In this document: positions 1 through 64,000 of the stretch, in pieces
Position numbering within the stretch: position 1 is the stretch's first letter
Layout: each line of letters begins with the position of its first letter
Origin: Leptotrichia shahii
GTDB lineage: Bacteria; Fusobacteriota; Fusobacteriia; Fusobacteriales; Leptotrichiaceae
Reading direction: 5' to 3'
DNA: 64,000 nucleotides
Assembly (NCBI RefSeq): GCF_008327825.1
Contig: NZ_AP019827.1
Location: forward strand, 1,984,001 to 2,048,000
Made by a program: the position numbers and the translations under genes
The notes under the pieces: generated by a model
The model's database searches: none
The model's input: only the letters and a program-made list of their open reading frames with translations
Told to the model about the DNA's origin: nothing

Positions 1-178
1 ACAGTTCTTTAATATATCACAAGACCCTTTATTTTTTATTTTAAAAATATTGATTTTATATTTTAACTTAACTCTTTTTTAAAATTATATCAAATTTGAT
101 TAGTAAATAAATAAACAAATATTATAAAATTATAGAAAAATATTACTATATTTCATTTTTTTTTATCAATTTTTGGAC

Positions 179-184
179 TATACT
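179..184 (+). promoter_or_regulatory. putative -10 element of msrAB operon
   Basis: TATACT lies 50 bases before the msrAB start codon in a region with no other gene. No convincing -35 hexamer is visible at 16-18 bases upstream, so this is a weak call. A strong ribosome binding site (GGGAGGCGG, ending 4 bases before the ATG) follows. Confidence 0.3.
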
Positions 185-233
185 ATTCTTGTAGATACAA
201 AAAATATTTAAATATAAATCGGGAGGCGGTTTT

Positions 234-1307
234 ATGAAATCTAGAAGTCTACTATTATTTTTAATACTATCTTTAGCTTTATTTTCAGTAGTATTATCAA
301 ATAAAAATCGTAAAAACAGAAATGAAAATAAACCGAAAAAAGAAAATATGATTCAGACAGGGAACGAAAACATCAGGGAAATCTATCTTGCTGGTGGCTG
401 TTTCTGGGGTCTTGAGGCATATATGGAAAGAATCGACGGGGTAAAGGATGCTACGGTTGGCTATGCGAATGGTAAAACTGAAAAAACGAGTTATAATATT
501 GTCGCATCAACGGATCACGCAGAAACAGTTCACGTAAAATATGACGCGAACAAAATTTCTTTGAGCAAGCTTCTTAAATATTATTTTCAAGTTGTAGATC
601 CTACTAGCATTAATCAGCAGGGAAATGATAGAGGCAGACAATACAGAACAGGGATTTATTATACTAATCCCAAAGATAAAGAAATTATTTTACAGGAAAT
701 TGAAGAAGAGCAGAAAAAATATACAGATAAAATTCAAGTTGAAGTTCAGCCTTTGAAAAATTATATACTCGCAGAAGAATACCATCAGGACTATTTGAAA
801 AAAAATCCTAACGGATATTGTCACATTGATGTCAGTAAGGCAGATGAAGTTATTATTGATCCAAAAGATTATCCAAAACCAAGTGACGAAGAATTAAAAA
901 AACGGCTTACTCCACTGCAGTACAGCGTTACACAGAAAAAAAATACTGAACATTCTTTTTCAAACGAGTACTGGGACAATCATGAAGCTGGAATTTATGT
1001 GGACATAACAACAGGAGAGCCATTATTTTCCTCAAAAGATAAATATGATTCTGGCTGTGGCTGGCCAAGTTTTACAAAACCTATTTCAAAAGATGTTGTA
1101 ACTTATGCAAATGATACAAGTTTTAATATGGTAAGGACAGAAGTGCTTAGTCGAAGCGGAAAAGCCCACTTGGGACATGTTTTTGATGATGGGCCTAAAG
1201 ACAAAGGCGGGCTTCGTTATTGCATAAACAGTGCTTCAATTAAATTTATCCCATTAAAAGATATGGAAAAAGAGCATTATGGATATTTAATAAAATTAGT
1301 TCAGTAA
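234..1307 (+). CDS. msrAB: Membrane-anchored MsrA-MsrB fusion, peptide methionine sulfoxide reductase
   Basis: Reduces both epimers of methionine sulfoxide in oxidised proteins. Residues 1-22 form a hydrophobic N-terminal signal or anchor followed by a basic linker, so the enzyme should act outside the cytoplasmic membrane. The MsrA domain comes first, with the GCFWG motif (catalytic Cys56). The MsrB domain follows from about residue 220, with the SGCGWPSF motif, the HLGHVFDD motif and the catalytic Cys in RYCINSAS. The size of 357 residues is normal for a fused MsrAB. The ATG is preceded by GGGAGGCGG. ccdA starts 24 bases downstream and a thioredoxin-like gene follows, giving a self-contained electron supply. 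The family assignment is certain; extracytoplasmic location is inferred from the N-terminus. Confidence 0.95.
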
Positions 1308-1331
1308 AATGAACAGGATAGGAGATAATTT

Positions 1332-1970
1332 ATGTTTAATCAGCCATTACTGGTAGGAAGCGTATTTTTAGGAGGGGTAGCAAGTTTTCTATCTCCATGT
1401 ATTCTTCCCATTGTTCCTGTATATTTGGGAATTTTAAGCAAAGGAAAAAAAACTGTGCTTAATACCTTTCTATTTATTTTAGGTCTTTCACTTACTTTTG
1501 TAAGCATTGGCTTTAGTTTTAGTTTTCTTACGGGAATTTTCTTTAATGACACTATAAAAGTTTTGGCAGGAATACTTGTAATAATACTGGGATTACATCA
1601 GACAGGCATCTTAAAATTTAACTTTTTAGAAAAAAATAAATCTGTAAATTTGGATTTAATTGAGAAAAATTCTTCATTACAGGCTTTTTTGCTAGGATTG
1701 ACATTTAGTCTAGGGTGGACTCCGTGTGTAGGCCCTATTCTTGCCTCGGTGCTTACTCTTGCAGGCGAAAAAGGATCTGCAGTCTATGGAGGGCTAATGA
1801 TGTTTATATACGTCTTAGGACTTGCCACTCCATTTGTTCTATTTTCCTTTTTCTCTCAGGAATTGCTAAAAAAAGTACGAGCTTTAAATCAATACACAAA
1901 CTATTTTAAAATCTTTGGAGGATTTCTAATTATATTTATGGGAATTTTGCTAATAATGAATAAGTTTTAA
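1332..1970 (+). CDS. ccdA: CcdA-like thiol-disulfide transmembrane electron carrier
   Basis: A polytopic membrane protein of 212 residues, the usual size for CcdA (the membrane core of DsbD). It passes electrons from cytoplasmic thioredoxin to extracytoplasmic thiol proteins. The two redox cysteines sit in the expected places: Cys23 in SFLSPCILP and Cys132 in GWTPCVGP. About six hydrophobic segments are visible. It lies between msrAB and a secreted thioredoxin-like gene, so its likely job is to recycle that thioredoxin and, through it, MsrAB. The ATG is preceded by AGGAGATAA. A role in cytochrome c maturation is possible in other bacteria, but no cytochrome genes are nearby. Confidence 0.92.
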   Translation: MFNQPLLVGSVFLGGVASFLSPCILPIVPVYLGILSKGKKTVLNTFLFILGLSLTFVSIGFSFSFLTGIFFNDTIKVLAGILVIILGLHQTGILKFNFLEKNKSVNLDLIEKNSSLQAFLLGLTFSLGWTPCVGPILASVLTLAGEKGSAVYGGLMMFIYVLGLATPFVLFSFFSQELLKKVRALNQYTNYFKIFGGFLIIFMGILLIMNKF

Positions 1971-2028
1971 TAATTTTATTTTTTAAATTTTATAAAACAA
2001 TTAGTAATCAAAATAACTTAAAAAATAA

Positions 2029-2058
2029 TTACAAAAAATATTTTAAATTTGCTATAAT
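2029..2058 (+). promoter_or_regulatory. sigma70-type promoter for the thioredoxin/two-component genes
   Basis: TTACAA (2029-2034), an 18-base spacer and a perfect TATAAT (2053-2058) stand 20 bases before the ATG of the thioredoxin-like gene, inside the 108-base gap after ccdA. This suggests the last three genes can be transcribed independently of msrAB-ccdA. Confidence 0.6.
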
Positions 2059-2078
2059 ACAGAAAGGAAGTAATTTTT

Positions 2079-2549
2079 ATGAAAAAATTAATTGTAACAA
2101 TTGTAACTTTGTTGAGTTTTGGATCGATTTCATTTGGAAATACATTGCAAGGAGTTCAGTTAAAGGACATTAATAATAAACCTGTTTCCCTTAACAAGTA
2201 CAAAGGTAAGAAAATATATATTAAAATGTGGGCTTCATGGTGTCCTATCTGTCTTTCGGGATTAAGCGAAATTAATTCTTTAAGTGCAGATAAAAGTAAG
2301 AATTTTACAGTTATAACAATTGCTTCTCCGGGACAAAAAGGAGAAAAACCTACAGCTAAATTTATTCAGTGGTATAAAGGGCTTAATTACAAAAATACTA
2401 CTGTTTTGCTGGACGAAAAGGGAGAAGTGCTAAAAAGGGCAAAAGTTTTGGGATATCCTTCAAACATTATATTGGATGGGAACTTGAATATTGTTAAAAC
2501 TTTGCCGGGACATCTGACTACTGCACAAATCAAAGGAGCTGTTAAATAA
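2079..2549 (+). CDS. Secreted thioredoxin-like (TlpA/ResA-type) protein
   Basis: A 156-residue thioredoxin-fold protein. It has a signal peptide (about residues 1-20, cleaved after SFG), the active-site motif WASWCPIC (Cys55 and Cys58) and a cis-proline in the GYPSN segment. There is no lipobox cysteine, so it is secreted or anchored by an uncleaved signal. By position it should carry electrons from CcdA to MsrAB, as in the MsrAB-CcdA-Etrx arrangements described in other bacteria. The downstream response-regulator gene begins with GTG directly after this stop codon, so the two are translationally coupled. Confident for family; the partner assignment is inferred from context. Confidence 0.88.
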   Translation: MKKLIVTIVTLLSFGSISFGNTLQGVQLKDINNKPVSLNKYKGKKIYIKMWASWCPICLSGLSEINSLSADKSKNFTVITIASPGQKGEKPTAKFIQWYKGLNYKNTTVLLDEKGEVLKRAKVLGYPSNIILDGNLNIVKTLPGHLTTAQIKGAVK

Positions 2550-3332
2550 GTGTATAGTATTTTAATAATTGATGATGAACCGATTATAAGAAGAGGTATT
2601 AAAACCTTTATTGATTTTGAAAAATATAAGATAAGTGATGTTTATGAGGCAGAAGACGGTAATTCTGCCTTTAAGACTTTTTCAGAAGTCTTGCCTGACC
2701 TTGTCTTGCTGGATATAAATATTCCCTTTAAAAATGGGCTGACTCTTGCGGAGGAAATGAAATATCTGAAAAGTGATGTTAAGATAGCCATTATTTCTGG
2801 ATATGACTATTTTGAATATGCTCAAAAGGCTTTAAAAATCGGAGTTGAAGACTATATTTTAAAACCTGTTTCAAAAACGGATATAAATGAAATAATTTCA
2901 AAACTTATATATAAGCTGGAAGAAGATAAAAAATATAACGAAGCAAGAAAAATTATTAATAAAATTAGTCAAATTGAGAAATCTGATAAAAATATTTCTC
3001 ATAGCAAGTATAAAGATATTTTAACAAAAAAAATTGAAGAAAAATACAGCGATATTTCCTTTAACTTAAATTCTCTAGCGGACGAAATGAATTTATCTTC
3101 TGGATATTTGAGTTCACTTTTTAAAAATTTGTTTGGTATTCCTTTTCAGGACTATTTGAATAATATGCGGATGGAAAAGGCAAAGCTGCTGCTTTTGACA
3201 ACAGATCTGAAAAATTATCAAATTGGAGAACTTGTAGGAATGGAAAACTTTAATTATTTCAATTCAAAATTTAAAAAAACTTTTGGAATGACACCGAAAG
3301 AATTTAAGAAAAGTGTGCTGGAAAAACTATGA
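2550..3332 (+). CDS. AraC-type response regulator (YesN-like)
   Basis: A 260-residue two-component regulator. The N-terminal receiver domain spans about residues 1-120, with acidic pocket Asp8-Asp9, phospho-acceptor Asp55 (LLDINIP) and a lysine in the YILKPVS motif. The C-terminal AraC DNA-binding domain (about 160-260) shows typical SSGYLSSLFK and MTPKEFKK segments. It begins with GTG immediately after the preceding TAA; the ribosome site AAGGAG lies within the end of the thioredoxin gene. It overlaps the sensor-kinase gene by four bases (ATGA). The pair likely senses oxidative or envelope damage and controls this operon, as reported for a comparable msrAB-linked system in Fusobacterium (from memory). 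Confidence 0.92.
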   Translation: MYSILIIDDEPIIRRGIKTFIDFEKYKISDVYEAEDGNSAFKTFSEVLPDLVLLDINIPFKNGLTLAEEMKYLKSDVKIAIISGYDYFEYAQKALKIGVEDYILKPVSKTDINEIISKLIYKLEEDKKYNEARKIINKISQIEKSDKNISHSKYKDILTKKIEEKYSDISFNLNSLADEMNLSSGYLSSLFKNLFGIPFQDYLNNMRMEKAKLLLLTTDLKNYQIGELVGMENFNYFNSKFKKTFGMTPKEFKKSVLEKL

Positions 3333-4999
3333 AACTAAAAAGAACTCTGAAAAACTCGATGCTGCTTCAGCTGTTTTTTTATTATATTATTGGAAATCTT
3401 CTGTTTGTACTTTTTTTAAGCAGTATTTTTTACTATACTTCAAAATACATCATAATGAACAAGGAAATTGAGTATACTAACGAAAATGTAATGAGTACAT
3501 CACGTTATATCACACTTTATGTTGAGAAATTACAAAATATAATTAATCTTTTGTCCGTTAATGCGGATGTTAGAAATTTTTTAACATTGGGAAATAATAA
3601 TTCAAAAAAAAGTATTGAAAAAATGGTTTATTCAATTCTCGATAATAATAAAGGGATAAAAAATATTACTGTGATTGGAAAAAATGGTAGTATTATTTCC
3701 AGTGATAAAAATAACGATATGAAAATATCAGCAAATATGATGAAGGAAAAATGGTATGTTGACGCAATAAATAATTCAGATATGCCTGTTTTCAATCCAG
3801 TCAGAAAAGATGAAGATTCTTCCATGAACTCTAATTCGTGGTTTTTGTCAATTAGTCGGGATATAAAAAATTCAAAAGGAGAGAATCTGGGAGTTATTGT
3901 ATTTGATATAAAATATGAAATGTTTGAAAGGTATTTACGTTCTAATGCTTTTGGAAGACAAAGTGACAGCATTATTATAGATAATCATGGCAATGTGATT
4001 TATTACAGAGATGTAAAATGTTTTGCTGATAAAAAATGTCTTGAAAAATTTTCAGAAAAGAATAAAAATAAAGATACATATTTATACGAAACACAGATTG
4101 AAAATACAAACTGGAATTTAAGAAGCCTTGCAAACACAAATGACCTAGTTACGTTGAAGAAAAATTTTTCTCACATAGTTATCATTATTTTCCTATTTTC
4201 ACTAGCTTTTTCCTCTATTATTACATTTATCGTAATAACAAAGATTCTAAAGCCTTTAATAAAACTGGAAAATCATATGCAAAACTTTGAAAATAATCTA
4301 CGGGAATTTCATTTAAGTGAAAAAACAGGCTATGAAATTCAGAACCTTGTGGAACATTTTAATGTAATGGTTGAAAAGATAAAATATTTGCGGGAATATG
4401 AAATAAAGGCTCTTCACAGCCAGATTAATCCACATTTTCTGTATAACACGCTAGATACAATCATTTGGATGGCAGAATTTGAAGACAATGAAAAAGTAAT
4501 CAGCATTACAAAATCACTTGCAAACTATTTTAGGCTTTCCCTTAGCAACGGACACGAAAAAATACCGTTAAAAGATGAAATTATGCACACTAAAGAATAT
4601 TTATTCATACAAAAGCAAAGATATGAAGATAAACTTTCCTATTTTTTCAACATAGAAGACGAAAGCCTTCTTTCCATCGAAGTTCCAAAAATCATAATCC
4701 AGCCAATTGTAGAAAACTCCATCTATCACGGAATAAAAAACCTTTCTGGAAACGGAATTATCACAATAGACGTTTACAGACAAAACAGCACTATCAATAT
4801 CTCAGTCAAAGACAACGGAATAGGCTTTGAAAAAGCTAAACAGTTCAAAAAGAGCAAAACTGGCGGTGTAGGAATTCAAAATGTCGATAAAAGAATAAAA
4901 TTCTATTACGGCAAAAATTACGGAGTATTTATAAATAAAGACAGCAAAACCAAAGGAGCGGAAGTAGTTATAAAAATTCCTTTTAAATCAAGTTTGTAA
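3329..4999 (+). CDS. Sensor histidine kinase (YesM-like)
   Basis: Membrane sensor of 556 residues. A first transmembrane helix at about residues 10-40 is followed by an extracellular sensing region to about 280 (Cache-like by position), then a second helix, a HAMP-like linker and the His_kinase domain. The phosphorylated His is about residue 369 in the INPHFLYNTLDT motif, typical of the LytS/YesM class. The ATP-binding part carries PIVENSIYHG and DNGIGF. It overlaps the response regulator by four bases, so they form one signalling pair. Nothing in the sequence identifies the ligand. A role in regulating methionine-sulfoxide repair is inferred from operon position. Confidence 0.92.
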   Translation: MKLKRTLKNSMLLQLFFYYIIGNLLFVLFLSSIFYYTSKYIIMNKEIEYTNENVMSTSRYITLYVEKLQNIINLLSVNADVRNFLTLGNNNSKKSIEKMVYSILDNNKGIKNITVIGKNGSIISSDKNNDMKISANMMKEKWYVDAINNSDMPVFNPVRKDEDSSMNSNSWFLSISRDIKNSKGENLGVIVFDIKYEMFERYLRSNAFGRQSDSIIIDNHGNVIYYRDVKCFADKKCLEKFSEKNKNKDTYLYETQIENTNWNLRSLANTNDLVTLKKNFSHIVIIIFLFSLAFSSIITFIVITKILKPLIKLENHMQNFENNLREFHLSEKTGYEIQNLVEHFNVMVEKIKYLREYEIKALHSQINPHFLYNTLDTIIWMAEFEDNEKVISITKSLANYFRLSLSNGHEKIPLKDEIMHTKEYLFIQKQRYEDKLSYFFNIEDESLLSIEVPKIIIQPIVENSIYHGIKNLSGNGIITIDVYRQNSTINISVKDNGIGFEKAKQFKKSKTGGVGIQNVDKRIKFYYGKNYGVFINKDSKTKGAEVVIKIPFKSSL

Positions 5000-5071
5000 T
5001 GTATTCTCAATCCCTTTTAAAATCAAAAAATTGAACTCTTGTTTAAAAATAGTTTTTTATAATGTTATTCT

Positions 5072-5094
5072 AAAAAAAAAAAAAAAAAAAAAAA
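5072..5094 (+). repeat. homopolymer of 23 A immediately upstream of a promoter
   Basis: An uninterrupted run of 23 A ends one base before the GACAAT segment of the promoter for the micro-lipoprotein genes. It is by far the longest homopolymer I noticed in the window. Such tracts vary in length by slipped-strand mispairing and, at this position, could also act as an UP-type A-tract contacted by RNA polymerase alpha subunits. Confidence 0.9.
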
Positions 5095-5122
5095 GACAAT
5101 TATCATAAAAATGTGTTATAAT
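5093..5122 (+). promoter_or_regulatory. promoter of the micro-lipoprotein pair
   Basis: A perfect TATAAT (5117-5122) stands 18 bases after a weak -35 (AAGACA, 5093-5098). The -35 overlaps the last two bases of the poly-A run, so any change in tract length alters the sequence directly at and above the -35. The first start codon follows at 5150. Confidence 0.55.
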
Positions 5123-5149
5123 CCAAAAAAATATAGTGGAGATGATAAT

Positions 5150-5323
5150 ATGAAAAAGTTATTTTTGATTGTAATTCTTGCTCTGACTACAGTAAGTTGT
5201 GAACTTTTTAGTCCAAGTTATTGGAACAGAGTAACTGAAAGCAGAAGAGAAAATGGAGAAAGATGTTATATAAAAAATGGAAATGCTTATTGTGTAGATA
5301 GAGATGGTAATAGGCTTTATTAA
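5150..5323 (+). CDS. Micro-lipoprotein A (57 aa), unknown function
   Basis: Encodes 57 residues: a short signal peptide ending in the lipobox TVSC (Cys17), leaving a mature lipoprotein of about 41 residues. The start chosen is the ATG at 5150, eight bases after GGAG; a longer reading from 5111 would start within the -10 element. The C-terminus carries the pattern CYxxxGNxYCxDxDGN, shared residue for residue with the gene directly downstream, so this is one member of a tandem pair. Two cysteines eight residues apart could form a disulfide after export. I do not recognise the family. Confidence 0.75.
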   Translation: MKKLFLIVILALTTVSCELFSPSYWNRVTESRRENGERCYIKNGNAYCVDRDGNRLY

Positions 5324-5352
5324 TAAATTATTTTTGATTGGAGTTGATGGAT

Positions 5353-5523
5353 TTGAAAAAATTGATTTTGATTACTGTTTTGGGAATGGCTGTGGTTAGT
5401 TGCAGTCTACTTGATAATGAAGCATATCAGGAAATGAAAAGGGATAGAGCTGAAAGAGGATACCATTGTTATAAGCAATATGGAAATGTTTATTGTGAAG
5501 ATAAAGACGGAAATAGTTATTAA
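5353..5523 (+). CDS. Micro-lipoprotein B (about 56 aa), paralogue of A
   Basis: A tandem paralogue of the preceding gene with a 29-base gap. I place the start at TTG 5353, nine bases after GGAG. This makes the signal peptide align with the first copy so that the lipobox cysteine (VVSC) is again residue 17; an upstream ATG at 5347 is too close to the ribosome site. The shared C-terminal pattern CYxxxGNxYCxDxDGN is intact, while the middle has diverged. A hairpin terminator follows. Function unknown; acidic and basic residues alternate around the cysteines. Confidence 0.7.
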   Translation: MKKLILITVLGMAVVSCSLLDNEAYQEMKRDRAERGYHCYKQYGNVYCEDKDGNSY

Positions 5524-5536
5524 TAAATCATTATGT

Positions 5537-5572
5537 GAAGAAGTGGAATTTTTGAGATTCTGCTTCTTTTTT
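5537..5572 (+). terminator. intrinsic terminator of the micro-lipoprotein operon
   Basis: The arm GAAGAAG..GAAT (5537-5549) pairs with ATTC..CTTCTT (5557-5568) across a seven-base loop and is followed by T residues. Confidence 0.7.
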
Positions 5573-5598
5573 GCTTTTGAAGAAGAAAAAATTATTAT

Positions 5599-5655
5599 TA
5601 TACTAAATCTCGGTTAAATAAGAAATTTATTATAAATTTTTCTAATAAAGAATAA
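5599..5655 (+). repeat. partial copy of the dispersed intergenic repeat
   Basis: The segment beginning TACTAAATCTCGGTTAAATA resembles the left half of better copies at 14504 and 22331 (TACTAAAC.TC.TTTAAAAA), without the GGGG/CCCC core. A further half-copy lies at about 5030-5065, next to the poly-A run. Decayed; moderate confidence only. Confidence 0.4.
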
Positions 5656-5706
5656 CAACTCAATATTTTTAAATAATTAAAATATAATTTTTACTCTTTA
5701 AAATCC

Positions 5707-5824
5707 GTCGGAGCATTTTTCTGTGCTGACAAAACTGTTTGAGCACAGCGAGTTTTTTGGCAGTGCAGAAAAATGTCATAGACTAGCCATAGGTCGTAGG
5801 ATTTGCGGCAATGAGCAATCCTAC
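5707..5824 (+). ncRNA. candidate structured RNA element, copy A
   Basis: Order of parts: GTCG (5707-5710); arm CATTTTTCTG (5714-5723) pairing perfectly with CAGAAAAATG (5766-5775); inside it CTGTTTGAG (5735-5743) and GCGAGTTT (5748-5755); then TAGACTAGC (5779-5787) and a terminal hairpin (5796-5824) with loop GGCAATGA. The same order, spacing and conserved blocks recur at 30536-30709, where the outer stem has a different sequence but still pairs. The 5' GTCG can pair with CGGC at the terminal loop, giving a possible pseudoknot. No protein is encoded. The family is not identified; Rfam covariance models would decide whether it is known. Confidence 0.6.
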
Positions 5825-5887
5825 AGAAATAAAAAAGAAAAAACATAGTAATATGGAAAAATATTTATTAATTAAAATATACAAAAA

Positions 5888-5925
5888 ATACCCTAATTGT
5901 TTTAATTAGAGTATCTTCCTAAAAA
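5888..5925 (-). terminator. terminator of upp
   Basis: Read on the minus strand, ATACTCTAATT pairs with AATTAGGGTAT, followed by TTTTTT. It lies 12 bases beyond the upp stop codon. Confidence 0.75.
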
Positions 5926-5935
5926 ATCCATTTTA

Positions 5936-6559
5936 CTATTTTGTTCCAAATATTCTATCTCCTGCATCTCCCAATCCTGGATAGATATACGCATGTTCAT
6001 TAAGTCCATCATCAATTGCCGCAATGTATAAGTCAACATCGGGATGTTTTTCAGTAAATTTCTTTATTCCTTCAGGAGCACCAATGATACAAAGCACCGT
6101 TATGTTTTTTACGCCTTTTTCTTTCAAATAGTCAAGTGTGTAAATCATTGAACCTCCTGTTGCAAGCATTGGATCTACTACGAAAACTTGACTTTCAACA
6201 ACATTTGTTGGCATTTTTGCGTAATAGTAGACTGGCTCTAAGGTTTCTTCGTTTCTGTAAACTCCCAGATGCCCTACTTTTGCATTTGGAAGAAGCTGCA
6301 GTATTCCATCTATCATTCCAAGTCCTGCTCTTAGGATGGGAACTAATGTTATTGGCTTATCTAGAACTTTTGTAGTAGTTTTCTGAATAGGAGTTTCTGT
6401 TTCAATCTCCTTGAGCGGCAAATGTTTTGTTGCTTCATAAACCATAAGTCCTGCTATTTCGTTTAGGCTTTCCCTAAAAAGTTTAGTATCTGTATGTTTA
6501 TTTCTCAAATTTGAAAGTTTATGTTCAATTAGTGGATGTTTCAATTCAAAAACTGCCAT
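5936..6559 (-). CDS. upp: Uracil phosphoribosyltransferase
   Basis: Converts uracil and PRPP to UMP in pyrimidine salvage; cytoplasmic. The 207-residue length is typical. The PRPP-binding loop [11 protein letters not shown] (around Asp129) and the C-terminal uracil-binding segment ending [10 protein letters not shown] are present. It is transcribed alone on the minus strand with its own terminator; a dispersed repeat copy fills the gap upstream. No unusual residues seen. Confidence 0.96.
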
Positions 6560-6620
6560 TAATAATCACTCCGTTCTTTTTTATATTCAAACTACTTTTT
6601 CATTTAATACCCAAATTCCA

Positions 6621-6712
6621 TTTAAAAAACAGAAATTATATCTTATACTGTTTACTGACAAGGAAGCTTGACCTCTTACGAGAAAATTATAATTAATTTA
6701 CTATTTAATTGG
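6621..6712 (+). repeat. dispersed intergenic repeat, copy 1
   Basis: Contains the left part TTTAAAAAACAGAAATTATA and the core TGACAAGGAAGCTTGACCTC at 6655-6674, followed by an AT-rich right part ending TATTTAATTGG. It matches copies at 14504, 16405, 22331 and 23285 in order and length, with a decayed palindromic core. Confidence 0.55.
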
Positions 6713-6735
6713 AAGATAGTATAAAATTATATTTT

Positions 6736-7032
6736 TTACAAAATAATATCTTCAACTGGCATAATAACTGCTCCCATAGAAATCCCTCTGCCTAAGTCTA
6801 TTTTCATAATTTTTATAATCCGCAAAATTTCTTCTGCATGCTCATCTTCTAGATAAGTAATTAGAATACTATCTGTTCCTGGCCAAACATGTGTATTAAA
6901 ATGCTTAAAAGTTTTACTCCAGGAGCTATGAACAGTTGGAACTATAAAATATTGATCTATTCCATATTCTCTCAATTCCTCTTTCATTTTTTCAGTATAA
7001 AACGAATCAAAATATATCTCTAATCTTTTCAC
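6736..7032 (-). CDS. Small PII-like transporter-associated protein
   Basis: A 98-residue cytoplasmic protein with no signal peptide. It resembles the small ferredoxin-fold or PII-like proteins (PG0541-type) that accompany RND efflux pumps: an initial strand (RLEIYFDSFY), a central GTDSILITYLEDEHAEEIL segment and a C-terminal strand GAVIMPVEDIIL. It lies 102 bases downstream of the RND pump gene on the same strand, so it is probably the last gene of that operon. A role in sensing or modulating the pump is suggested by fold and position, not shown by the sequence. Confidence 0.65.
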   Translation of the reverse strand: MKRLEIYFDSFYTEKMKEELREYGIDQYFIVPTVHSSWSKTFKHFNTHVWPGTDSILITYLEDEHAEEILRIIKIMKIDLGRGISMGAVIMPVEDIIL

Positions 7033-7069
7033 AAAATTCTCCTCTCTACTCTTTATAAATTTAACTTTA

Positions 7070-7109
7070 TTCGATAACTCACAAAAATTATATTTTACAA
7101 ATTATCGAA
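7070..7109. repeat. inverted repeat between the pump gene and the small PII-like gene
   Basis: TTCGATAA (7070-7077) and TTATCGAA (7102-7109) are perfect complements separated by 24 bases, in the gap between the two minus-strand genes. There is no T-run, so an mRNA-stability hairpin or operator is as likely as a terminator. Confidence 0.35.
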
Positions 7110-7134
7110 CATTCCAATAAATCAAAGAATCGAA

Positions 7135-10100
7135 TTATTTAGTATATCCTTTTCGTTCTTCTTCTTTTCCTTGTCTTCTTTTTTCTTCCTTTTCTTTTTG
7201 TTTTCTTTCTTTTCTTTCTTCAACCAACGAATACAACACTGGCGTAAAGAACAATGTCAATACCGTACAGAATGAAAGTCCAAACATTACCGCAATAGCC
7301 ATTCCTTGATAATATCCCGAGCTTCCTTTACTTGAGAATACCATTGGAAGCCATCCCAATACAGTTGTAAGTGTTGTCATTAAAATTGGTCGGAGTCTTG
7401 AACCACAGGCTTCTACTAAGGCATCGTGTATCGTCCAGCCTTTTTTCCGCAGTCCTGCAACGAAATCAAGCATTACAATCGCATTATTAACCGCCATACC
7501 AAATAACATCAAGATACCGATCATAACGAACATACTAAGTTGTACTCTAGTTATCGCTAATCCTAAAATTACTCCAATCATAGAAAGTGGCAATGTTGTC
7601 ATAATCATAAGCGGCAAGATAAATGATTCTAGCTGAACTGCAAGTACTGTATAAATCAACACAATCGCAAGTAGCAAGTCTTTCATAATTTGTCCACCCA
7701 TTTCAGATTGGTTTTTAGCTTGTCCTGCTACTCCAATTTTATATCCTTCAGCTGGATTTGTTTTCTTGAATGACTGTTGAATAAATGCTGCTGCATCGTT
7801 AAACCCTTTCGAACTATCCAAGTTTGCACCAATTGTTACAATTCTTGTTCCATTTTCTGTTGAAATAGTTGAAGCACTTTCTTCATACTGCATTGTAGCA
7901 ATATCCCCTAATCTAACATAAGTTCCTTTATTAGTTTTTATCTCTAAATCCATAATTTTATTCAATGAATTTTTTTGATTTTTTTCTAATTCCAGTACTA
8001 CATCCAATGTTTCTGTACTTTGAGTTACATCAATCGGATTTGCAGATCCAGAAGCTGTCATAAACAACATTTGAGTAATATCTGTTACAGTTATTCCATA
8101 ACTTTCAGCTTTTACTCTGTCTACTTCCAGCTTAGCCTGTGGATATCCCCCTTCTGTTGATGACTTAACATCTTTAAACCATGACTGGCTTTTCATGTCA
8201 GCCATTATTGCATTTGCTATTCTATTCAATTCTTGTGGGTCATCACCTTCTATTTGAAACGAATAATCTTTCTGCGATGAACGACCTCCTGCTTTTTGCG
8301 GTGAAACTGCAAGTGTTACATTTGGTAAATCCTTTAATTTTTCCCTAACACGATTCATTGCTTTCATTGTGTCTTTTTTTACGTCGACATTTATTACCGC
8401 TGCATCTTTTGAAGCAAGTACATTTATATCTTTAGTCGCTGGATCCGCTTTTACAACTGCCTCCATTTTATTCGCAATATCTTTTGATACATCTAAATCT
8501 AGCCCAGTCGCAAGTGTCGCAACTACCGAATATTGATTATCATCAATTGTTGGGAAGAATGTAGTTTTTACTGTTTTTCCTATTCCAAATACAACTACTA
8601 CAAATGCTATTACAATTCCAATTACCATTTTCCAACTATTTCCCAATACTTTTGCCACTAATTCTTTATATTTATCCCTAAATGCATTAAATCTATCGGC
8701 TTTTTCAGCATTATCTGAGATTTTTTTAACATCTAAAAATAAACTTGAAGCCATCGGAACCCATAACATCGCAACAATAATCGAAGCTGATAACGCAAAC
8801 ATCATTGAAAATGCAATACTTTTAAATACTTCTTTAGTAATTCCTTCAAACAATATAATAGGTAGAAATACACAAACTGAAGTCGCCGTTGACGCCATCA
8901 TCGGAAGAATTACTTCATTTGTACCCCGTACCGCTGCTACATCTGCTGGTTCCTTATTAATCTGAATGTGATCAAAAATATTATCCAGTGTAACAACCCC
9001 GTTATCTACCAGTGATCCGACCGCAAGTGACAATCCCATTAACGAAATCATATTCAATGTTATTCCTTGTGTTGTAAGTAAGAAGAACGTAAACATTGCT
9101 GAAATCGGAATCAATGTTCCCACGACTAATGATGCTCTCAAGTTTTTCAAGAATACAAAAAGCACTATAATTGTAATGATAACCGCTTGTATCCCAGAAC
9201 TTGCAACATTTTTTATTGATTCACTAACTTTCTCACTGTTATCAACTATTATATTATAATTAGAACCTTCTGGAAATAATGGTTTTGCTTCTTTCAAAGT
9301 TTCCTTAGCCTTTTTCGCAACCTCTACCAAGTTACCATCTTTACTCTTTTGAATCATAACAGCAACCATTTCTTTTCCATTATATGTTACATACGATGTT
9401 GGATCCTCTGTTCCATACTCAACTTTTGCCACATCAGCCAATCTAACCGTTTGATTATTTTGATTTGAAATAATTATATCTTGAATTTGATCAAGCTCTT
9501 TTAACTCCCCATCAACTTTTAAGATAAATTCTTTCGTCCCATCAGTTATCGTACCTGCTGGTGTTACTGTATTAGCTGCTTTTATTTTACTATAAATTTC
9601 TGCCGCTGACAAATTATATTCCTTCAATCTAGCTGGATCCAACCAAACTTTAATTTGTCTTGTCGCATTACCCATTATAGAAATATTACCAATACCTCTA
9701 TTTCTTTTCAATCTAGGCTGTAATGTTTCTTCAGCAAACGATGTTATTAACTGTTTATTTTCCCCAGTAATCCCAATCATCAGTGCCATATTGGAGCTAC
9801 CTGTCGCATCCATTTTTGATACTGTAGGATCTTTAAAGTTATCATCATCTGGCAATTGTCCTTTTATTTTATCTATTTGTGTTTGAACTTGTACTTGTTT
9901 AATATCTGTATCTACACCATAGTTAAACTCTATCATAACTACTGATGAACCATAAGAAGATGAAGTTGTTATATTTTTAATTCCATCTACATTTAATGCC
10001 GCATCTTCCAGTTTTTTTGATACTTGCGTTTTTACATCTTCCGCTGTTGCTCCCGTCCAAGTGGCATTAATAACAACTATCGGTATATCGAAATCTGGTA

Positions 10101-10209
10101 TTCTCTCCTGTTTCATACCCGTCATCGCTACCCAACCAGCAAAAATCATAAATATAAGTATCATCGTTGTCGACACTACTTTCTTCGTTGCAAATTCTGC
10201 TACTGTCAT
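7135..10209 (-). CDS. RND family multidrug efflux permease (AcrB-like)
   Basis: Inner-membrane proton-driven efflux permease of 1024 residues, the usual length. It has the HAE1-type layout: an N-terminal helix, a first large periplasmic loop, a helix bundle carrying GSLVDNGVVTLDN (proton-relay Asp in helix 4), a second periplasmic loop and a final helix bundle with AVNNAIVMLDF. The C-terminus is a highly charged Lys/Glu tail. It works with the adaptor and TolC-like genes upstream. A 281-base gap containing a dispersed repeat separates it from the adaptor gene, unusually long for one operon. The substrate cannot be told from sequence. Confidence 0.95.
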   Translation of the reverse strand: MTVAEFATKKVVSTTMILIFMIFAGWVAMTGMKQERIPDFDIPIVVINATWTGATAEDVKTQVSKKLEDAALNVDGIKNITTSSSYGSSVVMIEFNYGVDTDIKQVQVQTQIDKIKGQLPDDDNFKDPTVSKMDATGSSNMALMIGITGENKQLITSFAEETLQPRLKRNRGIGNISIMGNATRQIKVWLDPARLKEYNLSAAEIYSKIKAANTVTPAGTITDGTKEFILKVDGELKELDQIQDIIISNQNNQTVRLADVAKVEYGTEDPTSYVTYNGKEMVAVMIQKSKDGNLVEVAKKAKETLKEAKPLFPEGSNYNIIVDNSEKVSESIKNVASSGIQAVIITIIVLFVFLKNLRASLVVGTLIPISAMFTFFLLTTQGITLNMISLMGLSLAVGSLVDNGVVTLDNIFDHIQINKEPADVAAVRGTNEVILPMMASTATSVCVFLPIILFEGITKEVFKSIAFSMMFALSASIIVAMLWVPMASSLFLDVKKISDNAEKADRFNAFRDKYKELVAKVLGNSWKMVIGIVIAFVVVVFGIGKTVKTTFFPTIDDNQYSVVATLATGLDLDVSKDIANKMEAVVKADPATKDINVLASKDAAVINVDVKKDTMKAMNRVREKLKDLPNVTLAVSPQKAGGRSSQKDYSFQIEGDDPQELNRIANAIMADMKSQSWFKDVKSSTEGGYPQAKLEVDRVKAESYGITVTDITQMLFMTASGSANPIDVTQSTETLDVVLELEKNQKNSLNKIMDLEIKTNKGTYVRLGDIATMQYEESASTISTENGTRIVTIGANLDSSKGFNDAAAFIQQSFKKTNPAEGYKIGVAGQAKNQSEMGGQIMKDLLLAIVLIYTVLAVQLESFILPLMIMTTLPLSMIGVILGLAITRVQLSMFVMIGILMLFGMAVNNAIVMLDFVAGLRKKGWTIHDALVEACGSRLRPILMTTLTTVLGWLPMVFSSKGSSGYYQGMAIAVMFGLSFCTVLTLFFTPVLYSLVEERKERKQKEKEEKRRQGKEEERKGYTK

Positions 10210-10319
10210 TTTATCTCATACGATTGCAATAACCGTACTCTCCTTTCCATATTTTTTGTCATCCATTTATAAAAGTATAAAAATTCCAATAACCACAATA
10301 TTTTTCTATACTTGACTTT

Positions 10320-10378
10320 CCTGTTTTTCTCCACTCTTTTACAAGGGTTCTTGACCCATTATGGTTATAACCTTTTAA
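10320..10378 (+). repeat. dispersed intergenic repeat, copy 2 (inside efflux operon)
   Basis: Core TTACAAGGGTTCTTGACCCA (10339-10358) followed by TTATGGTTATAACC, the same order as the copy at 16405. It sits between the adaptor and permease genes, both minus strand, so it is probably transcribed as part of the efflux mRNA. Confidence 0.55.
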
Positions 10379-10490
10379 TTTATTGACTTTTTCATTCGCC
10401 TAATATTTTTTGTAAAAACATAATTTTAGTTCTCTATTTATACTCTTTTCCAAAAATTTTTATAGTAAATATTCTCAATATCTATTATTT

Positions 10491-11690
10491 TTATTGCACA
10501 ATATTAACTTTTTCATTCGCCTGTACAACATTTTGCCCATCAACAACTAGCTGGTCTCCTGATGTCAACCCATCTCCAGTTACCGCCGCATATTCTTCAT
10601 TTTGATTAGAAATATTTATCGGTATCATAACTGCTTTTCCATCTCTAATAACATAGACAACTTGCTGAACTCCTCTTACTACAATTGATTTTTTAGGAAT
10701 TATTAACCCGTCTTCAGCTCCTGTTGCAATATTTGCTTTTCCGTACATTCCACTTTTTAATTCTCTATCAGGATTTGGGAATTTAACTTTTACAATGAAT
10801 TGTCTGCTGGCTGAATCAGCTGAAGCAGCTATTTCATAAACTGTTCCAATAATTTCTTTACCATTCAGTTCATCAACTTTTACAGTTGCCTGTGCTCCCA
10901 TTTGAATTTTTTTAACAATTTCCGCTGGAACTCCAATTTCCAATTTCATTTCACTTTCATTAACTAATGTAAATAGCTGTGCTCCTGCCGATACTTGCTG
11001 ATGTCTTTCCAAATTCATATTTGCAATATATCCGCTAACTTTAGTCTTAATAACTGTTTTACTATTATTGTCATTTGCTGTAGCCAAATCAGCTTGTGCT
11101 GAACTCAAACTGTTTTTTCTGGAAGACAATGCATTTACTGCTGTATTATAGTTGCTTCTAGCTGAATTTAAATTAGCTTGTGCTGAACTCAATTTTGTTT
11201 GTGCTGTCAAGAAATCTGTTTCTGTTATTAATCTCTTATCATATAGCATTTTATATTTTTGATAATTAATTCTAGCTTCTTCAACTGCCGCTTCTGCTGA
11301 TGCTATATTACTTCTAGCTGCACTTACATCTCCATGTGCCGAACTGATATTAGATTCTGCCGTTCTCACATTTGAAACTGCCGATCTGACACCTGATCTT
11401 GCTGCCTGATTATCAATCGCTACAATAACTTGCCCAGCATTTACATAATCACCATTTTTCCCATTTACTACTACAACTTCCCCGCTCGAAGTCGCTGTAT
11501 AAGGTATTTCTTCAATCCCTTTTATCGAACCGCTCGCCGTATATCCTAACGACATTTGATTTTGACCAATTACTTGTACTTTTACTGGTCTCGCTGTAGA
11601 TGAATTTCCTCTTGGTTTTTTCTTTCCACAAGAAACAGTCAGCAATGCTAATATTATCATCACTATAATTGCTTTTTTATTTATCTTCAT
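10491..11690 (-). CDS. RND efflux periplasmic adaptor lipoprotein (membrane fusion protein)
   Basis: Links the RND permease to the outer-membrane channel. I start at 11690, where ATG follows GGGAGGCAAA, giving 399 residues; an upstream in-frame ATG at 11723 lacks a ribosome site and would spoil the signal peptide. The signal peptide ends in the lipobox TVSC (Cys21), so it is a lipoprotein. Barrel-sandwich halves flank a long helical hairpin rich in Ala, Ser and Asn (about residues 90-200), then beta-barrel and membrane-proximal domains ending VQANEKVNIVQ. It stands 85 bases after the TolC-like gene. Confidence 0.93.
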   Translation of the reverse strand: MKINKKAIIVMIILALLTVSCGKKKPRGNSSTARPVKVQVIGQNQMSLGYTASGSIKGIEEIPYTATSSGEVVVVNGKNGDYVNAGQVIVAIDNQAARSGVRSAVSNVRTAESNISSAHGDVSAARSNIASAEAAVEEARINYQKYKMLYDKRLITETDFLTAQTKLSSAQANLNSARSNYNTAVNALSSRKNSLSSAQADLATANDNNSKTVIKTKVSGYIANMNLERHQQVSAGAQLFTLVNESEMKLEIGVPAEIVKKIQMGAQATVKVDELNGKEIIGTVYEIAASADSASRQFIVKVKFPNPDRELKSGMYGKANIATGAEDGLIIPKKSIVVRGVQQVVYVIRDGKAVMIPINISNQNEEYAAVTGDGLTSGDQLVVDGQNVVQANEKVNIVQ

Positions 11691-11775
11691 TTTGCCTCCC
11701 AATTTTCTATTTTTATTTTTCAATAATCATTTATAAAAATTTAAAAATTTTAATTATCTCATTTTTTCAATATTC

Positions 11776-13047
11776 CTAATCTAAAAATGCTCCATATTTA
11801 GAAACTAAAAAGTAATAATTCAATTTAGCCTGTGCATAATTTACTCTAGCCTGTCTTAAATTTGTTTCTGATTGCAATAAATTTTCCATTGTAATTAATC
11901 TATATGAATATCTTTCTCTTTCTAAATTATAAGATTCTTCTGCTTTTTGGACCGCCAGCTGTAATGCCGCTATACTTTTTTCAAGAGATCTCAATTGATA
12001 ATAAGTTTTTTTCATATTAGCTTGAACAGCTTCCAAAGTTTGGTCTACTTGAACTGCTGATATTTCCTGAGTCTTTTTCGCATAATTCACATTATTTTTT
12101 CTTGTCCCCCAGTCAAATATGTCCCAGCTCCACTTTACTCCAGCTGAAGTCGTAAAATTCCTTGTCTTAAAAATATTTCCAAATTTATCTTGACTTTGTA
12201 ATACACCATAATTTACCATTCCACTAATTGTCGGTTTAAAGTCAGCTTCTTGTATCTTTATATTTTTTTTGCTTAGATCATTTTGTTTCACAGCCATTTT
12301 GTATTCTGTATTTTCTATCGGCAATTTTGCTAAATCTTCATCCAATTTAACTGTTTTTGTAAAGTTATCCTCTACTCCAAATGGAACTATCTCGATTTGC
12401 GAACTATTTTTCACTCCAATTAAAATTCCCAATGCTTCTTTTGAAACTTCAATATTTCCTTCCTGTTCCACAATTTGCGCTTCAATGGACGCCACGCTTC
12501 TTTCTGCTTCAGTAAGCTCTGGCTGAGTAGTCATCCTCAAATCATACAATTCTTTTTGTGTTTTTAAATTCTCATCTAACGTTTCCTTTGATTTCTGCAA
12601 TACTCCCAACGTGCTCATTGCATTATAAACATCAATATATGCCTGAACTGTACTTAAAACTGTATCTTTTTTCACTTTATCCAGACTAAGCTGCGCCAAC
12701 GTCAATTTTTCTTTACTAATTTCATGATTCAACTTCAATTTTCCACCTGTATAAATAGGCTGTGATAATGTTAAATAATGTTGATAAGCCTCTCCAGTTC
12801 TATTAAATTTTTTATCTAAATGCCCTTGAGCACTTCCCGAATAGCCTACTGTAAAAAATTTATTTGCCCAGGCTCTATCCACATCTATTTTCTCTTGTTC
12901 TGTTTTTAACATCTCAATCTTAATATCTTTATTATTTTTAATTGCCATTTCTGCCGCTTCTTGTATTGTTATTTTTTCCGCAAGACTTGGGATTGCAATT
13001 ATCAATAATAATGACATCACTATCATTCGCAATTTATTTTTTTTCAT
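11776..13047 (-). CDS. TolC-like outer-membrane efflux protein
   Basis: Outer-membrane channel of 423 residues. It has a cleavable signal peptide (residues 1-23, ending SLAEK) and two repeated OEP-type halves, each with long amphipathic helices (for example the TLGVLQKSKETL and SLEKSIAALQLA segments). It lies only 9 bases after the TetR gene and 85 bases before the adaptor gene, so the three-component pump is encoded in order regulator, channel, adaptor, permease. Presence of this channel confirms a two-membrane cell envelope. Confidence 0.93.
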   Translation of the reverse strand: MKKNKLRMIVMSLLLIIAIPSLAEKITIQEAAEMAIKNNKDIKIEMLKTEQEKIDVDRAWANKFFTVGYSGSAQGHLDKKFNRTGEAYQHYLTLSQPIYTGGKLKLNHEISKEKLTLAQLSLDKVKKDTVLSTVQAYIDVYNAMSTLGVLQKSKETLDENLKTQKELYDLRMTTQPELTEAERSVASIEAQIVEQEGNIEVSKEALGILIGVKNSSQIEIVPFGVEDNFTKTVKLDEDLAKLPIENTEYKMAVKQNDLSKKNIKIQEADFKPTISGMVNYGVLQSQDKFGNIFKTRNFTTSAGVKWSWDIFDWGTRKNNVNYAKKTQEISAVQVDQTLEAVQANMKKTYYQLRSLEKSIAALQLAVQKAEESYNLERERYSYRLITMENLLQSETNLRQARVNYAQAKLNYYFLVSKYGAFLD

Positions 13048-13056
13048 TTTGTCCTC

Positions 13057-13686
13057 CTATTTAATCTGTTTCAGTGCATTATCGATGAATTTTACAATTT
13101 CATTAATCAATTTCTGATTATCCTCTACTATCCCGTCAAATTCTTCTTTTGAAGAAAAAGTATACTCTTTTTTACATACAATTTTTTCAATCAAATAATT
13201 ATTAATTGCCAGAATTATAAAATCTGAAATAATTTCCATATCGTATTCCCTGTTACTTTCATATCTTAAAAGTATATTTTCTTTAATAAAACTCTTAAAA
13301 AATTTTGTCATCTCTTCATGAAACTTCCCTGCAATTGTATTTTGAGCAAAAGACCTTACTATTCCAATATCCACATTATTCAAAAGTTCTAGAAAACTTT
13401 TAAATCTCTCTTTAATAAAATTTTCCAAAGTTTTTCTCGGATTTTCATCAATTTCTACTTTTGAATATTTTTTCATTTCAGATTTTTTTACACTTTCTAA
13501 TACTTCACACAAAAGTTCCTCTTTCGTTTTGAAATACGTATAAAAACTCCCTTTTGAAATTCCCAGCTTTCTTGTTATATCCTCAACTTTTGTATCCGTA
13601 TACCCATTTTTTCTAAATAATTCAAAGGCTTTTTCCAATATTTTTCTTTTTTTCTGTTTTTTTATATTTTTTTCTTTCCCAGACAT
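13057..13686 (-). CDS. TetR-family repressor of the efflux operon
   Basis: A 209-residue regulator with an N-terminal TetR helix-turn-helix (DITRKLGISKGSFYTYFKTK, about residues 40-60) and a variable ligand-binding C-terminal domain. I use the ATG at 13686; a TTG five codons upstream is possible but less well placed. The gene is first in the efflux operon, and a perfect palindrome lies between its promoter and start codon. The obvious model is autorepression relieved when a pump substrate binds. Ligand unknown. Confidence 0.9.
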   Translation of the reverse strand: MSGKEKNIKKQKKRKILEKAFELFRKNGYTDTKVEDITRKLGISKGSFYTYFKTKEELLCEVLESVKKSEMKKYSKVEIDENPRKTLENFIKERFKSFLELLNNVDIGIVRSFAQNTIAGKFHEEMTKFFKSFIKENILLRYESNREYDMEIISDFIILAINNYLIEKIVCKKEYTFSSKEEFDGIVEDNQKLINEIVKFIDNALKQIK

Positions 13687-13708
13687 CTTCCTACCTAACA
13701 ATAAAAAT

Positions 13709-13722
13709 TGACTTACAAGTCA
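13709..13722. promoter_or_regulatory. candidate TetR operator palindrome
   Basis: TGACTTACAAGTCA is a perfect 6-2-6 palindrome located 23 bases before the TetR start codon and just downstream of its -10 element. The TGACT...AGTCA form is common for TetR-family operators (family knowledge). A bound repressor here would cover the transcription start. Confidence 0.65.
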
Positions 13723-13729
13723 TTGTATT

Positions 13730-13758
13730 ATAATATAATTTTTTTTCTAATTTGTCAA
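13730..13758 (-). promoter_or_regulatory. promoter of the tetR-efflux operon
   Basis: On the minus strand a perfect -35 TTGACA (13753-13758), a 17-base spacer and TATTAT (13730-13735) precede the operator palindrome and the TetR gene. Confidence 0.65.
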
Positions 13759-14061
13759 TCATTTTTCCAATAACTTTATAATCTTGACATGATAAATCTT
13801 TCTCTTTGTAAAATGCCTTTTTATTAGGTAAAACAGCTATGTTAATTTTTTAAAGAAATTCTAAAATCTGTTCAAATATTATACCATCTTCCATTAAATT
13901 AATGGATTCATTTATAAATTCTGTTTAAAAAGGATTCTTTCACTCTTGTTAGAAACAAATAAAATATGTTTTCTATTTTTTAAATAAAATCTGACATTAG
14001 TCATCTAACTGCATGAAATCCTAATTCTTTAATAAAAAATTTACTATTAAAAAAATAATAC
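13759..14061. other. gene-free stretch between tetR and the tRNA cluster
   Basis: No open reading frame of note. The segment around 13925-13975, read on the minus strand, resembles the dispersed intergenic repeat (a TTCTAACAAGAG..AATCC core as in the 14504 copy), so a decayed inverted copy is likely. Otherwise AT-rich sequence without visible signals. Confidence 0.35.
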
Positions 14062-14097
14062 AAAAAAAATGCAAAACAGTATAATTACTGATTTGCA
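14062..14097 (-). terminator. terminator of the tRNA operon
   Basis: On the minus strand TGCAAA.CAGT pairs with ACTG..TTGCA and is followed by eight T. It lies 29 bases after the 3' end of tRNA-Phe. Confidence 0.75.
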
Positions 14098-14125
14098 CTA
14101 TATATCCTAATTTTAGTTGTTATGA

Positions 14126-14201
14126 TGGTGCCCAGACGCGGAATCGAACCACGGACACAGGGATTTTCAGTCCCTTGCTCTACCGACTGAGCTATCTGGG
14201 C
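14126..14201 (-). tRNA. tRNA-Phe (GAA)
   Basis: 76 bases on the minus strand with acceptor GCCCAGA pairing TCTGGGC, D-arm, anticodon stem-loop GGGA-CTGAAAA-TCCC with anticodon GAA, a T-arm with GGTTCGATTCC, and an encoded CCA end. Confidence 0.96.
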
Positions 14202-14206
14202 ATAAA

Positions 14207-14283
14207 TGGCGGAAGTGACGAGACTCGAACTCGCGACATCTTGCGTGACAGGCAAGCACTCTAACCAACTGAGCTACACCTCC
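14207..14283 (-). tRNA. tRNA-Asp (GTC)
   Basis: 77 bases on the minus strand. Acceptor arms GGAGGTG and CACTTCC pair (one G-T pair). The anticodon stem CTTGC/GCAAG encloses the loop CTGTCAC with anticodon GTC; the CCA end is encoded. Five bases separate it from tRNA-Phe. Confidence 0.95.
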
Positions 14284-14290
14284 ATAAAAA

Positions 14291-14366
14291 TGGTGGTCAC
14301 AATTGGGCTCGAACCAATGACCCCCTGCTTGTAAGGCAGGTGCTCTCCCAACTGAGCTATGCGACC
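14291..14366 (-). tRNA. tRNA-Val (TAC)
   Basis: 76 bases on the minus strand. Acceptor GGTCGCA pairs with TGTGACC; anticodon stem CCTGC/GCAGG with loop CTTACAA gives anticodon TAC; CCA is encoded. First gene of the Val-Asp-Phe cluster. Confidence 0.96.
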
Positions 14367-14388
14367 ACATTAATTTTATTACTTAATA

Positions 14389-14417
14389 AGTATAACATAT
14401 ATTTACAAATATTTCAA
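14389..14417 (-). promoter_or_regulatory. promoter of the tRNA operon
   Basis: On the minus strand TTGAAA (14412-14417), a 17-base spacer and TATACT (14389-14394) stand 23 bases before tRNA-Val. Confidence 0.6.
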
Positions 14418-14503
14418 CTCTTTTTTTAAAATTTTTATTATTATTCTACTTTTTTTAAATTCAGACCATTAAATCCTTAAAAAATCATTCTTTTTGCAAC
14501 TTT

Positions 14504-14605
14504 ATACTAAACCTCATTTAAAAAATAGAGATTATTTTTTACTTATTTTCTAACAAGGGGTCAAAATCCCTTGTGTTGCAAAAGTTATACAAAACTATTG
14601 TTTCA
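14504..14605 (+). repeat. dispersed intergenic repeat, copy 3
   Basis: Left flank TACTAAACCTCATTTAAAAA, core hairpin ACAAGGG-gtcaaaat-CCCTTGT (14553-14574) and right flank with TTATACAAAACTATTGTTT. Left flank and overall length match the copy at 22331 closely. No terminal inverted repeats or coding capacity seen. Confidence 0.6.
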
Positions 14606-14661
14606 AGCGGGAATAGTATTAAAATATCATAGACTGCATAATATATTTCAAAAAATATAAA

Positions 14662-14733
14662 AACTCATGATAGTTTCATATTAAAATGTTATTAATCACA
14701 AAAACATTAATGAAAGGAAATATATCATGAGTT
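14662..14733. repeat. inverted repeat at the IS remnant
   Basis: AACTCATGATA (14662-14672) and TATCATGAGTT (14723-14733) are perfect 11-base complements; the right arm contains the start codon of the IS30-like remnant. It may be a regulatory hairpin of the lost element or part of its end. Confidence 0.5.
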
Positions 14734-14846
14734 ATGAGTATTTTACCATAAATGTAAGAAATAAACTAGAAGTTCTGCTAAAAGAAAATTACAGAATTTC
14801 TAAAATTGCTCAAATCCTTAATTTATTAATAAGGATTTATTATTAG
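14727..14846 (+). pseudogene. IS30-family transposase remnant (N-terminal 39 codons)
   Basis: A short reading frame with a good ribosome site (GAAAGGAAA) encodes MSYEYFTINVRN, then ENYRISKIAQILN. This matches the usual N-terminus of IS30-type transposases, in which a conserved opening is followed by a helix-turn-helix (I/S-x-I-A-x-x-L). It stops after 39 codons and no catalytic domain follows, so only the 5' end of an old insertion sequence survives. Family assignment is from motif memory. Confidence 0.6.
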
Positions 14847-14949
14847 ATTTTAATTAATAATTATATATAAAATATCAAATATTCTTATTGAAAAATATCA
14901 ATTAATATTAATAAAATCTTTCCATTTTAACATTTCCCTTTAAAAAATT

Positions 14950-15201
14950 TTATTTTTTATTAATTGCTCCAATTATCCAAAGTAAAATGCATGCTCCTAC
15001 TACAGATACTAAAACACTATGAAAATTGAATCCTGTTACTTTTTGATGCCCAAAAAAATTAAAGACTACTCCACCAATAAAGGCACCAATGATTCCTGTC
15101 ACTATATTAGCCATTATTCCCATTGAAGCATTTTTATTCATTATCATGCTAGCTATCCAGCCAGAAAGACCACCAAGTATTAACCAAGCTATTATTCCCA
15201 T
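14950..15201 (-). CDS. GlsB/YeaQ/YmgE-family stress membrane protein
   Basis: An 83-residue membrane protein (transglycosylase-associated family) with three hydrophobic segments and the Gly-rich motif WLILGGLSGWIAS at the N-terminus, then NIVTGIIGAFIGG. Typical size for the family. It overlaps the upstream ytxG-like gene by 10 bases and has AGGAGGAAAT before its ATG. The family is induced by envelope or general stress in several bacteria; its molecular role is not established. Confidence 0.88.
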   Translation of the reverse strand: MGIIAWLILGGLSGWIASMIMNKNASMGIMANIVTGIIGAFIGGVVFNFFGHQKVTGFNFHSVLVSVVGACILLWIIGAINKK

Positions 15202-15707
15202 AATTTCCTCCTATTTTTTTTCTTTTTAAAGATTTTTTTTAATATATCCCAATAACTTAAGGCAATATTTACTATACTTATAAAACCATTAACATTTTTT
15301 TTAATGCCAGCACTTTTATCAATAAAGTTGCTAGCAATAGATTTACTTGATTCTGCAACGCTAGAAGAAACATTTTTAATGTTTTCTAAAGTTAAAGATA
15401 CATTACCAGAAGTATTAACAATATCTTTTTTAGAAGCTTTTAATATATCATTAACATTTTCCACTAATACATTTATTTTTTTTAAATTATTATTTGTATT
15501 TTCTAATATTTTTTCACTATTTTTTACTAAACTAGGAATCTGAGCAATACTTGTTTCTAATTGTTCCTTATTTTTTTGTAGTAAAGAATTTATTTTTGAG
15601 ATAACAGAAATAAGTTTTATTAATGTTATAAAAAATAATATAAAAAGTATTGCAAGTGAAACATTTAGAAGAATTTTGAAAATTAAATATAAATTTATTG
15701 TTACCAT
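15192..15707 (-). CDS. YtxG/DUF948-like membrane-anchored coiled-coil protein
   Basis: 171 residues: one strong transmembrane helix at about residues 8-30, then a long Asn/Ser/Lys-rich helical region with heptad-like spacing (about 35-140) and a basic C-terminus (KKIFKKKKNRRK). This is the layout of DUF948/YtxG general-stress proteins. The partner gene ytxH lies directly upstream, as in the Bacillus ytxGH pair. Function unknown; likely peripheral to the envelope on the cytoplasmic or outer face. Overlaps the next gene by 10 bases. Confidence 0.65.
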   Translation of the reverse strand: MVTINLYLIFKILLNVSLAILFILFFITLIKLISVISKINSLLQKNKEQLETSIAQIPSLVKNSEKILENTNNNLKKINVLVENVNDILKASKKDIVNTSGNVSLTLENIKNVSSSVAESSKSIASNFIDKSAGIKKNVNGFISIVNIALSYWDILKKIFKKKKNRRKLWE

Positions 15708-15726
15708 ATTTCCTCCTAGTTTCTTA

Positions 15727-16089
15727 CTATTTTTTTATTTCTTCTTTCACATCTTCTACTTTATCTTCAAAATCATCAATTTTTTCTGGAATAGTTTTAG
15801 TTTTGATTTCATCATATTTCTCAGCAATAGCTTCTTTCATATCAGAAGTTTTATCTTTAATATAATTTTTTGCATTATTAAGATTTTTACCTACATAATT
15901 AAGCCCTTCCTTAGTTGCATTTGAAATATCTTTTCTAGTTTCTTTTCCTGATTTTTTAGCAAATAGCACACCTAATGTAAATCCAGCACCTATACTAGCA
16001 AGAAATTTCAATGAATCAATTACTTGCTCATTCCTAATTGCTCTTTCTCTTTCAAGACGTTTTTCTTCAAAGTAATTTATTAATCCCAT
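15727..16089 (-). CDS. YtxH-like general stress protein
   Basis: 120 residues. A short hydrophobic stretch around FLASIGAGFTLGVLFAKKSGKETR is the YtxH signature, followed by a charged helical tail with Lys/Glu/Asp repeats. The ATG follows AGGAGG. First gene of a three-gene minus-strand operon with the ytxG-like and glsB-like genes, suggesting a shared envelope-stress role. Molecular function is not known for the family. Confidence 0.78.
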   Translation of the reverse strand: MGLINYFEEKRLERERAIRNEQVIDSLKFLASIGAGFTLGVLFAKKSGKETRKDISNATKEGLNYVGKNLNNAKNYIKDKTSDMKEAIAEKYDEIKTKTIPEKIDDFEDKVEDVKEEIKK

Positions 16090-16153
16090 ATTCTTACCTC
16101 CTAAAGTTATTATTTCATAAATATTAAAAAAATATAATATTATTGATAATCAT

Positions 16154-16182
16154 ATTATACCTTATTTTTTTACAATAAGCAA
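16154..16182 (-). promoter_or_regulatory. promoter of the ytxH operon
   Basis: On the minus strand TTGCTT (16177-16182), a 17-base spacer and TATAAT (16154-16159) stand 65 bases before the ytxH start. Confidence 0.55.
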
Positions 16183-16404
16183 CTAAATATTTTTATAATG
16201 CACGGCAAACACATCAGTATTTTAAACTATTTCCCTATACTTCTCTATTTTTTTAATAAAACCCTATATCTCAATATTTCCTTGCATCTAACAATATGAC
16301 ATATCTTTTATCCTTCTACTGGATTTCTTTCTAAATGGCAGATCTTAAATATTAATACTGCCAATTTCCTTAGAATATTTATTGATTTTAATTTCTTATA
16401 TTTT

Positions 16405-16470
16405 TGCATTACTTTTTGACAAGGGGTCTTGACCCCCTTGCTGCTATAAACATTAGTTATTACTTAATTT
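16405..16470 (+). repeat. dispersed intergenic repeat, copy 4 (best core)
   Basis: Core TGACAAGGGGTCTTGACCCC followed by CTTG (16417-16440): CAAGGGGTC and GACCCCCTTG form a near-perfect hairpin. Flanked by CTGCTATAAACATTAGTTATTA on the right. The rest of the gap between ytxH and the PSP1 gene (16183-16532) shows no gene. Confidence 0.6.
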
Positions 16471-16532
16471 TTAATAATTTATTTTAGATAAACACTTTTA
16501 GTCTTTTTCATATTTAAGTTTAAATACTAATT

Positions 16533-17039
16533 TTACCAGTAAATTTCCCGTCCATACTTCCCAAAAGCCGATAAAATTCTTCCTTCATCATTTGTCTTAA
16601 TTTGATAAAATTCTACTCTTTTTTTAAATGTCTTATTTACTTCCTTTACCAATTCCCTAAAATCAAGCCTGCTATTAGCTGTAAAATAAAATATTAACTT
16701 ACCTTCATCAAATGTATATTCTCCAATAACAAGATTCATTTCAGGAAGCAGTCTTTTTACAATTTTTTTACATTTAAAATATGCTTCATCTGCTTTTTTA
16801 TCTAAAACTGCTAATTTTTCTATTTCTCCTTCTGACAATTTTCGTTTTACTTCCCTAATTTTTAAATCATCTTGATCATTATTTCCTCTATTTAATGCGA
16901 TTCCGAGAACTATGCCTATTTGTTCTCCACGAATTGTATCTACAAGAACATAATCTCCCTTTTTATAATCTTCTGAATCGCTTATTATAAACGGATAAAC
17001 TTTTTTTGTTTTCCTAAACTTTATATTTATTATCTTCAT
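16533..17039 (-). CDS. Short PSP1-domain protein (RicT/YaaT-like), lacking the cysteine-rich part
   Basis: 168 residues resembling the N-terminal part of RicT/YaaT: an opening beta-domain, a YFKCKKIVKRLLPEMNL helix and the segment YFTANSRLDFRELVK, which is the PSP1 core. Normal RicT proteins are about 270 residues and continue with clustered cysteines that bind an Fe-S cluster. Here the protein ends at FGKYGREIYW, exactly where the family usually has GxCGRxxCC. The gene overlaps radC by four bases (ATGA) and shows no frameshift remnant after the stop. It may be a distinct cluster-free form. Confidence 0.75.
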   Translation of the reverse strand: MKIINIKFRKTKKVYPFIISDSEDYKKGDYVLVDTIRGEQIGIVLGIALNRGNNDQDDLKIREVKRKLSEGEIEKLAVLDKKADEAYFKCKKIVKRLLPEMNLVIGEYTFDEGKLIFYFTANSRLDFRELVKEVNKTFKKRVEFYQIKTNDEGRILSAFGKYGREIYW

Positions 17040-17770
17040 AAAATCCCACCTTCTAAAAAACTGAAATACCCCTTTTCACTTATTATCAAATGATCCAGTA
17101 ACCGTATTTCTATATTCTCAAAAACTTCCTTTACCTTTCTTGTCAGTAAAATATCAGATTCTGACGGTTTTAATGAACCTGATGGATGATTATGCACTAA
17201 AATTACTCCTTTTGCATTATACTCTAAAATTTTTTTTACCAATTCCCTAATATAAACCGTACTTCTATCAATTGTTCCAAAAAAAAGTTCCTCTTCTCGC
17301 AACAATTCATTTTGCGTATTTAAAAACAATACTTTGAATACTTCAATATCCCTATTTAAAAGAGAAAATTCAAGATAATTCAGCAGTTTAAGATTACTTG
17401 AAAGTACAATTCGCTCATTACATACTTTTTTATACAATTCACCTTCTATTATTTCAAATAAAAGTTTAAAAAATACAACTGCCCTTTCAGTTATGTATTT
17501 ATTTTTTTTCAGTTCTTCTTCCGACTGCTTTAAAATCGTATACAAATCCCGATATTTCTCCAAAAGTTCCTTTGCAATTCCTCTGCAATTTTTCCTAGTA
17601 ACCGTATAAGTAAGCAACAGTTCCAAAATTTCGCAATCTGTGAAACCTTTTGCCCCTGTTGACAAAAAACGCTGCCTTAGTTTTTCTCGATGTCCTTTTT
17701 CTTTTTCTTCATCTAGCATTTGTTCAAAATCTGTTTTTTCATTATTTTTATCTCTATTATCCCTCTTCAT
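17036..17770 (-). CDS. radC: RadC-family JAB-domain protein
   Basis: 244 residues from the ATG at 17770, which follows GGGGGGAAA; an upstream in-frame start would lie before this ribosome site. The N-terminal helix-hairpin-helix region contains FTDCEILELLLTYTV, and the C-terminal JAB/MPN metalloprotease-like fold has the motif VHNHPSGSLKPSESD. The original DNA-repair assignment of RadC is disputed in the literature; the biochemical role is uncertain. Overlaps the PSP1 gene by four bases, so both are co-translated. Confidence 0.92.
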   Translation of the reverse strand: MKRDNRDKNNEKTDFEQMLDEEKEKGHREKLRQRFLSTGAKGFTDCEILELLLTYTVTRKNCRGIAKELLEKYRDLYTILKQSEEELKKNKYITERAVVFFKLLFEIIEGELYKKVCNERIVLSSNLKLLNYLEFSLLNRDIEVFKVLFLNTQNELLREEELFFGTIDRSTVYIRELVKKILEYNAKGVILVHNHPSGSLKPSESDILLTRKVKEVFENIEIRLLDHLIISEKGYFSFLEGGIL

Positions 17771-18277
17771 TTTCCCCCCAGAAAATATCAATAATACAAG
17801 CCAAGTTTTTTAAAACATCTTGCTTTTACTCAAATAGTTTACCATAAAACTAAAAAAATGACAAACTAAATTGGATGTATGACGGAGTAAATTATTTAGG
17901 AGCAAATTAAAAATTATATTTTATTTATCGTTTGATCTCTTACTAAAAGAAATTTATAACAACTCTATTGTTTAATGAGAAAATATGAGTTTCTCATATT
18001 ACTAAAATAATATTTTTTTAACAGGGAATCTCTAGTCTATAAAATTTTTGTGTATAATAAAACTGATTTAAAAACGCAAAAGCCATGACTATCTTACTAA
18101 AACTCTAAATTTATATGATTTTTAATAGCTTAATTTTGAATAGATTCGAGTATACTGTCAAAAAATTCCTTATGCTCAATATAAAAATACTCTGACAGTA
18201 AATACTTTATTTAAAAATCTATATGAATAAAAATTATGTCCCTAAAATTTTTACTTTATCATTAAAGGCAAAAAATT
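17771..18277. other. gene-free stretch upstream of the esterase gene
   Basis: About 500 bases without a gene. A decayed copy of the dispersed repeat is likely at 17920-17985 (..TTATATTTTATTTATCG, GATCTCTTA, CTATTGTTTAATG). An inverted repeat TACTGTCA (18153-18160) / TGACAGTA (18193-18200) encloses 32 bases. Nothing else is recognisable. Confidence 0.4.
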
Positions 18278-18305
18278 TTGAAATATAGAAAAATTATGGT
18301 AAAAT
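18278..18305 (+). promoter_or_regulatory. promoter of the esterase gene
   Basis: TTGAAA (18278-18283), a 16-base spacer and TAAAAT (18300-18305) preceded by TGG, giving an extended -10. The start codon is 85 bases downstream behind AAAGGAGG. Confidence 0.5.
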
Positions 18306-18389
18306 TTATCAAAGGCTTTTCTTTAAAATAATGCAATAAAAGAGGTCATTAAGTACATCTAATAAAAAATAGCAAAGGAGGAATTATTT

Positions 18390-19691
18390 ATGAAAAAAAT
18401 ATTATTATTTTTAACAATTTTCAGTATGTTATTATCAACTGGTATTATTTCAGCAGAATCAACTATCACATTAAAAACTGAAAAAATAAAGTATCCTAGA
18501 GGAATAAGAAATGTAACATCAGTAACAGAAGTTTTTGGAACAGGACAACAAATTACACATATTATTTTAGAATTTAATGAAAAGGTAGTAAATTCGCAAT
18601 TAACCAAAAATACTTTTACAGTATCGGATAGAACTGTTGAAAAAATTTATTCAAATGATCGACCAGAAAGGACTGACATTGTAAAAGATGGAAGATATGT
18701 CATTATCGAATTAAATCCAAAAGATAATGGAGCTTCTCTTCGCCTAGAAGGAAATGATGAAGTAGGATTTCAAATGAAAAAGGCAACTTCCAAAATAACT
18801 CAAAAGGAAGATATTTTGTTTACAAATGGTAAAAAATTAGAAAAAAGTATTGCAATACTTGAAAATAATAAAATCAGAAATCTAATTGTGGAAAACTTTA
18901 AGCAATTTGTATACAAGGATCCAAAAACTGGAACAAGTGTGAAGTATAATCTTTATATTCCAAAAAATTATGACAAAAATAAAAAATATCCGCTTGTGCT
19001 GTTTATGCACGATATGGGAGTTTTAAGTGAAGACACAAAAACTACTTTACTTCAGGGAAATGGTGCAATTTCATTTGCAACTCCTGAAGAACAAGCAAGA
19101 CACGAGGCATTTGTACTAGCTCCTCAATATTCAAGACAAGTAGTAGACGACAATGGAGATATTACAAGTGATTTGGATGCAACTGTAAATTTGATAAGAG
19201 ATTACTTACTTTTAAAATACAGCATTGATGAAAAAAAATTATATGCAACAGGGCAATCAATGGGGGGAATGATGGCTATTGTCATGAACTATAAATATCC
19301 AGAATTATTTGCCGCTTCATATTTAGTAGCTTGCCAATGGGATCCAAAAGAAGTATCTACTATGGCGAAAAACAATTTATGGATAACAGTTTCAACTGGC
19401 GATGTAAAAGCCTATCCAGGAATGAATGCAATTACAAGTGAACTTATAAAAAGAGGGGCAGCAGTAGCCAAAGACACTTGGAGAGCTGATTATACAGATG
19501 CACAATTTCTAGAAGGTGCACGAAAGGTTATTGCCCAAAAGTCAAATATAAAATACACAACACTTGAAAAAGGCACAAATCCATATTTGCCAAAAGATGC
19601 CAATCCAGGTTCAGAACACTCTGGAACTTGGAAAGTAGCCTATAACATACCTGGAATAAAAGATTGGATGTTTTTACAAGCAAAACAATGA
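18390..19691 (+). CDS. Secreted alpha/beta-hydrolase esterase with N-terminal Ig-like domain
   Basis: 433 residues with a signal peptide (1-22, ending ISAES). An Ig-like domain of about residues 25-150 precedes a hydrolase domain that carries the nucleophile motif GQSMG and a C-terminal His region (SEHSGTW). This is the architecture of EstA-type esterases with an N-terminal Ig-like domain, related to poly-hydroxybutyrate or feruloyl-type esterases and S9 peptidases. It is exported to the periplasm or outside. The substrate cannot be inferred. It has its own promoter, and a YwaF-like gene follows after 74 bases. Confidence 0.85.
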   Translation: MKKILLFLTIFSMLLSTGIISAESTITLKTEKIKYPRGIRNVTSVTEVFGTGQQITHIILEFNEKVVNSQLTKNTFTVSDRTVEKIYSNDRPERTDIVKDGRYVIIELNPKDNGASLRLEGNDEVGFQMKKATSKITQKEDILFTNGKKLEKSIAILENNKIRNLIVENFKQFVYKDPKTGTSVKYNLYIPKNYDKNKKYPLVLFMHDMGVLSEDTKTTLLQGNGAISFATPEEQARHEAFVLAPQYSRQVVDDNGDITSDLDATVNLIRDYLLLKYSIDEKKLYATGQSMGGMMAIVMNYKYPELFAASYLVACQWDPKEVSTMAKNNLWITVSTGDVKAYPGMNAITSELIKRGAAVAKDTWRADYTDAQFLEGARKVIAQKSNIKYTTLEKGTNPYLPKDANPGSEHSGTWKVAYNIPGIKDWMFLQAKQ

Positions 19692-19765
19692 AAAGCACTA
19701 AGAAATTTTAAGTAAAAATAATAAGAAAAGAAAAAAAATAAAAAAGAAACAAGAAAGGAGAAATT

Positions 19766-20449
19766 TTGACTTTTAGTTATTTTAGTCCTATTCACATAGA
19801 AACTTTTGTAGTATCAACTTTAATTTGTATATTTTTATTTTACATTCCAAAAATTTTTAAAAATATAGATATAAAAAAATATTCAACATTTTTAGGTTAT
19901 TTTTTACTAATATTTAAAATAATCGACTCAATTTACAGGTTAATGTATCAAAATGAGCCTATAACCAACGTTACGCCAATACATCTTTGCAACTTTGCAG
20001 CAATTTTTGCAGGATTATATTTGATTTTCAGAACAAAATTTTTATATAATGTAGTCTATTATTTAACTTTCGGCCCAGTTTTAGCATTAATTTTACCTGG
20101 AATAATCTATTATCATGACAATTATTACGTATATATTTTTATGATAATGCACGCACTTATAGTATTTACAGCTTTTTTTGGATATACTTATTTGCATGAA
20201 AAACCTTCAAAAAAAGGACTTATTCAGTCAGTAATTACATTACTTGCCATATTTTTATATGCATTTATCTACAATCATATTTTCAAAGGAATAAATGCAA
20301 TGTTTTTAAAAAGTCATATCATTTCACAAGTAAGTTTTATAAAACCAATTTGGATATATGATATTGTTTTAATATTGACAATGATTTTTTTACAATTTTT
20401 ACTGTATCTTCCAATTATGAAAGAAAGTAATAAAAAAATTAAGAAGTGA
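19766..20449 (+). CDS. YwaF/TIGR02206-like polytopic membrane protein
   Basis: 227 residues with about seven transmembrane helices. The conserved segment TPIHLCNFAAIFAG in the third helix and the GIIYYHDNYY region fit the YwaF family. The start is TTG at 19766, five bases after AGGAG. Function of the family is not established. It shares the + strand with the upstream esterase but nothing ties the two functionally. Confidence 0.7.
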   Translation: MTFSYFSPIHIETFVVSTLICIFLFYIPKIFKNIDIKKYSTFLGYFLLIFKIIDSIYRLMYQNEPITNVTPIHLCNFAAIFAGLYLIFRTKFLYNVVYYLTFGPVLALILPGIIYYHDNYYVYIFMIMHALIVFTAFFGYTYLHEKPSKKGLIQSVITLLAIFLYAFIYNHIFKGINAMFLKSHIISQVSFIKPIWIYDIVLILTMIFLQFLLYLPIMKESNKKIKK

Positions 20450-20466
20450 AAAAATTAAGAAGAAAG

Positions 20467-20533
20467 AAAAAGTACACCACTGATATTAGTATTATTCTGT
20501 ATATATGATTTTAGTAATTAGGTGTACTTTTTT
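20467..20533. terminator. bidirectional terminator between ywaF-like gene and spoVG
   Basis: AAAAAGTACACC (20467-20478) and GGTGTACTTTTTT (20521-20533) form a strong stem with T-runs on both strands, placed between convergent genes. The loop is long (42 bases). Confidence 0.7.
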
Positions 20534-20543
20534 AGTAAAAATA

Positions 20544-20828
20544 TTATTCAGCTTCAGTATGAGCTGCCTTTTCCTGTTCAAATTTTTCTAAAACAACTTT
20601 TGTTATTTCAGAACGAAGTTCAGGCTTTATTGGATGAACTATATCTTTGAATTCTCCATTTGGCATTCTTCTCGATGGCATTGCCACAAAAAGTCCATTT
20701 TGCCCTTCAATTATTTTTAATCCGTGAATGACAAAACTCTCATCAAATGTGATATCAGCATAAGCCTTCAATCTCTCGATATTTTCTGTCTGTTTTCCAA
20801 TTCTAATACGAATATCAGTTACTTTCAT
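20544..20828 (-). CDS. spoVG: SpoVG RNA/DNA-binding regulatory protein
   Basis: 94 residues, nearly the whole conserved SpoVG core: the N-terminus VTDIRIRI, the central KIIEGQNGLFVAMPSRR and the downstream HPIKPELRSEI. SpoVG proteins bind RNA and DNA and act as global post-transcriptional regulators in many non-sporulating bacteria. Single gene on the minus strand with its own promoter. Confidence 0.95.
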   Translation of the reverse strand: MKVTDIRIRIGKQTENIERLKAYADITFDESFVIHGLKIIEGQNGLFVAMPSRRMPNGEFKDIVHPIKPELRSEITKVVLEKFEQEKAAHTEAE

Positions 20829-20867
20829 AAATCTTCTCCTTGTTTTATAGTTTTATTTTTCATTACA

Positions 20868-20896
20868 ATTATACCTTATTTATTGTAAAAAACAAG
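20868..20896 (-). promoter_or_regulatory. promoter of spoVG
   Basis: On the minus strand CTTGTT (20891-20896), a 17-base spacer and TATAAT (20868-20873), 40 bases before the start codon. The ribosome site AAGGAGAAG follows. Confidence 0.5.
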
Positions 20897-20956
20897 AGAA
20901 AAAATGATAAAGATATCACATTTACTCAATTTATTTAAGATAACTTTAAAAACAAA

Positions 20957-21202
20957 TTATCCAATTATTTCTATATATTCATCAATAAATTCTTTTTTTA
21001 AACTTTCAGGCGGTAAATCTAGCACTTTTACCTTTATATTTTTATTAAAATACTTTATTTCAAAAATATCGCCTTTTTTCACATCATAAGAAGATTTTTT
21101 AGGATCTCCGTTTATAACGATATTTCCATTATCTGCAAGCTCCTTTGCTACAGTTCTTCTTTTTATAATTCTTGTTACCTTTAAAAATTTATCTAAACGC
21201 AT
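20957..21202 (-). CDS. rqcP: S4-domain RNA-binding protein (RqcP/HslR-like)
   Basis: 81 residues consisting almost entirely of an S4 domain: the start MRLDKFLKVTRIIKRR, then ELADNGNIVING and PKKSSYDVKKGD. Small stand-alone S4 proteins of this size are RqcP, which acts in ribosome-associated quality control on stalled 50S-peptidyl-tRNA, or the related HslR. Symbol assigned by size and sequence type. It lies 25 bases after the PhnD-like gene. Confidence 0.8.
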   Translation of the reverse strand: MRLDKFLKVTRIIKRRTVAKELADNGNIVINGDPKKSSYDVKKGDIFEIKYFNKNIKVKVLDLPPESLKKEFIDEYIEIIG

Positions 21203-21227
21203 TTTTTATTTTACTCCTAAATTTCCA

Positions 21228-22220
21228 TTATTTTATATTTTTCATCCCTTCATACCATGCTGTATTTGTTTCTACAAATCCAACATTGTCATTTTCCTTT
21301 AGGAACAATCCTCTTACTTTACTCTTTTTATTACTGAAAATATGTGGATTATCAGTTGTTGACTTAGCCATTAGAGCCTTTTTTATCTTTTCTTGATCTT
21401 CCTTTGATAAAGTTCTTGTATTAAATACAATTGGTCCATTATAAACAGGAATTGATTTTATAACTGTAAAACTTTTCCCTGCAAATTCTCCAAATGGTGC
21501 AACTGCTCCTTTTTTAACTTTATATGTAGCCCCTGAATTAAAGTCTTTTCCAGCAACTAATTCATATATTGTAAATGATTTTGGAATAGCAAATGTCGCA
21601 ACATCAACATCCCCTTTAAATAACATAACTTGAGTTCCAGGATGTGAATTTCCAAACATAACTTTTGAAAACACCTTATTTCCCAATAATTCGTCTGTAT
21701 TTTTTAGTCCAAATTCCTTTACAATTACCTCTCCAGGCACTTTAAATCCAGATGTAGAACTATTTGTAACAAATCCTATTGATTTGCCTTTAATCTTTTT
21801 CAGGTCAAACCCATCTCCAGAACGGTATTTATCGGCATCTTCTCCTCTTACTGCGATAAAGCTGTAATAAAGGGCATCTTTTAACGTTCCACTTTCTCCT
21901 GAATTTGTCAGCACAGCTTCAATATCCTTTGTACGCTTTCTAGCATTCAAATATGCTTCTGCTCCAATATATGCAATTTGTGATTGCCCAGAAACAATAT
22001 TTTCCACCGTAATATTATAATCAGTTGTCGTAACAATCTCAACCTTTTTACCAGTCGCTTCCTGCACAATCCGTGCAAATTCTTCCCTTGATTTCTTCAA
22101 CGAATCATTAGTTTCATTTGGCAAAAACACAATTTTAATTGTATCATTCTTTTTCCCGCAACTAATTGCAAATAAAAAAACTATTACCAGTAACAAACTT
22201 CTCAAAATATTTTTTTTCAT
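21228..22220 (-). CDS. PhnD-like ABC-transporter substrate-binding lipoprotein
   Basis: 330 residues from the ATG at 22220 behind GGAGG; a longer frame upstream has no ribosome site. The signal peptide ends in lipobox AISC (Cys21). The mature part is a type-II periplasmic binding fold of the phosphate/phosphite/phosphonate group, with KIVFLPNETND, AYIGAEAYL and the SSTSGFKVPG ligand-loop segment. No permease or ATPase gene is adjacent, so it is an orphan binding protein here. The ligand is uncertain: phosphonate, phosphite or another small anion. Confidence 0.85.
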   Translation of the reverse strand: MKKNILRSLLLVIVFLFAISCGKKNDTIKIVFLPNETNDSLKKSREEFARIVQEATGKKVEIVTTTDYNITVENIVSGQSQIAYIGAEAYLNARKRTKDIEAVLTNSGESGTLKDALYYSFIAVRGEDADKYRSGDGFDLKKIKGKSIGFVTNSSTSGFKVPGEVIVKEFGLKNTDELLGNKVFSKVMFGNSHPGTQVMLFKGDVDVATFAIPKSFTIYELVAGKDFNSGATYKVKKGAVAPFGEFAGKSFTVIKSIPVYNGPIVFNTRTLSKEDQEKIKKALMAKSTTDNPHIFSNKKSKVRGLFLKENDNVGFVETNTAWYEGMKNIK

Positions 22221-22330
22221 AATACCTCCATCATAAAATAATCTAAAATTTTTTATATTATAACATTTGTTATTTTCATAGTCAATTCTAAAAATTTTTA
22301 AAATAAAAAAACAATTTACCAAATATATAA

Positions 22331-22435
22331 TACTAAACTTCGTTTAAAAATAGAAGTTGTATTTTATATTATTTGCTAATATGGAGCCTTGACCCCCTTG
22401 CAAATAATTTTATAACCAGTCCTCTGTTTAAATGA
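22331..22435 (+). repeat. dispersed intergenic repeat, copy 5
   Basis: Left flank TACTAAACTTCGTTTAAAAA, a core with only the right arm well kept (CTTGACCCCCTTG, 22388-22400) and right flank TTATAACCAGTCCTCTGTTT. It fills the gap between the PhnD-like and biotin-ligase genes. Confidence 0.6.
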
Positions 22436-22451
22436 AAAATCGTATAAAAAT

Positions 22452-23195
22452 TTAAAAAATAATTTTTTCAAAAACCTCTCCAATCGAAAAACTTCTAATC
22501 ACAATTTTCCCATTTTCATCTTGTTTTACTAATACTTCAATTTCTCCATTTTCATTGATATCTCGTACAACTCCTGAAACAGCTTCATTTCCAAATTTTA
22601 ATTCTATTTCCTTATTTTTCAAATAATTTATTTCATTTATTTCAGTTAAAATATCTTCCCACAATCCATTTTCCAAATTTTCACACAATATTTGAAATTC
22701 AAAAACAATATTTTTTACAATTTCATCAATTTCATATTTTTTATTTGTTGCTTGTGTCAATGAAATAGCTTTATTTTTTAAAGTTCCAGGCAATATATTG
22801 TTGACATTTATCCCAATTCCAACAATATAGACATCATCTATTTTTTCCATCAAAATCCCGCACAATTTCTTATTTTCCAAATAAATATCATTTGTCCACT
22901 TAAATTTATATTCTAAATTTTCAATTCCCTTTAATCCCCTTATTGTCGCAAGTCCAGCAATTAAAGGCAATTTCAAATAATCCTCAATTTTCCAGTTTTC
23001 CCTTTCCTTCAAAAAAAAGCTAAAAATAGCCATTCCTTCCATAGAAATCCAGTCATTCCGCCTACGTGCCCTCCCATGAGTCTGATTTTTAGCACAAATA
23101 ACATCAAATTCCTCATAATTTTTATGATTTCTTTCCAAATAATCATTTGTTGAATCCAATTCATTAAATTTATATAGATTTATATTTTTTTTCAT
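22452..23195 (-). CDS. birA: Biotin-[acetyl-CoA-carboxylase] ligase (first of two)
   Basis: 247 residues, catalytic type without the N-terminal repressor domain. It has the biotinyl-AMP loop with basic residues HGRARRRNDW, the KWTNDIYLENKKLCGILME motif, the GIGINVN motif and a C-terminal SH3-like cap. It attaches biotin to a carrier lysine; the obvious substrate is the decarboxylase carrier subunit encoded 1.4 kb upstream on the same strand. A terminator separates it from the decarboxylase beta gene, so it may be transcribed separately. A second ligase gene lies at 33441. Confidence 0.92.
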   Translation of the reverse strand: MKKNINLYKFNELDSTNDYLERNHKNYEEFDVICAKNQTHGRARRRNDWISMEGMAIFSFFLKERENWKIEDYLKLPLIAGLATIRGLKGIENLEYKFKWTNDIYLENKKLCGILMEKIDDVYIVGIGINVNNILPGTLKNKAISLTQATNKKYEIDEIVKNIVFEFQILCENLENGLWEDILTEINEINYLKNKEIELKFGNEAVSGVVRDINENGEIEVLVKQDENGKIVIRSFSIGEVFEKIIF

Positions 23196-23284
23196 TTTTT
23201 CTCCTTTATTATGAATTTAGTTATTTTTAAAAATCTAAAAATCAAAATAAATATAGCATTTATGTAATTTTATTTCCCCTATTT

Positions 23285-23350
23285 CTCAACTCCTGACAAG
23301 GAATCTTAGCTCTTTGTAGTTATAGATACTGCTGTTATTCAATATTTATT
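23285..23350 (+). repeat. dispersed intergenic repeat, copy 6
   Basis: Core CTGACAAGGAATCTTAGCTC followed by TTTGTAGTTATAGATACTG. Same order as copy 1, lying between the decarboxylase terminator and birA. Confidence 0.5.
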
Positions 23351-23378
23351 ACTTCTACAATTGCCTATATTATGAATT

Positions 23379-23423
23379 AAAAAAACACTCCCATTAAATG
23401 CAATACTTCAAAATTAATGAGAG
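23379..23423 (-). terminator. terminator of the Na+-decarboxylase operon
   Basis: On the minus strand CTCTCATTAA pairs with TTAATGGGAG (one mismatch) and is followed by TGTTTTTTT, eight bases after the beta-subunit stop codon. Confidence 0.75.
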
Positions 23424-23430
23424 CCGTAAT

Positions 23431-24549
23431 TTATCTAAATATTATTAAAAGAGTTCCCGCTGCTACAGCCGATCCAATTACACCAGCTATATTTGGTCCC
23501 ATTGCATGCATTAGCAAAAAGTTTTTGGGATTTTCAGATTGTCCTATTTTTTGAACAACTCTTGCCGCCATCGGCACTGCAGAAACTCCCGCTGCTCCAA
23601 TCATTGGATTTACTTTTCCTTTTGTAAATTTATACATTATTTTTCCAAACAGTACTCCTCCCACTGTTCCAAAAGAAAATGCAATTAATCCAAGAATAAT
23701 AATTTTTATTGTTACAAGACTTAAAAAACGTTCTCCATCAGCAGTCGCTCCAACTGTCATTCCAAGCACAATTGTAATACAGTATAACATAGCCCCTCTT
23801 ACATGTTCAACTAAATTTGAAACTATGCCAACTTCCTTTATAAGATTTCCAAGCATTAACATTCCAATTAACGGAGCTGATGATGGAACTAGAAGAATAA
23901 CTACGATTGTTACTGCAATTGGAAAAATTATTTTTTCCCTCTGGCTTACATATCTAAGCTGCTTCATTTCAACCATTCTTTCCTTTTTAGTTGTTAATAA
24001 TTTTATAATTGGCGGCTGAATTACAGGTACAAGAGCCATATAGGAATAAGCTGCAATGGCAATTGAGCCCAGTAAATGTGGTGCCAGCTTTGTCGTCAAG
24101 TAAATAGCAGTTGGTCCGTCAGCTCCTCCAATAATTCCAATTGAAGCCGCTTCTTTTCCTGTCAATCCCAGTGAAATCGCTCCAAGAAATGCCACAAAAA
24201 TTCCAAGCTGTGCAGCCGCTCCCAGTAAAAGGCTTTTCGGATTTGCAATAAGCGGTCCAAAATCAGTACTTGCCCCTATCGCCAAGAATATTAATGGCGG
24301 ATAAATTCCCAATTTTACTCCTTGATACAAATAGTAAAGAAGTCCGCCTTTTTCCATAAGTCCTTCATTTGCCACAGCAGGTAAGTTTGCAAGTAACATT
24401 CCAAAGGAAATTGGGAGCAGCAAATAAGGTTCATATTGTTTTTTTATTGCTAAGTATAGTAAAATTAGGGAAATTATTATCATGATTAACTGCCTTCCAG
24501 TTATCATAGATATTCCTGTTGTCCCGTAAAGAATCTTTAGTAGTTCCAT
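23431..24549 (-). CDS. oadB: Na+-translocating decarboxylase beta subunit
   Basis: 372 residues, an integral membrane carboxybiotin decarboxylase with about nine helices. Family motifs include FLAIGASTDFGPLIANP and the GGADGPTAIYL sodium/carboxybiotin site; the C-terminus has SAVPMAARVVQ and HAMGPNIAGVIGSA. It decarboxylates carboxybiotin on the carrier subunit and couples this to Na+ export. Preceded by the biotin carrier, gamma and alpha genes on the same strand. The length is slightly short of some family members but complete. Confidence 0.95.
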   Translation of the reverse strand: MELLKILYGTTGISMITGRQLIMIIISLILLYLAIKKQYEPYLLLPISFGMLLANLPAVANEGLMEKGGLLYYLYQGVKLGIYPPLIFLAIGASTDFGPLIANPKSLLLGAAAQLGIFVAFLGAISLGLTGKEAASIGIIGGADGPTAIYLTTKLAPHLLGSIAIAAYSYMALVPVIQPPIIKLLTTKKERMVEMKQLRYVSQREKIIFPIAVTIVVILLVPSSAPLIGMLMLGNLIKEVGIVSNLVEHVRGAMLYCITIVLGMTVGATADGERFLSLVTIKIIILGLIAFSFGTVGGVLFGKIMYKFTKGKVNPMIGAAGVSAVPMAARVVQKIGQSENPKNFLLMHAMGPNIAGVIGSAVAAGTLLIIFR

Positions 24550-24602
24550 TTGAAAACCATTCCTTTCCTTAGGTTTTTAGTAATATTTGGATTTAAAGCA
24601 AT

Positions 24603-24986
24603 TTAGGATAATACAGCTAAAATATCATCGGTATTTACTTTATCCCCTTTTGTCACTTTAATCACATCTATAACTCCATCGCAAGGTGCTACAATTGGAT
24701 TTTCCATTTTCATTGCTTCTAAAATAACGATTTCATCTCCAGCTTTTACTTTTTCTCCAATTTTTACTTTAATATCCACAACAAGTCCTTGCATAGGAGC
24801 TTTTACTACTTGACTTCTTCCAGTTCCCCCTTGTAAAGAACGATTTTCATTTTTATCTATTTTTTGTTTATTGTTTGAATCAGCTGAAGTTTCAATTGCC
24901 CCATTTTTTTCTGTAATTTCTTCCACTTCCACTTCATAAACTTTTTCTCCAATTCTGATTTTATACAGTTTAATCATATTTGTCAT
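24603..24986 (-). CDS. Biotin carboxyl-carrier subunit of the Na+ decarboxylase
   Basis: 127 residues. An N-terminal strand region and a Ser/Asn/Lys linker (about 30-55) precede a biotinyl domain from about residue 58 ([12 protein letters not shown]), with biotin attachment Lys93 in EAMKMENP. The alpha subunit upstream lacks this domain, so the carrier is a separate polypeptide as in glutaconyl- and methylmalonyl-CoA decarboxylases. It is the likely substrate of one or both biotin ligases in the window. Two in-frame ATGs (24986, 24977) are possible starts. Confidence 0.92.
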
Positions 24987-25007
24987 GCCCCTTTATATTT
25001 TTAGATT

Positions 25008-25370
25008 TTATTCTATTTCCCTAATACTCCTTATTTTTATACGGCTATTTTTATTATCCCCAGCCGCTTCAATCAGAGCCGCCATCATTGCTGCCATCAT
25101 AGTCTCATCTTTTATTTTTTCCATACTAAATTTTTCTCTTTTATCTAATTCCTTTTCACTACTTAATTTTTCTGACTTCTCCAAAATTTTGTTATCATTT
25201 GTTTTTTTATTATCTTCATTTTCCCCTTCAAAGTTTGAAAAATATTTAAAAAATGATAACATAAATGAAATTAAAAATAATATAAAAAAAACGATTAACA
25301 TACTTACAACTGAAATATAAATTGCATCTGCAAATGTTACAGCTGAATTTCCAAATAAAATGCTTTTCAT
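25008..25370 (-). CDS. oadG: Na+-translocating decarboxylase gamma subunit (OadG-like)
   Basis: 120 residues with one N-terminal transmembrane helix (about 14-40), then a charged, low-complexity Lys/Glu/Asp/Asn linker and a C-terminal segment MMAAMMAALIEAAGDNK. This is the typical, poorly conserved gamma-subunit layout: a membrane anchor that assembles alpha with beta. Position between alpha and carrier genes supports the call. The C-terminal histidine cluster seen in some OadG proteins is not present. Confidence 0.8.
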   Translation of the reverse strand: MKSILFGNSAVTFADAIYISVVSMLIVFFILFLISFMLSFFKYFSNFEGENEDNKKTNDNKILEKSEKLSSEKELDKREKFSMEKIKDETMMAAMMAALIEAAGDNKNSRIKIRSIREIE

Positions 25371-25564
25371 ATTTTAATTATTCCTTTCATTTTTTATAAA
25401 CAATCACACAAAAATAATTTCAATTACTAAATTCAAACATTTATTCAAAATTATTTATAGTAAAATTGTATAAAACCGAACTGAAAATTACAACTATTTT
25501 ATTCAAAAGTTAGTTTGCTTAATTTTCACAAGTTCGATTTTAATAGGCTCAGGTATATTTTTTA

Positions 25565-25831
25565 TTATTTTATTTTATAGTAACTGTCAAATTTTTCTCT
25601 ATGTGAAAGTTTCATTTTATTTCTAAGATGAACCATATCACTTACAATTTTTTCTTCTACATGAGTTAATTTATCCCAATCTATAAGGTTTTCCTCATCA
25701 CGAGTCTTGTTTATTTCTGTATCAAGTTCTGATATTTTTTTAAGCAATGTTTTTTTATTCCAAGCAGTATTTTCATACCATTCTGTTATTTCCTTTAATT
25801 TTTTTTTGAAATAATCTATATCTAAATTCAT
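25565..25831 (-). CDS. Small helical protein of unknown function within the decarboxylase operon
   Basis: 88 residues, strongly charged, with no membrane segment and no signal. Predicted to be largely helical with coiled-coil spacing (KKLKEITEWYENTAWNKKTL, then KISELDTEINK). A good ribosome site (AAGGAGAGG) supports expression. It lies between the alpha-subunit gene (146 bases upstream) and the gamma gene (194 bases downstream), all on the minus strand. I do not recognise the family; an accessory or assembly role in the decarboxylase is only a guess from position. Confidence 0.6.
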   Translation of the reverse strand: MNLDIDYFKKKLKEITEWYENTAWNKKTLLKKISELDTEINKTRDEENLIDWDKLTHVEEKIVSDMVHLRNKMKLSHREKFDSYYKIK

Positions 25832-25976
25832 TTTACACCTCTCCTTAAGTTGCTAAATCTACTTTAGAATCAAGATAATAAAACCCGTCTTACTAAAAGC
25901 CTAATTTTAAATCCCGATTTTAAAGAAGTTTTACACCACAGCTAAAAAAATCATCAATTTACCACATCCTAATTTT

Positions 25977-27395
25977 TTAAAAAATCACTTCAATATTTTG
26001 AATACTTATTTCATCTTTTGATTTTTTTTGTTTCTCTGTTTTCTTCAAATCTTTCATTTCATACTTTTCCTTCAAATAATTTTTGGAAATTTGTGGAAAA
26101 CATGCATAAGTTAGCACATCTTCATCAGACTTTGCTAAATTTCCAATTTCATTTTTTATCGTATCATATTCATTTTGCAGCAAATCAGCTGGTCTTCCAG
26201 TAAATACTTCATCATTTCCAATTATAATCGACTTGATTTCATTAGAAATTTTTACAGGTGATTTTCCATACATTCCCTTTACATAATCTTTAATTTCCTT
26301 TGGAATCATCTTGTATCTTTGCTCTGTCAAAACATTAAATACCGACTGTGTCCCGACCATTTGGCTCATTGGAGTTACTAGTGGCGGATAACCCAAATCT
26401 TTTCTCACTTTTGGAATTTCACGAAGCACATCCTCATATTTATCTTCCGCTCCCTGTGCCTTTAATTGTGACAGAAGATTTGAAAGCATTCCTCCTGGCA
26501 GCTGATATTCCACAATACTCGGTTCTATCATGAGAGCCTTTGGATTTAATGTTCCATTATCAATATATTTTTTTCTTATCGGCTTAAAATATTCTGCAAT
26601 TTTCTTTAGGAGTTCCAAATTCAGCTCTGTATCGTATTTTGAATTTTGCAAAGCTCTAACAAGTGATTCTGTAGGCGGTTGTGAAGTTCCACCTCCAAAA
26701 GGAGAAATTGCCGTATCTACAATATCTACTCCAGCCTCGATTGCCTTTAATACACTCATTCCAGCAAGTCCCGCCGTTGCATGGGTATGCAGTTCAAGCG
26801 GAACTTTCAAAATACTTTTCAGCTCGCCCACAAGCTCATAAGCCACACCTGGTAGCAAAATTCCAGACATATCCTTTATAGCAATGGAATCTGCCCCCAT
26901 ACTTTCCATTTCCAAAGCTAGTTTTTTATAATATTCAATCGTATGGACTGGGCTAATTGTATAGCAAATAGCAAGCTGACTATGTCCCCCATATTTTTTA
27001 GTACTTTCAGATGCCTGTCTTATATTTCTCGTATCATTCAAAGCATCAAATGTCCTAATAATGTCAATTCCATTTTTTATTGAAAGCTCAACAAATTTAT
27101 CCACAATATCATCTGCATAATGCCGATAACCAAGCAAATTTTGCCCTCTTAAAAGCATTTGCAGCTTAGTATTTTTAACCCTTTTCCTAATTTCCCGCAG
27201 TCTTTCCCACGGATCTTCATGTAAAAATCTAATTTCCGCATCATAAGTTGCACCGCCCCAGACTTCCATTGCATAATATCCGACTTTATCCATAGTTTCT
27301 ATTATTGGAAGCATTTCAGCAGTTGTCATTCTTGTTGCCATAAGTGACTGATGTCCATCTCTTAGCGATGTTTCTGTTATTTTTACCTTTCCCAT
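25977..27395 (-). CDS. oadA: Oxaloacetate decarboxylase alpha subunit (carboxyltransferase)
   Basis: 472 residues. The TIM-barrel carboxyltransferase domain opens with ETSLRDGHQSLMATRM and carries the metal-binding LELHTHATAGLAGM; the conserved C-terminal PYC/OADA domain follows. It transfers CO2 from oxaloacetate to biotin on the carrier subunit, giving pyruvate. It ends without a biotinyl domain, which is encoded separately. It lies 45 bases after pckA, so PEP carboxykinase product and decarboxylase substrate are encoded together. Related pyruvate or methylmalonyl-CoA substrates cannot be fully excluded. Confidence 0.93.
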   Translation of the reverse strand: MGKVKITETSLRDGHQSLMATRMTTAEMLPIIETMDKVGYYAMEVWGGATYDAEIRFLHEDPWERLREIRKRVKNTKLQMLLRGQNLLGYRHYADDIVDKFVELSIKNGIDIIRTFDALNDTRNIRQASESTKKYGGHSQLAICYTISPVHTIEYYKKLALEMESMGADSIAIKDMSGILLPGVAYELVGELKSILKVPLELHTHATAGLAGMSVLKAIEAGVDIVDTAISPFGGGTSQPPTESLVRALQNSKYDTELNLELLKKIAEYFKPIRKKYIDNGTLNPKALMIEPSIVEYQLPGGMLSNLLSQLKAQGAEDKYEDVLREIPKVRKDLGYPPLVTPMSQMVGTQSVFNVLTEQRYKMIPKEIKDYVKGMYGKSPVKISNEIKSIIIGNDEVFTGRPADLLQNEYDTIKNEIGNLAKSDEDVLTYACFPQISKNYLKEKYEMKDLKKTEKQKKSKDEISIQNIEVIF

Positions 27396-27440
27396 AAAAA
27401 ACCTCCCTATTTTAAAGTTATCATAAAATAAAAAGTTAAT

Positions 27441-29036
27441 CTATTCAAAATAAGATGGTCCAGCATTTACAATATGTTCCGGCATATTTGGATATTTTTC
27501 AGAAAAATTTTTTCTAAACATTTTGGCAAGTTTTTTAGCCGCTGCTTCATAGGCTTCCTTATTTGCCCACGTGTCTATTGGATTTAACAATTCACTTGGA
27601 ACATTTGGACAATATTGCGGAATTTCCAAGTTGAAAATATCATCGTGTCTGTATTCCACTTCATCCAAATCACCATTTAACGCTGCCGTTACCATCGCCC
27701 TTGTATATATTAAGTTCATACGATTTCCAACACCGTAAGGTCCGCCAGACCATCCTGTATTTATTAAAAATACTTTTGTTCTGTGAAGATCTATCTTTTT
27801 ACCTAGCATTTCTGCATAAACTGACGGATCAAGCGGCATAAACGGTTCTCCAAAGCAAGTTGAGAATGTAGGCTGTGGCTCAGTTATTCCACGTTCAGTT
27901 CCAGCCAGCTTAGAAGTAAATCCTGTTACAAAATGATAAATTGCTGCATCTCTCGAAAGTCTTGAAACAGGCGGCAAAACACCAAATGCATCTGCAGTCA
28001 AAAATATTACAACATTTGGGATTCCTCCAATTCCGGGAATTTGTGCATTTTTTATATGACTAATTGGATACCCGACTCTTGTATTTTCAGTCAAGCTCTT
28101 GTCATAAAAGTCAAATTCACGTGTACTCGGATTCATTACAACATTTTCCACAAGACTTCCAAATTTTATCGCATTATAAATATCAGGCTCATGTTCTGGA
28201 TCAAGATTTATACATTTTGCATAACATCCTCCTTCAAAGTTGAAAATACTGTGATCAGACCATCCGTGTTCATCATCTCCAATCAATTTACGGTTAGGAT
28301 CTGTCGAAAGTGTAGTTTTTCCAGTTCCTGAAAGCCCAAAAAATATAGCAGTTTGTCCAGTATTTGGATCCATATTGGCAGAACAGTGCATAGGTAATAC
28401 ATCCATTTCAGGCATTACAAAGTTCATTATCGAAAATACGCTTTTCTTTATTTCTCCCGAATATTCTGTTCCGCAAATAATTCCAACTTTTGCTTCATAA
28501 TTAATAATTATCGCAGCTGACGAATTTATTCCATCAATTTTTGCATTGCATTTAAATCCTGGAGCTGCAATTATTGTAAAGTCAGCATGTCCATAATCCT
28601 TTAATTCTTCCTCTGTTGGACGGATTAAAAGCTGATGAATAAACAAATTTTGACTGGCACGTTCATTTATTATTCTAAATTTTTTTCGGCAAGCTGGATC
28701 TGCTCCCGCCATTCCATCAAATATGTATATTTCCCGATTTTGCAAATATGCAATTAATTTATTATAAATAGAATCAAATTTTTCCTTTTCAATAGGCTTA
28801 TTTACATTTCCCCAAGCAATTTTTTCATGAATTCCTGCGGTATCAACAATATACTTATCCTTAGGCGAACGTCCTGTATATTTTCCTGTCGTCACAACTA
28901 AAGCTCCACTGCTTGACAATGTTCCTTCCCCTCTTTTTAACGCATGTTCAACAAGTTCCGCAGGTGTCAAATTTCTATAAATTTGAGCTACATTTACTAT
29001 TCCTAATTTTTCCAAATCTTTTGTCACTTTTTTCAT
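27441..29036 (-). CDS. pckA: ATP-dependent phosphoenolpyruvate carboxykinase
   Basis: 531 residues from the ATG at 29036, which follows GGAGGGAGTATT; the frame extends 30 codons further upstream but without a ribosome site. The kinase P-loop GLSGTGKTTLS, the metal site GDDEHGWSD and the PEPCK signature LIGDDEHGW are intact. In fermenters it usually runs toward oxaloacetate plus ATP, which fits the oxaloacetate decarboxylase genes immediately downstream. A leader of nearly 500 bases with an intrinsic terminator precedes it, suggesting regulation by attenuation. Confidence 0.95.
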   Translation of the reverse strand: MKKVTKDLEKLGIVNVAQIYRNLTPAELVEHALKRGEGTLSSSGALVVTTGKYTGRSPKDKYIVDTAGIHEKIAWGNVNKPIEKEKFDSIYNKLIAYLQNREIYIFDGMAGADPACRKKFRIINERASQNLFIHQLLIRPTEEELKDYGHADFTIIAAPGFKCNAKIDGINSSAAIIINYEAKVGIICGTEYSGEIKKSVFSIMNFVMPEMDVLPMHCSANMDPNTGQTAIFFGLSGTGKTTLSTDPNRKLIGDDEHGWSDHSIFNFEGGCYAKCINLDPEHEPDIYNAIKFGSLVENVVMNPSTREFDFYDKSLTENTRVGYPISHIKNAQIPGIGGIPNVVIFLTADAFGVLPPVSRLSRDAAIYHFVTGFTSKLAGTERGITEPQPTFSTCFGEPFMPLDPSVYAEMLGKKIDLHRTKVFLINTGWSGGPYGVGNRMNLIYTRAMVTAALNGDLDEVEYRHDDIFNLEIPQYCPNVPSELLNPIDTWANKEAYEAAAKKLAKMFRKNFSEKYPNMPEHIVNAGPSYFE

Positions 29037-29205
29037 AATACTCCCTCCGTATTTACAAAATTCATAATCATTTGTAAAAATAAATATACTCAACAAATCA
29101 ATACTTTTTATTTTAAAAAGTACCAATATTCCTTAAATTTTCCATCCATTACTTTTACAATCATCTATCATAAAATTTAGAAATTTAAATCAGTAAAACA
29201 AAAAA

Positions 29206-29531
29206 TTCCCTACTTTTTATGTAGGGAAACGCAAAAAATTTTTAATTTTAAAAAATAATTTTTAAATATCTCAGATTTTGGATTTGTTTGAGTTATGTTA
29301 AATTTATAATAATATTTTTATCAAAAATAAATAAAACCTTTATATATTGAATTCTAAAAACAGTTTACATTTTATGCAAATATATACGAAAAAATTACAA
29401 TTTTATAGTCAATAATTTTTTTAAAATGTACTTTAGAAACCTAATTATGGTAACTTCCAATACATAATTCCATATTATTTTACACTATATAATTGCTTAA
29501 AATCATATTCAACATTATCTTTTCCCTACAT
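29206..29531 (-). promoter_or_regulatory. attenuator-like leader of pckA (terminator plus distant anti-arm)
   Basis: On the minus strand, TTCCCTAC (29228-29221), loop ATAAAAA and GTAGGGAA (29213-29206) form a hairpin followed by TTTTTTG, an intrinsic terminator located 170 bases before the pckA start. A second element, ATGTAGGGAAA (29531-29521), lies at the very start of the predicted transcript and is perfectly complementary over 11 bases to TTTCCCTACAT (29229-29219), the 5' arm of that terminator. The two pairings exclude each other. No ligand-binding motif is recognised between them. Confidence 0.55.
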
Positions 29532-29535
29532 TAAT

Positions 29536-29563
29536 ATTATCCCACATTTTTTCTAAAAGTCAA
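29536..29563 (-). promoter_or_regulatory. promoter of the pckA-oad operon
   Basis: On the minus strand TTGACT (29558-29563), a 16-base spacer and GATAAT (29536-29541). Predicted start near 29529, giving a leader of about 490 bases. The divergent kdsC promoter is 208 bases away; the sequence between shows no gene. Confidence 0.6.
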
Positions 29564-29748
29564 TATTTTTTTTAAAATTCTAATTAAAAGAATACTCTAT
29601 GAAAAATTAAATTTTTTATAAAGATATACTGTAATGTGAATTAAAAATACCTACAGTTCTTCAAACATCAATCTATTCGAGAATTATCAGAAACTTCGCT
29701 AAATAATTCTTCATAAATGTTTTTGTCCTGATTTTTTATAAAATAAAT

Positions 29749-29778
29749 TTGAATAACAACCATATATTGTGGTATAAT
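29749..29778 (+). promoter_or_regulatory. promoter of kdsC-like gene
   Basis: TTGAAT (29749-29754), an 18-base spacer and a perfect TATAAT (29773-29778) preceded by TGG (extended -10), 32 bases before the start codon. Confidence 0.65.
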
Positions 29779-29810
29779 ACTAGCAAGCTATAAACATAAA
29801 TGGAGAGAAA

Positions 29811-30305
29811 ATGATAAAATTAATTTTGCTGGATGTAGATGGGACACTTACCGATGGTGGAATTTATCTCGGAAATAGTGGTGAAGAATTAAAAAAATTT
29901 AATGTAAAAGATGGCTATGCCATCGTAAATGCGCAAAAATTAGGTATTGAATTTGGAATTATTACAGGCGGGAAATCAGAATTGCTAAAAAGACGTGCTG
30001 AAAAACTAAAAATAAAATACCTTTTTCAAGGAATCTCTGAAAAAACTCTAATGCTTGATGAGATTATAAATCAGACAGGACTAAAAGAAAACGAAATAGC
30101 CTATATGGGCGATGATTTAAATGACATGGCAATTATAAAGAGAGTTGGATTTTCTGGAACTCCGCTAGATGGAGCAAATGAAATAAAATCAATCGCTGAT
30201 TTTATCTCTATAAAAAATGGTGGCGAAGGAGCAGTACGTGAATTTATAGAAGCTATCTTAAAAAAAGAAAATTTATTTCAAAAATTTTTAACAATCATAA
30301 AATAG
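29811..30305 (+). CDS. kdsC: KdsC-like KDO-8-phosphate phosphatase (HAD family)
   Basis: 164 residues, the compact cap-less C0-type HAD phosphatase. Motif I is LLDVDGTLTDG (nucleophile Asp8, Asp10), motif II is the Thr in GIITGG, and motif IV is YMGDDLNDM. This size and motif set fit KdsC, which removes phosphate from KDO-8-phosphate in LPS core synthesis; YrbI-like sialic-acid phosphatases are close relatives. Cytoplasmic, single gene with a clear promoter. The next gene is 579 bases away. Confidence 0.85.
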   Translation: MIKLILLDVDGTLTDGGIYLGNSGEELKKFNVKDGYAIVNAQKLGIEFGIITGGKSELLKRRAEKLKIKYLFQGISEKTLMLDEIINQTGLKENEIAYMGDDLNDMAIIKRVGFSGTPLDGANEIKSIADFISIKNGGEGAVREFIEAILKKENLFQKFLTIIK

Positions 30306-30418
30306 ATTACATTTTTTTATTAAATAAAACCTTAAATATTCATATTTGAGATTTTTTTATAATTTATATTTATAGATTATTTTTATGAGTAATTATTTTT
30401 TCTTAATTAATTTTTTTA

Positions 30419-30490
30419 ACGTAAGGGCGTCAAATGCCACGCCCTTATAACCCAGCTTACGCAAAACTTTCTCAATAAAGAAATTTTGCC
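30419..30490 (-). ncRNA. candidate structured RNA element, partial copy C (inverted)
   Basis: On the minus strand: stem AGAAATTTTGC-type arms (30489-30479 and 30472-30461), then TAAGC (30459-30455), then hairpin AAGGGCGT-GGCATTTG-ACGCCCTT (30446-30423) followed by an A-rich tail. The eight-base loop beginning GGC and the preceding AAGC block match the 3' halves of copies A and B. The 5' GTCG and the CTGYTTGAG block are not clear, so this is a partial or decayed copy, divergent from copy B. Confidence 0.45.
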
Positions 30491-30535
30491 TGATATTTGT
30501 TTTAATTAAATAATCTGTTGTAATTGAATTAGAAT

Positions 30536-30709
30536 GTCGTGATTTTTTTGGAATAAAATTGACTGCTTGAGTTTTTTCAAACTTTTTAAATTGTAATTAG
30601 TTTAAAAAGTTTATAAGAACTTTTATTAAAAAGCGAGTTTCAATTCCATTTCAAAAAAATTCTTAGACAAGCGGGGATTGTAAAGGGGATGGCGACTGAT
30701 CCCCTTTAC
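30536..30709 (+). ncRNA. candidate structured RNA element, copy B
   Basis: Parts in order: GTCG (30536-30539); outer arm ATTTTTTTG (30542-30550) pairing with CAAAAAAAT (30652-30660); CTGCTTGAG (30563-30571); a variable perfect 12-base hairpin (30579-30590 / 30601-30612); GCGAGTTT (30633-30640); TAGACAAGC (30664-30672); terminal hairpin GTAAAGGGGAT/ATCCCCTTTAC (30680-30709) with loop GGCGACTG. The loop CGAC is perfectly complementary to the 5' GTCG. It agrees block by block with copy A at 5707 although the stems differ in sequence. It lies in a 579-base gap with no gene. Confidence 0.6.
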
Positions 30710-30884
30710 GTTTAGAAAAAAGAAAAATATTAAAAAAAAGAAAAATAATATCAATAAAAATAACTTTTGTTAATTTTAAATAAAATTCTTTAAGATGAAT
30801 ACTTTAGGAAATAAGCTTAAAATGGATTTATTAATAAATAAAAAATAATTAGAAAATATTAAAAATTATTTTTAGGAGGAAATA

Positions 30885-33389
30885 ATGGCAATAAAATATT
30901 TAGATGCCAAAAGGCTAAAATTAGTGTTTATTGGCGGTGGAAAATGGGTTACAAAACATGAGGAGCTTTTAAATGAACTGAATGTATATCCAGTTCCTGA
31001 TGGAGATACTGGAAGCAATATGTCAATGACATTAAATTCGATGATAAATGATCTGGAAGAAAAGACAGATGAAAAAATAAAAATGCCTCAACTTATAGAT
31101 GTAGTTGAAGAGGCTGTATTAATGGGAGCTCGTGGAAATTCTGGGACAATTTTGTCACAAGTAATTACAGGGTTTTTAAGAGGGATTGGTGAAAAAGTTA
31201 AGCTATTACCAAAAGATGTAGCTGAGGCTCTTGTAAGTGCAAAGGAAACTGCATATAATGCTGTAAGTGAACCTATTGAAGGAACAATGTTGACAGTTAT
31301 TAGAAAAATTTCTGAAAAGGCTACGGAATGTGCTGAAAAATTTGAAGATTTAGTAGCATTTTTAAAGGAAATCGTAGAGGCTGGGAAAACAGCTGTGGAC
31401 GAAACACCTGAAATGCTTCCAAAATTGAAAGAAGCTGGAGTGGTTGATGCTGGTGGAAAAGGTTTATTTTTCTTTTTTGAAGGGTTTTATAAGGTTACAA
31501 CTGAATTGAACCTGCTAGCTGAATTACAAAAGGCTCAAGTTAAAGAAAACGAATTTGATAAAACAATTGCAAATATTGATCACGATCCTGAAAGCATACA
31601 TTTCCAATATTGTACAGAATTTATCATTCTAAATGGTAACTTTGATACAAATGAATATAAAAAACGTGTATTAGAATTAGGAGATTCTGCAGTGTTTGCA
31701 CAAACTTCTAAAAAATTTAAGACCCACATCCATACAAATCACCCTGGAAAAGCAATGGAGATTGCGTTGGAATATGGGCCGCTGGAAAAAATGAAAGTGG
31801 AAAATATGAAACTGCAGCATGATAATTTACAAATTTTCAGCGAAAAGGATGAAGCAAAAATTTTTGCAAATAAAAAAATTGATAAGACAAAATCGGCATT
31901 TATAATTTTGGCAGATTCTGAGAACTTAAAGGATGAATTTTTAAAACTTGGTGCAGATGTCGTAATTTTAGGAGGACAAAGTAAAAATCCAAGCGTTCAG
32001 GAAATCTTGAATGCTATTGAAAAGACTGAAAAGGAAAATGTTTACATTCTTCCAAATAATAAAAATGTAATTACAACGGCAAAAATGGCAGCTGAAAAAT
32101 CTAAAAAAACAGTAGTAGTTTTAAGTACAAAAACAATGCTTGACGGATATTATTTTCTAAAAAATAAAGATACTGATATTGATGAAGTTAAAGAGGCGGC
32201 TTCTAGAAATTATTCTGTGGAAATTACAAAAGCTGTAAGAGATACAAAAGTTGAAGATTTATCAATCGAAAAAGATGACTTTATTGGGCTTGTAAATGGA
32301 AAAATAAAATACGCAAAAAAATCATTAAAAGAAACAGCAGATGCAATATTAGATGACCTAATAACTAAAAACACAATAACTGCAGTTATTGTAAGCGGAA
32401 ATGAAAAAGATGAAACTTCACAAAAAAGCATTGAAGACAAGTTAGCAGCATTAAAAACTACAATTATTAATGGAAATCAGGAAAATTACTATTATTATTT
32501 ATATATTGAAAATAAAGATCCAAATATGCCTGAAATTGCTATTTTGACAGATTCTGTATCAGATTTGACAAATGAAGACATTGAAGGGCTTCCAATAAAA
32601 GTTGTGCCTTTAAAAATTGATATAAACGGAGAGCTTTACAAGGATGGAGTGGAAATTTCAAAATCAGAATTTTGGCATAAAATGTTAAATAACGATGCAA
32701 AAATCAAGACATCTCAGCCATCACCGCAAGACTTTTTAAACGCCTATAATAAGTTATTTGAAAAAGGATACAAAAAAATTATCTCAATCCATCCATCATC
32801 AAAATTAAGCGGAACAATACAAGCGGCAAAAGTTGGAAGAAGTCTTGCAAATAGAGAAAATGACATAGAATTAATCGACAGTTTAGGCGCTTCATTACTG
32901 CAAGGATTCCTTGTGCTGGGAGCAGCAGGAAAATCAGTAAGAGGTGAAAGTTTTACAGAAATTATTAACTGGATAAATAACTTTAGAACTAAAGGTAAAC
33001 TTCTTATGATTATTCCAGACTTGAAATACCTTGAAAAAGGTGGAAGAATCGGAAAGGCAAGTTCGACAATAGCTGGAGCATTAAATATGAAACCTATTTT
33101 AACTGTAAATCAAGGGGAAGTTACAGTTGAGAAAAAAGTTCTTGGTGAACGCAATGCACAAAAATATATCGAAAAATATATTGAACGTGAAAGCAAAAAA
33201 CAAAGTATTGTACTTATGAGCGGATGGGGGGGAACTCCAACTGAACTTGAAAATGTTGTAAGAATTTATTCTGAAGTGGAAAATAATCCAAAGATTAACC
33301 CATTGATATTGAATAGAGAAATTGGAGCGGTAATAGGAGCTCACGCAGGTCCAGTTTATGGAGTATTTATATTCCCAAGATTAAGTTAA
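30885..33389 (+). CDS. FakA-FakB-like fusion: DAK2/DhaL kinase joined to a DegV fatty-acid-binding domain
   Basis: 834 residues. The N-terminal half is a DhaL-type kinase domain with VYPVPDGDTGSNMS and GARGNSGTILSQ (nucleotide and Mg sites), followed by a FakA-type middle region to about residue 550. The C-terminal part, about 556-834, is a DegV domain opening IAILTDSVSDLT, with IHPSSKLSGT and KYLEKGGRIGKAS. In Firmicutes these are separate proteins, FakA kinase and FakB acyl carrier, which phosphorylate exogenous fatty acids for phospholipid synthesis. Here they are covalently joined. AGGAGG precedes the ATG. Confidence 0.88.
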   Translation: MAIKYLDAKRLKLVFIGGGKWVTKHEELLNELNVYPVPDGDTGSNMSMTLNSMINDLEEKTDEKIKMPQLIDVVEEAVLMGARGNSGTILSQVITGFLRGIGEKVKLLPKDVAEALVSAKETAYNAVSEPIEGTMLTVIRKISEKATECAEKFEDLVAFLKEIVEAGKTAVDETPEMLPKLKEAGVVDAGGKGLFFFFEGFYKVTTELNLLAELQKAQVKENEFDKTIANIDHDPESIHFQYCTEFIILNGNFDTNEYKKRVLELGDSAVFAQTSKKFKTHIHTNHPGKAMEIALEYGPLEKMKVENMKLQHDNLQIFSEKDEAKIFANKKIDKTKSAFIILADSENLKDEFLKLGADVVILGGQSKNPSVQEILNAIEKTEKENVYILPNNKNVITTAKMAAEKSKKTVVVLSTKTMLDGYYFLKNKDTDIDEVKEAASRNYSVEITKAVRDTKVEDLSIEKDDFIGLVNGKIKYAKKSLKETADAILDDLITKNTITAVIVSGNEKDETSQKSIEDKLAALKTTIINGNQENYYYYLYIENKDPNMPEIAILTDSVSDLTNEDIEGLPIKVVPLKIDINGELYKDGVEISKSEFWHKMLNNDAKIKTSQPSPQDFLNAYNKLFEKGYKKIISIHPSSKLSGTIQAAKVGRSLANRENDIELIDSLGASLLQGFLVLGAAGKSVRGESFTEIINWINNFRTKGKLLMIIPDLKYLEKGGRIGKASSTIAGALNMKPILTVNQGEVTVEKKVLGERNAQKYIEKYIERESKKQSIVLMSGWGGTPTELENVVRIYSEVENNPKINPLILNREIGAVIGAHAGPVYGVFIFPRLS

Positions 33390-33440
33390 TTAATGTATAA
33401 AATTAAATTTTAAACATAATAATCAGAAAGAGGTACAGCT

Positions 33441-34145
33441 TTGAAATTTAAATTTTTTGATGAAATAAATTCAACAAATACATATTTACGACGACAATTA
33501 AGAATCGAAGAGTTTGAAGTAATCGTAGCCAAAAATCAGACAGATGGAAAAGGAAAAAGAGATAGTACATGGATTTCAAGCGAAGGCGCCGCTCTCTTTT
33601 CCTTTGCTATCGAAGACCGTTATGAACTAGATGAAAAAATTACAATTTTCACAGGATATATTGTTTATAAAGTATTAAAAAATTATATAGAAAATAAAGA
33701 CAAACTAACTTTCAAATGGCCAAATGACATTTATTATGAAAATAAGAAAATATGTGGAATACTTTGTGAAAAAGTAAGAGATTATATAATAATCGGAATT
33801 GGAATAAATATAAATAACACCGATTTCGGAATATTCCGTGAAAAAGCTATTGCACTTGTGGAAATCACAGGAAAAAATCATTCAGTACAAAATATAATAG
33901 AAGAAATTGTAGAAACTTTTCAAAATGAACTCTATAGCTTAAACCGAGAATGGGAAGATATATTACAAATTATAAATGAGAATAGTTATTTAAAAGATAA
34001 AAAGATAATAATTCAGCAAAATGGGAAATTTTCTGGAAAAGAATACAAATTTTTGCGTGTAGACAGAAGAGGCAAAATTTCTCTAATCGCTAAAGGTGAT
34101 AGTGATGAAATAAAATTTTCTTCGTTAGAATTTAAAGTTTTATAA
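33441..34145 (+). CDS. Second biotin-protein-ligase-like protein
   Basis: 234 residues, catalytic type without a DNA-binding domain. It has KNQTDGKGKRDSTWIS in place of the usual GRGRRG-W loop (two Lys replace Arg), then KWPNDIYYENKKICGILCE and GIGININN, all in family order. The start is TTG at 33441, seven bases after AAAGAGG. It follows the FakAB-like fusion by 51 bases. The changed loop may affect biotinyl-AMP retention, but the Lys and remaining core motifs argue for an active ligase. It is clearly distinct from the ligase at 22452. Confidence 0.85.
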   Translation: MKFKFFDEINSTNTYLRRQLRIEEFEVIVAKNQTDGKGKRDSTWISSEGAALFSFAIEDRYELDEKITIFTGYIVYKVLKNYIENKDKLTFKWPNDIYYENKKICGILCEKVRDYIIIGIGININNTDFGIFREKAIALVEITGKNHSVQNIIEEIVETFQNELYSLNREWEDILQIINENSYLKDKKIIIQQNGKFSGKEYKFLRVDRRGKISLIAKGDSDEIKFSSLEFKVL

Positions 34146-34239
34146 AATATATTCAAACACGTTTAAAATTAGACTATTAAAATTATATAAACTTAAGGTT
34201 TTAGTCCGATTTTGAACAAGTTTTACTATAAAAAAATAA

Positions 34240-34278
34240 AAAGGAGTATCCTCTTAATTACAAAGGATATTCCTTATT
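34240..34278. terminator. bidirectional terminator between the second ligase and rfbD
   Basis: AAGGAGTATCC pairs with GGATATTCCTT (one mismatch), with A/T runs on both sides, between convergent genes. Confidence 0.75.
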
Positions 34279-34280
34279 TT

Positions 34281-35138
34281 TTACAACTCGCCATTTTTCT
34301 TCATTTCCTCAAGAAATCTATCAACTCCAGATTGCCATGCAGGAATCTTTTCTCCCAGCAAATTTTCTACCTTGCTAGAATTCAATTTTGAATAAGCTGG
34401 TCGTTTTGCAGGAAGATTAAAGTCATCTGTTTTAGCTTTTCCTAATGTTCCTTTCCAGCCAATTTTTTCCAAAACATACTTTGCCTGATCATATTTACTT
34501 GCAATTCCGTCATTTGTGATGTGATACAATCCAAATTTTTCAGTTTGGATTAGTTTCCAAGAAAACTCAGCTAAATCTGCCGAATAAGTTGGAACCGATA
34601 CTTGGTCATCTACAATATTTAATTCATCTCTAGATTTACTCCAATTAATAACTTGCTTGTTAAAATTATTATTTGCTATTCCAAATACCCACGAAGTACG
34701 TATCACAAAAGACTTATCATATGTTTCCAAAACACCTTTTTCTCCTTGAGCCTTCGATTTTCCATACTCTGAGATTCCATTTGTCCTGTCATCCTCCACA
34801 TAAGGAGAATTTTTCTTCCCATCAAATACAAAATCTGTTGAATAAGTAACAAAAACTGCCCCAATCTCTTTAGAAACCTCAGCCAATTTCTTTGGTGCTT
34901 CAGCATTCAACAACCAAACCTTTTTGTCAGTCTCAGCTTTATCTACATCATTGTATGCCGCACAGTTTATTATATGGGTAATTCCTTCATTTTCTTGAAA
35001 AAATTCTTTTAAATCTTCATCGTTTGTGATGTCTAATTCCTTGTAGTCTGTTGCGATATATTCAATATTTTTTTTATTGAATATTTTTTTGAAGTCGTGG
35101 CCTAGTTGGCCGTTTGAACCGGTTAGTAGTATTTTCAT
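34281..35138 (-). CDS. rfbD: dTDP-4-dehydrorhamnose reductase
   Basis: 285 residues, short-chain dehydrogenase with the NAD(P) motif TGSNGQLGHDF at the N-terminus and the catalytic YGKSKAQGE (YxxxK). The substrate-binding C-terminus has the RPAYSKLNSSK segment. It makes dTDP-L-rhamnose for surface polysaccharide. Its pathway partner RfbA is encoded at 39392 on the other strand; RfbB and RfbC are not in this window. Downstream on the map, the next sequences on this strand are decayed sugar-nucleotide genes. Confidence 0.92.
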   Translation of the reverse strand: MKILLTGSNGQLGHDFKKIFNKKNIEYIATDYKELDITNDEDLKEFFQENEGITHIINCAAYNDVDKAETDKKVWLLNAEAPKKLAEVSKEIGAVFVTYSTDFVFDGKKNSPYVEDDRTNGISEYGKSKAQGEKGVLETYDKSFVIRTSWVFGIANNNFNKQVINWSKSRDELNIVDDQVSVPTYSADLAEFSWKLIQTEKFGLYHITNDGIASKYDQAKYVLEKIGWKGTLGKAKTDDFNLPAKRPAYSKLNSSKVENLLGEKIPAWQSGVDRFLEEMKKNGEL

Positions 35139-35181
35139 ATTATTCCTCTAATTTTCTATATTTCACATTTAGTTAATTTTT

Positions 35182-35669
35182 TTAATATTCTTTTATCTTA
35201 TCTCTTAATTCAGAATATCTATCTATTAATTGTTTTATTGTAGGTAATTCTCCTCTTGTTTTGTCAGTATAAACAATGTCATCTCCCAAAACTATGACAC
35301 CCCTACAAATGTTTTAGCACAGCCAATTGCATGTCCTAAACCTAGTATGTTTTTTTGCTTTACATAATAAATATTTGCTAATTTTGAAATATCATTTATC
35401 ACTTTTAATAAATCTTTTTTCCCTTTTTCTTCAAGCGTTTTTCCCAACTCAAAAGAATAATCAAAATAATTTTCTATTGAAGTTTTATTTCCTCCCATTA
35501 TAATAAATATTTCTTCAATTCCTGAATCTACTAATTCTTCAACTAAATATTGTAATGCCGGTTTATCCGCTATTACTAACATTTCTTTAGGCTGTGCCTT
35601 TGTTGCTAGCAATACTCTTGTTCCTAATCTACAGCAGGTATCACTGACTTTCTTATTTTTTTCTTTCAT
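35182..35669 (-). pseudogene. galU: decayed UTP-glucose-1-phosphate uridylyltransferase gene
   Basis: The frame from the ATG at 35669 (ribosome site AGGAG) carries a clear GalU N-terminus: LGTRVLLATKAQPKEML, then YLVEELVDSGIEEIFII and ANIYYVKQKNILGLGHA. The family's AAG motif before LGTR is replaced by DTCC, so the nucleotide loop is damaged. The frame stops at 35292 after TFVGVS. The continuation VLGDDIVYTDK and TIKQLIDRYSEL then appears in another frame down to 35182, after a small deletion. The protein would be under half of normal length, so it is a pseudogene. Confidence 0.8.
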
Positions 35670-35739
35670 AATTTTTTCTCCTAAATATAATATATTCCCT
35701 ATTTTAAGTATACCATATTTTTTAATATTTGCGATTATC

Positions 35740-36298
35740 TTCTCATTTCCAAGATTATAATTTAGACTTTTATTCTCTTCCAACATTTTTTCCATATCCA
35801 AAATATGTACTCTTTCCAAATCATAAATATGAACAAAATCTCTTATACAAGTACCGTTTTTCGTTGGATAATTATCTCAAAATATTTTTATGTTCTCTCT
35901 TTTTTACGTTAGCTGTCTGTAAAATTAATAGAATCAAATGAGTTTTAGGAACATGACCTTCCCCAATTATTCCTTCCTTATCGCTCCCGCTTACATTAAA
36001 ATATCTTAAAACAACATTTTTTAAGCTATAAGCTGTGTCATAATCTTCAAGTATTTTCTCTACCATTAATTTACTCTTACCATACGGATTAATTGGTAAC
36101 TGCTGATGTTTGTCGTCTATTTTTTCTTTAACTGGTTCTCCAAAAATTGCTGCCGTAATATCTTCTGTTTCAAATACTTCTTTTAATTTTTCTCTATTTC
36201 TCAAATTACCTTTTATAAATTTTACATTCAATATCTCAGCTACTTCTTTATTTCCTTTTGATAAATTAACACAAATTATTCAATTATACCCACTTTTT
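35740..36298 (-). pseudogene. galE: decayed UDP-glucose 4-epimerase gene
   Basis: Pieces of GalE occur in order on the minus strand. First comes IICVNLSKGNKEVAEIL after an in-frame stop, then FIKGNLRNREKLKEVF, INPYGKSKLMVEKILED (YxxxK) and VVLRYFNVSG in one frame, ending at 35872. Then DNYPTKNGTCIRDF and VHIYDLERVHI, NYNLGNEK follow in another frame. The N-terminal Rossmann GxxGxxG is missing and a central segment before INPYG is deleted. At least one frameshift (a lost G near the FGDNYP segment) and one stop are visible. Confidence 0.75.
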
Positions 36299-36400
36299 TT
36301 AATACTTTTTATATGATTGATAATTCACTTCTAAAGTATCAAATAAAGTTTCATCTAAATCACATAAAATTAATTTATTTTTTTCAATTCTCATCACCAT
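36299..36400 (-). pseudogene. HAD-phosphatase N-terminal fragment
   Basis: Thirty-three codons starting at 36400 encode KNKLILCDLDETLFDTLEVN, a HAD motif I with an Asp nucleophile, then stop. The following bases run directly into the galE remnant. It is probably a third decayed gene truncated by deletion rather than a functional peptide. Confidence 0.5.
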
Positions 36401-36779
36401 ACATTTCCATAACATTAATATTTTAGACATTATTACTAACTGATTTGCCCCAAAAGCATCATTTGAATGAATATACCTACTCCTTTAAAATTATACCCTT
36501 TTATTGTTAAAAATAATGAAAACATATAATATGAAAAAAAATACAAAATCCACATTGATATTGTTAATAATACTATTTTTATTTTATTTATTTTTTTGAA
36601 GGTATCTTTAAAATTCCATCTTAATAATTATAATTTTTAGTTTCAAAGATTTACTCTATAATTCTCAAACATCAAATTTATATAATTTTGATAATTTATT
36701 ATTAGAGTTTAAATTTTTTTTAAACTTAATTCTTAAAGTTGTATTACTATGGTTTAAGTTTTATATTTAGGAGGGCAAA
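36401..36779. other. gene-free stretch before the recombinase gene
   Basis: No clear gene. A 22-codon hydrophobic frame (36531-36599, MKKNTKSTLILL, then LFLFYLFF) could be the remnant of a lost membrane or exported protein. TATAAT at 36657-36662 may be a -10 for the recombinase. AGTTTAAA / TTTAAACT (about 36709-36728) form a short inverted repeat. AGGAGG stands just before the recombinase ATG. Confidence 0.4.
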
Positions 36780-37739
36780 ATGAAAGTAATGAATAAAAAT
36801 ATGAGCATATCAAAATGTATGGATATTTGGTTAAAAAATGAACATAATTATATAAAGGAATCAACTTACTTTCTTTATTTGACAATTATTGAAAATCATT
36901 TGAAAACGTATTTTAAAAGAAGAAGAATGAATACAATCTCAAATAAGGATTTTCAGTCTTTTGTTTTGGATAAATTAAATTTTGGAAGATTAGATGGCAA
37001 GGGAGGACTATCAAAAAAAACTGTAAAAGATATGACAGTTGTGTTAAAGTCTGTATTAACATTTGCAATGAAGCATAAAATTATAGATAAGACAGAATTT
37101 GAATTTAAAATCCCTAGGAAGGAAAAGACTAGAAAAGTTGAAGTGTTTAATTTTGAAGAAAGAAAAAAAATTTGCAAGTATGTAAAAAATAATCTTTGTG
37201 ACCAAACTTTGGGAATACTTATTTGTATATGTACTGGACTTAGAATAGGGGAAATATGTGCATTGAAGTGGGAGGATGTGAATTTACGAACTGAAGTTAT
37301 TAGTGTTAATCATACGATTCAAAGGATATATATTAATACTGCTAGAAAAAGCAAAATTATCATTTCATCACCAAAAACAGAAAGTTCAAGACGTACAATT
37401 CCCATTGCCGCTGAATTAATGCCTTTATTACAGCAGTTTAAATCTAACAGTAATTTTTACGTTATTTCTGGCAAGAAAAAGTATATTGAGCCAAGAACCT
37501 ACAGAAAATTTTTCAAAAAAATGTTAAATATTTTAAAAATCTCAAAATTGAAATTTCATTCACTAAGGCATACTTTCGCAACACAAGCTATTGAAAATGG
37601 CATAGATTACAAAACTGTATCCGAAATTTTAGGACATGCTTCTGTTGGAATAACTTTAAATCTGTATGTCCATCCTGATTTAGAGCATAAAAAAGAATGT
37701 CTGAACAAAATTTTTAATAATTTGGTAAAAGAATCTTAA
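36780..37739 (+). CDS. Tyrosine recombinase/integrase, phage type
   Basis: 319 residues. The N-terminal SAM-like core-binding domain (about 1-110) is followed by a catalytic domain with CTGLRIGEICALKWEDV (first Arg), HSLRHTFATQ (His-x-x-Arg), LGHASVGITLNLYVHP (His and the nucleophile Tyr). All catalytic residues appear intact. It stands alone: no excisionase, phage or conjugative genes lie nearby, and it sits directly at the head of the polysaccharide locus. It could be the remnant of a mobile element or a recombinase for local DNA inversion. No inverted-repeat crossover site was found by eye. Confidence 0.9.
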   Translation: MKVMNKNMSISKCMDIWLKNEHNYIKESTYFLYLTIIENHLKTYFKRRRMNTISNKDFQSFVLDKLNFGRLDGKGGLSKKTVKDMTVVLKSVLTFAMKHKIIDKTEFEFKIPRKEKTRKVEVFNFEERKKICKYVKNNLCDQTLGILICICTGLRIGEICALKWEDVNLRTEVISVNHTIQRIYINTARKSKIIISSPKTESSRRTIPIAAELMPLLQQFKSNSNFYVISGKKKYIEPRTYRKFFKKMLNILKISKLKFHSLRHTFATQAIENGIDYKTVSEILGHASVGITLNLYVHPDLEHKKECLNKIFNNLVKES

Positions 37740-38005
37740 AAACTGATCTATGAAAATATTAAAATAAAAAATAAAACAAAAACTTGTAGAGTACAGCTTT
37801 AAACAATGATAAAGTTATTTTTAATTACCAATTCAAAAAATTTTTTTGAAGGGTTGTTTACTTGAATTTGGGAATAAAATGTGATATACTCATACTGTAA
37901 TTATTTGTAGAATATAGTAGTTTTATTTTGGATAAATAAGTAAAAAATATTAAAAATTTTATGCAGGAACAAAATATTATTGTTTCTGTTTTAAGTTAAA
38001 TTTGC
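37740..38005. other. gene-free stretch after the recombinase
   Basis: No gene. AT-rich, with several direct TATATTA-type runs but no clear att site, terminator or inverted repeat that I can support. Confidence 0.3.
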
Positions 38006-38011
38006 TATAAT
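38006..38011 (+). promoter_or_regulatory. -10 element of the polysaccharide operon
   Basis: A perfect TATAAT 64 bases before the first gene of the locus. The -35 is weak (TTGTTT-like at a suboptimal distance), which would suit an activator-dependent or regulated promoter. Confidence 0.5.
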
Positions 38012-38021
38012 GCCGAGATAT

Positions 38022-38061
38022 TTACGGTTTATTGCCGTAATTTTAGATTAACGGCTGTTAA
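38022..38061 (+). promoter_or_regulatory. attenuator-like leader of the polysaccharide operon
   Basis: TTACGG (38022-38027) pairs with CCGTAA (38035-38040) and is followed by TTTT, a small terminator-like hairpin about 10 bases after the expected start site. Alternatively GCCGT (38034-38038) pairs with ACGGC (38051-38055). The two structures share the same central bases and exclude each other. The stems are short, so the terminator would be weak. Confidence 0.4.
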
Positions 38062-38074
38062 GTGAGGATGGACT

Positions 38075-39370
38075 ATGAAATTAAATAAAGATATTCGGAT
38101 ACGTATACTTTATATACTTGTTTTATATATTATTTACAGTCTTTTACTAGATAAATATAATTATGTAGCAAAGTATCTGACCAATTTTATATTTATCCTG
38201 TTCATATTTGTAAAATTTATATTCGGACAGCTTGATTTCTATGCGGAACGTTTTAGATATAAAGATGTGTTTATAACACTGGGGATTGATATGATATTTT
38301 CAGTTATGTTATATGCCTTTTGGAAACAACTTAATATTTTTTATATCTATTTGATAATTTTTATATTCCAGATAATTTTCAGAAAAATAGTATGTTCTAT
38401 TTATATGAAAAAGCAAAATGTGTTAATATTTGGTTCTAATCATATAAAAAATAATGTTCAAGAGGACATTATCAATACTCTTGATTATAATTATGTTGGT
38501 TACATTTCAAATAATAAAAGCAGGGCAACAAAATATTTAATTGGAAATTACAGTCAGATGGAAGAAATTATATCTAAAAAGGAAATTGATGTATTGGTTA
38601 TTGTGAAGGATATAAAAAGTCCTAGTTTCAAAAAATATTTAAAAAGGATTTTTGATTTAAAAATCAACGGATTGAAAATAATAAATTATGAAGAATTTAA
38701 CGAAGACATCCAAAAAAAAATAGATATAAATCAAATAAATGAAGAATGGCTCTTGCAGTCAAATGGATTTGATATTTTAAGTAATGAAATGCAAAAAAAT
38801 ATAAAGCGTGGAATGGATATAATTCTTGCACTCACTTTAATGGTGTTTCTGTCGCCACTTGCATTAATTACTGCAATAATCATTAAGATAGAATCTAAAG
38901 GACCAGTCATATTCAAACAAACTAGAATAGGTGAAAATATGAAGCCCTTCAGAGTCTATAAATTCAGAAGCATGAGGATGCACGATCCCAAAAAGCACTC
39001 CAGATACACGCTGGATAACGATGCGAGGGTCACAAAGTTTGGAAAGTTTATGAGAAAGACAAGAATTGACGAGTTGCCACAGCTTTGGAATATCCTGAAG
39101 GGAACGATGAGTTTTATAGGTCCACGTCCAGAATGGGATATCTTAGCAAAGGACTATGCCCGAAAGATAAACCACTACAATCTAAGGCATCTCATAAAAC
39201 CAGGAATAACAGGCTGGGCACAGGTAATGTTCCCTTATGGAGAAAATCTGGAAGATGCCAAAAAGAAGTTGGAATATGATTTATATTACTTAAAACATCA
39301 GGATTTTATACTTGATGTGCTTATTGTTATGAAAACTGCTAAGGCTGTTTTACTTGGAAAGGGAAAATAA
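38075..39370 (+). CDS. Undecaprenyl-phosphate sugar-1-phosphate transferase (initiating enzyme)
   Basis: 431 residues of the polyprenyl glycosylphosphotransferase (WbaP/EpsE) type. Four N-terminal membrane helices (about 10-100) and a central nucleotide-binding-like region precede the C-terminal catalytic domain. That domain opens KRGMDIILALTLMVFLSP and carries FKQTRIGENMKPF, KFRSMRMHD, RIDELPQLWNIL and GPRPEWD. It transfers the first sugar-phosphate to undecaprenyl phosphate to start a surface polysaccharide. First gene of a long co-directional cluster, behind a leader with alternative hairpins. The sugar specificity is not evident. Confidence 0.93.
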   Translation: MKLNKDIRIRILYILVLYIIYSLLLDKYNYVAKYLTNFIFILFIFVKFIFGQLDFYAERFRYKDVFITLGIDMIFSVMLYAFWKQLNIFYIYLIIFIFQIIFRKIVCSIYMKKQNVLIFGSNHIKNNVQEDIINTLDYNYVGYISNNKSRATKYLIGNYSQMEEIISKKEIDVLVIVKDIKSPSFKKYLKRIFDLKINGLKIINYEEFNEDIQKKIDINQINEEWLLQSNGFDILSNEMQKNIKRGMDIILALTLMVFLSPLALITAIIIKIESKGPVIFKQTRIGENMKPFRVYKFRSMRMHDPKKHSRYTLDNDARVTKFGKFMRKTRIDELPQLWNILKGTMSFIGPRPEWDILAKDYARKINHYNLRHLIKPGITGWAQVMFPYGENLEDAKKKLEYDLYYLKHQDFILDVLIVMKTAKAVLLGKGK

Positions 39371-39391
39371 ACTAATTTTAGGAGGTCTCTC

Positions 39392-40294
39392 ATGAAAGGA
39401 ATTATTTTAGCTGGTGGAAGTGGAACAAGACTTTATCCCCTAACAAAATCTATTTCCAAGCAAATATTACCTGTTTATGATAAGCCAATGATTTATTATC
39501 CTTTGTCTGTTCTTATGCTGGCAAATATAAAAAATATTTTAATAATCTCTACTCCAAGAGATATTTTACTATTTGAAAGACTTCTTGGAAACGGAAAACA
39601 GCTGGGAATTAATATTAAATATAAAATTCAGGAAAAGCCAAATGGAATTGCTGAATGTTTCTTAATTGGAAAAAAATTTATTGGCAATGACAATGTAGCT
39701 TTAATTTTGGGAGATAATATATTTTATGGAAATGGGTTTTCAAAAGTTCTTGAAGATTCTGTTGATTATTTTCAAAATTTTAAATTAAAAAAATCAAATG
39801 ATGGCGGTGCAATGATATTTGGATATCCAGTAAAAAACCCTGAAGATTATGGTATTGTTGAGTTTGATGAAAATAATAAGGTAATTTCACTAGCAGAAAA
39901 ACCAGCAAAGCCTAAATCAAATTTCGCAGTGCCGGGGCTGTATTTTTATGATAATACAGTTATTAAAAAAGCTGAAATATTAAAACCATCAGAACGAAAT
40001 GAGCTGGAAATAACATCTATTAATGAACTCTATTTGTCTTGCAATAGATTAAAAGTAAAAACTCTTGGGCGAGGGATGAACTGGTTTGACACAGGAACTC
40101 CAAAAGGTCTGATGGAAGCAGCAAATTTTGTAGAAGCTATACAAAATAGACAGGGCTTCTATATTGCTTGTCTTGAGGAAATTGCCTATACAAAAGGATG
40201 GATAACAAAAAAAGAACTTACTGAAATAATAGATAAATTGAAAAATTGTGATTATAAAAAATATTTGGAAAGTTTGATGCTATTACCTATCTAA
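39392..40294 (+). CDS. rfbA: Glucose-1-phosphate thymidylyltransferase
   Basis: 300 residues, full length. The nucleotide-binding N-terminus IILAGGSGTRLYPLT, the catalytic LILGDNIFYG and the C-terminal GRGMNWFDTGTPKGLMEA are family signatures. It makes dTDP-glucose, precursor of dTDP-rhamnose and other dTDP-sugars. A usual QPSPDGLAQAF segment is here QEKPNGIAECF, a mild divergence. RfbB and RfbC are absent from the window; RfbD is at 34281. Confidence 0.92.
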   Translation: MKGIILAGGSGTRLYPLTKSISKQILPVYDKPMIYYPLSVLMLANIKNILIISTPRDILLFERLLGNGKQLGINIKYKIQEKPNGIAECFLIGKKFIGNDNVALILGDNIFYGNGFSKVLEDSVDYFQNFKLKKSNDGGAMIFGYPVKNPEDYGIVEFDENNKVISLAEKPAKPKSNFAVPGLYFYDNTVIKKAEILKPSERNELEITSINELYLSCNRLKVKTLGRGMNWFDTGTPKGLMEAANFVEAIQNRQGFYIACLEEIAYTKGWITKKELTEIIDKLKNCDYKKYLESLMLLPI

Positions 40295-40375
40295 AGATAA
40301 ATAGCAAATTTACTATAATTCTAAAATTATAAACTATTTAATAAATAAATTAAAATAAAAAAAGGAGGAGTAATA

Positions 40376-41452
40376 TTGACTTCTGTAGTAATAATGGCTG
40401 GAGGAAAAGGAGAAAGATTTTGGCCAAAAAGTAGAATAAATTTACCAAAGCAATTTTTATCTTTAACAGATGATGGAAAATCTATGATTCAGCATACTGT
40501 TGAAAGGGTAAAAAGTCTTGTAAATATTGAAAATATCTATGTAGTTACAAATGAAATGTATAAAAATCTAGTTCTAAAACATGTCCCAGACATACCTGAG
40601 GAAAACATTATCATTGAACCTGCCGCAAAAAATACAGCGCCTTGTATTGGACTTGCCGCAATTCACATTGCAAAAAAAGATATAAACTCAAAAATGATAA
40701 TCTTACCTTCAGATCATCTGATTAAATTCAATGAAATCTTTATTGACACATTAAAAACAGCTTTAGATGTTGTGGAAAAGGGTGATAATCTAGCAACAAT
40801 AGGAATTACTCCTAATTATCCTGAAACTGGATATGGGTATATTAACTTTACTAAAGGTGAAAGTTTTAAAGACAGTACAAATATTTATGAAGTTTTACGT
40901 TTTGTAGAAAAACCAAATTTAGAAAAAGCAAAAGAATACTTAACAAGCGGACAATATTTATGGAATAGCGGAATGTTTGTGTGGAAAGCATCAACTATTT
41001 TAAAAAACTTTAAAGAATATTTACCTGAAATTTATGAAGGACTGCAAAAAATTGGAAAATCAATAAATACAGGAAAATATGAAGAAGTATTAAAAAAAGA
41101 ATTTTTAAATCTTCCATCAGAATCCATAGATTATGGAATAATGGAAAAAGCTAAGAATATTTACGTCATTCCAGGAAATTTTGGATGGGATGATGTAGGA
41201 AGCTGGCTGTCTCTTGAAAGGATTAATAAAACAAATCAAGATGGAAATGTAATAACAGGAAATGTAATAAGTATAAAAACAAAAAATACAATAATTCAAG
41301 GAAGTGATAAACTTATCGCAACTATTGGATTAGAAGATATAGTGGTTGTAGATACTGATGATGTAACACTAATTTGTCATAAGAACAATACTCAAGAAGT
41401 TAAGGAAATTATTAGTAATTTGAGAATTTGTAATAGAAATGAATATTTGTAA
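40376..41452 (+). CDS. manC: Mannose-1-phosphate guanylyltransferase
   Basis: 358 residues, the single-domain GDP-mannose pyrophosphorylase without the C-terminal isomerase domain. Motifs: VVIMAGGKGERFWPKSR, FVEKPNLEKA, and WDDVGSWLSL near the C-terminal region. The start is TTG at 40376 behind AAAGGAGGAG. It supplies GDP-mannose to Gmd directly downstream. Mannose-6-phosphate isomerase and phosphomannomutase must be encoded elsewhere. Confidence 0.94.
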   Translation: MTSVVIMAGGKGERFWPKSRINLPKQFLSLTDDGKSMIQHTVERVKSLVNIENIYVVTNEMYKNLVLKHVPDIPEENIIIEPAAKNTAPCIGLAAIHIAKKDINSKMIILPSDHLIKFNEIFIDTLKTALDVVEKGDNLATIGITPNYPETGYGYINFTKGESFKDSTNIYEVLRFVEKPNLEKAKEYLTSGQYLWNSGMFVWKASTILKNFKEYLPEIYEGLQKIGKSINTGKYEEVLKKEFLNLPSESIDYGIMEKAKNIYVIPGNFGWDDVGSWLSLERINKTNQDGNVITGNVISIKTKNTIIQGSDKLIATIGLEDIVVVDTDDVTLICHKNNTQEVKEIISNLRICNRNEYL

Positions 41453-41472
41453 AATAAAAAGATAGGAGATAA

Positions 41473-42501
<1,029 letters not shown>

Positions 42502-42504
42502 TAT

Positions 42505-44001
42505 ATGAAAATATTGATAGATTCATATGAGTTAAATAATAAAAATTATAACTTAATGAAAACATTAGTGTACAATCTAAAAAGTAATGATAATTGTGAA
42601 TTAAGTTTGTTATGTCGTGATGAACAAATAAAAAGTAAATTACTAAATGATAATGAATTTTTCGATTTTGATATTAAAATTTTTAATGATGATTTAAAAA
42701 AGTATGATTTCTTTATTTCTGCAGTAAATGACAAACCAGACTGTATAGCAAATCATAGCAATATAACAAGTATTGCTCTACTACTTGATTTAATTCATCG
42801 AATAGAATTTCAAGGAGAAGGATTTACAACTATTAGAGAAAATACAAGATTTTTCCGAATGTATGACTACTATATTAGTGCATATGATTATGGAAATAGT
42901 AAATATAATTCTGTTTTAGAACTCGATTTAAAAAAACAAATTATTTTTGATTTATATAAATTTAGTACTAACTATACTGAAAAAAATGAATTAAACTTTC
43001 GAAAAAGTGTCTGTACAAAGAAGTTTTCTGAATTAATTGTAGAAAAAATGTTGGAAATAATGAATCAAAAGAATAACAACCCTTTAGTTTCAATAGTCAC
43101 AATAACTTTTAATTTGATAAAAAATAATAGAGATAAAACTATCATAGAATGTTTAGACTCTGTTAAAAATCAAACATATAAAAATATTGAACATATTATA
43201 ATTGACGGAAACTCAACTGATGGAACTTTAGAATTAATAAAAAAATATGACAAAGAAAATAAATTAAAAATATTTTCCGAAAAAGATTCTGGAATATATG
43301 ATGCAATGAATAAAGGACTTAAACGATCTAAAGGTAAATATATAGTATATCTGAACTCAGATGATTTTTATTGTAGAACTAATGCTGTAGAAGAAGCTGT
43401 CATGTTAATGGAAAAAAATAAATTAGATTATTTGTTTGGTGATGCTAAGGCATTAACTGAAGAAAAAAAAGAAACTACGTGGATTGCAGATATAAATAAT
43501 CTTCCTTATGCAATGAACTATTGTCATCAAACATTATTTGTAAAATCGAAGATTATGGAAAATTTAGGTGGTTTTGATTTAAAATATAAAGTTTCTGCAG
43601 ATTCAGACATAATGATAAAGTTGTATGTACAAAAATATAAATATAGTGTATTAAGAAATCCATATATTACATATCGTTTAGGTGGTTTATCTAGTGAACA
43701 ATCTAATCAATCTAAATTGGATCATTCTGAATCATTTTACGTGAATATAGGAAGAAATATTGGATTAACAAAAAAAGAATGTGAAGAAATTTGGGCTATG
43801 AGATTTATTCAATTTTACCCTGTGAGACATCAACTTTACATATTAAGAAAATTATCAAAAGTTTTTGATACAGATGAAATGATGTTGAGATTAATGATGA
43901 ATTATAATAATGAATTGAGTTTAAAACAATCTATTAAAAGAATCGGAAAAATAGTTTTTCAAAAACTAAAAAATATTCTAAAAATAAGGACTTTATTATG
44001 A
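42505..44001 (+). CDS. Family-2 glycosyltransferase with an extra N-terminal region
   Basis: 498 residues. The first 190 residues resemble a partial transferase-like domain of unknown role (DSYELNNKNYNLMKTL opening). The GT-A catalytic domain starts near residue 195: VSIVTITFNL, HIIIDGNSTDGTLELI, EKDSGIYDAMNKG and YLNSDDFY (the DxD-like metal site). A membrane or helical tail is basic. The overlap of four bases with the next gene indicates coupling. The N-terminal piece is unusual for WcaA-type GT2 enzymes of 250-300 residues. Confidence 0.85.
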   Translation: MKILIDSYELNNKNYNLMKTLVYNLKSNDNCELSLLCRDEQIKSKLLNDNEFFDFDIKIFNDDLKKYDFFISAVNDKPDCIANHSNITSIALLLDLIHRIEFQGEGFTTIRENTRFFRMYDYYISAYDYGNSKYNSVLELDLKKQIIFDLYKFSTNYTEKNELNFRKSVCTKKFSELIVEKMLEIMNQKNNNPLVSIVTITFNLIKNNRDKTIIECLDSVKNQTYKNIEHIIIDGNSTDGTLELIKKYDKENKLKIFSEKDSGIYDAMNKGLKRSKGKYIVYLNSDDFYCRTNAVEEAVMLMEKNKLDYLFGDAKALTEEKKETTWIADINNLPYAMNYCHQTLFVKSKIMENLGGFDLKYKVSADSDIMIKLYVQKYKYSVLRNPYITYRLGGLSSEQSNQSKLDHSESFYVNIGRNIGLTKKECEEIWAMRFIQFYPVRHQLYILRKLSKVFDTDEMMLRLMMNYNNELSLKQSIKRIGKIVFQKLKNILKIRTLL

Positions 44002-45095
44002 AAAAACAAAAACTTGCATATATAGGACATGAATATCATAACAAAACTCAATCAACACAGTTTCTAATTGAAATTTTTAAAACTAAATTTGATGTTGATG
44101 TATTTACTTTTGATATGGAACAACAAAAATTTAATGGTGATAAAGATACAAATATAGAAGAATATGATGCTTTGATTCTATTTCAAATGCCAATATCTGT
44201 TAAATTATTAAAAGAAAAATTTAAATTTAAAATAGGCTCTTATTTCCCAATGTATGATGGAACTGGAGAAGCTTCAGAAGAGTTCTGGATACAATATAAA
44301 GAATTTAATATAATAAATTTTTCATATACTTTACACAAAAAACTTTTAAGATTAGGATTCTCAACTTATTATATTCAATACTTTCCCAAACCTATAGAAA
44401 TTAATGATTACGGGAAAAGAGATAGTATATTTTTTTGGAATCGAAGAAATTTAATAAATGTAAATTATTTAGAAAATATAATAGAGGCACTTAATACAAA
44501 AAAAATACATTTACATATGGCAATGGATCCAAATGAAAAAAAAGTAGAAATAAATAAATCTATTCAAGAAAGATTTTCACTAACATATTCTACTTGGTTT
44601 GATACAAGAAAGGAAATGCAAAAAATTATTGAATCTTCTTCAATTTATATTGCTCCTAGATTTGCAGAAGGAATTGGAATGAGCTTTTTAGAAGCTATGG
44701 CAATGGGAAGGTGTGTTGTTGCCGTAAATAATCCTACGATGAATGAGTATATTATAAATGGTGTTACAGGATTTTTGTATGAATATGAAAATCCCAAAAT
44801 TTTTATAGATACAGATATATTAGAAATTCAAAAAAATACTTATAATTATATAAAAGAAGGATACGAAAATTGGGAAAAGGATAAATTTCAGATTCTTGAT
44901 TGGGTTTTAAAAAAAAATGAAATAATTCTTACACTTTTTGAAGAACCTAAAAACATTTATAAAATATGGAATATAATATCAATTACTAAACGAATGAATG
45001 GCTCTTTTTATTTATATAACAAGATAAAATTAAGTCCTAAAATGGTAATTTTTCTAAAAAAAGTATATAAAAAAATTAAAAGAAAGAGTGAGTGA
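43998..45095 (+). CDS. Family-1/4-like glycosyltransferase
   Basis: 365 residues with a GT-B-type fold. The C-terminal donor-site region FAEGIGMSFLEAMAMGRCVVAVNNPTMNEYI carries the E-x7-E motif of the retaining family. The N-terminus opens LAYIGHEYHNKTQST, consistent with an acceptor domain. It is a soluble or peripheral membrane enzyme with a basic C-terminal tail. It overlaps the preceding gene by four bases. Donor and acceptor cannot be told from sequence. Confidence 0.85.
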   Translation: MKKQKLAYIGHEYHNKTQSTQFLIEIFKTKFDVDVFTFDMEQQKFNGDKDTNIEEYDALILFQMPISVKLLKEKFKFKIGSYFPMYDGTGEASEEFWIQYKEFNIINFSYTLHKKLLRLGFSTYYIQYFPKPIEINDYGKRDSIFFWNRRNLINVNYLENIIEALNTKKIHLHMAMDPNEKKVEINKSIQERFSLTYSTWFDTRKEMQKIIESSSIYIAPRFAEGIGMSFLEAMAMGRCVVAVNNPTMNEYIINGVTGFLYEYENPKIFIDTDILEIQKNTYNYIKEGYENWEKDKFQILDWVLKKNEIILTLFEEPKNIYKIWNIISITKRMNGSFYLYNKIKLSPKMVIFLKKVYKKIKRKSE

Positions 45096-45098
45096 GAT

Positions 45099-46268
45099 AT
45101 GAATTTTGAAACTGGAAAGTATTCCATTACTTCTGTGAAATGGGATATAAAATTAGAAAAAAGATTGAAGTCAAAAAAATATTTAGAAAGATATGGATTT
45201 AAAGTTTATTCTCAAAGTGACGAAGATGGAATAATTGAAGAAATTTTTAATAGAATAGGAACAACAAATAAAAAATTTATTGAATTTGGTGTAGATTATG
45301 GATTAGAAAACAATACACATTATTTACTTTTAAAAGGATGGAATGGTTTATGGATAGAAGGATCTAGTAAAAATTTTGAAACAATAAAAAAGAAATTTAA
45401 ACCCATCATAGCAAAAGGAAAATTAAAAGTATTAAATAAATTTATAAATAAAGATAATATAAACGATATCTTTATAGAAAGTGGAGTAACAGGAGAAATA
45501 GATTTACTTTCAATAGATATAGATGGAAATGACATTTACGTATGGGATAATATTAATGTTATAAATCCTAGAGTTGTTTGCATAGAATATAATGGTAAAA
45601 TTCCACCTTCGAGTGATTGGGTTCAACCTTATAATCCAGAATTTATTTGGGATGGAACAGATTATACGGGATCATCATTAAATTATATAAATAAAATTGC
45701 CAAAAAAAAAGGATACACATTAGTAGGAACTAGTGTCTCTGGAGTAAATGCATTTTTTGTTAGGAATGATTTATGTAAATTTAGATTTCATAAATCGAAT
45801 AAAATAGAGGATTTCTATAATCCTGCAAGACATAACTTAGTTTGTAAACCAGTAGGACATCCTTCTTTTGCATATATAGGAGATAGGGATTCTGAAGAAT
45901 TTTGGTATCAAAATGATCGTGACATCCAATATTTAGATGGTTTTAGTTATTTGGAAACTTTAGATGATGGTAGAAGTTTCTCATGGATGAATTCTTTAAA
46001 AAGTACTTTTCTTTTACGTAATTACAAAGAAAATGTTTATAAATTAAGTCTTTTGGTGCATCTTGATAATACCAAAATAATTTTTAATATAGAAGATAAG
46101 ATATTTGAATATAATTTAAATGCAGGATTTAATGATATTGAATTACCTTTATCTAATAAAAAAAATATATGGTTAAAAATAATAATAACAACAGACAGGC
46201 TATGGTCACCAATGTCAACTGATACTCGAGAATTGGGAGTAGCCGTAATTTCTAAGGAGGTAAAATGA
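45099..46268 (+). CDS. FkbM-like methyltransferase domain with C-terminal beta-rich domain
   Basis: 389 residues. The N-terminal two thirds look like a class-I methyltransferase of polysaccharide clusters: IIEEIFNRIGTTNKKFIEFG (SAM site), the LKGWNGLWIEG motif and LLSIDIDGNDIYVW, IEYNGKIPP. From about residue 270, a different beta-rich domain follows, with LLVHLDNTKIIFNI and a final WSPMSTDTRELGVAV segment of jelly-roll type also seen in other polysaccharide enzymes. It would methylate a sugar and perhaps recognise the chain through the C-terminal domain. Overlaps fcl by four bases. Family assignment by motif only. Confidence 0.65.
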   Translation: MNFETGKYSITSVKWDIKLEKRLKSKKYLERYGFKVYSQSDEDGIIEEIFNRIGTTNKKFIEFGVDYGLENNTHYLLLKGWNGLWIEGSSKNFETIKKKFKPIIAKGKLKVLNKFINKDNINDIFIESGVTGEIDLLSIDIDGNDIYVWDNINVINPRVVCIEYNGKIPPSSDWVQPYNPEFIWDGTDYTGSSLNYINKIAKKKGYTLVGTSVSGVNAFFVRNDLCKFRFHKSNKIEDFYNPARHNLVCKPVGHPSFAYIGDRDSEEFWYQNDRDIQYLDGFSYLETLDDGRSFSWMNSLKSTFLLRNYKENVYKLSLLVHLDNTKIIFNIEDKIFEYNLNAGFNDIELPLSNKKNIWLKIIITTDRLWSPMSTDTRELGVAVISKEVK

Positions 46269-47212
46269 AAAAAGATTCAAAAATATATGTAGCAGGACAT
46301 ACTGGTATGGTGGGAAGTGCTATTGTTAGAGCATTAAAGGAAAAAGGATATACAAATCTTATATATAAAACTTCAAAAGAATTAGATTTAAGAAATCAGA
46401 AAGATACTGCTAATTTTTTTGAAAAAGAAAAGCCTGAATATGTTTTCTTAGCTTCAGCAAAAGTGGGAGGTATTGTAGCCAACAACACTTATCCTGCTGA
46501 TTTTATGTATGATAACATGATGATTGAAATGAATACTATCAATAGTTCATTTAAGAATAATGTAAAAAAATTATTGTTTTTAGGAAGTTCATGCATATAT
46601 CCAAGACTAGCTCCTCAACCGATTAAAGAGGATTCACTTTTGACAAGTTCTTTGGAGCAAACAAATGAAGCATATGCGTTAGCAAAAATAGCTGGTTTAA
46701 AATATTGTGAATATTTAAATAAACAATATAAAACAAATTATATAAGTGCGATGCCGACAAATTTATATGGATTAAATGATAATTATCATCCTGAAAATAG
46801 TCATGTATTACCTGCTCTTATTAGAAAATTCCATGAAGCAAAATTGACAAATAGTAAAAAAGTAATTGTATGGGGAACAGGAACTCCTAAAAGAGAATTT
46901 ATGTTTGTAGATGATTTAGCAGAAGCATGTGTTTTTTTAATGAATAACTATGAAGGAAATGAGACAGTTAATTTAGGAACAGGAAAAGATATTTCGATAA
47001 AAGAATTAGCAATGTTGGTTTCAAAAATTGTAGGATTTAAAGGAACGATAGAATTCGACACTTCAAAACCTGATGGAACACCGAGAAAGCTACTAGATGT
47101 TAGTAAACTTAATTCATTAGGTTGGAGATATAAAACGGAACTAGAAGAAGGAATAAAAATAACATATGATTACTTTTGTAAAGAAAAAAATTTAAGAGGT
47201 GATAAACATTAA
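46265..47212 (+). CDS. fcl: GDP-L-fucose synthase
   Basis: 315 residues, epimerase/reductase. VAGHTGMVGSAIVRAL, LASAKVGGIVANNTYPADF and the catalytic YALAKIAGLKYCE (YxxxK) are the family signatures. It acts on the Gmd product to give GDP-L-fucose. It starts four bases inside the methyltransferase gene, after AAGGAGG. The 3' end overlaps the next reductase gene by 14 bases. Confidence 0.95.
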   Translation: MKKDSKIYVAGHTGMVGSAIVRALKEKGYTNLIYKTSKELDLRNQKDTANFFEKEKPEYVFLASAKVGGIVANNTYPADFMYDNMMIEMNTINSSFKNNVKKLLFLGSSCIYPRLAPQPIKEDSLLTSSLEQTNEAYALAKIAGLKYCEYLNKQYKTNYISAMPTNLYGLNDNYHPENSHVLPALIRKFHEAKLTNSKKVIVWGTGTPKREFMFVDDLAEACVFLMNNYEGNETVNLGTGKDISIKELAMLVSKIVGFKGTIEFDTSKPDGTPRKLLDVSKLNSLGWRYKTELEEGIKITYDYFCKEKNLRGDKH

Positions 47213-48140
47213 AGCTTTAGTAATTGGAGCAACAGGATTTGTTGGCAGTTATTTAATAGAAGAAATAAAAAATTCTCTTTTATGTGATATAATTGCCACT
47301 AATTTAGAAAGAGAAATGATATATCAAAATAATATAATCCTAAAGAAATTAGATATATTAGATTATAATTCAGTATTTTCACTTATAAATGAAAATAAAC
47401 CTGAATATATTTTTCATTTAGCAGCTCAAAGCTCTGTATCTTTAGCATGGAAAAAGCCAGAACTTACAGCAGATATTAATATAAATGGCAGTTTAAATAT
47501 ATTAGAAGCTGTAAAAAATATTAATTATAATCCTAAAATTCTAATGATTGGCTCTGGAGAAGAATATGGTTATATAGAAAAAGTTCCTATTGTAGAAGAA
47601 ACTCCATTAAAACCAGGAAATATATATGCTGTAACAAAAGCTTGCCAGAATATGATTTCAAAAGTGTACTGTAAAGCTTATGATATGAAGGTAATTATGG
47701 TTCGTTCATTTAATCACATAGGTCCTAATCAAAGTTCTACATTTGTTATATCTGATTTTTGTAAACAAGTAGCAGAAATTGAAAAAGGAGTAAGAAGTCC
47801 TATATTAAAAGTTGGAAATTTAAATGCTAAAAGAGATTTTTTAGATGTTAGAGATGTAGTACGAGCATATACTAAATTAATTCAATTTGGGAAAAGTGGG
47901 GAAACTTATAATGTTGGTAGAGGACAATCTATTAAAATATCTGAAGTTTTAAATATTATATTGAAAAATAGTAATAAAGAAATTAATGTTGAAATAGATA
48001 AAAATAAACTAAGACCTCTAGATGTACCTATTATAGAACCTAGTATAAACAAAATTTATACAGCGACTGGCTGGAAGCCTGAAATATCATTAGAGGAAAG
48101 TATTAAAGATATTTTAACATATTGGAGAAAAAATATATAA
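47199..48140 (+). CDS. GDP-4-keto-6-deoxymannose reductase-like SDR (Rmd-like), copy 1
   Basis: 313 residues, extended SDR with cofactor motif VIGATGFVGSYL, HLAAQSSVSLAW and catalytic YAVTKACQN (YxxxK), most like Rmd (GDP-D-rhamnose synthase). It shares Gmd product with Fcl, so the cluster can form both fucose and rhamnose-type donors. The annotated GTG (47199) lies inside the ribosome site AGAGGTGAT. An alternative ATT codon at 47208 is better spaced, but ATT starts are rare. A paralogue follows directly. Family certain, substrate inferred. Confidence 0.85.
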   Translation: MINIKALVIGATGFVGSYLIEEIKNSLLCDIIATNLEREMIYQNNIILKKLDILDYNSVFSLINENKPEYIFHLAAQSSVSLAWKKPELTADININGSLNILEAVKNINYNPKILMIGSGEEYGYIEKVPIVEETPLKPGNIYAVTKACQNMISKVYCKAYDMKVIMVRSFNHIGPNQSSTFVISDFCKQVAEIEKGVRSPILKVGNLNAKRDFLDVRDVVRAYTKLIQFGKSGETYNVGRGQSIKISEVLNIILKNSNKEINVEIDKNKLRPLDVPIIEPSINKIYTATGWKPEISLEESIKDILTYWRKNI

Positions 48141-48155
48141 AAAATAGGTGAGAAT

Positions 48156-49094
48156 ATGAAATCATTAATAATAGGTTCAAATAGTTTTTTAGGATATTAT
48201 TTAATGGACTATATAAAAAATAAAAAAAAAGAAGAAGTTTATGGTGTGTCATTTTCTAAAAATTCAAACTCTTTCAAAAATTATGAATTTGAATTTTTAG
48301 ATATAAATGATAAAAATTCAATAAAAAAAAGATTAATGGAAATTTCTCCAGATAAAATTTATTGTTTAGATATAATAGATTCAGTTTCATATGTATGGGA
48401 GCATCCTAAAGAAGCAATAGATTTTCAAATAAAAGGAATAATAAGTCTACTAGAATCTATTAGAACTATAGATAAAAAAATATCAATATTTTTTACTGGT
48501 TCAGGAGAAGAATATAGTTTTAAAGGATTTGATAATATACCAATTTCAGAAAATACAAGTTTAGAGCCATTGAATGTGTATGCTGTATCTAAAAGTTGTC
48601 AAAATATGATAGCACAAGTTTATGCAAAAGCATATGGACTCAATATAATTATTGGAAGATTATTTAATGATGTTGGAGCAAGACAGACAGAAAATTTTGT
48701 CTTATCTAGCATTTGTAAACAGGTTATTAAAATAAAAAAAGGTTTGCAAAATCCTATTATAAATGTTGGAAACATAAATAGTGCAAGAGATTTTATTGAT
48801 GTTAGAGATACCGTTAAAGCAATATATAGTTTATTAGAGTTTGGAAAACCTTCTGAAATATATAATATTGCAAGTGGAAAAAGCTTTACAATACGTGAAT
48901 TAATAGAAAAAGTAAAATCAATATCTAAGATAGATTTTGATATAGTTATTGACAGTAAAAAAATTAGATTAAATGACATTCCTATAATTCAAGGAGATAT
49001 AACTAAAATTATAGAACGAACTGGTTGGAGTCCTAAAATTAGTATAGATGAAACTATAAAATGGATTTTTGAATATTGGAAAAGTAAAATTTAA
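48156..49094 (+). CDS. Rmd-like SDR, copy 2 (diverged tandem paralogue)
   Basis: 312 residues, aligned with the previous gene along its full length (for example the shared stretch GSGEEY..., YAV(T/S)K(A/S)CQNMI, RDF(L/I)DVRD). The catalytic YAVSK is kept. The cofactor loop is GSNSFLGYY instead of GATGFVGSY, and the LAAQSSV strand is changed to LDIIDSV, so cofactor binding may be weaker or specialised. It may catalyse a different reduction or epimerisation, or form a heteromer with copy 1. Starts 15 bases after copy 1. Confidence 0.8.
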   Translation: MKSLIIGSNSFLGYYLMDYIKNKKKEEVYGVSFSKNSNSFKNYEFEFLDINDKNSIKKRLMEISPDKIYCLDIIDSVSYVWEHPKEAIDFQIKGIISLLESIRTIDKKISIFFTGSGEEYSFKGFDNIPISENTSLEPLNVYAVSKSCQNMIAQVYAKAYGLNIIIGRLFNDVGARQTENFVLSSICKQVIKIKKGLQNPIINVGNINSARDFIDVRDTVKAIYSLLEFGKPSEIYNIASGKSFTIRELIEKVKSISKIDFDIVIDSKKIRLNDIPIIQGDITKIIERTGWSPKISIDETIKWIFEYWKSKI

Positions 49095-49127
49095 GAAAAA
49101 AGTTCAAACTATTTATTGGAGAAGAAT

Positions 49128-49907
49128 ATGTTTAAAAGAATAAAAGAAATTTTAAAGTTTAAAGAAATGATAAAAAGTTTTACTATAAGAGAACTTAAAA
49201 CAAGATATAAAGGTTCTTTTTTAGGTTTTTTATGGACATTTGTTAATCCGCTTATGCAATTAGTGGTTTATTCGTTGATGTTTCCATTTATTTTAAAAAT
49301 AAGTGAAAAAAATTATGCTATGTTTTTATTTGTAACTTTGATTCCATGGGGTTTTTTTACAAATTCGATTCAAGGTGCATGTGGAGTAATAATAGGAAAT
49401 AGTAATTTAGTAACAAAAGTTTACTTTCCTAGAGAAATTTTACCAATCACTCATACATTAAGTGGTTTGTTTAATACTATTTTTAGCTATATGATAGTTT
49501 TTCCAATGCTAGTCATATTCAATATACCTTTAACTATAAACTTACTATGGTTACCAATAATATTGATATTTCAAACCGTTTTAAATTTAGGTTTTTCTTT
49601 GATAGTTTCAAGTATAAATGTTTTTTTTAGGGATTTAGAGTATTTAATAAATGTTGGTTTAATGGCCTTGTATTTTATGACCCCAATTATGTATAATATA
49701 AATATTTTACCATTAAAATATCAAAGAATACTTTTATTTTTAAATCCTATGGCTGGATACTCTATTTTATATAGAGATGTAACTTATTATGGAACAATGC
49801 CAAGATTAAGATTATTATGTTATTTAATATTTATATCTATTTGTATATGTGGTGTAGGATATGTCATATTTCAAAAATTACAAAAGAAATTTGCAGAAAT
49901 ATTATAA
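49128..49907 (+). CDS. wzm: Polysaccharide ABC-transporter permease (Wzm)
   Basis: About 259 residues and six membrane helices, ABC-2 type. The N-terminus FTIRELKTRYKGSFLGFLWTFVNPLMQLVVYS is the family hallmark, as is PREILP. The start is the ATG at 49128 behind GGAGAAGA; a TTG four codons upstream overlaps that site. It is encoded with the ATPase wzt and exports undecaprenyl-linked polysaccharide across the inner membrane, indicating an ABC-dependent rather than Wzy-dependent pathway. Confidence 0.93.
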   Translation: MFKRIKEILKFKEMIKSFTIRELKTRYKGSFLGFLWTFVNPLMQLVVYSLMFPFILKISEKNYAMFLFVTLIPWGFFTNSIQGACGVIIGNSNLVTKVYFPREILPITHTLSGLFNTIFSYMIVFPMLVIFNIPLTINLLWLPIILIFQTVLNLGFSLIVSSINVFFRDLEYLINVGLMALYFMTPIMYNINILPLKYQRILLFLNPMAGYSILYRDVTYYGTMPRLRLLCYLIFISICICGVGYVIFQKLQKKFAEIL

Positions 49908-49921
49908 TTTAGGAGTGTATT

Positions 49922-51220
49922 ATGAAAGATGATAATATAGTTATTAATGTTGAAAATGTGAGCAAAAAGTTTAAATTGTATGCTGATAGACCTATGTCTT
50001 TAAAAGAGAAAATTGTGAAAAGAGTTAAAAAAAATACTTACAAAGAATTTTATGCTCTTAATGATGTCTCTTTTAAAGTAAAAAAAGGAAGTACAGTAGG
50101 TTTAATAGGGAAAAACGGAAGTGGGAAAAGTACACTATTAAAGATAATAAATAGAACCATGTTTCCAGATAAGGGAAAAATATCAATTAATGGAAAAATT
50201 GCAAGTTTAATAGAGTTAGGAGCTGGATTTCATCCAGAATTATCAGGAAGAGAAAATATTTATAATAATGCGACAATATTTGGATTTACGAAAGAAGAAA
50301 TAGATAAAAGAATTCCTGAAATAATTGCTTTCTCTGAATTGGAAGAATTTATTGATAATACTCTTAGAACATACTCTTCAGGAATGTATGCTAGATTAGC
50401 TTTTTCTGTAGCAATTCACATTGATGCTGACATATTATTAGTTGATGAGATTTTAGGTGTTGGAGATATAAATTTTCAAGCAAAATGTGCTAATAAAATA
50501 TATGAAATGAAAAATAATGGAACGACAATTATTTTGGTAACACATGATATGTCCACGATAGATAGACTTTGTGATTATGCTATTTGGTTGGAACATGGGA
50601 AAATAATAGCTGATGGAAGTCCTAAAAAAATAGAAAATAGATATTTGAAATTTATGGCAGAAGAACAAGAAGAAAGAAAAAAAATAGAAGTTGGGAAAAA
50701 TATCAATAAACAAAATGACTTAAAAGACGATATTCAAGATGAAAATAATAAAATTAAAATAACACATTTAGGAGATCATTTTGGTAATGGGGATGTAATA
50801 TTTACAGATTGTAAATTATTGGATGAAAAACATATTGATAGACGTTCTTTTAATACAGGACAAAAAATAAAACTGCAAGTAAAGTATTTGTGTCAGGTAG
50901 ATCCAGATGATTTGCAAGTAAATGTTGGATTTGAAATAGCTTCTATAAATGGTACATATATTTATGGTACTAATACTTCAAGAGAAGGAAAGAAAAATTT
51001 AAAGTTAAATAAAAAAGGTACTATAGAAATTGAACTAGATAATTTAAATTTATTACCAGGTGATTATAGTATAGGAATAGCAATTGCAGATTTAGAAGAA
51101 AAAGCAACTTATGATTATTATAAAAATATAACTGAGTTTAAGATGTATAGTAATATACATGATATTGGATTAGTTAGGTTAGAACATAAGTTTATTGTAG
51201 ATGATAAAAAAATTAAGTAG
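49922..51220 (+). CDS. wzt: Polysaccharide ABC-transporter ATPase with C-terminal recognition domain (Wzt)
   Basis: 432 residues. The ABC domain (about 1-245) has Walker A GKNGSGKSTLL, signature TYSSGMYARLAF and Walker B ILLVDEILGVGD. A C-terminal beta-rich domain (about 270-432, with NGTYIYGTNTSREGKK) corresponds to the O-antigen-binding domain of Wzt, which recognises the completed chain end. The methyltransferase gene upstream could provide the terminal mark such domains read (inference). Pairs with wzm 15 bases upstream. Confidence 0.92.
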   Translation: MKDDNIVINVENVSKKFKLYADRPMSLKEKIVKRVKKNTYKEFYALNDVSFKVKKGSTVGLIGKNGSGKSTLLKIINRTMFPDKGKISINGKIASLIELGAGFHPELSGRENIYNNATIFGFTKEEIDKRIPEIIAFSELEEFIDNTLRTYSSGMYARLAFSVAIHIDADILLVDEILGVGDINFQAKCANKIYEMKNNGTTIILVTHDMSTIDRLCDYAIWLEHGKIIADGSPKKIENRYLKFMAEEQEERKKIEVGKNINKQNDLKDDIQDENNKIKITHLGDHFGNGDVIFTDCKLLDEKHIDRRSFNTGQKIKLQVKYLCQVDPDDLQVNVGFEIASINGTYIYGTNTSREGKKNLKLNKKGTIEIELDNLNLLPGDYSIGIAIADLEEKATYDYYKNITEFKMYSNIHDIGLVRLEHKFIVDDKKIK

Positions 51221-51269
51221 AATTTATATTTGTAAAAATTAAATTTTATTTTTTAGAAAGGATATAAAA

Positions 51270-53249
51270 TTGTATAATAAAACTGAGAAAATAAAAAAAA
51301 TTATTTCTTATTTAATGATAACTACTATTGTATTACTAATAACATATTTAAATTTTAAAAAATTAAAATTTGTAGAAGATCCAGACATTTGGGCAGAAAT
51401 AAATTATGGAAAAGAAGTTTGGAAAACAAAATCTTTGTTTCCAAATACTTGGATTCCAGCAACTGAGCTTATGTTTTTTCGACCAGCAATAATATATTCC
51501 TTAATTTATGGATTAACGAAAAGATATATTTTATCTTATTCTATTTCTCTCACAATTACATTAGCATTAATAATATGGTCATATATATATATGCTAAAAG
51601 CATATAAATATAAAAATGATGTAATTTTGCCTTCAATTGTATTACTATTGTCCTTTGGTGGAGAATTTAGATCTTTTGCTATTTTAAATTTTCTTCTTTA
51701 TGGTTATTATGGATTTTATACAATTACAACATTTTTAATAATTGGTTTTATTCAAAGAATATATGATGATGAAAAAATAAATAAGTATGTAATTATCTTA
51801 ATATTTATTTTAACTTTTATTTCAGGAATTTCAGGAATAAGAATGTTAATATTCTTATATATTCCTCTACTGATAACATTAATTTTTAATAGATATATTT
51901 TAAAGAATGTGGAAATAAAAACTATTAAATATGGAATATATCTAGTGGCATTAAACATACTAGGTGTTCTGTTAAGCAAAATATTTTTTTCTAATACAAT
52001 AATATTTAAATCCCAAGAAGTATTAACCGTTACCAAATTTTCAGATCTAATAAATATATTTTATGATAATATATCTTCCATACTTTATTCTATTTTAGGA
52101 TGGTCAGGTGGAATGGAAATACAAAGTGCAAAAGCATTTGACATGTTGTTTAAAGGAATTCTATTTCTTTTTGTGATATTATTTATTTATAAAAATAAGG
52201 AAAAATATAAAAAAAATATAGTTGTAACATTTTTTATGATTTATTTGATTATTATATTTGGAATAAAAATTTTAATATATAGTAAAGTATCTAATGGATT
52301 TTATTGGTATTATTACCTAATACCTTGTTTATTCTCTTTTTTAATTTGCGATATCATACAAGAAAAAAAATATAAAAATAAAATGTTTTGTTTAATAGTT
52401 GTGATTTTTTTATCTAATATATTTGCTAGTGACACAGTTTATTTGGAGTATAAAAAAGATAACGAAATCAATGTGATTACAGATTATTTAAAGAATAATA
52501 ACATAGAAGAAGTAGCAACTTTCTTTAATTTATCTGGGAAAATATGGCCTTATTCAGAAGGAAAAATAAAAATAGGACACTGGTATAATAGTATTATAGA
52601 TATTAATGATATTAAACCTTTTTATTGGCTTGGTAATAGTAGTGTTTATAATTTTAAAGATGTACCAACAATAGTTGTTTTAAGTGATGATCAAGAAAAA
52701 ATGCTTTTTAATAATTTAAATTCAAAATTGTATACTAATAAAGCAGAGAAAATATTTGAAACAAAACATTATAAAATTTACAAATTTGATATAAACCCTT
52801 TAGCAGAACTAAGAATTCCTAGAAAAAATGAAGAATTAGAGTTTCCACCCGCTAGTATTTTATCAATTGATTTAAAAAATGGTTATACAGAGGATAAACA
52901 TTCAGTTAATTCTAAAGGATTAGATGGATTTGTTTTTTATGGTCCATATATTGAGATAAAAAAAGGTATATATAATATAGAACTTTATTATGAAACAACA
53001 TTGTTAAGTATTCCAAATAATACTGAAATCGGTTATTTTGATATAATAAGTCATAATGATGATTTGGATATACAAAAAATTACTACTATAGCAAAAGAAA
53101 AAATCATTTTTAATAAATCTAATAATAAAGTTATTCTAAAAAATGTAATACTTTCTGAAAAAAATAATAAAAATGTAGAATTTCGTGTTTATGGATACAA
53201 AGGATATAAATTTAAGATTTATAAAATGAAAATTAAATGTATAAAATAA
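51270..53249 (+). CDS. Large polytopic membrane protein with C-terminal soluble domain, function unknown
   Basis: 659 residues. An N-terminal helix, then roughly ten further transmembrane segments up to about residue 395, followed by an extracytoplasmic or soluble part of about 260 residues. The segment FVEDPDIWAEINYGKEVW after the first helix resembles the first periplasmic loop of GT-C glycosyltransferases, where acidic residues bind the lipid-linked donor. The start is TTG at 51270, eight bases after AGAAAGGA. It may add a side sugar outside the membrane or act as a ligase or polymerase. No confident family. Confidence 0.6.
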   Translation: MYNKTEKIKKIISYLMITTIVLLITYLNFKKLKFVEDPDIWAEINYGKEVWKTKSLFPNTWIPATELMFFRPAIIYSLIYGLTKRYILSYSISLTITLALIIWSYIYMLKAYKYKNDVILPSIVLLLSFGGEFRSFAILNFLLYGYYGFYTITTFLIIGFIQRIYDDEKINKYVIILIFILTFISGISGIRMLIFLYIPLLITLIFNRYILKNVEIKTIKYGIYLVALNILGVLLSKIFFSNTIIFKSQEVLTVTKFSDLINIFYDNISSILYSILGWSGGMEIQSAKAFDMLFKGILFLFVILFIYKNKEKYKKNIVVTFFMIYLIIIFGIKILIYSKVSNGFYWYYYLIPCLFSFLICDIIQEKKYKNKMFCLIVVIFLSNIFASDTVYLEYKKDNEINVITDYLKNNNIEEVATFFNLSGKIWPYSEGKIKIGHWYNSIIDINDIKPFYWLGNSSVYNFKDVPTIVVLSDDQEKMLFNNLNSKLYTNKAEKIFETKHYKIYKFDINPLAELRIPRKNEELEFPPASILSIDLKNGYTEDKHSVNSKGLDGFVFYGPYIEIKKGIYNIELYYETTLLSIPNNTEIGYFDIISHNDDLDIQKITTIAKEKIIFNKSNNKVILKNVILSEKNNKNVEFRVYGYKGYKFKIYKMKIKCIK

Positions 53250-53282
53250 TTGTTATTTATGAAGAAATCTAATGAAAGGAGC

Positions 53283-53318
53283 ATGTTTTTAAAATTATCT
53301 ATTAATTTATTTACATGA
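53283..53318 (+). CDS. short upstream reading frame (11 codons), possible leader peptide
   Basis: ATG 53283 follows a strong ribosome site (GAAAGGAG) and encodes MFLKLSINLFT before TGA. The glycosyltransferase start at 53326 is seven bases later and has no good ribosome site itself, so translation may be coupled through this frame. It could also be chance in AT-rich sequence. Confidence 0.25.
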   Translation: MFLKLSINLFT

Positions 53319-53325
53319 AGATAAA

Positions 53326-54114
53326 ATGAAAGAAAAAATATTACTATTTATACCAATGTATAATTGTAAAAATCAAATAACAAGAGTATTGCAACAAATT
53401 GATGATACAGTAAAAGAGTTGGTTACAGAGGTTATAGTTGTTGATAATGGAAGTACTGATGGTGGTAGAAAGGCAGTATTAGAATATATAAAAAACACAA
53501 ATAATACTGGTTTTATAAAATTATTAAAAAATAGAGAAAATTATAATTTAGGTGGTTCTCAAAAAGTTGCCTTTTCATATGCAGTAGAAAATAATTTTGA
53601 TTATTTTATTATTCTTCACGGAGATGATCAAGGTAATATTCATGATTTAGTGCCTTATTTAAAATCAGGGGAATATAAACAATATGATCGTTTTCTGGGT
53701 TCAAGATTTATGAAAGGATCTAAGATACAAGGATATTCTAAATTTAGAACTTTTGGAAATAGAGTTTATAATTTAATCTTTTCAATATTTTTAGGGAGAA
53801 AACTTTATGATTTAGGTGCAGGATTAAATTGTTATAAAGTAAAGATTTTGAAAAATAAATTTTACATCAAGTTTCCTGACAGCTTAATGTTTGATTATAT
53901 TATGCTTATGGCAAGTTCATACTATAAACATAATATAAAATTTTTTCCAATAACTTGGAGAGAAGACGATCAAGTATCAAATGTTAGAATGTTAAATCAA
54001 GCAATTACAACTTTAAAATATTTATTTTCTTTTTTCTTTAATAAAAAAAGTATAGAAACTAAAGAGTTTAGAAAAAAAATAATAGATAACTATGAAGCTA
54101 CGGAGGTAAAATAA
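53326..54114 (+). CDS. Dolichyl-phosphate-mannose-synthase-like GT2 glycosyltransferase
   Basis: 262 residues. GT-A motifs FIPMYNCKNQI, VIVVDNGSTDGG, the HGDDQGN (DxD site) and GSRFMKGSK match polyprenyl-phosphate glycosyltransferase-like GT2 proteins. It may charge undecaprenyl phosphate with a sugar for extracytoplasmic transfer by GT-C enzymes such as the gene upstream, or add a chain sugar directly. A GtrA-type gene lies downstream (57192), consistent with a glycosyl-lipid route. One base separates it from the GDPD-like gene. Confidence 0.85.
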   Translation: MKEKILLFIPMYNCKNQITRVLQQIDDTVKELVTEVIVVDNGSTDGGRKAVLEYIKNTNNTGFIKLLKNRENYNLGGSQKVAFSYAVENNFDYFIILHGDDQGNIHDLVPYLKSGEYKQYDRFLGSRFMKGSKIQGYSKFRTFGNRVYNLIFSIFLGRKLYDLGAGLNCYKVKILKNKFYIKFPDSLMFDYIMLMASSYYKHNIKFFPITWREDDQVSNVRMLNQAITTLKYLFSFFFNKKSIETKEFRKKIIDNYEATEVK

Positions 54115-54115
54115 A

Positions 54116-54760
54116 ATGATAATACTAGCTCATAGAGGATATTGGGAAAAATTGTCTGAAAGAAACACAGAAGAAGCCTTAAAAAAAGCATTTGCAAAAG
54201 GTTATGGAATCGAATCAGATATTCGTGATTACGATGGGAAATTAGTTATATCCCATGATCCAGCAAACAAAAATTGTATGCCTGCAGAAGAACTTTTTAA
54301 AGAACTTGCAAAATACAATAATAAACTTTGTTTTGCTATAAATATAAAAGCGGATGGATTAGGAGAAGAATTATCAAAACTTTTGAAGAAAAATAATATA
54401 ACAAATTATTTCTGTTTTGATATGTCTGTACCTCAAATGATATATTATTGTGAGAATAATTTTAATGTCTTTGCTAGACAAAGTGAATATGAGTCTGAGC
54501 CTTTATCATTATATAAAGAATCTCAGGGTGTCTGGATAGATGCTTTTTATGATGACAGCTGGATAACAGAAGAATTAATTTCAAAACATATAAAAAATGG
54601 TAAAAAAATATGTTTAGTTTCACCAGAGTTACACTCTTTTCCATATTTAGAATTTTGGAAAAAGTTAAAAAGTTTTGATATAGACTATTCTAAAATTATA
54701 TTATGTACAGATGTGCCTGATGAAGCAAACGAATTTTTTAATAAGGAGTTGATTGGATAA
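54116..54760 (+). CDS. Glycerophosphodiester-phosphodiesterase-like protein
   Basis: 214 residues, GDPD TIM-barrel type without a signal peptide, so cytoplasmic. The catalytic pattern is kept: AHRG (His6), IESDI (Glu33, Asp35, metal ligands) and SHDP (His47). It overlaps the following HAD gene by one base (TAATG). Five genes from here to 57187 form a tightly packed block. In such a place it could release or transfer a phosphodiester-linked polyol substituent; substrate unknown. Confidence 0.8.
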   Translation: MIILAHRGYWEKLSERNTEEALKKAFAKGYGIESDIRDYDGKLVISHDPANKNCMPAEELFKELAKYNNKLCFAINIKADGLGEELSKLLKKNNITNYFCFDMSVPQMIYYCENNFNVFARQSEYESEPLSLYKESQGVWIDAFYDDSWITEELISKHIKNGKKICLVSPELHSFPYLEFWKKLKSFDIDYSKIILCTDVPDEANEFFNKELIG

Positions 54761-55422
54761 TGATAAAAGCTATTATTTTTGATATGGATGGAGTACTTAT
54801 AGAAGCAAAAGATTGGCATTATGAAGCTTTAAATAAGGCTTTATCTCTTTTCGGATATGAAATAAGCAGATATGATCATTTAGTTACTTACGATGGCTTA
54901 CCAACATCAAAGAAACTTGAAATGTTAAGTATGGAAAGAGGATTGCCAAGAAAATTACATAAATTTATAAATGAATTAAAACAGCAATATACTGTAGATA
55001 AAATTTTTACAGATTGCTTTCCTATGTTTCATCATGAATATGCTTTGGCAAAATTAAAAAGTGAAGGATATAAATTAGCTGTTGGATCTAATTCTATAAG
55101 AAATACAATAGATTTGATGATGCAAAAAAGCAATTTAAAGGAATATTTAGATTTCTTTTTAAGTAATCAAGATGTAAAAAAAGGTAAACCAGATCCTGAA
55201 ATTTATAATAAAGCAATAGAAAGATTAGGGTTAAAACCAGAAGAATGTTTGATTGTAGAAGATAATTTTAATGGAATTGCTGCAGCAAAAGCATCAGGAG
55301 CTCATGTAATGGAAGTGGAAACAGTTTATGATGTAAATTATGAAAATATAAAAGCACATATCAAAAAAGCTGAAGAGGGGGGTAATATAAATGAAAATAA
55401 TAGTTCCTATGGGTGGAGATAA
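54760..55422 (+). CDS. HAD-superfamily hydrolase (beta-phosphoglucomutase/phosphatase type)
   Basis: 220 residues. Motif I IIFDMDGVLIEAKD (Asp nucleophile and acid/base Asp), the helical cap with HYEALNKALSLFG, motif II SNS in AVGSNSIRN and motif IV VEDNFNGIAAAKASG. Either a sugar-phosphate phosphatase or a phosphomutase. It starts in the stop codon of the GDPD-like gene and overlaps the next gene by 32 bases, so translation is tightly coupled. Presumably prepares a phosphorylated precursor for the nucleotidyltransferases downstream. Confidence 0.85.
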   Translation: MIKAIIFDMDGVLIEAKDWHYEALNKALSLFGYEISRYDHLVTYDGLPTSKKLEMLSMERGLPRKLHKFINELKQQYTVDKIFTDCFPMFHHEYALAKLKSEGYKLAVGSNSIRNTIDLMMQKSNLKEYLDFFLSNQDVKKGKPDPEIYNKAIERLGLKPEECLIVEDNFNGIAAAKASGAHVMEVETVYDVNYENIKAHIKKAEEGGNINENNSSYGWR

Positions 55423-56113
55423 CGAAAGTATCACAACACAATATATGCGTTCATTATATGAAATAGAAAAGAAAACAGTATTGCAGCATGTTTATGAACA
55501 TTTATCAAAAATAGATAATGCTGAATTTATATTTATTGTAAAAAGGGAAGATGTTTCAAAATATCATGTGGATGATATGTTAAAATTATTAGTACCAAAT
55601 GTAAAAGTAATTATAGCTGAAGGAGAAACGAAAGGAGCAATATGTACTTGTTTATTAGCTGTAGACAAAATTAATGATGAAGAGCCTTTGATTGTTGTTG
55701 GTGTTGATCAAGTGTTAAATATTAACTTGAATGAAGTTGTAAATAATTTTATTAAAAATGATTACGATGCTGGAACAATTATTTTTGAAGATATTCATCC
55801 AAAATGGTCTTATGTAAAATTAGATGAAAGTGGACTTGTTATACAGGCTGCAGAAAAAAGACCGATAAGTAAAAATGCAACTACAGGATTTTATTATTAT
55901 AAAAAAGCAAAAGATTTTCTTGATTCAGCTACTACTATGATAAAAAAAGGAGCTAGTGTAAATGGTGTTTATTATGTTGCACCTTCATTAAATGAAATGG
56001 TTTTAAAACAGAAAAAAATTGGAGCTTATAAAGTTGATAAATCAAATTATTTTAATTTAAAAAAACAAAGAGGAAGAGAAGAATATGAAGATTATTTAAA
56101 AGGAGAAAAATAA
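55391..56113 (+). CDS. Nucleotidyltransferase-fold protein with degenerate active-site loop
   Basis: 240 residues, clearly paralogous to the gene at 56447: both have PKWS(Y/F)(V/I)K, VNGVYYVAP or VNGEYYVAP, and a VDQ or SDQ metal-site region. But the signature N-terminal loop (GxGxR...PKP in the paralogue) is replaced by VPMGGDNESITTQYMRSLYEI, so the nucleotide-binding loop and the key Lys are gone. It may be a non-catalytic partner or act on an unusual substrate. It starts 32 bases within the HAD gene and its stop overlaps the cupin start. Confidence 0.75.
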   Translation: MKIIVPMGGDNESITTQYMRSLYEIEKKTVLQHVYEHLSKIDNAEFIFIVKREDVSKYHVDDMLKLLVPNVKVIIAEGETKGAICTCLLAVDKINDEEPLIVVGVDQVLNINLNEVVNNFIKNDYDAGTIIFEDIHPKWSYVKLDESGLVIQAAEKRPISKNATTGFYYYKKAKDFLDSATTMIKKGASVNGVYYVAPSLNEMVLKQKKIGAYKVDKSNYFNLKKQRGREEYEDYLKGEK

Positions 56114-56442
56114 TGAAAGTATCACACATTAACGAAATGAAAGGTGGATGGTTTATAGGAAATTTTGAACCGACACTTTATAAAACGAATGATACTGAAG
56201 TAGCGGTAAAAGAATACAAAACAGGAGATTATGGTGTAAGACATTATCATAAAATAGCAACGGAATTAACAGTGATAGTTAGGGGAACTGTTAAAATGAA
56301 TGATGTTGAATATAATGAAGGAAGTATTATAATTATGGAACCTGGGGAAAAAACGGACTTTTTAGCAGTAACAGATACAATAACTGTTGTTGTAAAACTT
56401 CCAGGTGTAAATAATGATAAATATATTGATAAAGGAGAGTAA
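56113..56442 (+). CDS. Small cupin-fold protein
   Basis: 109 residues consisting of one double-stranded beta-helix. Candidate metal ligands are in VRHYHKIATELTVI (His, His, Glu) and the second motif EGSIIIMEPGEKTDF lacks its usual His. The start overlaps the end of the previous gene. Could be an isomerase of an activated sugar or a sensor; the family is too broad for a function. Its position between the two paralogous transferase genes ties it to their pathway. Confidence 0.7.
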   Translation: MKVSHINEMKGGWFIGNFEPTLYKTNDTEVAVKEYKTGDYGVRHYHKIATELTVIVRGTVKMNDVEYNEGSIIIMEPGEKTDFLAVTDTITVVVKLPGVNNDKYIDKGE

Positions 56443-56446
56443 TAGA

Positions 56447-57187
56447 ATGCTGAATATAGTAGTTCCTATGGCAGGAAGAGGAAGCAGATTTGCAAATGCA
56501 GGATACGATTTACCAAAACCATTAATAATGGTTCATGATAAACCGATGATACAATATGTTACAAATAATATAAGACCCAAAAAAGAACACAGATTTATAT
56601 ATCTTTGTTTACAGGAACATATCGAAAAATATGATTTAATAAACAAATTGGAAGAAATTTCACCAAATTGTATTATCGTTCCTGTTGATAGAGTAACAGA
56701 AGGAGCGGCTTGTACTGTTTTATTGGCAGAAAAATATATAAATAATGACGACGAGATGATGATAGCAAATTCGGATCAATATGTAGATATTGATATAAAT
56801 GATTATATCAAAGCTCAAGAGGGATATGATGGGCTTATCATGACAATGAAGGCTGATGATCCAAAATGGTCGTTTATAAAATACGATGAAAATAATTTGG
56901 TAACAGATGTTCAGGAAAAAGTGGTAATATCTGATGAGGCTACAGTTGGAATATATAATTTTGCTAAAGGATCAGATTTTGTGAAATATGCAAAACAAAT
57001 GATAGAAAAGGAAATCCGTGTAAATGGTGAGTATTATGTAGCTCCAGTATATAATGAAATGATAAAAGATGGGAAAAAAATAACATTTTATAATATTGGA
57101 AGTGAAAATAATGGAATGTACGGTTTAGGGATACCAGCAGATTTGAATAAATTTTTAAAAAATCCTATTTCAAAGAAAGAATTTTAA
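56447..57187 (+). CDS. Nucleotidyltransferase (sugar- or polyol-phosphate) of the NTP-transferase family
   Basis: 246 residues from the ATG at 56447 behind AAAGGAG; the frame runs further upstream through the cupin stop but without a ribosome site. The family loop VVPMAGRGSRFANAGYDLPKP is intact, and the NSDQYVDIDIND metal site and PKWSFIKYDEN follow. It should activate a phosphorylated precursor to an NDP derivative. With the HAD, GDPD-like and cupin genes upstream it probably serves one pathway; the product is not identifiable by sequence. Confidence 0.82.
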   Translation: MLNIVVPMAGRGSRFANAGYDLPKPLIMVHDKPMIQYVTNNIRPKKEHRFIYLCLQEHIEKYDLINKLEEISPNCIIVPVDRVTEGAACTVLLAEKYINNDDEMMIANSDQYVDIDINDYIKAQEGYDGLIMTMKADDPKWSFIKYDENNLVTDVQEKVVISDEATVGIYNFAKGSDFVKYAKQMIEKEIRVNGEYYVAPVYNEMIKDGKKITFYNIGSENNGMYGLGIPADLNKFLKNPISKKEF

Positions 57188-57191
57188 AATA

Positions 57192-57602
57192 ATGAAAAAA
57201 TTAATAATACAATTTTTTAAATTTTTATTGATTTCAGGAACGGGATGGTTAATAGATACAACAATATATACAATATTAACTGTTATACTTAAATATAATG
57301 TGATTTTTTCAAATATATTAAGTTCTATTCCTGCGATAACTTTTGTATTTTTTGTGTCTACAAGAAAAATATTTTTAACACATATAGGAAAATTCAGTTT
57401 AAAACAGAAATATCTAATATATATTTTATATCAGATAATTTTGATAGTAACAGTTTCGATAATTGGACAAATGTTGTATAATATTTCAGAACCTCTTTTG
57501 AATAATAAAGGTTTACTAAAGATAATAATAAAATTAACAATAACTCCAATTACGATGATAACTAATTTTTTTGTTATGAAGTTTTTGGCAGAAAAATTAT
57601 AA
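57192..57602 (+). CDS. GtrA-family membrane protein
   Basis: 136 residues with four transmembrane helices; FLLISGTGWLIDTTIYTIL is the GtrA signature. GtrA-type proteins are thought to move undecaprenyl-phosphate-linked sugars across the membrane for O-antigen or wall glycosylation. Fits the polyprenyl-phosphate glycosyltransferase at 53326 and the possible GT-C enzyme at 51270. Starts four bases after the nucleotidyltransferase. Confidence 0.85.
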   Translation: MKKLIIQFFKFLLISGTGWLIDTTIYTILTVILKYNVIFSNILSSIPAITFVFFVSTRKIFLTHIGKFSLKQKYLIYILYQIILIVTVSIIGQMLYNISEPLLNNKGLLKIIIKLTITPITMITNFFVMKFLAEKL

Positions 57603-57678
57603 TTTTTAGAATTTATTATTAGAAATATAAGAGATGTTTTAAACTTTAAAAATTAAATTATGAAAAAGGCGATTATAT

Positions 57679-58737
57679 ATGAGAAAATTTAAAGCGTTAG
57701 AAAGTTTAAGGTTTTTTGCAGCGATATCAGTTGCATTATTACATATTTTTGGTATTTATGGTAAAGGTAATTTGATTCCATATTCTTTTATTTTATCTGT
57801 TGATTTTTTCTTTGTTTTGAGTGGATTTGTAATAACATATAAAGAATCAAAAAATAAAAATAGTTTAGATTATACAAAAGAATTTGTATATGGAAGAGTT
57901 ATTAGGCTTTTAATACCATATATGTTAATAATTTTATTCTATTATTTATTTTTTAATAAATTTTTTTTGAAACGACATATAACATTGTTACAAGGATTTA
58001 TAGAACTTTTTCTTTTGCAAATTATGGGATTAAATATAAATAACATTGCAAATTTAAGTATTTTAGATACTGGATTAGTAGCATGGGCTGTTGGATTAGA
58101 ATTATACATAGGAAATTTTTATTTTCCATTTGTTCATTATATCAAAAAGAAAAGTAAAGTTTTACTATTTCTTTTATGTACGATAATATTTATAGTCTCC
58201 TTAAGTATTATTACTCATAATTCTGATAGATTTTTAGATGTTCATTATCAAGAGTGGCATGGAATTCCTTTAGGAATTTTTAGAATATTAGTTTCTTACA
58301 GTATTGGAACTATATCGGCATTAATTTACAATAAAATAAAAGAAATAAAATTAATATATAATGAAAATTTAGTTTATAGTGGTTTAGAATTGATAATCTG
58401 TCTGATATTATTTAGATATTACGGGAAAATAGATTATTATAGAGAAAATGAATATTTATTTCCTGTAATTGCAGGATTAATGATTATAGTTTTTGCACAA
58501 GAAAAAGGGATTTTATCTAATATTCTAAAAAAAATATATTATTTGGGGTCATTAAGTTATTCGATATATTTGTTGCATCCTATTTATATAGGAATCTTCA
58601 AATATTTTAATATGGAATTAGACATCTACTTAATTATTATTTATTTAGTTTGTATTATGTTAGGCTCTTTTTTATTTTATATAAATATAGAAAAATTTAT
58701 AATAAAGTTTAAATATGATATAAAAAATAAATATTAA
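57679..58737 (+). CDS. Acyltransferase-3 family membrane protein (O-acetylation)
   Basis: 352 residues, about ten transmembrane helices. N-terminal FKALESLRFFAAISVALLH (catalytic His region) and FFFVLSGFVITYKES with RVIRLLIPY are the family motifs; a second His is in HYQEWHG. It probably O-acetylates the surface polysaccharide using a cytoplasmic acyl donor. Separated from the GtrA gene by 76 bases, from the next gene by 232. Confidence 0.9.
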   Translation: MRKFKALESLRFFAAISVALLHIFGIYGKGNLIPYSFILSVDFFFVLSGFVITYKESKNKNSLDYTKEFVYGRVIRLLIPYMLIILFYYLFFNKFFLKRHITLLQGFIELFLLQIMGLNINNIANLSILDTGLVAWAVGLELYIGNFYFPFVHYIKKKSKVLLFLLCTIIFIVSLSIITHNSDRFLDVHYQEWHGIPLGIFRILVSYSIGTISALIYNKIKEIKLIYNENLVYSGLELIICLILFRYYGKIDYYRENEYLFPVIAGLMIIVFAQEKGILSNILKKIYYLGSLSYSIYLLHPIYIGIFKYFNMELDIYLIIIYLVCIMLGSFLFYINIEKFIIKFKYDIKNKY

Positions 58738-58805
58738 AACTATAATAATTAGATATACAATAATACTGTTAATGAATATAGCAATAATTTAGGAAATTGA
58801 TATCA

Positions 58806-58898
58806 ATGAAAATGGAAAAATTGTATTTAAATCTTCTACAAAGAGCAAAAGAAAATTATTCAAATAATAGCGATTTTAAAGATAATAAATTATTTTAA
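58806..58898 (+). CDS. 30-codon orphan reading frame in the gap after the acyltransferase
   Basis: ATG 58806 encodes MKMEKLYLNLLQRAKENY and ends NKLF. A weak ribosome site (TAGGAAA) lies about 10 bases upstream. It has no recognisable motif and may be a remnant or chance. Confidence 0.2.
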   Translation: MKMEKLYLNLLQRAKENYSNNSDFKDNKLF

Positions 58899-58969
58899 CT
58901 AAATATATAAAGTTATAATTATTATAAAAAAGTCATATTTTTGAAAAATATAAAGAAAGAATATAAAAC

Positions 58970-60073
58970 ATGAATAAAAAAATAATAATAATTTCCGCTA
59001 TCAATTTCAGTGAAGGCGGGCCCTTAACAATTTACAAAGAATGCTTAAAATATCTTGAAGAAAACTTCCTGGAAGAATATAGAATAATAGCATTAGTTCA
59101 CGACAGAAATTTATTTTCAGAGTATGAATCAAAAATAGAATTTATGGAATTTAAGGATTCTAAAAAAAGTTACTTAAAAAGACTATATTATGAATATATT
59201 TTTTTTAAAAAGTTGTCGAAAAAATTGAAACCGTATTTGTGGCTTTCATTACATGATATGACACCAAATGTAGCAGCTGATAAAAGAGTTGTGTATTGTC
59301 ATAATCCAATGATGTTTTATAAGATGACAAAAGAAGAAAGAAAAAAATCGTTTAAATTATTTCTTTTTTCAAAATTTTATAAATATATCTATAAAATAAA
59401 CATAAAGAAAAATAACTATGTTATCGTTCAGCAGAATTGGATAAGAAAAGAATTTAAGAAAGCTTTTGGAATAGAAAATATCATTGTTGCACACCCGGAA
59501 GTTAATCTGGAAGCTTTAAAAATAGATAAAAATATTGAAATTGAGAAAAATAGTTTTATTTATCCCAGCTTTCCAAGAGTCTTTAAAAATTTTGAGGTGA
59601 TTTGCAAGGCATCTGAAATTCTGGAGAATAAAAATATTAAGAACTTCAAGGTTTATTTGACAATAGATGGCAGTGAAAATATTTATTCAAAAGAAATAGT
59701 TGAAAAATACAAAAAACAAGAATGTGTCAAATTTATTGGACTACAGTCAAGAAAAAATCTAATGAATTACTACAATAAGACAGAAACAGTTATATTTCCA
59801 TCTAAGATTGAAACATGGGGATTACCTGTTACTGAGGCAAAAGCGTTTAAGAAAAAGCTGATTTTAGCAGATTTACCTTATGCACATGAAACATTGGGAA
59901 ACTATGAAGATGTATTTTTCTTTAATCCTGATTCAGCTGAAGAACTAGCTTTGAAAATGGAATCTGTTATTAACAAAAAAAATATTAGTTTTGACGGAAA
60001 TATATGTAAGAAGATAGAACAACCTTATTCTAATAGCTGGAGAGAACTTTTTGAGATAATTTTAAAAAAATAA
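58970..60073 (+). CDS. Glycosyltransferase (GT-B, family 4-like)
   Basis: 367 residues, GT-B fold. N-terminal IIIISAINFSEGGPLTIYKEC and the C-terminal donor site PSKIETWGLPVTEAKAFKKKLILADLPYA (E-x7-E-like arrangement). Similar to transferases that add sugars to polysaccharide repeats. One base separates it from the next transferase gene. Confidence 0.85.
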   Translation: MNKKIIIISAINFSEGGPLTIYKECLKYLEENFLEEYRIIALVHDRNLFSEYESKIEFMEFKDSKKSYLKRLYYEYIFFKKLSKKLKPYLWLSLHDMTPNVAADKRVVYCHNPMMFYKMTKEERKKSFKLFLFSKFYKYIYKINIKKNNYVIVQQNWIRKEFKKAFGIENIIVAHPEVNLEALKIDKNIEIEKNSFIYPSFPRVFKNFEVICKASEILENKNIKNFKVYLTIDGSENIYSKEIVEKYKKQECVKFIGLQSRKNLMNYYNKTETVIFPSKIETWGLPVTEAKAFKKKLILADLPYAHETLGNYEDVFFFNPDSAEELALKMESVINKKNISFDGNICKKIEQPYSNSWRELFEIILKK

Positions 60074-60086
60074 TATGGAGAAAAAT

Positions 60087-61148
60087 ATGGAAAAATGTGT
60101 TATATATTTTGGATTTAATAATCCGCTTATATATAAGCGTGGAGTAGAAAATGTTATATTATCTCAATCTATGGCATTACCTAGAAATATACAAAAATAT
60201 TATTTATTTTTTGGTGAAAAAGACGAGGAATTTTTTTGGAATGATATAAAATGTGTGGCAATAAAGCATAATTTATTTCGTTTTTTTAAATTAAATAAAC
60301 TTATAAATAAATTAGGTAAAAATTCTGAATGTATTATTCATTCTCATAATTATTTAATGAGTTTTTTTCTTTTAAAAAAGATAAAAAAAACGGATATATT
60401 TACTGTTCATGATGGCCTTTTTTATTTATCATCCCAAACCAATCATAGATTTAAAAATATTTTTAAATTTATTGAAAAAGCTGTCTACAAAAAAAGTAAA
60501 TTAGTGCATTTTATATCAAATTTTTCAAAAGAAGAATCGCTCTATAATGGAAATAATTTTATTATTATTAATAACACTACTCCACTTGAAAAAGTAAAAG
60601 TAAAATTTGAAAAAAAAATCTGGAACTCTAAAAAAATAAAAATATTTACAGTAAGAAGTATTGAAGAACGAATAAATATAGAATTACTTATTGAACTTGC
60701 ACAAAGAAACAAAAATTTTGAAATAAAAGTTTCTGGAAAAGGGCCTTTGCTTGAAAAATATAGAAATGAGATAAAAGAAAAAAAATTAAATAATATTGAA
60801 TTAATGGGATTTCTTGAAGATAAAAAAATAAGGGAATTTTACAATGACTGTGATATTGTTACAGTTTTGGCAAAATATGGAGAAGGATTTGGACTTCCAA
60901 TTATTGAAGGATATCTACATGATAAGCCTGTTTTTGCTTCGGATGTTTCGGCAATTCCTGAAGTTATTATTGATAAAAAATTTTTAGTGGACAATGATGT
61001 TACAGATTTAGAAAATAAAATTTTGGATTATTTAAAAGAGAAAAATAAAAGTTATAATTTTAAGGATTATTATTATAGTCATTTTGGAAATGATGTAATA
61101 AAGGAAAAATATTTTAAATTGTATAATCGTATTTTTAAAAATTTTTAA
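60087..61148 (+). CDS. Glycosyltransferase (GT-B, group 1)
   Basis: About 353 residues. Start taken at ATG 60087, six bases after GGAG; the ATG at 60075 lies before that site. N-terminal VIYFGFNNPLIYKRGVENVI, the central FTVHDGLFYL and HFISNFSKEES, and the C-terminal YGEGFGLPIIEGYLHDKPVFASD with the retaining GT-B donor motif. Second of three consecutive GT-B enzymes. Confidence 0.85.
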   Translation: MEKCVIYFGFNNPLIYKRGVENVILSQSMALPRNIQKYYLFFGEKDEEFFWNDIKCVAIKHNLFRFFKLNKLINKLGKNSECIIHSHNYLMSFFLLKKIKKTDIFTVHDGLFYLSSQTNHRFKNIFKFIEKAVYKKSKLVHFISNFSKEESLYNGNNFIIINNTTPLEKVKVKFEKKIWNSKKIKIFTVRSIEERINIELLIELAQRNKNFEIKVSGKGPLLEKYRNEIKEKKLNNIELMGFLEDKKIREFYNDCDIVTVLAKYGEGFGLPIIEGYLHDKPVFASDVSAIPEVIIDKKFLVDNDVTDLENKILDYLKEKNKSYNFKDYYYSHFGNDVIKEKYFKLYNRIFKNF

Positions 61149-61199
61149 AAGTAAAATAATTTAAATATGGAACAGTATAAAAAAGGAGTTATTTAAAAT

Positions 61200-62324
61200 A
61201 TGGAAAGAAAAAAAATTTCTCTTGAAATTCAGTGGGCTGTGGGTCCTAAAACAGGAGTTGGATGGTATATTTTTAATATTGTAAAAGGACTGGTTCAAAA
61301 TAATAAAAATGATTATACTGGTGAATTTATAAATTTTATGAATAGGCATAATGTTAAGGAACAAATTAACTATAATATAAAAATAAAGCAAAATAAACTT
61401 ATTCCATATAAAATTTATAATATCTTAACTCAAAAATTAAAAATAAGCCATAATTTTTTGTTAGGTACAAAATCAGATATTTATCATTTTTTTAATTTTA
61501 CTATTCCTAAAAATATAAAAGGAAAAATAATAATTACAATTTACGATACTGTTTTTTTTACAGTGCCTGAAACTATGGGTGATATGAAGACTATTAGCGA
61601 ATATAGATATGCTGCTGAAAAATCTGATTTAATTATAACAATTTCAGAAAGTGCAAAATCAGATATTATAAAACATTTTAATGTGAGTGAAGAAAAAATA
61701 AAAATTGTAACACCTGGAATTGATTTGCAAAAGTATTCTCATAAATATTCTAAATCTGAACTTGAAAACATTAGAAAAAAATATAATTTGCCCCAAAATT
61801 ACATTTTATATTTGGGAACAATTGAACCACGTAAAAATATTGAAAGAATTGTAAAATCCTTTAAAAGATACAAACAGGAAATTAATGATGATTTAAAACT
61901 TGTAATTGTTGGAAAAAAAGGATGGAAATATGACAATATTATGAAACTGATTGAATCAATGGGAACTGACATTATAATTACAGGCTATATTGATGAAGAA
62001 GATAAAGTTCCTATTTATAAACTTGCACAGATTTTTGTGTTTCCATCTTTGTATGAAGGCTTTGGAATGCCAATTTTGGAAGCTATGGCATCAGGAACTC
62101 CTGTTATTACATCAAATATTTCTTCAATGCCAGAAGTAGCAGGAAATGCTGGAATATTAGTTGATCCTTTTGATGAAAATGAAATTTTTGGAGCATATAA
62201 AAAAATTTTATCAGATGAAAAATTAAAAAAGGAAATGGTGCAACGAGGATTAGAGCAGACAAAAAAATTTGAATGGAAAAAATCTGTAGAAATACTTGAA
62301 AAAATTTATGAAGAAATACAATAG
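61200..62324 (+). CDS. Glycosyltransferase, mannosyltransferase-like (GT4)
   Basis: 374 residues. Typical GT4 motifs: QWAVGPKTGVGWYIFN, IYDTVFFTVPE, the hinge YLGTIEPRKNIERIV and the donor site SLYEGFGMPILEAMASGTPVITS (E-x7-E), GNAGILVDPFD. Most like mannosyltransferases of O-antigen clusters, consistent with GDP-mannose synthesis in the locus. Ribosome site AAAAAGGAG precedes the ATG. Confidence 0.88.
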   Translation: MERKKISLEIQWAVGPKTGVGWYIFNIVKGLVQNNKNDYTGEFINFMNRHNVKEQINYNIKIKQNKLIPYKIYNILTQKLKISHNFLLGTKSDIYHFFNFTIPKNIKGKIIITIYDTVFFTVPETMGDMKTISEYRYAAEKSDLIITISESAKSDIIKHFNVSEEKIKIVTPGIDLQKYSHKYSKSELENIRKKYNLPQNYILYLGTIEPRKNIERIVKSFKRYKQEINDDLKLVIVGKKGWKYDNIMKLIESMGTDIIITGYIDEEDKVPIYKLAQIFVFPSLYEGFGMPILEAMASGTPVITSNISSMPEVAGNAGILVDPFDENEIFGAYKKILSDEKLKKEMVQRGLEQTKKFEWKKSVEILEKIYEEIQ

Positions 62325-62353
62325 ACTTGAAGTAAAGTATAGAAAGGTAAAAT

Positions 62354-62962
62354 ATGGAAAAATCATTTTATGAATTATGGAAACTGGGAATTAATTTTAT
62401 TAAAACAAAAATATTTTTTCCAAAGGCTAGATTAATTCGGTTTCCTTTTGATATAAGAGGAAAAAAGTTTATAAAATTTGGGAAAAATTTTACAACTGGA
62501 ACTGGATGCAGAATTGAAGCATATAGTTTTCAAGATAAAAATATAAGAAATAAAAACATACCCCAATTAATTATTGGAAATAATGTCCAAATTAATGATT
62601 ATGTCCATCTAGCATGTGCAAATTCACTAATTATAGAAGATAATGTACTGATAGCAAGCAAAGTTTATATTTCTGACTTAAATCATGGAAATTATTCATT
62701 TTCAAATGATTTAGAACATTCTAATCCTGAAGAACTTGCAAAAGAAAGAAAAATTTTTACAAAACCAGTAAAAATTTGTGAAAATGTTTGGCTTGGAGAA
62801 AATGTATCTGTTTTATCAGGAACAGTAATTGGAAAAAATTCTATAATTGGAGCAAATTCTGTTGTTTCTAAAAATATTCCAGAAAACTGCATTGCTGTTG
62901 GAAATCCAGCAAAAGTAATAAAAAAATACAATTTTGAAACTAAAAAATGGGAAAAGGTATAA
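62354..62962 (+). CDS. Left-handed beta-helix acetyltransferase (WbbJ/CatB-like)
   Basis: 202 residues, with hexapeptide repeats (for example VLIASKVYISDLNHGNYSF, NVWLGENVSVLSGTVIGKNSIIGANSVVSKNIP, AVGNPAKVIKKY). The catalytic His is in LNHG. O-acetylates sugars of the polysaccharide. Last gene of the locus; the following gene has its own promoter and an unrelated function. Confidence 0.9.
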   Translation: MEKSFYELWKLGINFIKTKIFFPKARLIRFPFDIRGKKFIKFGKNFTTGTGCRIEAYSFQDKNIRNKNIPQLIIGNNVQINDYVHLACANSLIIEDNVLIASKVYISDLNHGNYSFSNDLEHSNPEELAKERKIFTKPVKICENVWLGENVSVLSGTVIGKNSIIGANSVVSKNIPENCIAVGNPAKVIKKYNFETKKWEKV

Positions 62963-62991
62963 AAATATACTTACTTCCTATTTTTTTATGA

Positions 62992-62997
62992 TATAAT
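62992..62997 (+). promoter_or_regulatory. extended -10 of the oligopeptidase gene
   Basis: TGATATAAT (62989-62997) provides a TGn extension; the -35 is weak. The start codon is at 63032 behind GAAGGGAG. Confidence 0.45.
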
Positions 62998-63031
62998 TAA
63001 ACTAGGAAAAATTGAAGGGAGAATATAAAAT

Positions 63032-64000
63032 ATGAAATTTAATGAATACAAATATGAACATTTGGATTTAGAAAAAATAAAAAAAGAATTTTCTGAACTC
63101 ATAGAAAGTTTTGAAAAAGCCGAAAATGTGGAAGGACAAATTATTGCACTTGATGAAATTATAAAATTAAGAAATCATATCGAAACTATGCAAACACTTG
63201 TTTCGGTTCGTCATAGCATTGATACAAATGATGAATTTTATGATAAGGAAAATGAATATATGGATGAAATTAGTCCTATTCTATTTGGATTTACAAATGA
63301 TTTTTATAAAGCTCTTGTAAATTCAAAATTTAAAGATGAACTTATCCAAAAATATGGAAAATTTTTATTTGATTTGGCAGAAAATACATTGAAAACATTT
63401 TCACCTAAAATTATTCCAGATGCACAGGAAGAAAATAGACTGTCCAGCAAATATTCAAAATTAATTGCAAGTGCAAAAATAGATTTTGATGGAAAAGAGC
63501 TCAATTTGTCACAAATGGTTCCTTATACACAGTCAAAAGATAGAAATATAAGATTTGAGGCGGCTAAAAAAGTTGCTCAATTTTTTGCTGAAAATCAAGA
63601 TGAATTTGATAATATTTATGATTCGCTTGTAAAAGTTAGAACTAGAATGGCTCAAAAGATGGGATATAAAAACTTTGTGGAATTTGGATATAAACAGCTT
63701 TCAAGACTTGAATATGATGCAAGAATGGTAGAAGGTTACAGAAAGCAAGTGCTTGAAAATATTGTGCCGCTACATACTGAACTTCGTGAAAGACAAAAGA
63801 AAAGACTTGGAGTGGAAAAACTTAGATTTTATGATGAAGCTATAAAATTTAATTCTGGAAATGCTGATCCGCATGGGTCACCTGAATGGATTTTAAATAA
63901 TGGGAAGATAATGTATAAGGAATTATCAAAGGAAACTGATGAATTTTTTACATTTATGACTGAAAATAATTTGCTTGACTTACTTTCTAAAAAGGGGAAA
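63032..64000 (+). CDS. M3-family oligoendopeptidase, 5' part (truncated by window end)
   Basis: The first 323 codons of a cytoplasmic peptidase. It opens MKFNEYKYEHLDLEKIKKEF, with the helical N-terminal region of oligoendopeptidase F-like M3 proteins: LIESFEKAENVEGQI, YDSLVKVRTRMAQKMGYKNF and EFGYKQLSRLEYDARMV. The zinc motif HExxH would lie beyond the window. Complete at the 5' end, with ribosome site GAAGGGAG. Confidence 0.88.
   Translation, partial: MKFNEYKYEHLDLEKIKKEFSELIESFEKAENVEGQIIALDEIIKLRNHIETMQTLVSVRHSIDTNDEFYDKENEYMDEISPILFGFTNDFYKALVNSKFKDELIQKYGKFLFDLAENTLKTFSPKIIPDAQEENRLSSKYSKLIASAKIDFDGKELNLSQMVPYTQSKDRNIRFEAAKKVAQFFAENQDEFDNIYDSLVKVRTRMAQKMGYKNFVEFGYKQLSRLEYDARMVEGYRKQVLENIVPLHTELRERQKKRLGVEKLRFYDEAIKFNSGNADPHGSPEWILNNGKIMYKELSKETDEFFTFMTENNLLDLLSKKGK

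Follow-up and report, generated by a model that had tools for sequence, protein, structure and literature searches.

A structured, high-copy unit of Leptotrichia shahii that probably belongs to a mobile repeat family, with an apical core recurring across bacterial phyla

Results

Structured units in the analysed window

The window analysed here comprises 64,000 nucleotides of the Leptotrichia shahii contig NZ_AP019827.1. Near its left end, at the upp locus, a histidine kinase gene is followed by two short lipoprotein-like reading frames (window 5151-5524) and then by the structured unit that we call copy A. The two frames vary among species at this locus (L411-L417) and are missing in G008 and G010. 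The unit itself contains no gene, as an earlier note on this DNA had said, and every part that the note had named for copy A and for a second unit, copy B, was recovered in its place (Table 1). A covariance-model search revealed a third unit in the window, a shortened D-type unit lying head to head with copy B. The possible composite formed by these two matches other composites in size.

Table 1. Coordinates of the structured units and their parts in the window
Feature	Position	Strand	Evidence
Probable left terminal repeat of the element carrying copy A (TATACTAAATCTCGG...)	5599..5622	+	same sequence opens A-type elements elsewhere that close in inverted form
Copy A, whole structured unit (P1, P2 with apical core, P3, A-rich tail)	5705..5849	+	R1 match 133.5 bits, E 4.1e-32
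GTCG tag of copy A	5707-5710	+	
P1 5' side (GUC) of copy A, partner 5781-5783	5707..5709	+	forms in 11/11 distinct combinations; compensated changes GAC:GUC, AUC:GAU
P2 of copy A, long covarying stem enclosing the apical core	5713..5776	+	changes on both sides in 14/20 modelled pairs; 96.3% of cells paired
P2 stem arms of copy A	5713-5733 and 5756-5776	+	
Apical core ACTGTTTGAGC-ACA-GCGAGTTT of copy A, cross-phylum motif	5734..5755	+	pattern match G000:C1:1989734-1989755; cross-phylum matches
ACTGTTTGAGC of copy A	5734-5744	+	
GCGAGTTT of copy A	5748-5755	+	
TAGACTAGC of copy A	5779-5787	+	
P1 3' side of copy A (GAC within TAGAC)	5781..5783	+	
P3 of copy A, terminal hairpin with 8-nt loop GGCAATGA	5796..5824	+	aligned to R1 model
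A-rich tail of copy A, alike in A- and B-type copies	5825..5849	+	alignments of copies
Possible 479-bp composite element (D unit and B unit), imperfect inverted ends	30330..30808	.	suggestive only
D-type unit, shortened, head to head with copy B	30395..30493	-	R1 match 32.5 bits, E 2.3e-6
Copy B, whole structured unit	30534..30734	+	R1 match 120.7 bits, E 7.3e-29
Copy B as first described	30536-30709		

Fold and covariation

A-type and B-type units are all built alike: P1 is a short helix (GUC/GAC), the long stem P2 bears a fixed apical core, and P3 is a terminal hairpin that has a GGC loop. These stems covary. P2 and P3 are joined by a linker containing AGC. Both window copies fold better than their dinucleotide shuffles (z -3.7 for A and -7.4 for B), with none of 200 shuffles as good in either case. 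We built a covariance model, R1, from 19 copies and counted covariation on the same number. Among them, 91.3% of cells were paired (72.0% when shuffled), 23 pairs carried changes on both sides, and the covariation score was 0.574 against 0.219 for shuffles, none of which reached it; controls with slid partners gave 0.06-0.17. R1 also retrieved 39 matches from this genome at E up to 0.1. Taken with the score, these matches bear out two earlier proposals, namely that the outer stems covary between copies and that A and B form one structured family.

The pseudoknot proposed between the 5' GTCG and the terminal loop fared less well. All four of its pairs can form in only 6 of the 11 distinct combinations of 5' tag, 3' partner and loop, whereas the GUC/GAC helix forms in all 11, and in copy A the pseudoknot would use a C that already closes the terminal stem. 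Furthermore, the two sides of P1 change in step, to GAC:GUC in C-type copies (L048, L072, and L081), to GGC:GUC in L041, and to AUC:GAU in L067. We prefer a pairing of the 5' GUC with the GAC of UAGAC to one mainly with the terminal loop; a pseudoknot may form in part of the B copies. In D-type units the GTCG tag is missing and P1 is longer.

Several A-, B-, and C-type copies carry an insert of about 60-90 bp (ATTGCGTAGCAATCTTGCC... or TAGTGCGTAGCACTTTCGCC...) inside the P3 hairpin. Such inserts were seen in L414 and L417 (the upp locus of G007 and G005, respectively), in L072 and L081, and in L052, L060, L073, and L074, and they look as if a second tiny repeat enters there repeatedly. Separately, some A-type units of the sister genome G012 (L121, L124, L127, L133, L136, and L139) have the apical core altered to ACTGCCCCGCCGTAAGCGAG, and the TAGAC segment is altered to GAGCCTTGCC in some of these copies; the variants appear shuffled among copies, as by gene conversion.

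Copy number in the genome and the genus

With copy A as query, BLAST returned 10 matches in this genome and as many as 36 in single genomes of the genus; with copy B, it returned 25 and as many as 74. The earlier note had expected further copies in related genomes and had suggested a covariance-model search over the genus. Run with R1, this search gave many matches, with copies in all 13 genomes of the genus at 1 to over 30 each: about 18 to at least 31 in most genomes, 11 in G004, and 1 in G006. An A-type unit was also present in Leptotrichia sp. oral taxon 879 (L182). Many copies of the units are decayed, and our search for plasmid and phage homologues of A found none.

Units inside MITE-like elements

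The clearest view of the surroundings of the units came from G012. Its elements are 459-481 bp long and non-coding, and each contains one unit of the A type and one of the B type, which lie head to head at a distance of about 30 bp. They have imperfect 22-bp terminal inverted repeats with the ends GACAGAGT..AAACCATC, and near-identical copies share sharp ends, GACAGAGTAAAATA... and ...TTTTTAAACCATC, at unrelated sites. Exact target duplications of 9-11 bp flank 27 of the 32 complete copies, 25 of them being exactly 10 bp long and the other two 9 or 11 bp. No transposase gene lies inside, only the structured units. We covered 2.0 of the 2.19 Mb of G012 and counted 45 full-size elements there, 44 of which contain the core. 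Since head-to-head pairs sit in elements with terminal inverted repeats and target duplications, the A and B units travel inside a MITE-like DNA transposon. According to the near-identical copies and the intact target duplications, these elements have apparently been active recently.

Two statements of the earlier note can be read in this light. Its view that copy A is unlike a transposon end is misleading, as the same pair of units forms the interior of the G012 element with its terminal repeats and 10-bp duplications. Its suggestion of a small mobile RNA element is borne out as regards mobility, while the RNA part stands as conjecture.

Elsewhere the picture is more varied. In other species, A-type units occur in elements with different ends (TATACTAAACCCC...GGGGTTTAGTATA). 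One 348-bp A-type element of G001, with such other ends, is flanked by a perfect 10-bp duplication (L028), and the rest show no clear duplication. The copies in the window display inverted repeats and common ends only in part: a right element end could not be identified for copy A, and no clear target duplication flanks the possible composite around copy B. At the upp locus, seven species, this one among them, have copy A, and G008 and G010 lack it. The locus in these two genomes is nevertheless not a clean empty site, because the flanking gene order differs there too. In G010 (L419), a solo P3 with its tail lies in the opposite orientation where copy A would be expected, so P3 may persist or move alone.

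The apical core across bacterial phyla

In other Fusobacteriales, matches to R1 were weaker and concentrated on the apex. We scanned one genome per species with the pattern ACTGTYTGAGCNNNGCGAGTTT, leaving the flanks out of the scan, and obtained at least 118 stretches. Intergenic hairpins with the apex ACTGTYTGAGC(GNA)GCGAGTTT turned up in many phyla, the matches listed being from Clostridia, Bacteroidetes, Proteobacteria, Nitrospirae, Desulfobacterales-type bacteria, a CPR genome, and others. Complementary flanks (at least 8 of 10 positions) were found in 88 of the 114 listed matches with full flanks, compared with 4.0, and at most 11, when the flanks were re-dealt. This flank test is the unbiased one; 53 sequences hand-picked from the matches, each of them checked against its locus, gave a covariation score of 0.755 against 0.144. 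Among the listed matches, the stem positions adjoining the core show all four Watson-Crick pairs. Thus, many bacterial phyla share the apical core, and its flanks covary.

The first stem is most frequently 9 bp long and is then commonly followed by a recurring internal loop (5' CGTTAA / 3' AGCG). The loop of the core is GNA in 99 of 114 listed matches, and the two apex pairs covary by lineage, appearing as GAAC-GNA-GTGAG in the Fusobacteriales genomes G029 and G037 and as GAGT-GAA-ACGAG in part of the copies of a Lachnospiraceae genome (G099). With one mismatch allowed, copies per genome reached 71 (G099), 50, and 37, while the reversed pattern gave 0-4. Some genomes of Clostridia, Proteobacteria, and Fusobacteria hold dozens of copies, and the sampled Bacteroidetes hold fewer. 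Only three viral contigs carry the core.

Strand preference and gene context

To compare the two strands, we replaced the apex by a neutral loop. Of 92 cases, the given strand then had a better fold than the complementary one in 79. The mean difference was -6.3 kcal/mol, against -3.8 for composition-matched shuffles and +1.8 for flanks, with base composition accounting for about 60% of the effect. The G099 set alone showed no strand effect. Furthermore, G.T pairs exceeded A.C on one strand by 113 to 36 in the genus set and by 61 to 32 across phyla. The strand effect points to selection on one single strand, and would do so for RNA and single-stranded DNA alike.

The DNA reading, which we consider fairly unlikely but serious, holds that the structure acts as single-stranded or cruciform DNA, that a transposase, nuclease, or replication factor recognises the hairpin during mobilisation or repair, and that any transcript is irrelevant. 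GNA triloops are very stable DNA mini-hairpins, and their prevalence in the core, the location of the units in mobile DNA, and the weak promoter evidence all suit this reading. The G.T excess and the strand effect, however, suit RNA at least equally, and the transposon ends of G012 are ordinary terminal repeats outside the units, so that the hairpins are not required as ends.

We think it less probable still, and on balance unlikely, that the units are independent trans-acting small RNA genes carried and spread by the transposon. The structure of the units, their length of 120-200 nt, and their fixed 5' tag would fit such a gene, and the B-type copies share an AT-rich upstream stretch with a TATAAT-like hexamer in some. 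Nevertheless, promoter-like matches occur near A and B at roughly the rate expected by chance, neither copy has a terminator-like site, copy number is high and erratic from genome to genome, and the decay of many copies also speaks against it. We likewise found no evidence for the guide-RNA role that had been raised for copy A; as regards a HEARO or omega-type RNA, A and B gave no Rfam match.

Stable hairpins in intergenic positions might also serve as cis-acting mRNA elements or terminators of adjacent genes, which the gene context makes very improbable. Upstream neighbours are on the same strand in 47 cases and on the opposite strand in 47, and downstream neighbours in 37 and 57, respectively (p 0.05). 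Such nearly random orientation speaks against a role on the neighbouring gene. A consistent orientation upstream of one gene class, as expected of a regulatory leader, was not seen: the relation to the next gene differs between A and B, the G012 elements carry units in both directions within one element, and no terminator-like site is present at either copy.

Search for the mobiliser

Terminal repeats combined with a duplication of fixed length are typical of transposases of the DDE class. Over the same 2.0 of 2.19 Mb of G012, neither a transposase for the elements nor an autonomous copy was found, and longer elements with the same ends and a duplication numbered 33, equal to the background of 33. 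As no autonomous element rises above background, the transposase acts from elsewhere, has diverged ends, has been lost, or sits in the remaining 9% of G012.

Several of the genomes have Y1 transposases. On contig C1 of G012 there are seven matches to Y1 (IS200-like) transposases, equal in score and 158 aa each (e.g., 226569-226925). One Y1 match, at 1282112, adjoins the broken end of a MITE-like element (1281872) and was apparently inserted into it. In G099, which carries 71 cores, many hairpins end in GGCTGTCGCAC...GTGCGACAGCC (L391-L410); these resemble the ends of a common insertion-sequence type, which might lead to the mobiliser in that genome.

A Y1 enzyme of the RAYT kind was rejected as a universal mobiliser, since no Y1 match was found in G007, G029, or G033, all of them rich in units. 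REP/REPIN sequences with RAYT are likewise extragenic palindromes of high copy number with a tetranucleotide tag, often arranged as head-to-head dimers, but they are 20-40 bp long and lack a long covarying stem (PMC3733652), while the elements studied here make 10-bp duplications and Y1 is not constant. That the family consists of REP/RAYT-type elements mobilised by a Y1 tyrosine transposase can scarcely be credited, for all its palindromic, extragenic, tagged, and abundant units and the Y1 genes in several genomes: the units measure 120-200 nt, the tag's GTC takes part in P1 rather than being free, terminal repeats and 10-bp duplications are not REP features, and a Y1 transposase gene flanked by the repeats is lacking in the three unit-rich genomes named above.

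Comparison with known families

Neither A nor B matched any of the 4227 families of Rfam 15, and the cross-phylum units had no Rfam match at gathering level. Sub-threshold matches were weak and to unrelated long hairpins. FuFi-1, Fusobacteriales-1, and HEARO, which the earlier note had named for comparison, resemble the units in being structured, conserved, and intergenic; the absence of any match for A and B covers these motifs insofar as Rfam 15 contains them. A search of open-licence papers found no description of the core, either by sequence or by concept.

Bacterial MITEs include, for example, ERIC, Correia/NEMIS, and RUP. Like these, the elements are short, non-coding, dispersed, and intergenic, with terminal inverted repeats and target duplications of fixed length. 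Unlike them, their interior consists of two covarying structured units, and the unit apex is kept across phyla although the transposon ends differ.

Closest in concept are the mobile or repeat sequence candidates of Narunsky et al. 2024, with MRSC-65-2 as the worked example. That survey included Leptotrichia buccalis among its genomes, and it describes MRSC-65-2 as having a long covarying stem, dozens of copies per genome, and a distribution over many phyla, with RNA or DNA form left undecided (PMC11109978). All four traits are shared by the units. Judged by that worked example, identity was nevertheless rejected, as the UYCCGG repeats of MRSC-65-2 are absent in the A and B elements and lie near only 13 of 129 core matches. 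Our comparison covers this one example, and the survey holds 249 other candidates (PMC11109978).

Discussion

The family is a high-copy mobile repeat, and is probably a widespread, unnamed jumping structured nucleic acid and not an ordinary small-RNA gene. For copy A, we consider it likely that it is one structured unit of a non-autonomous, non-coding, MITE-like transposable element whose fold matters as a single strand, with an apex bound by protein. Under this preferred reading, a DDE-type transposase would move the elements in trans, as the terminal repeats and the duplications of fixed length suggest. The fold that matters would be that of a single strand, most probably of a transcript, and the apex would be bound by a protein supplied by the host or its transposons. 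The fold may then serve the persistence of the element itself, through RNA stability, copy control, or help in mobilisation, and not the regulation of neighbours. The occurrence of the same units within different transposon ends needs further explanation and may reflect module exchange.

A broader proposal is possible, although we incline somewhat against it. The apical core ACUGUYUGAGC(GNA)GCGAGUUU might define a single superfamily, ancient and unrecognised, whose mobile structured elements occur in many phyla. The conserved apex would be recognised by a widely conserved protein that acts on folded RNA or single-stranded DNA, and the stems and transposon ends would be freely exchanged between lineages.

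Given its apparently recent activity, G012 is a place to look for the transposase. The recurrence of the core also raises a testable question, namely which protein binds the same 22-nt apex in many phyla, and whether it acts on RNA or on single-stranded DNA. If the apex is indeed a recognition site held in common, there would be a mechanism and a name for a large hidden class of bacterial repeats that is absent from Rfam.
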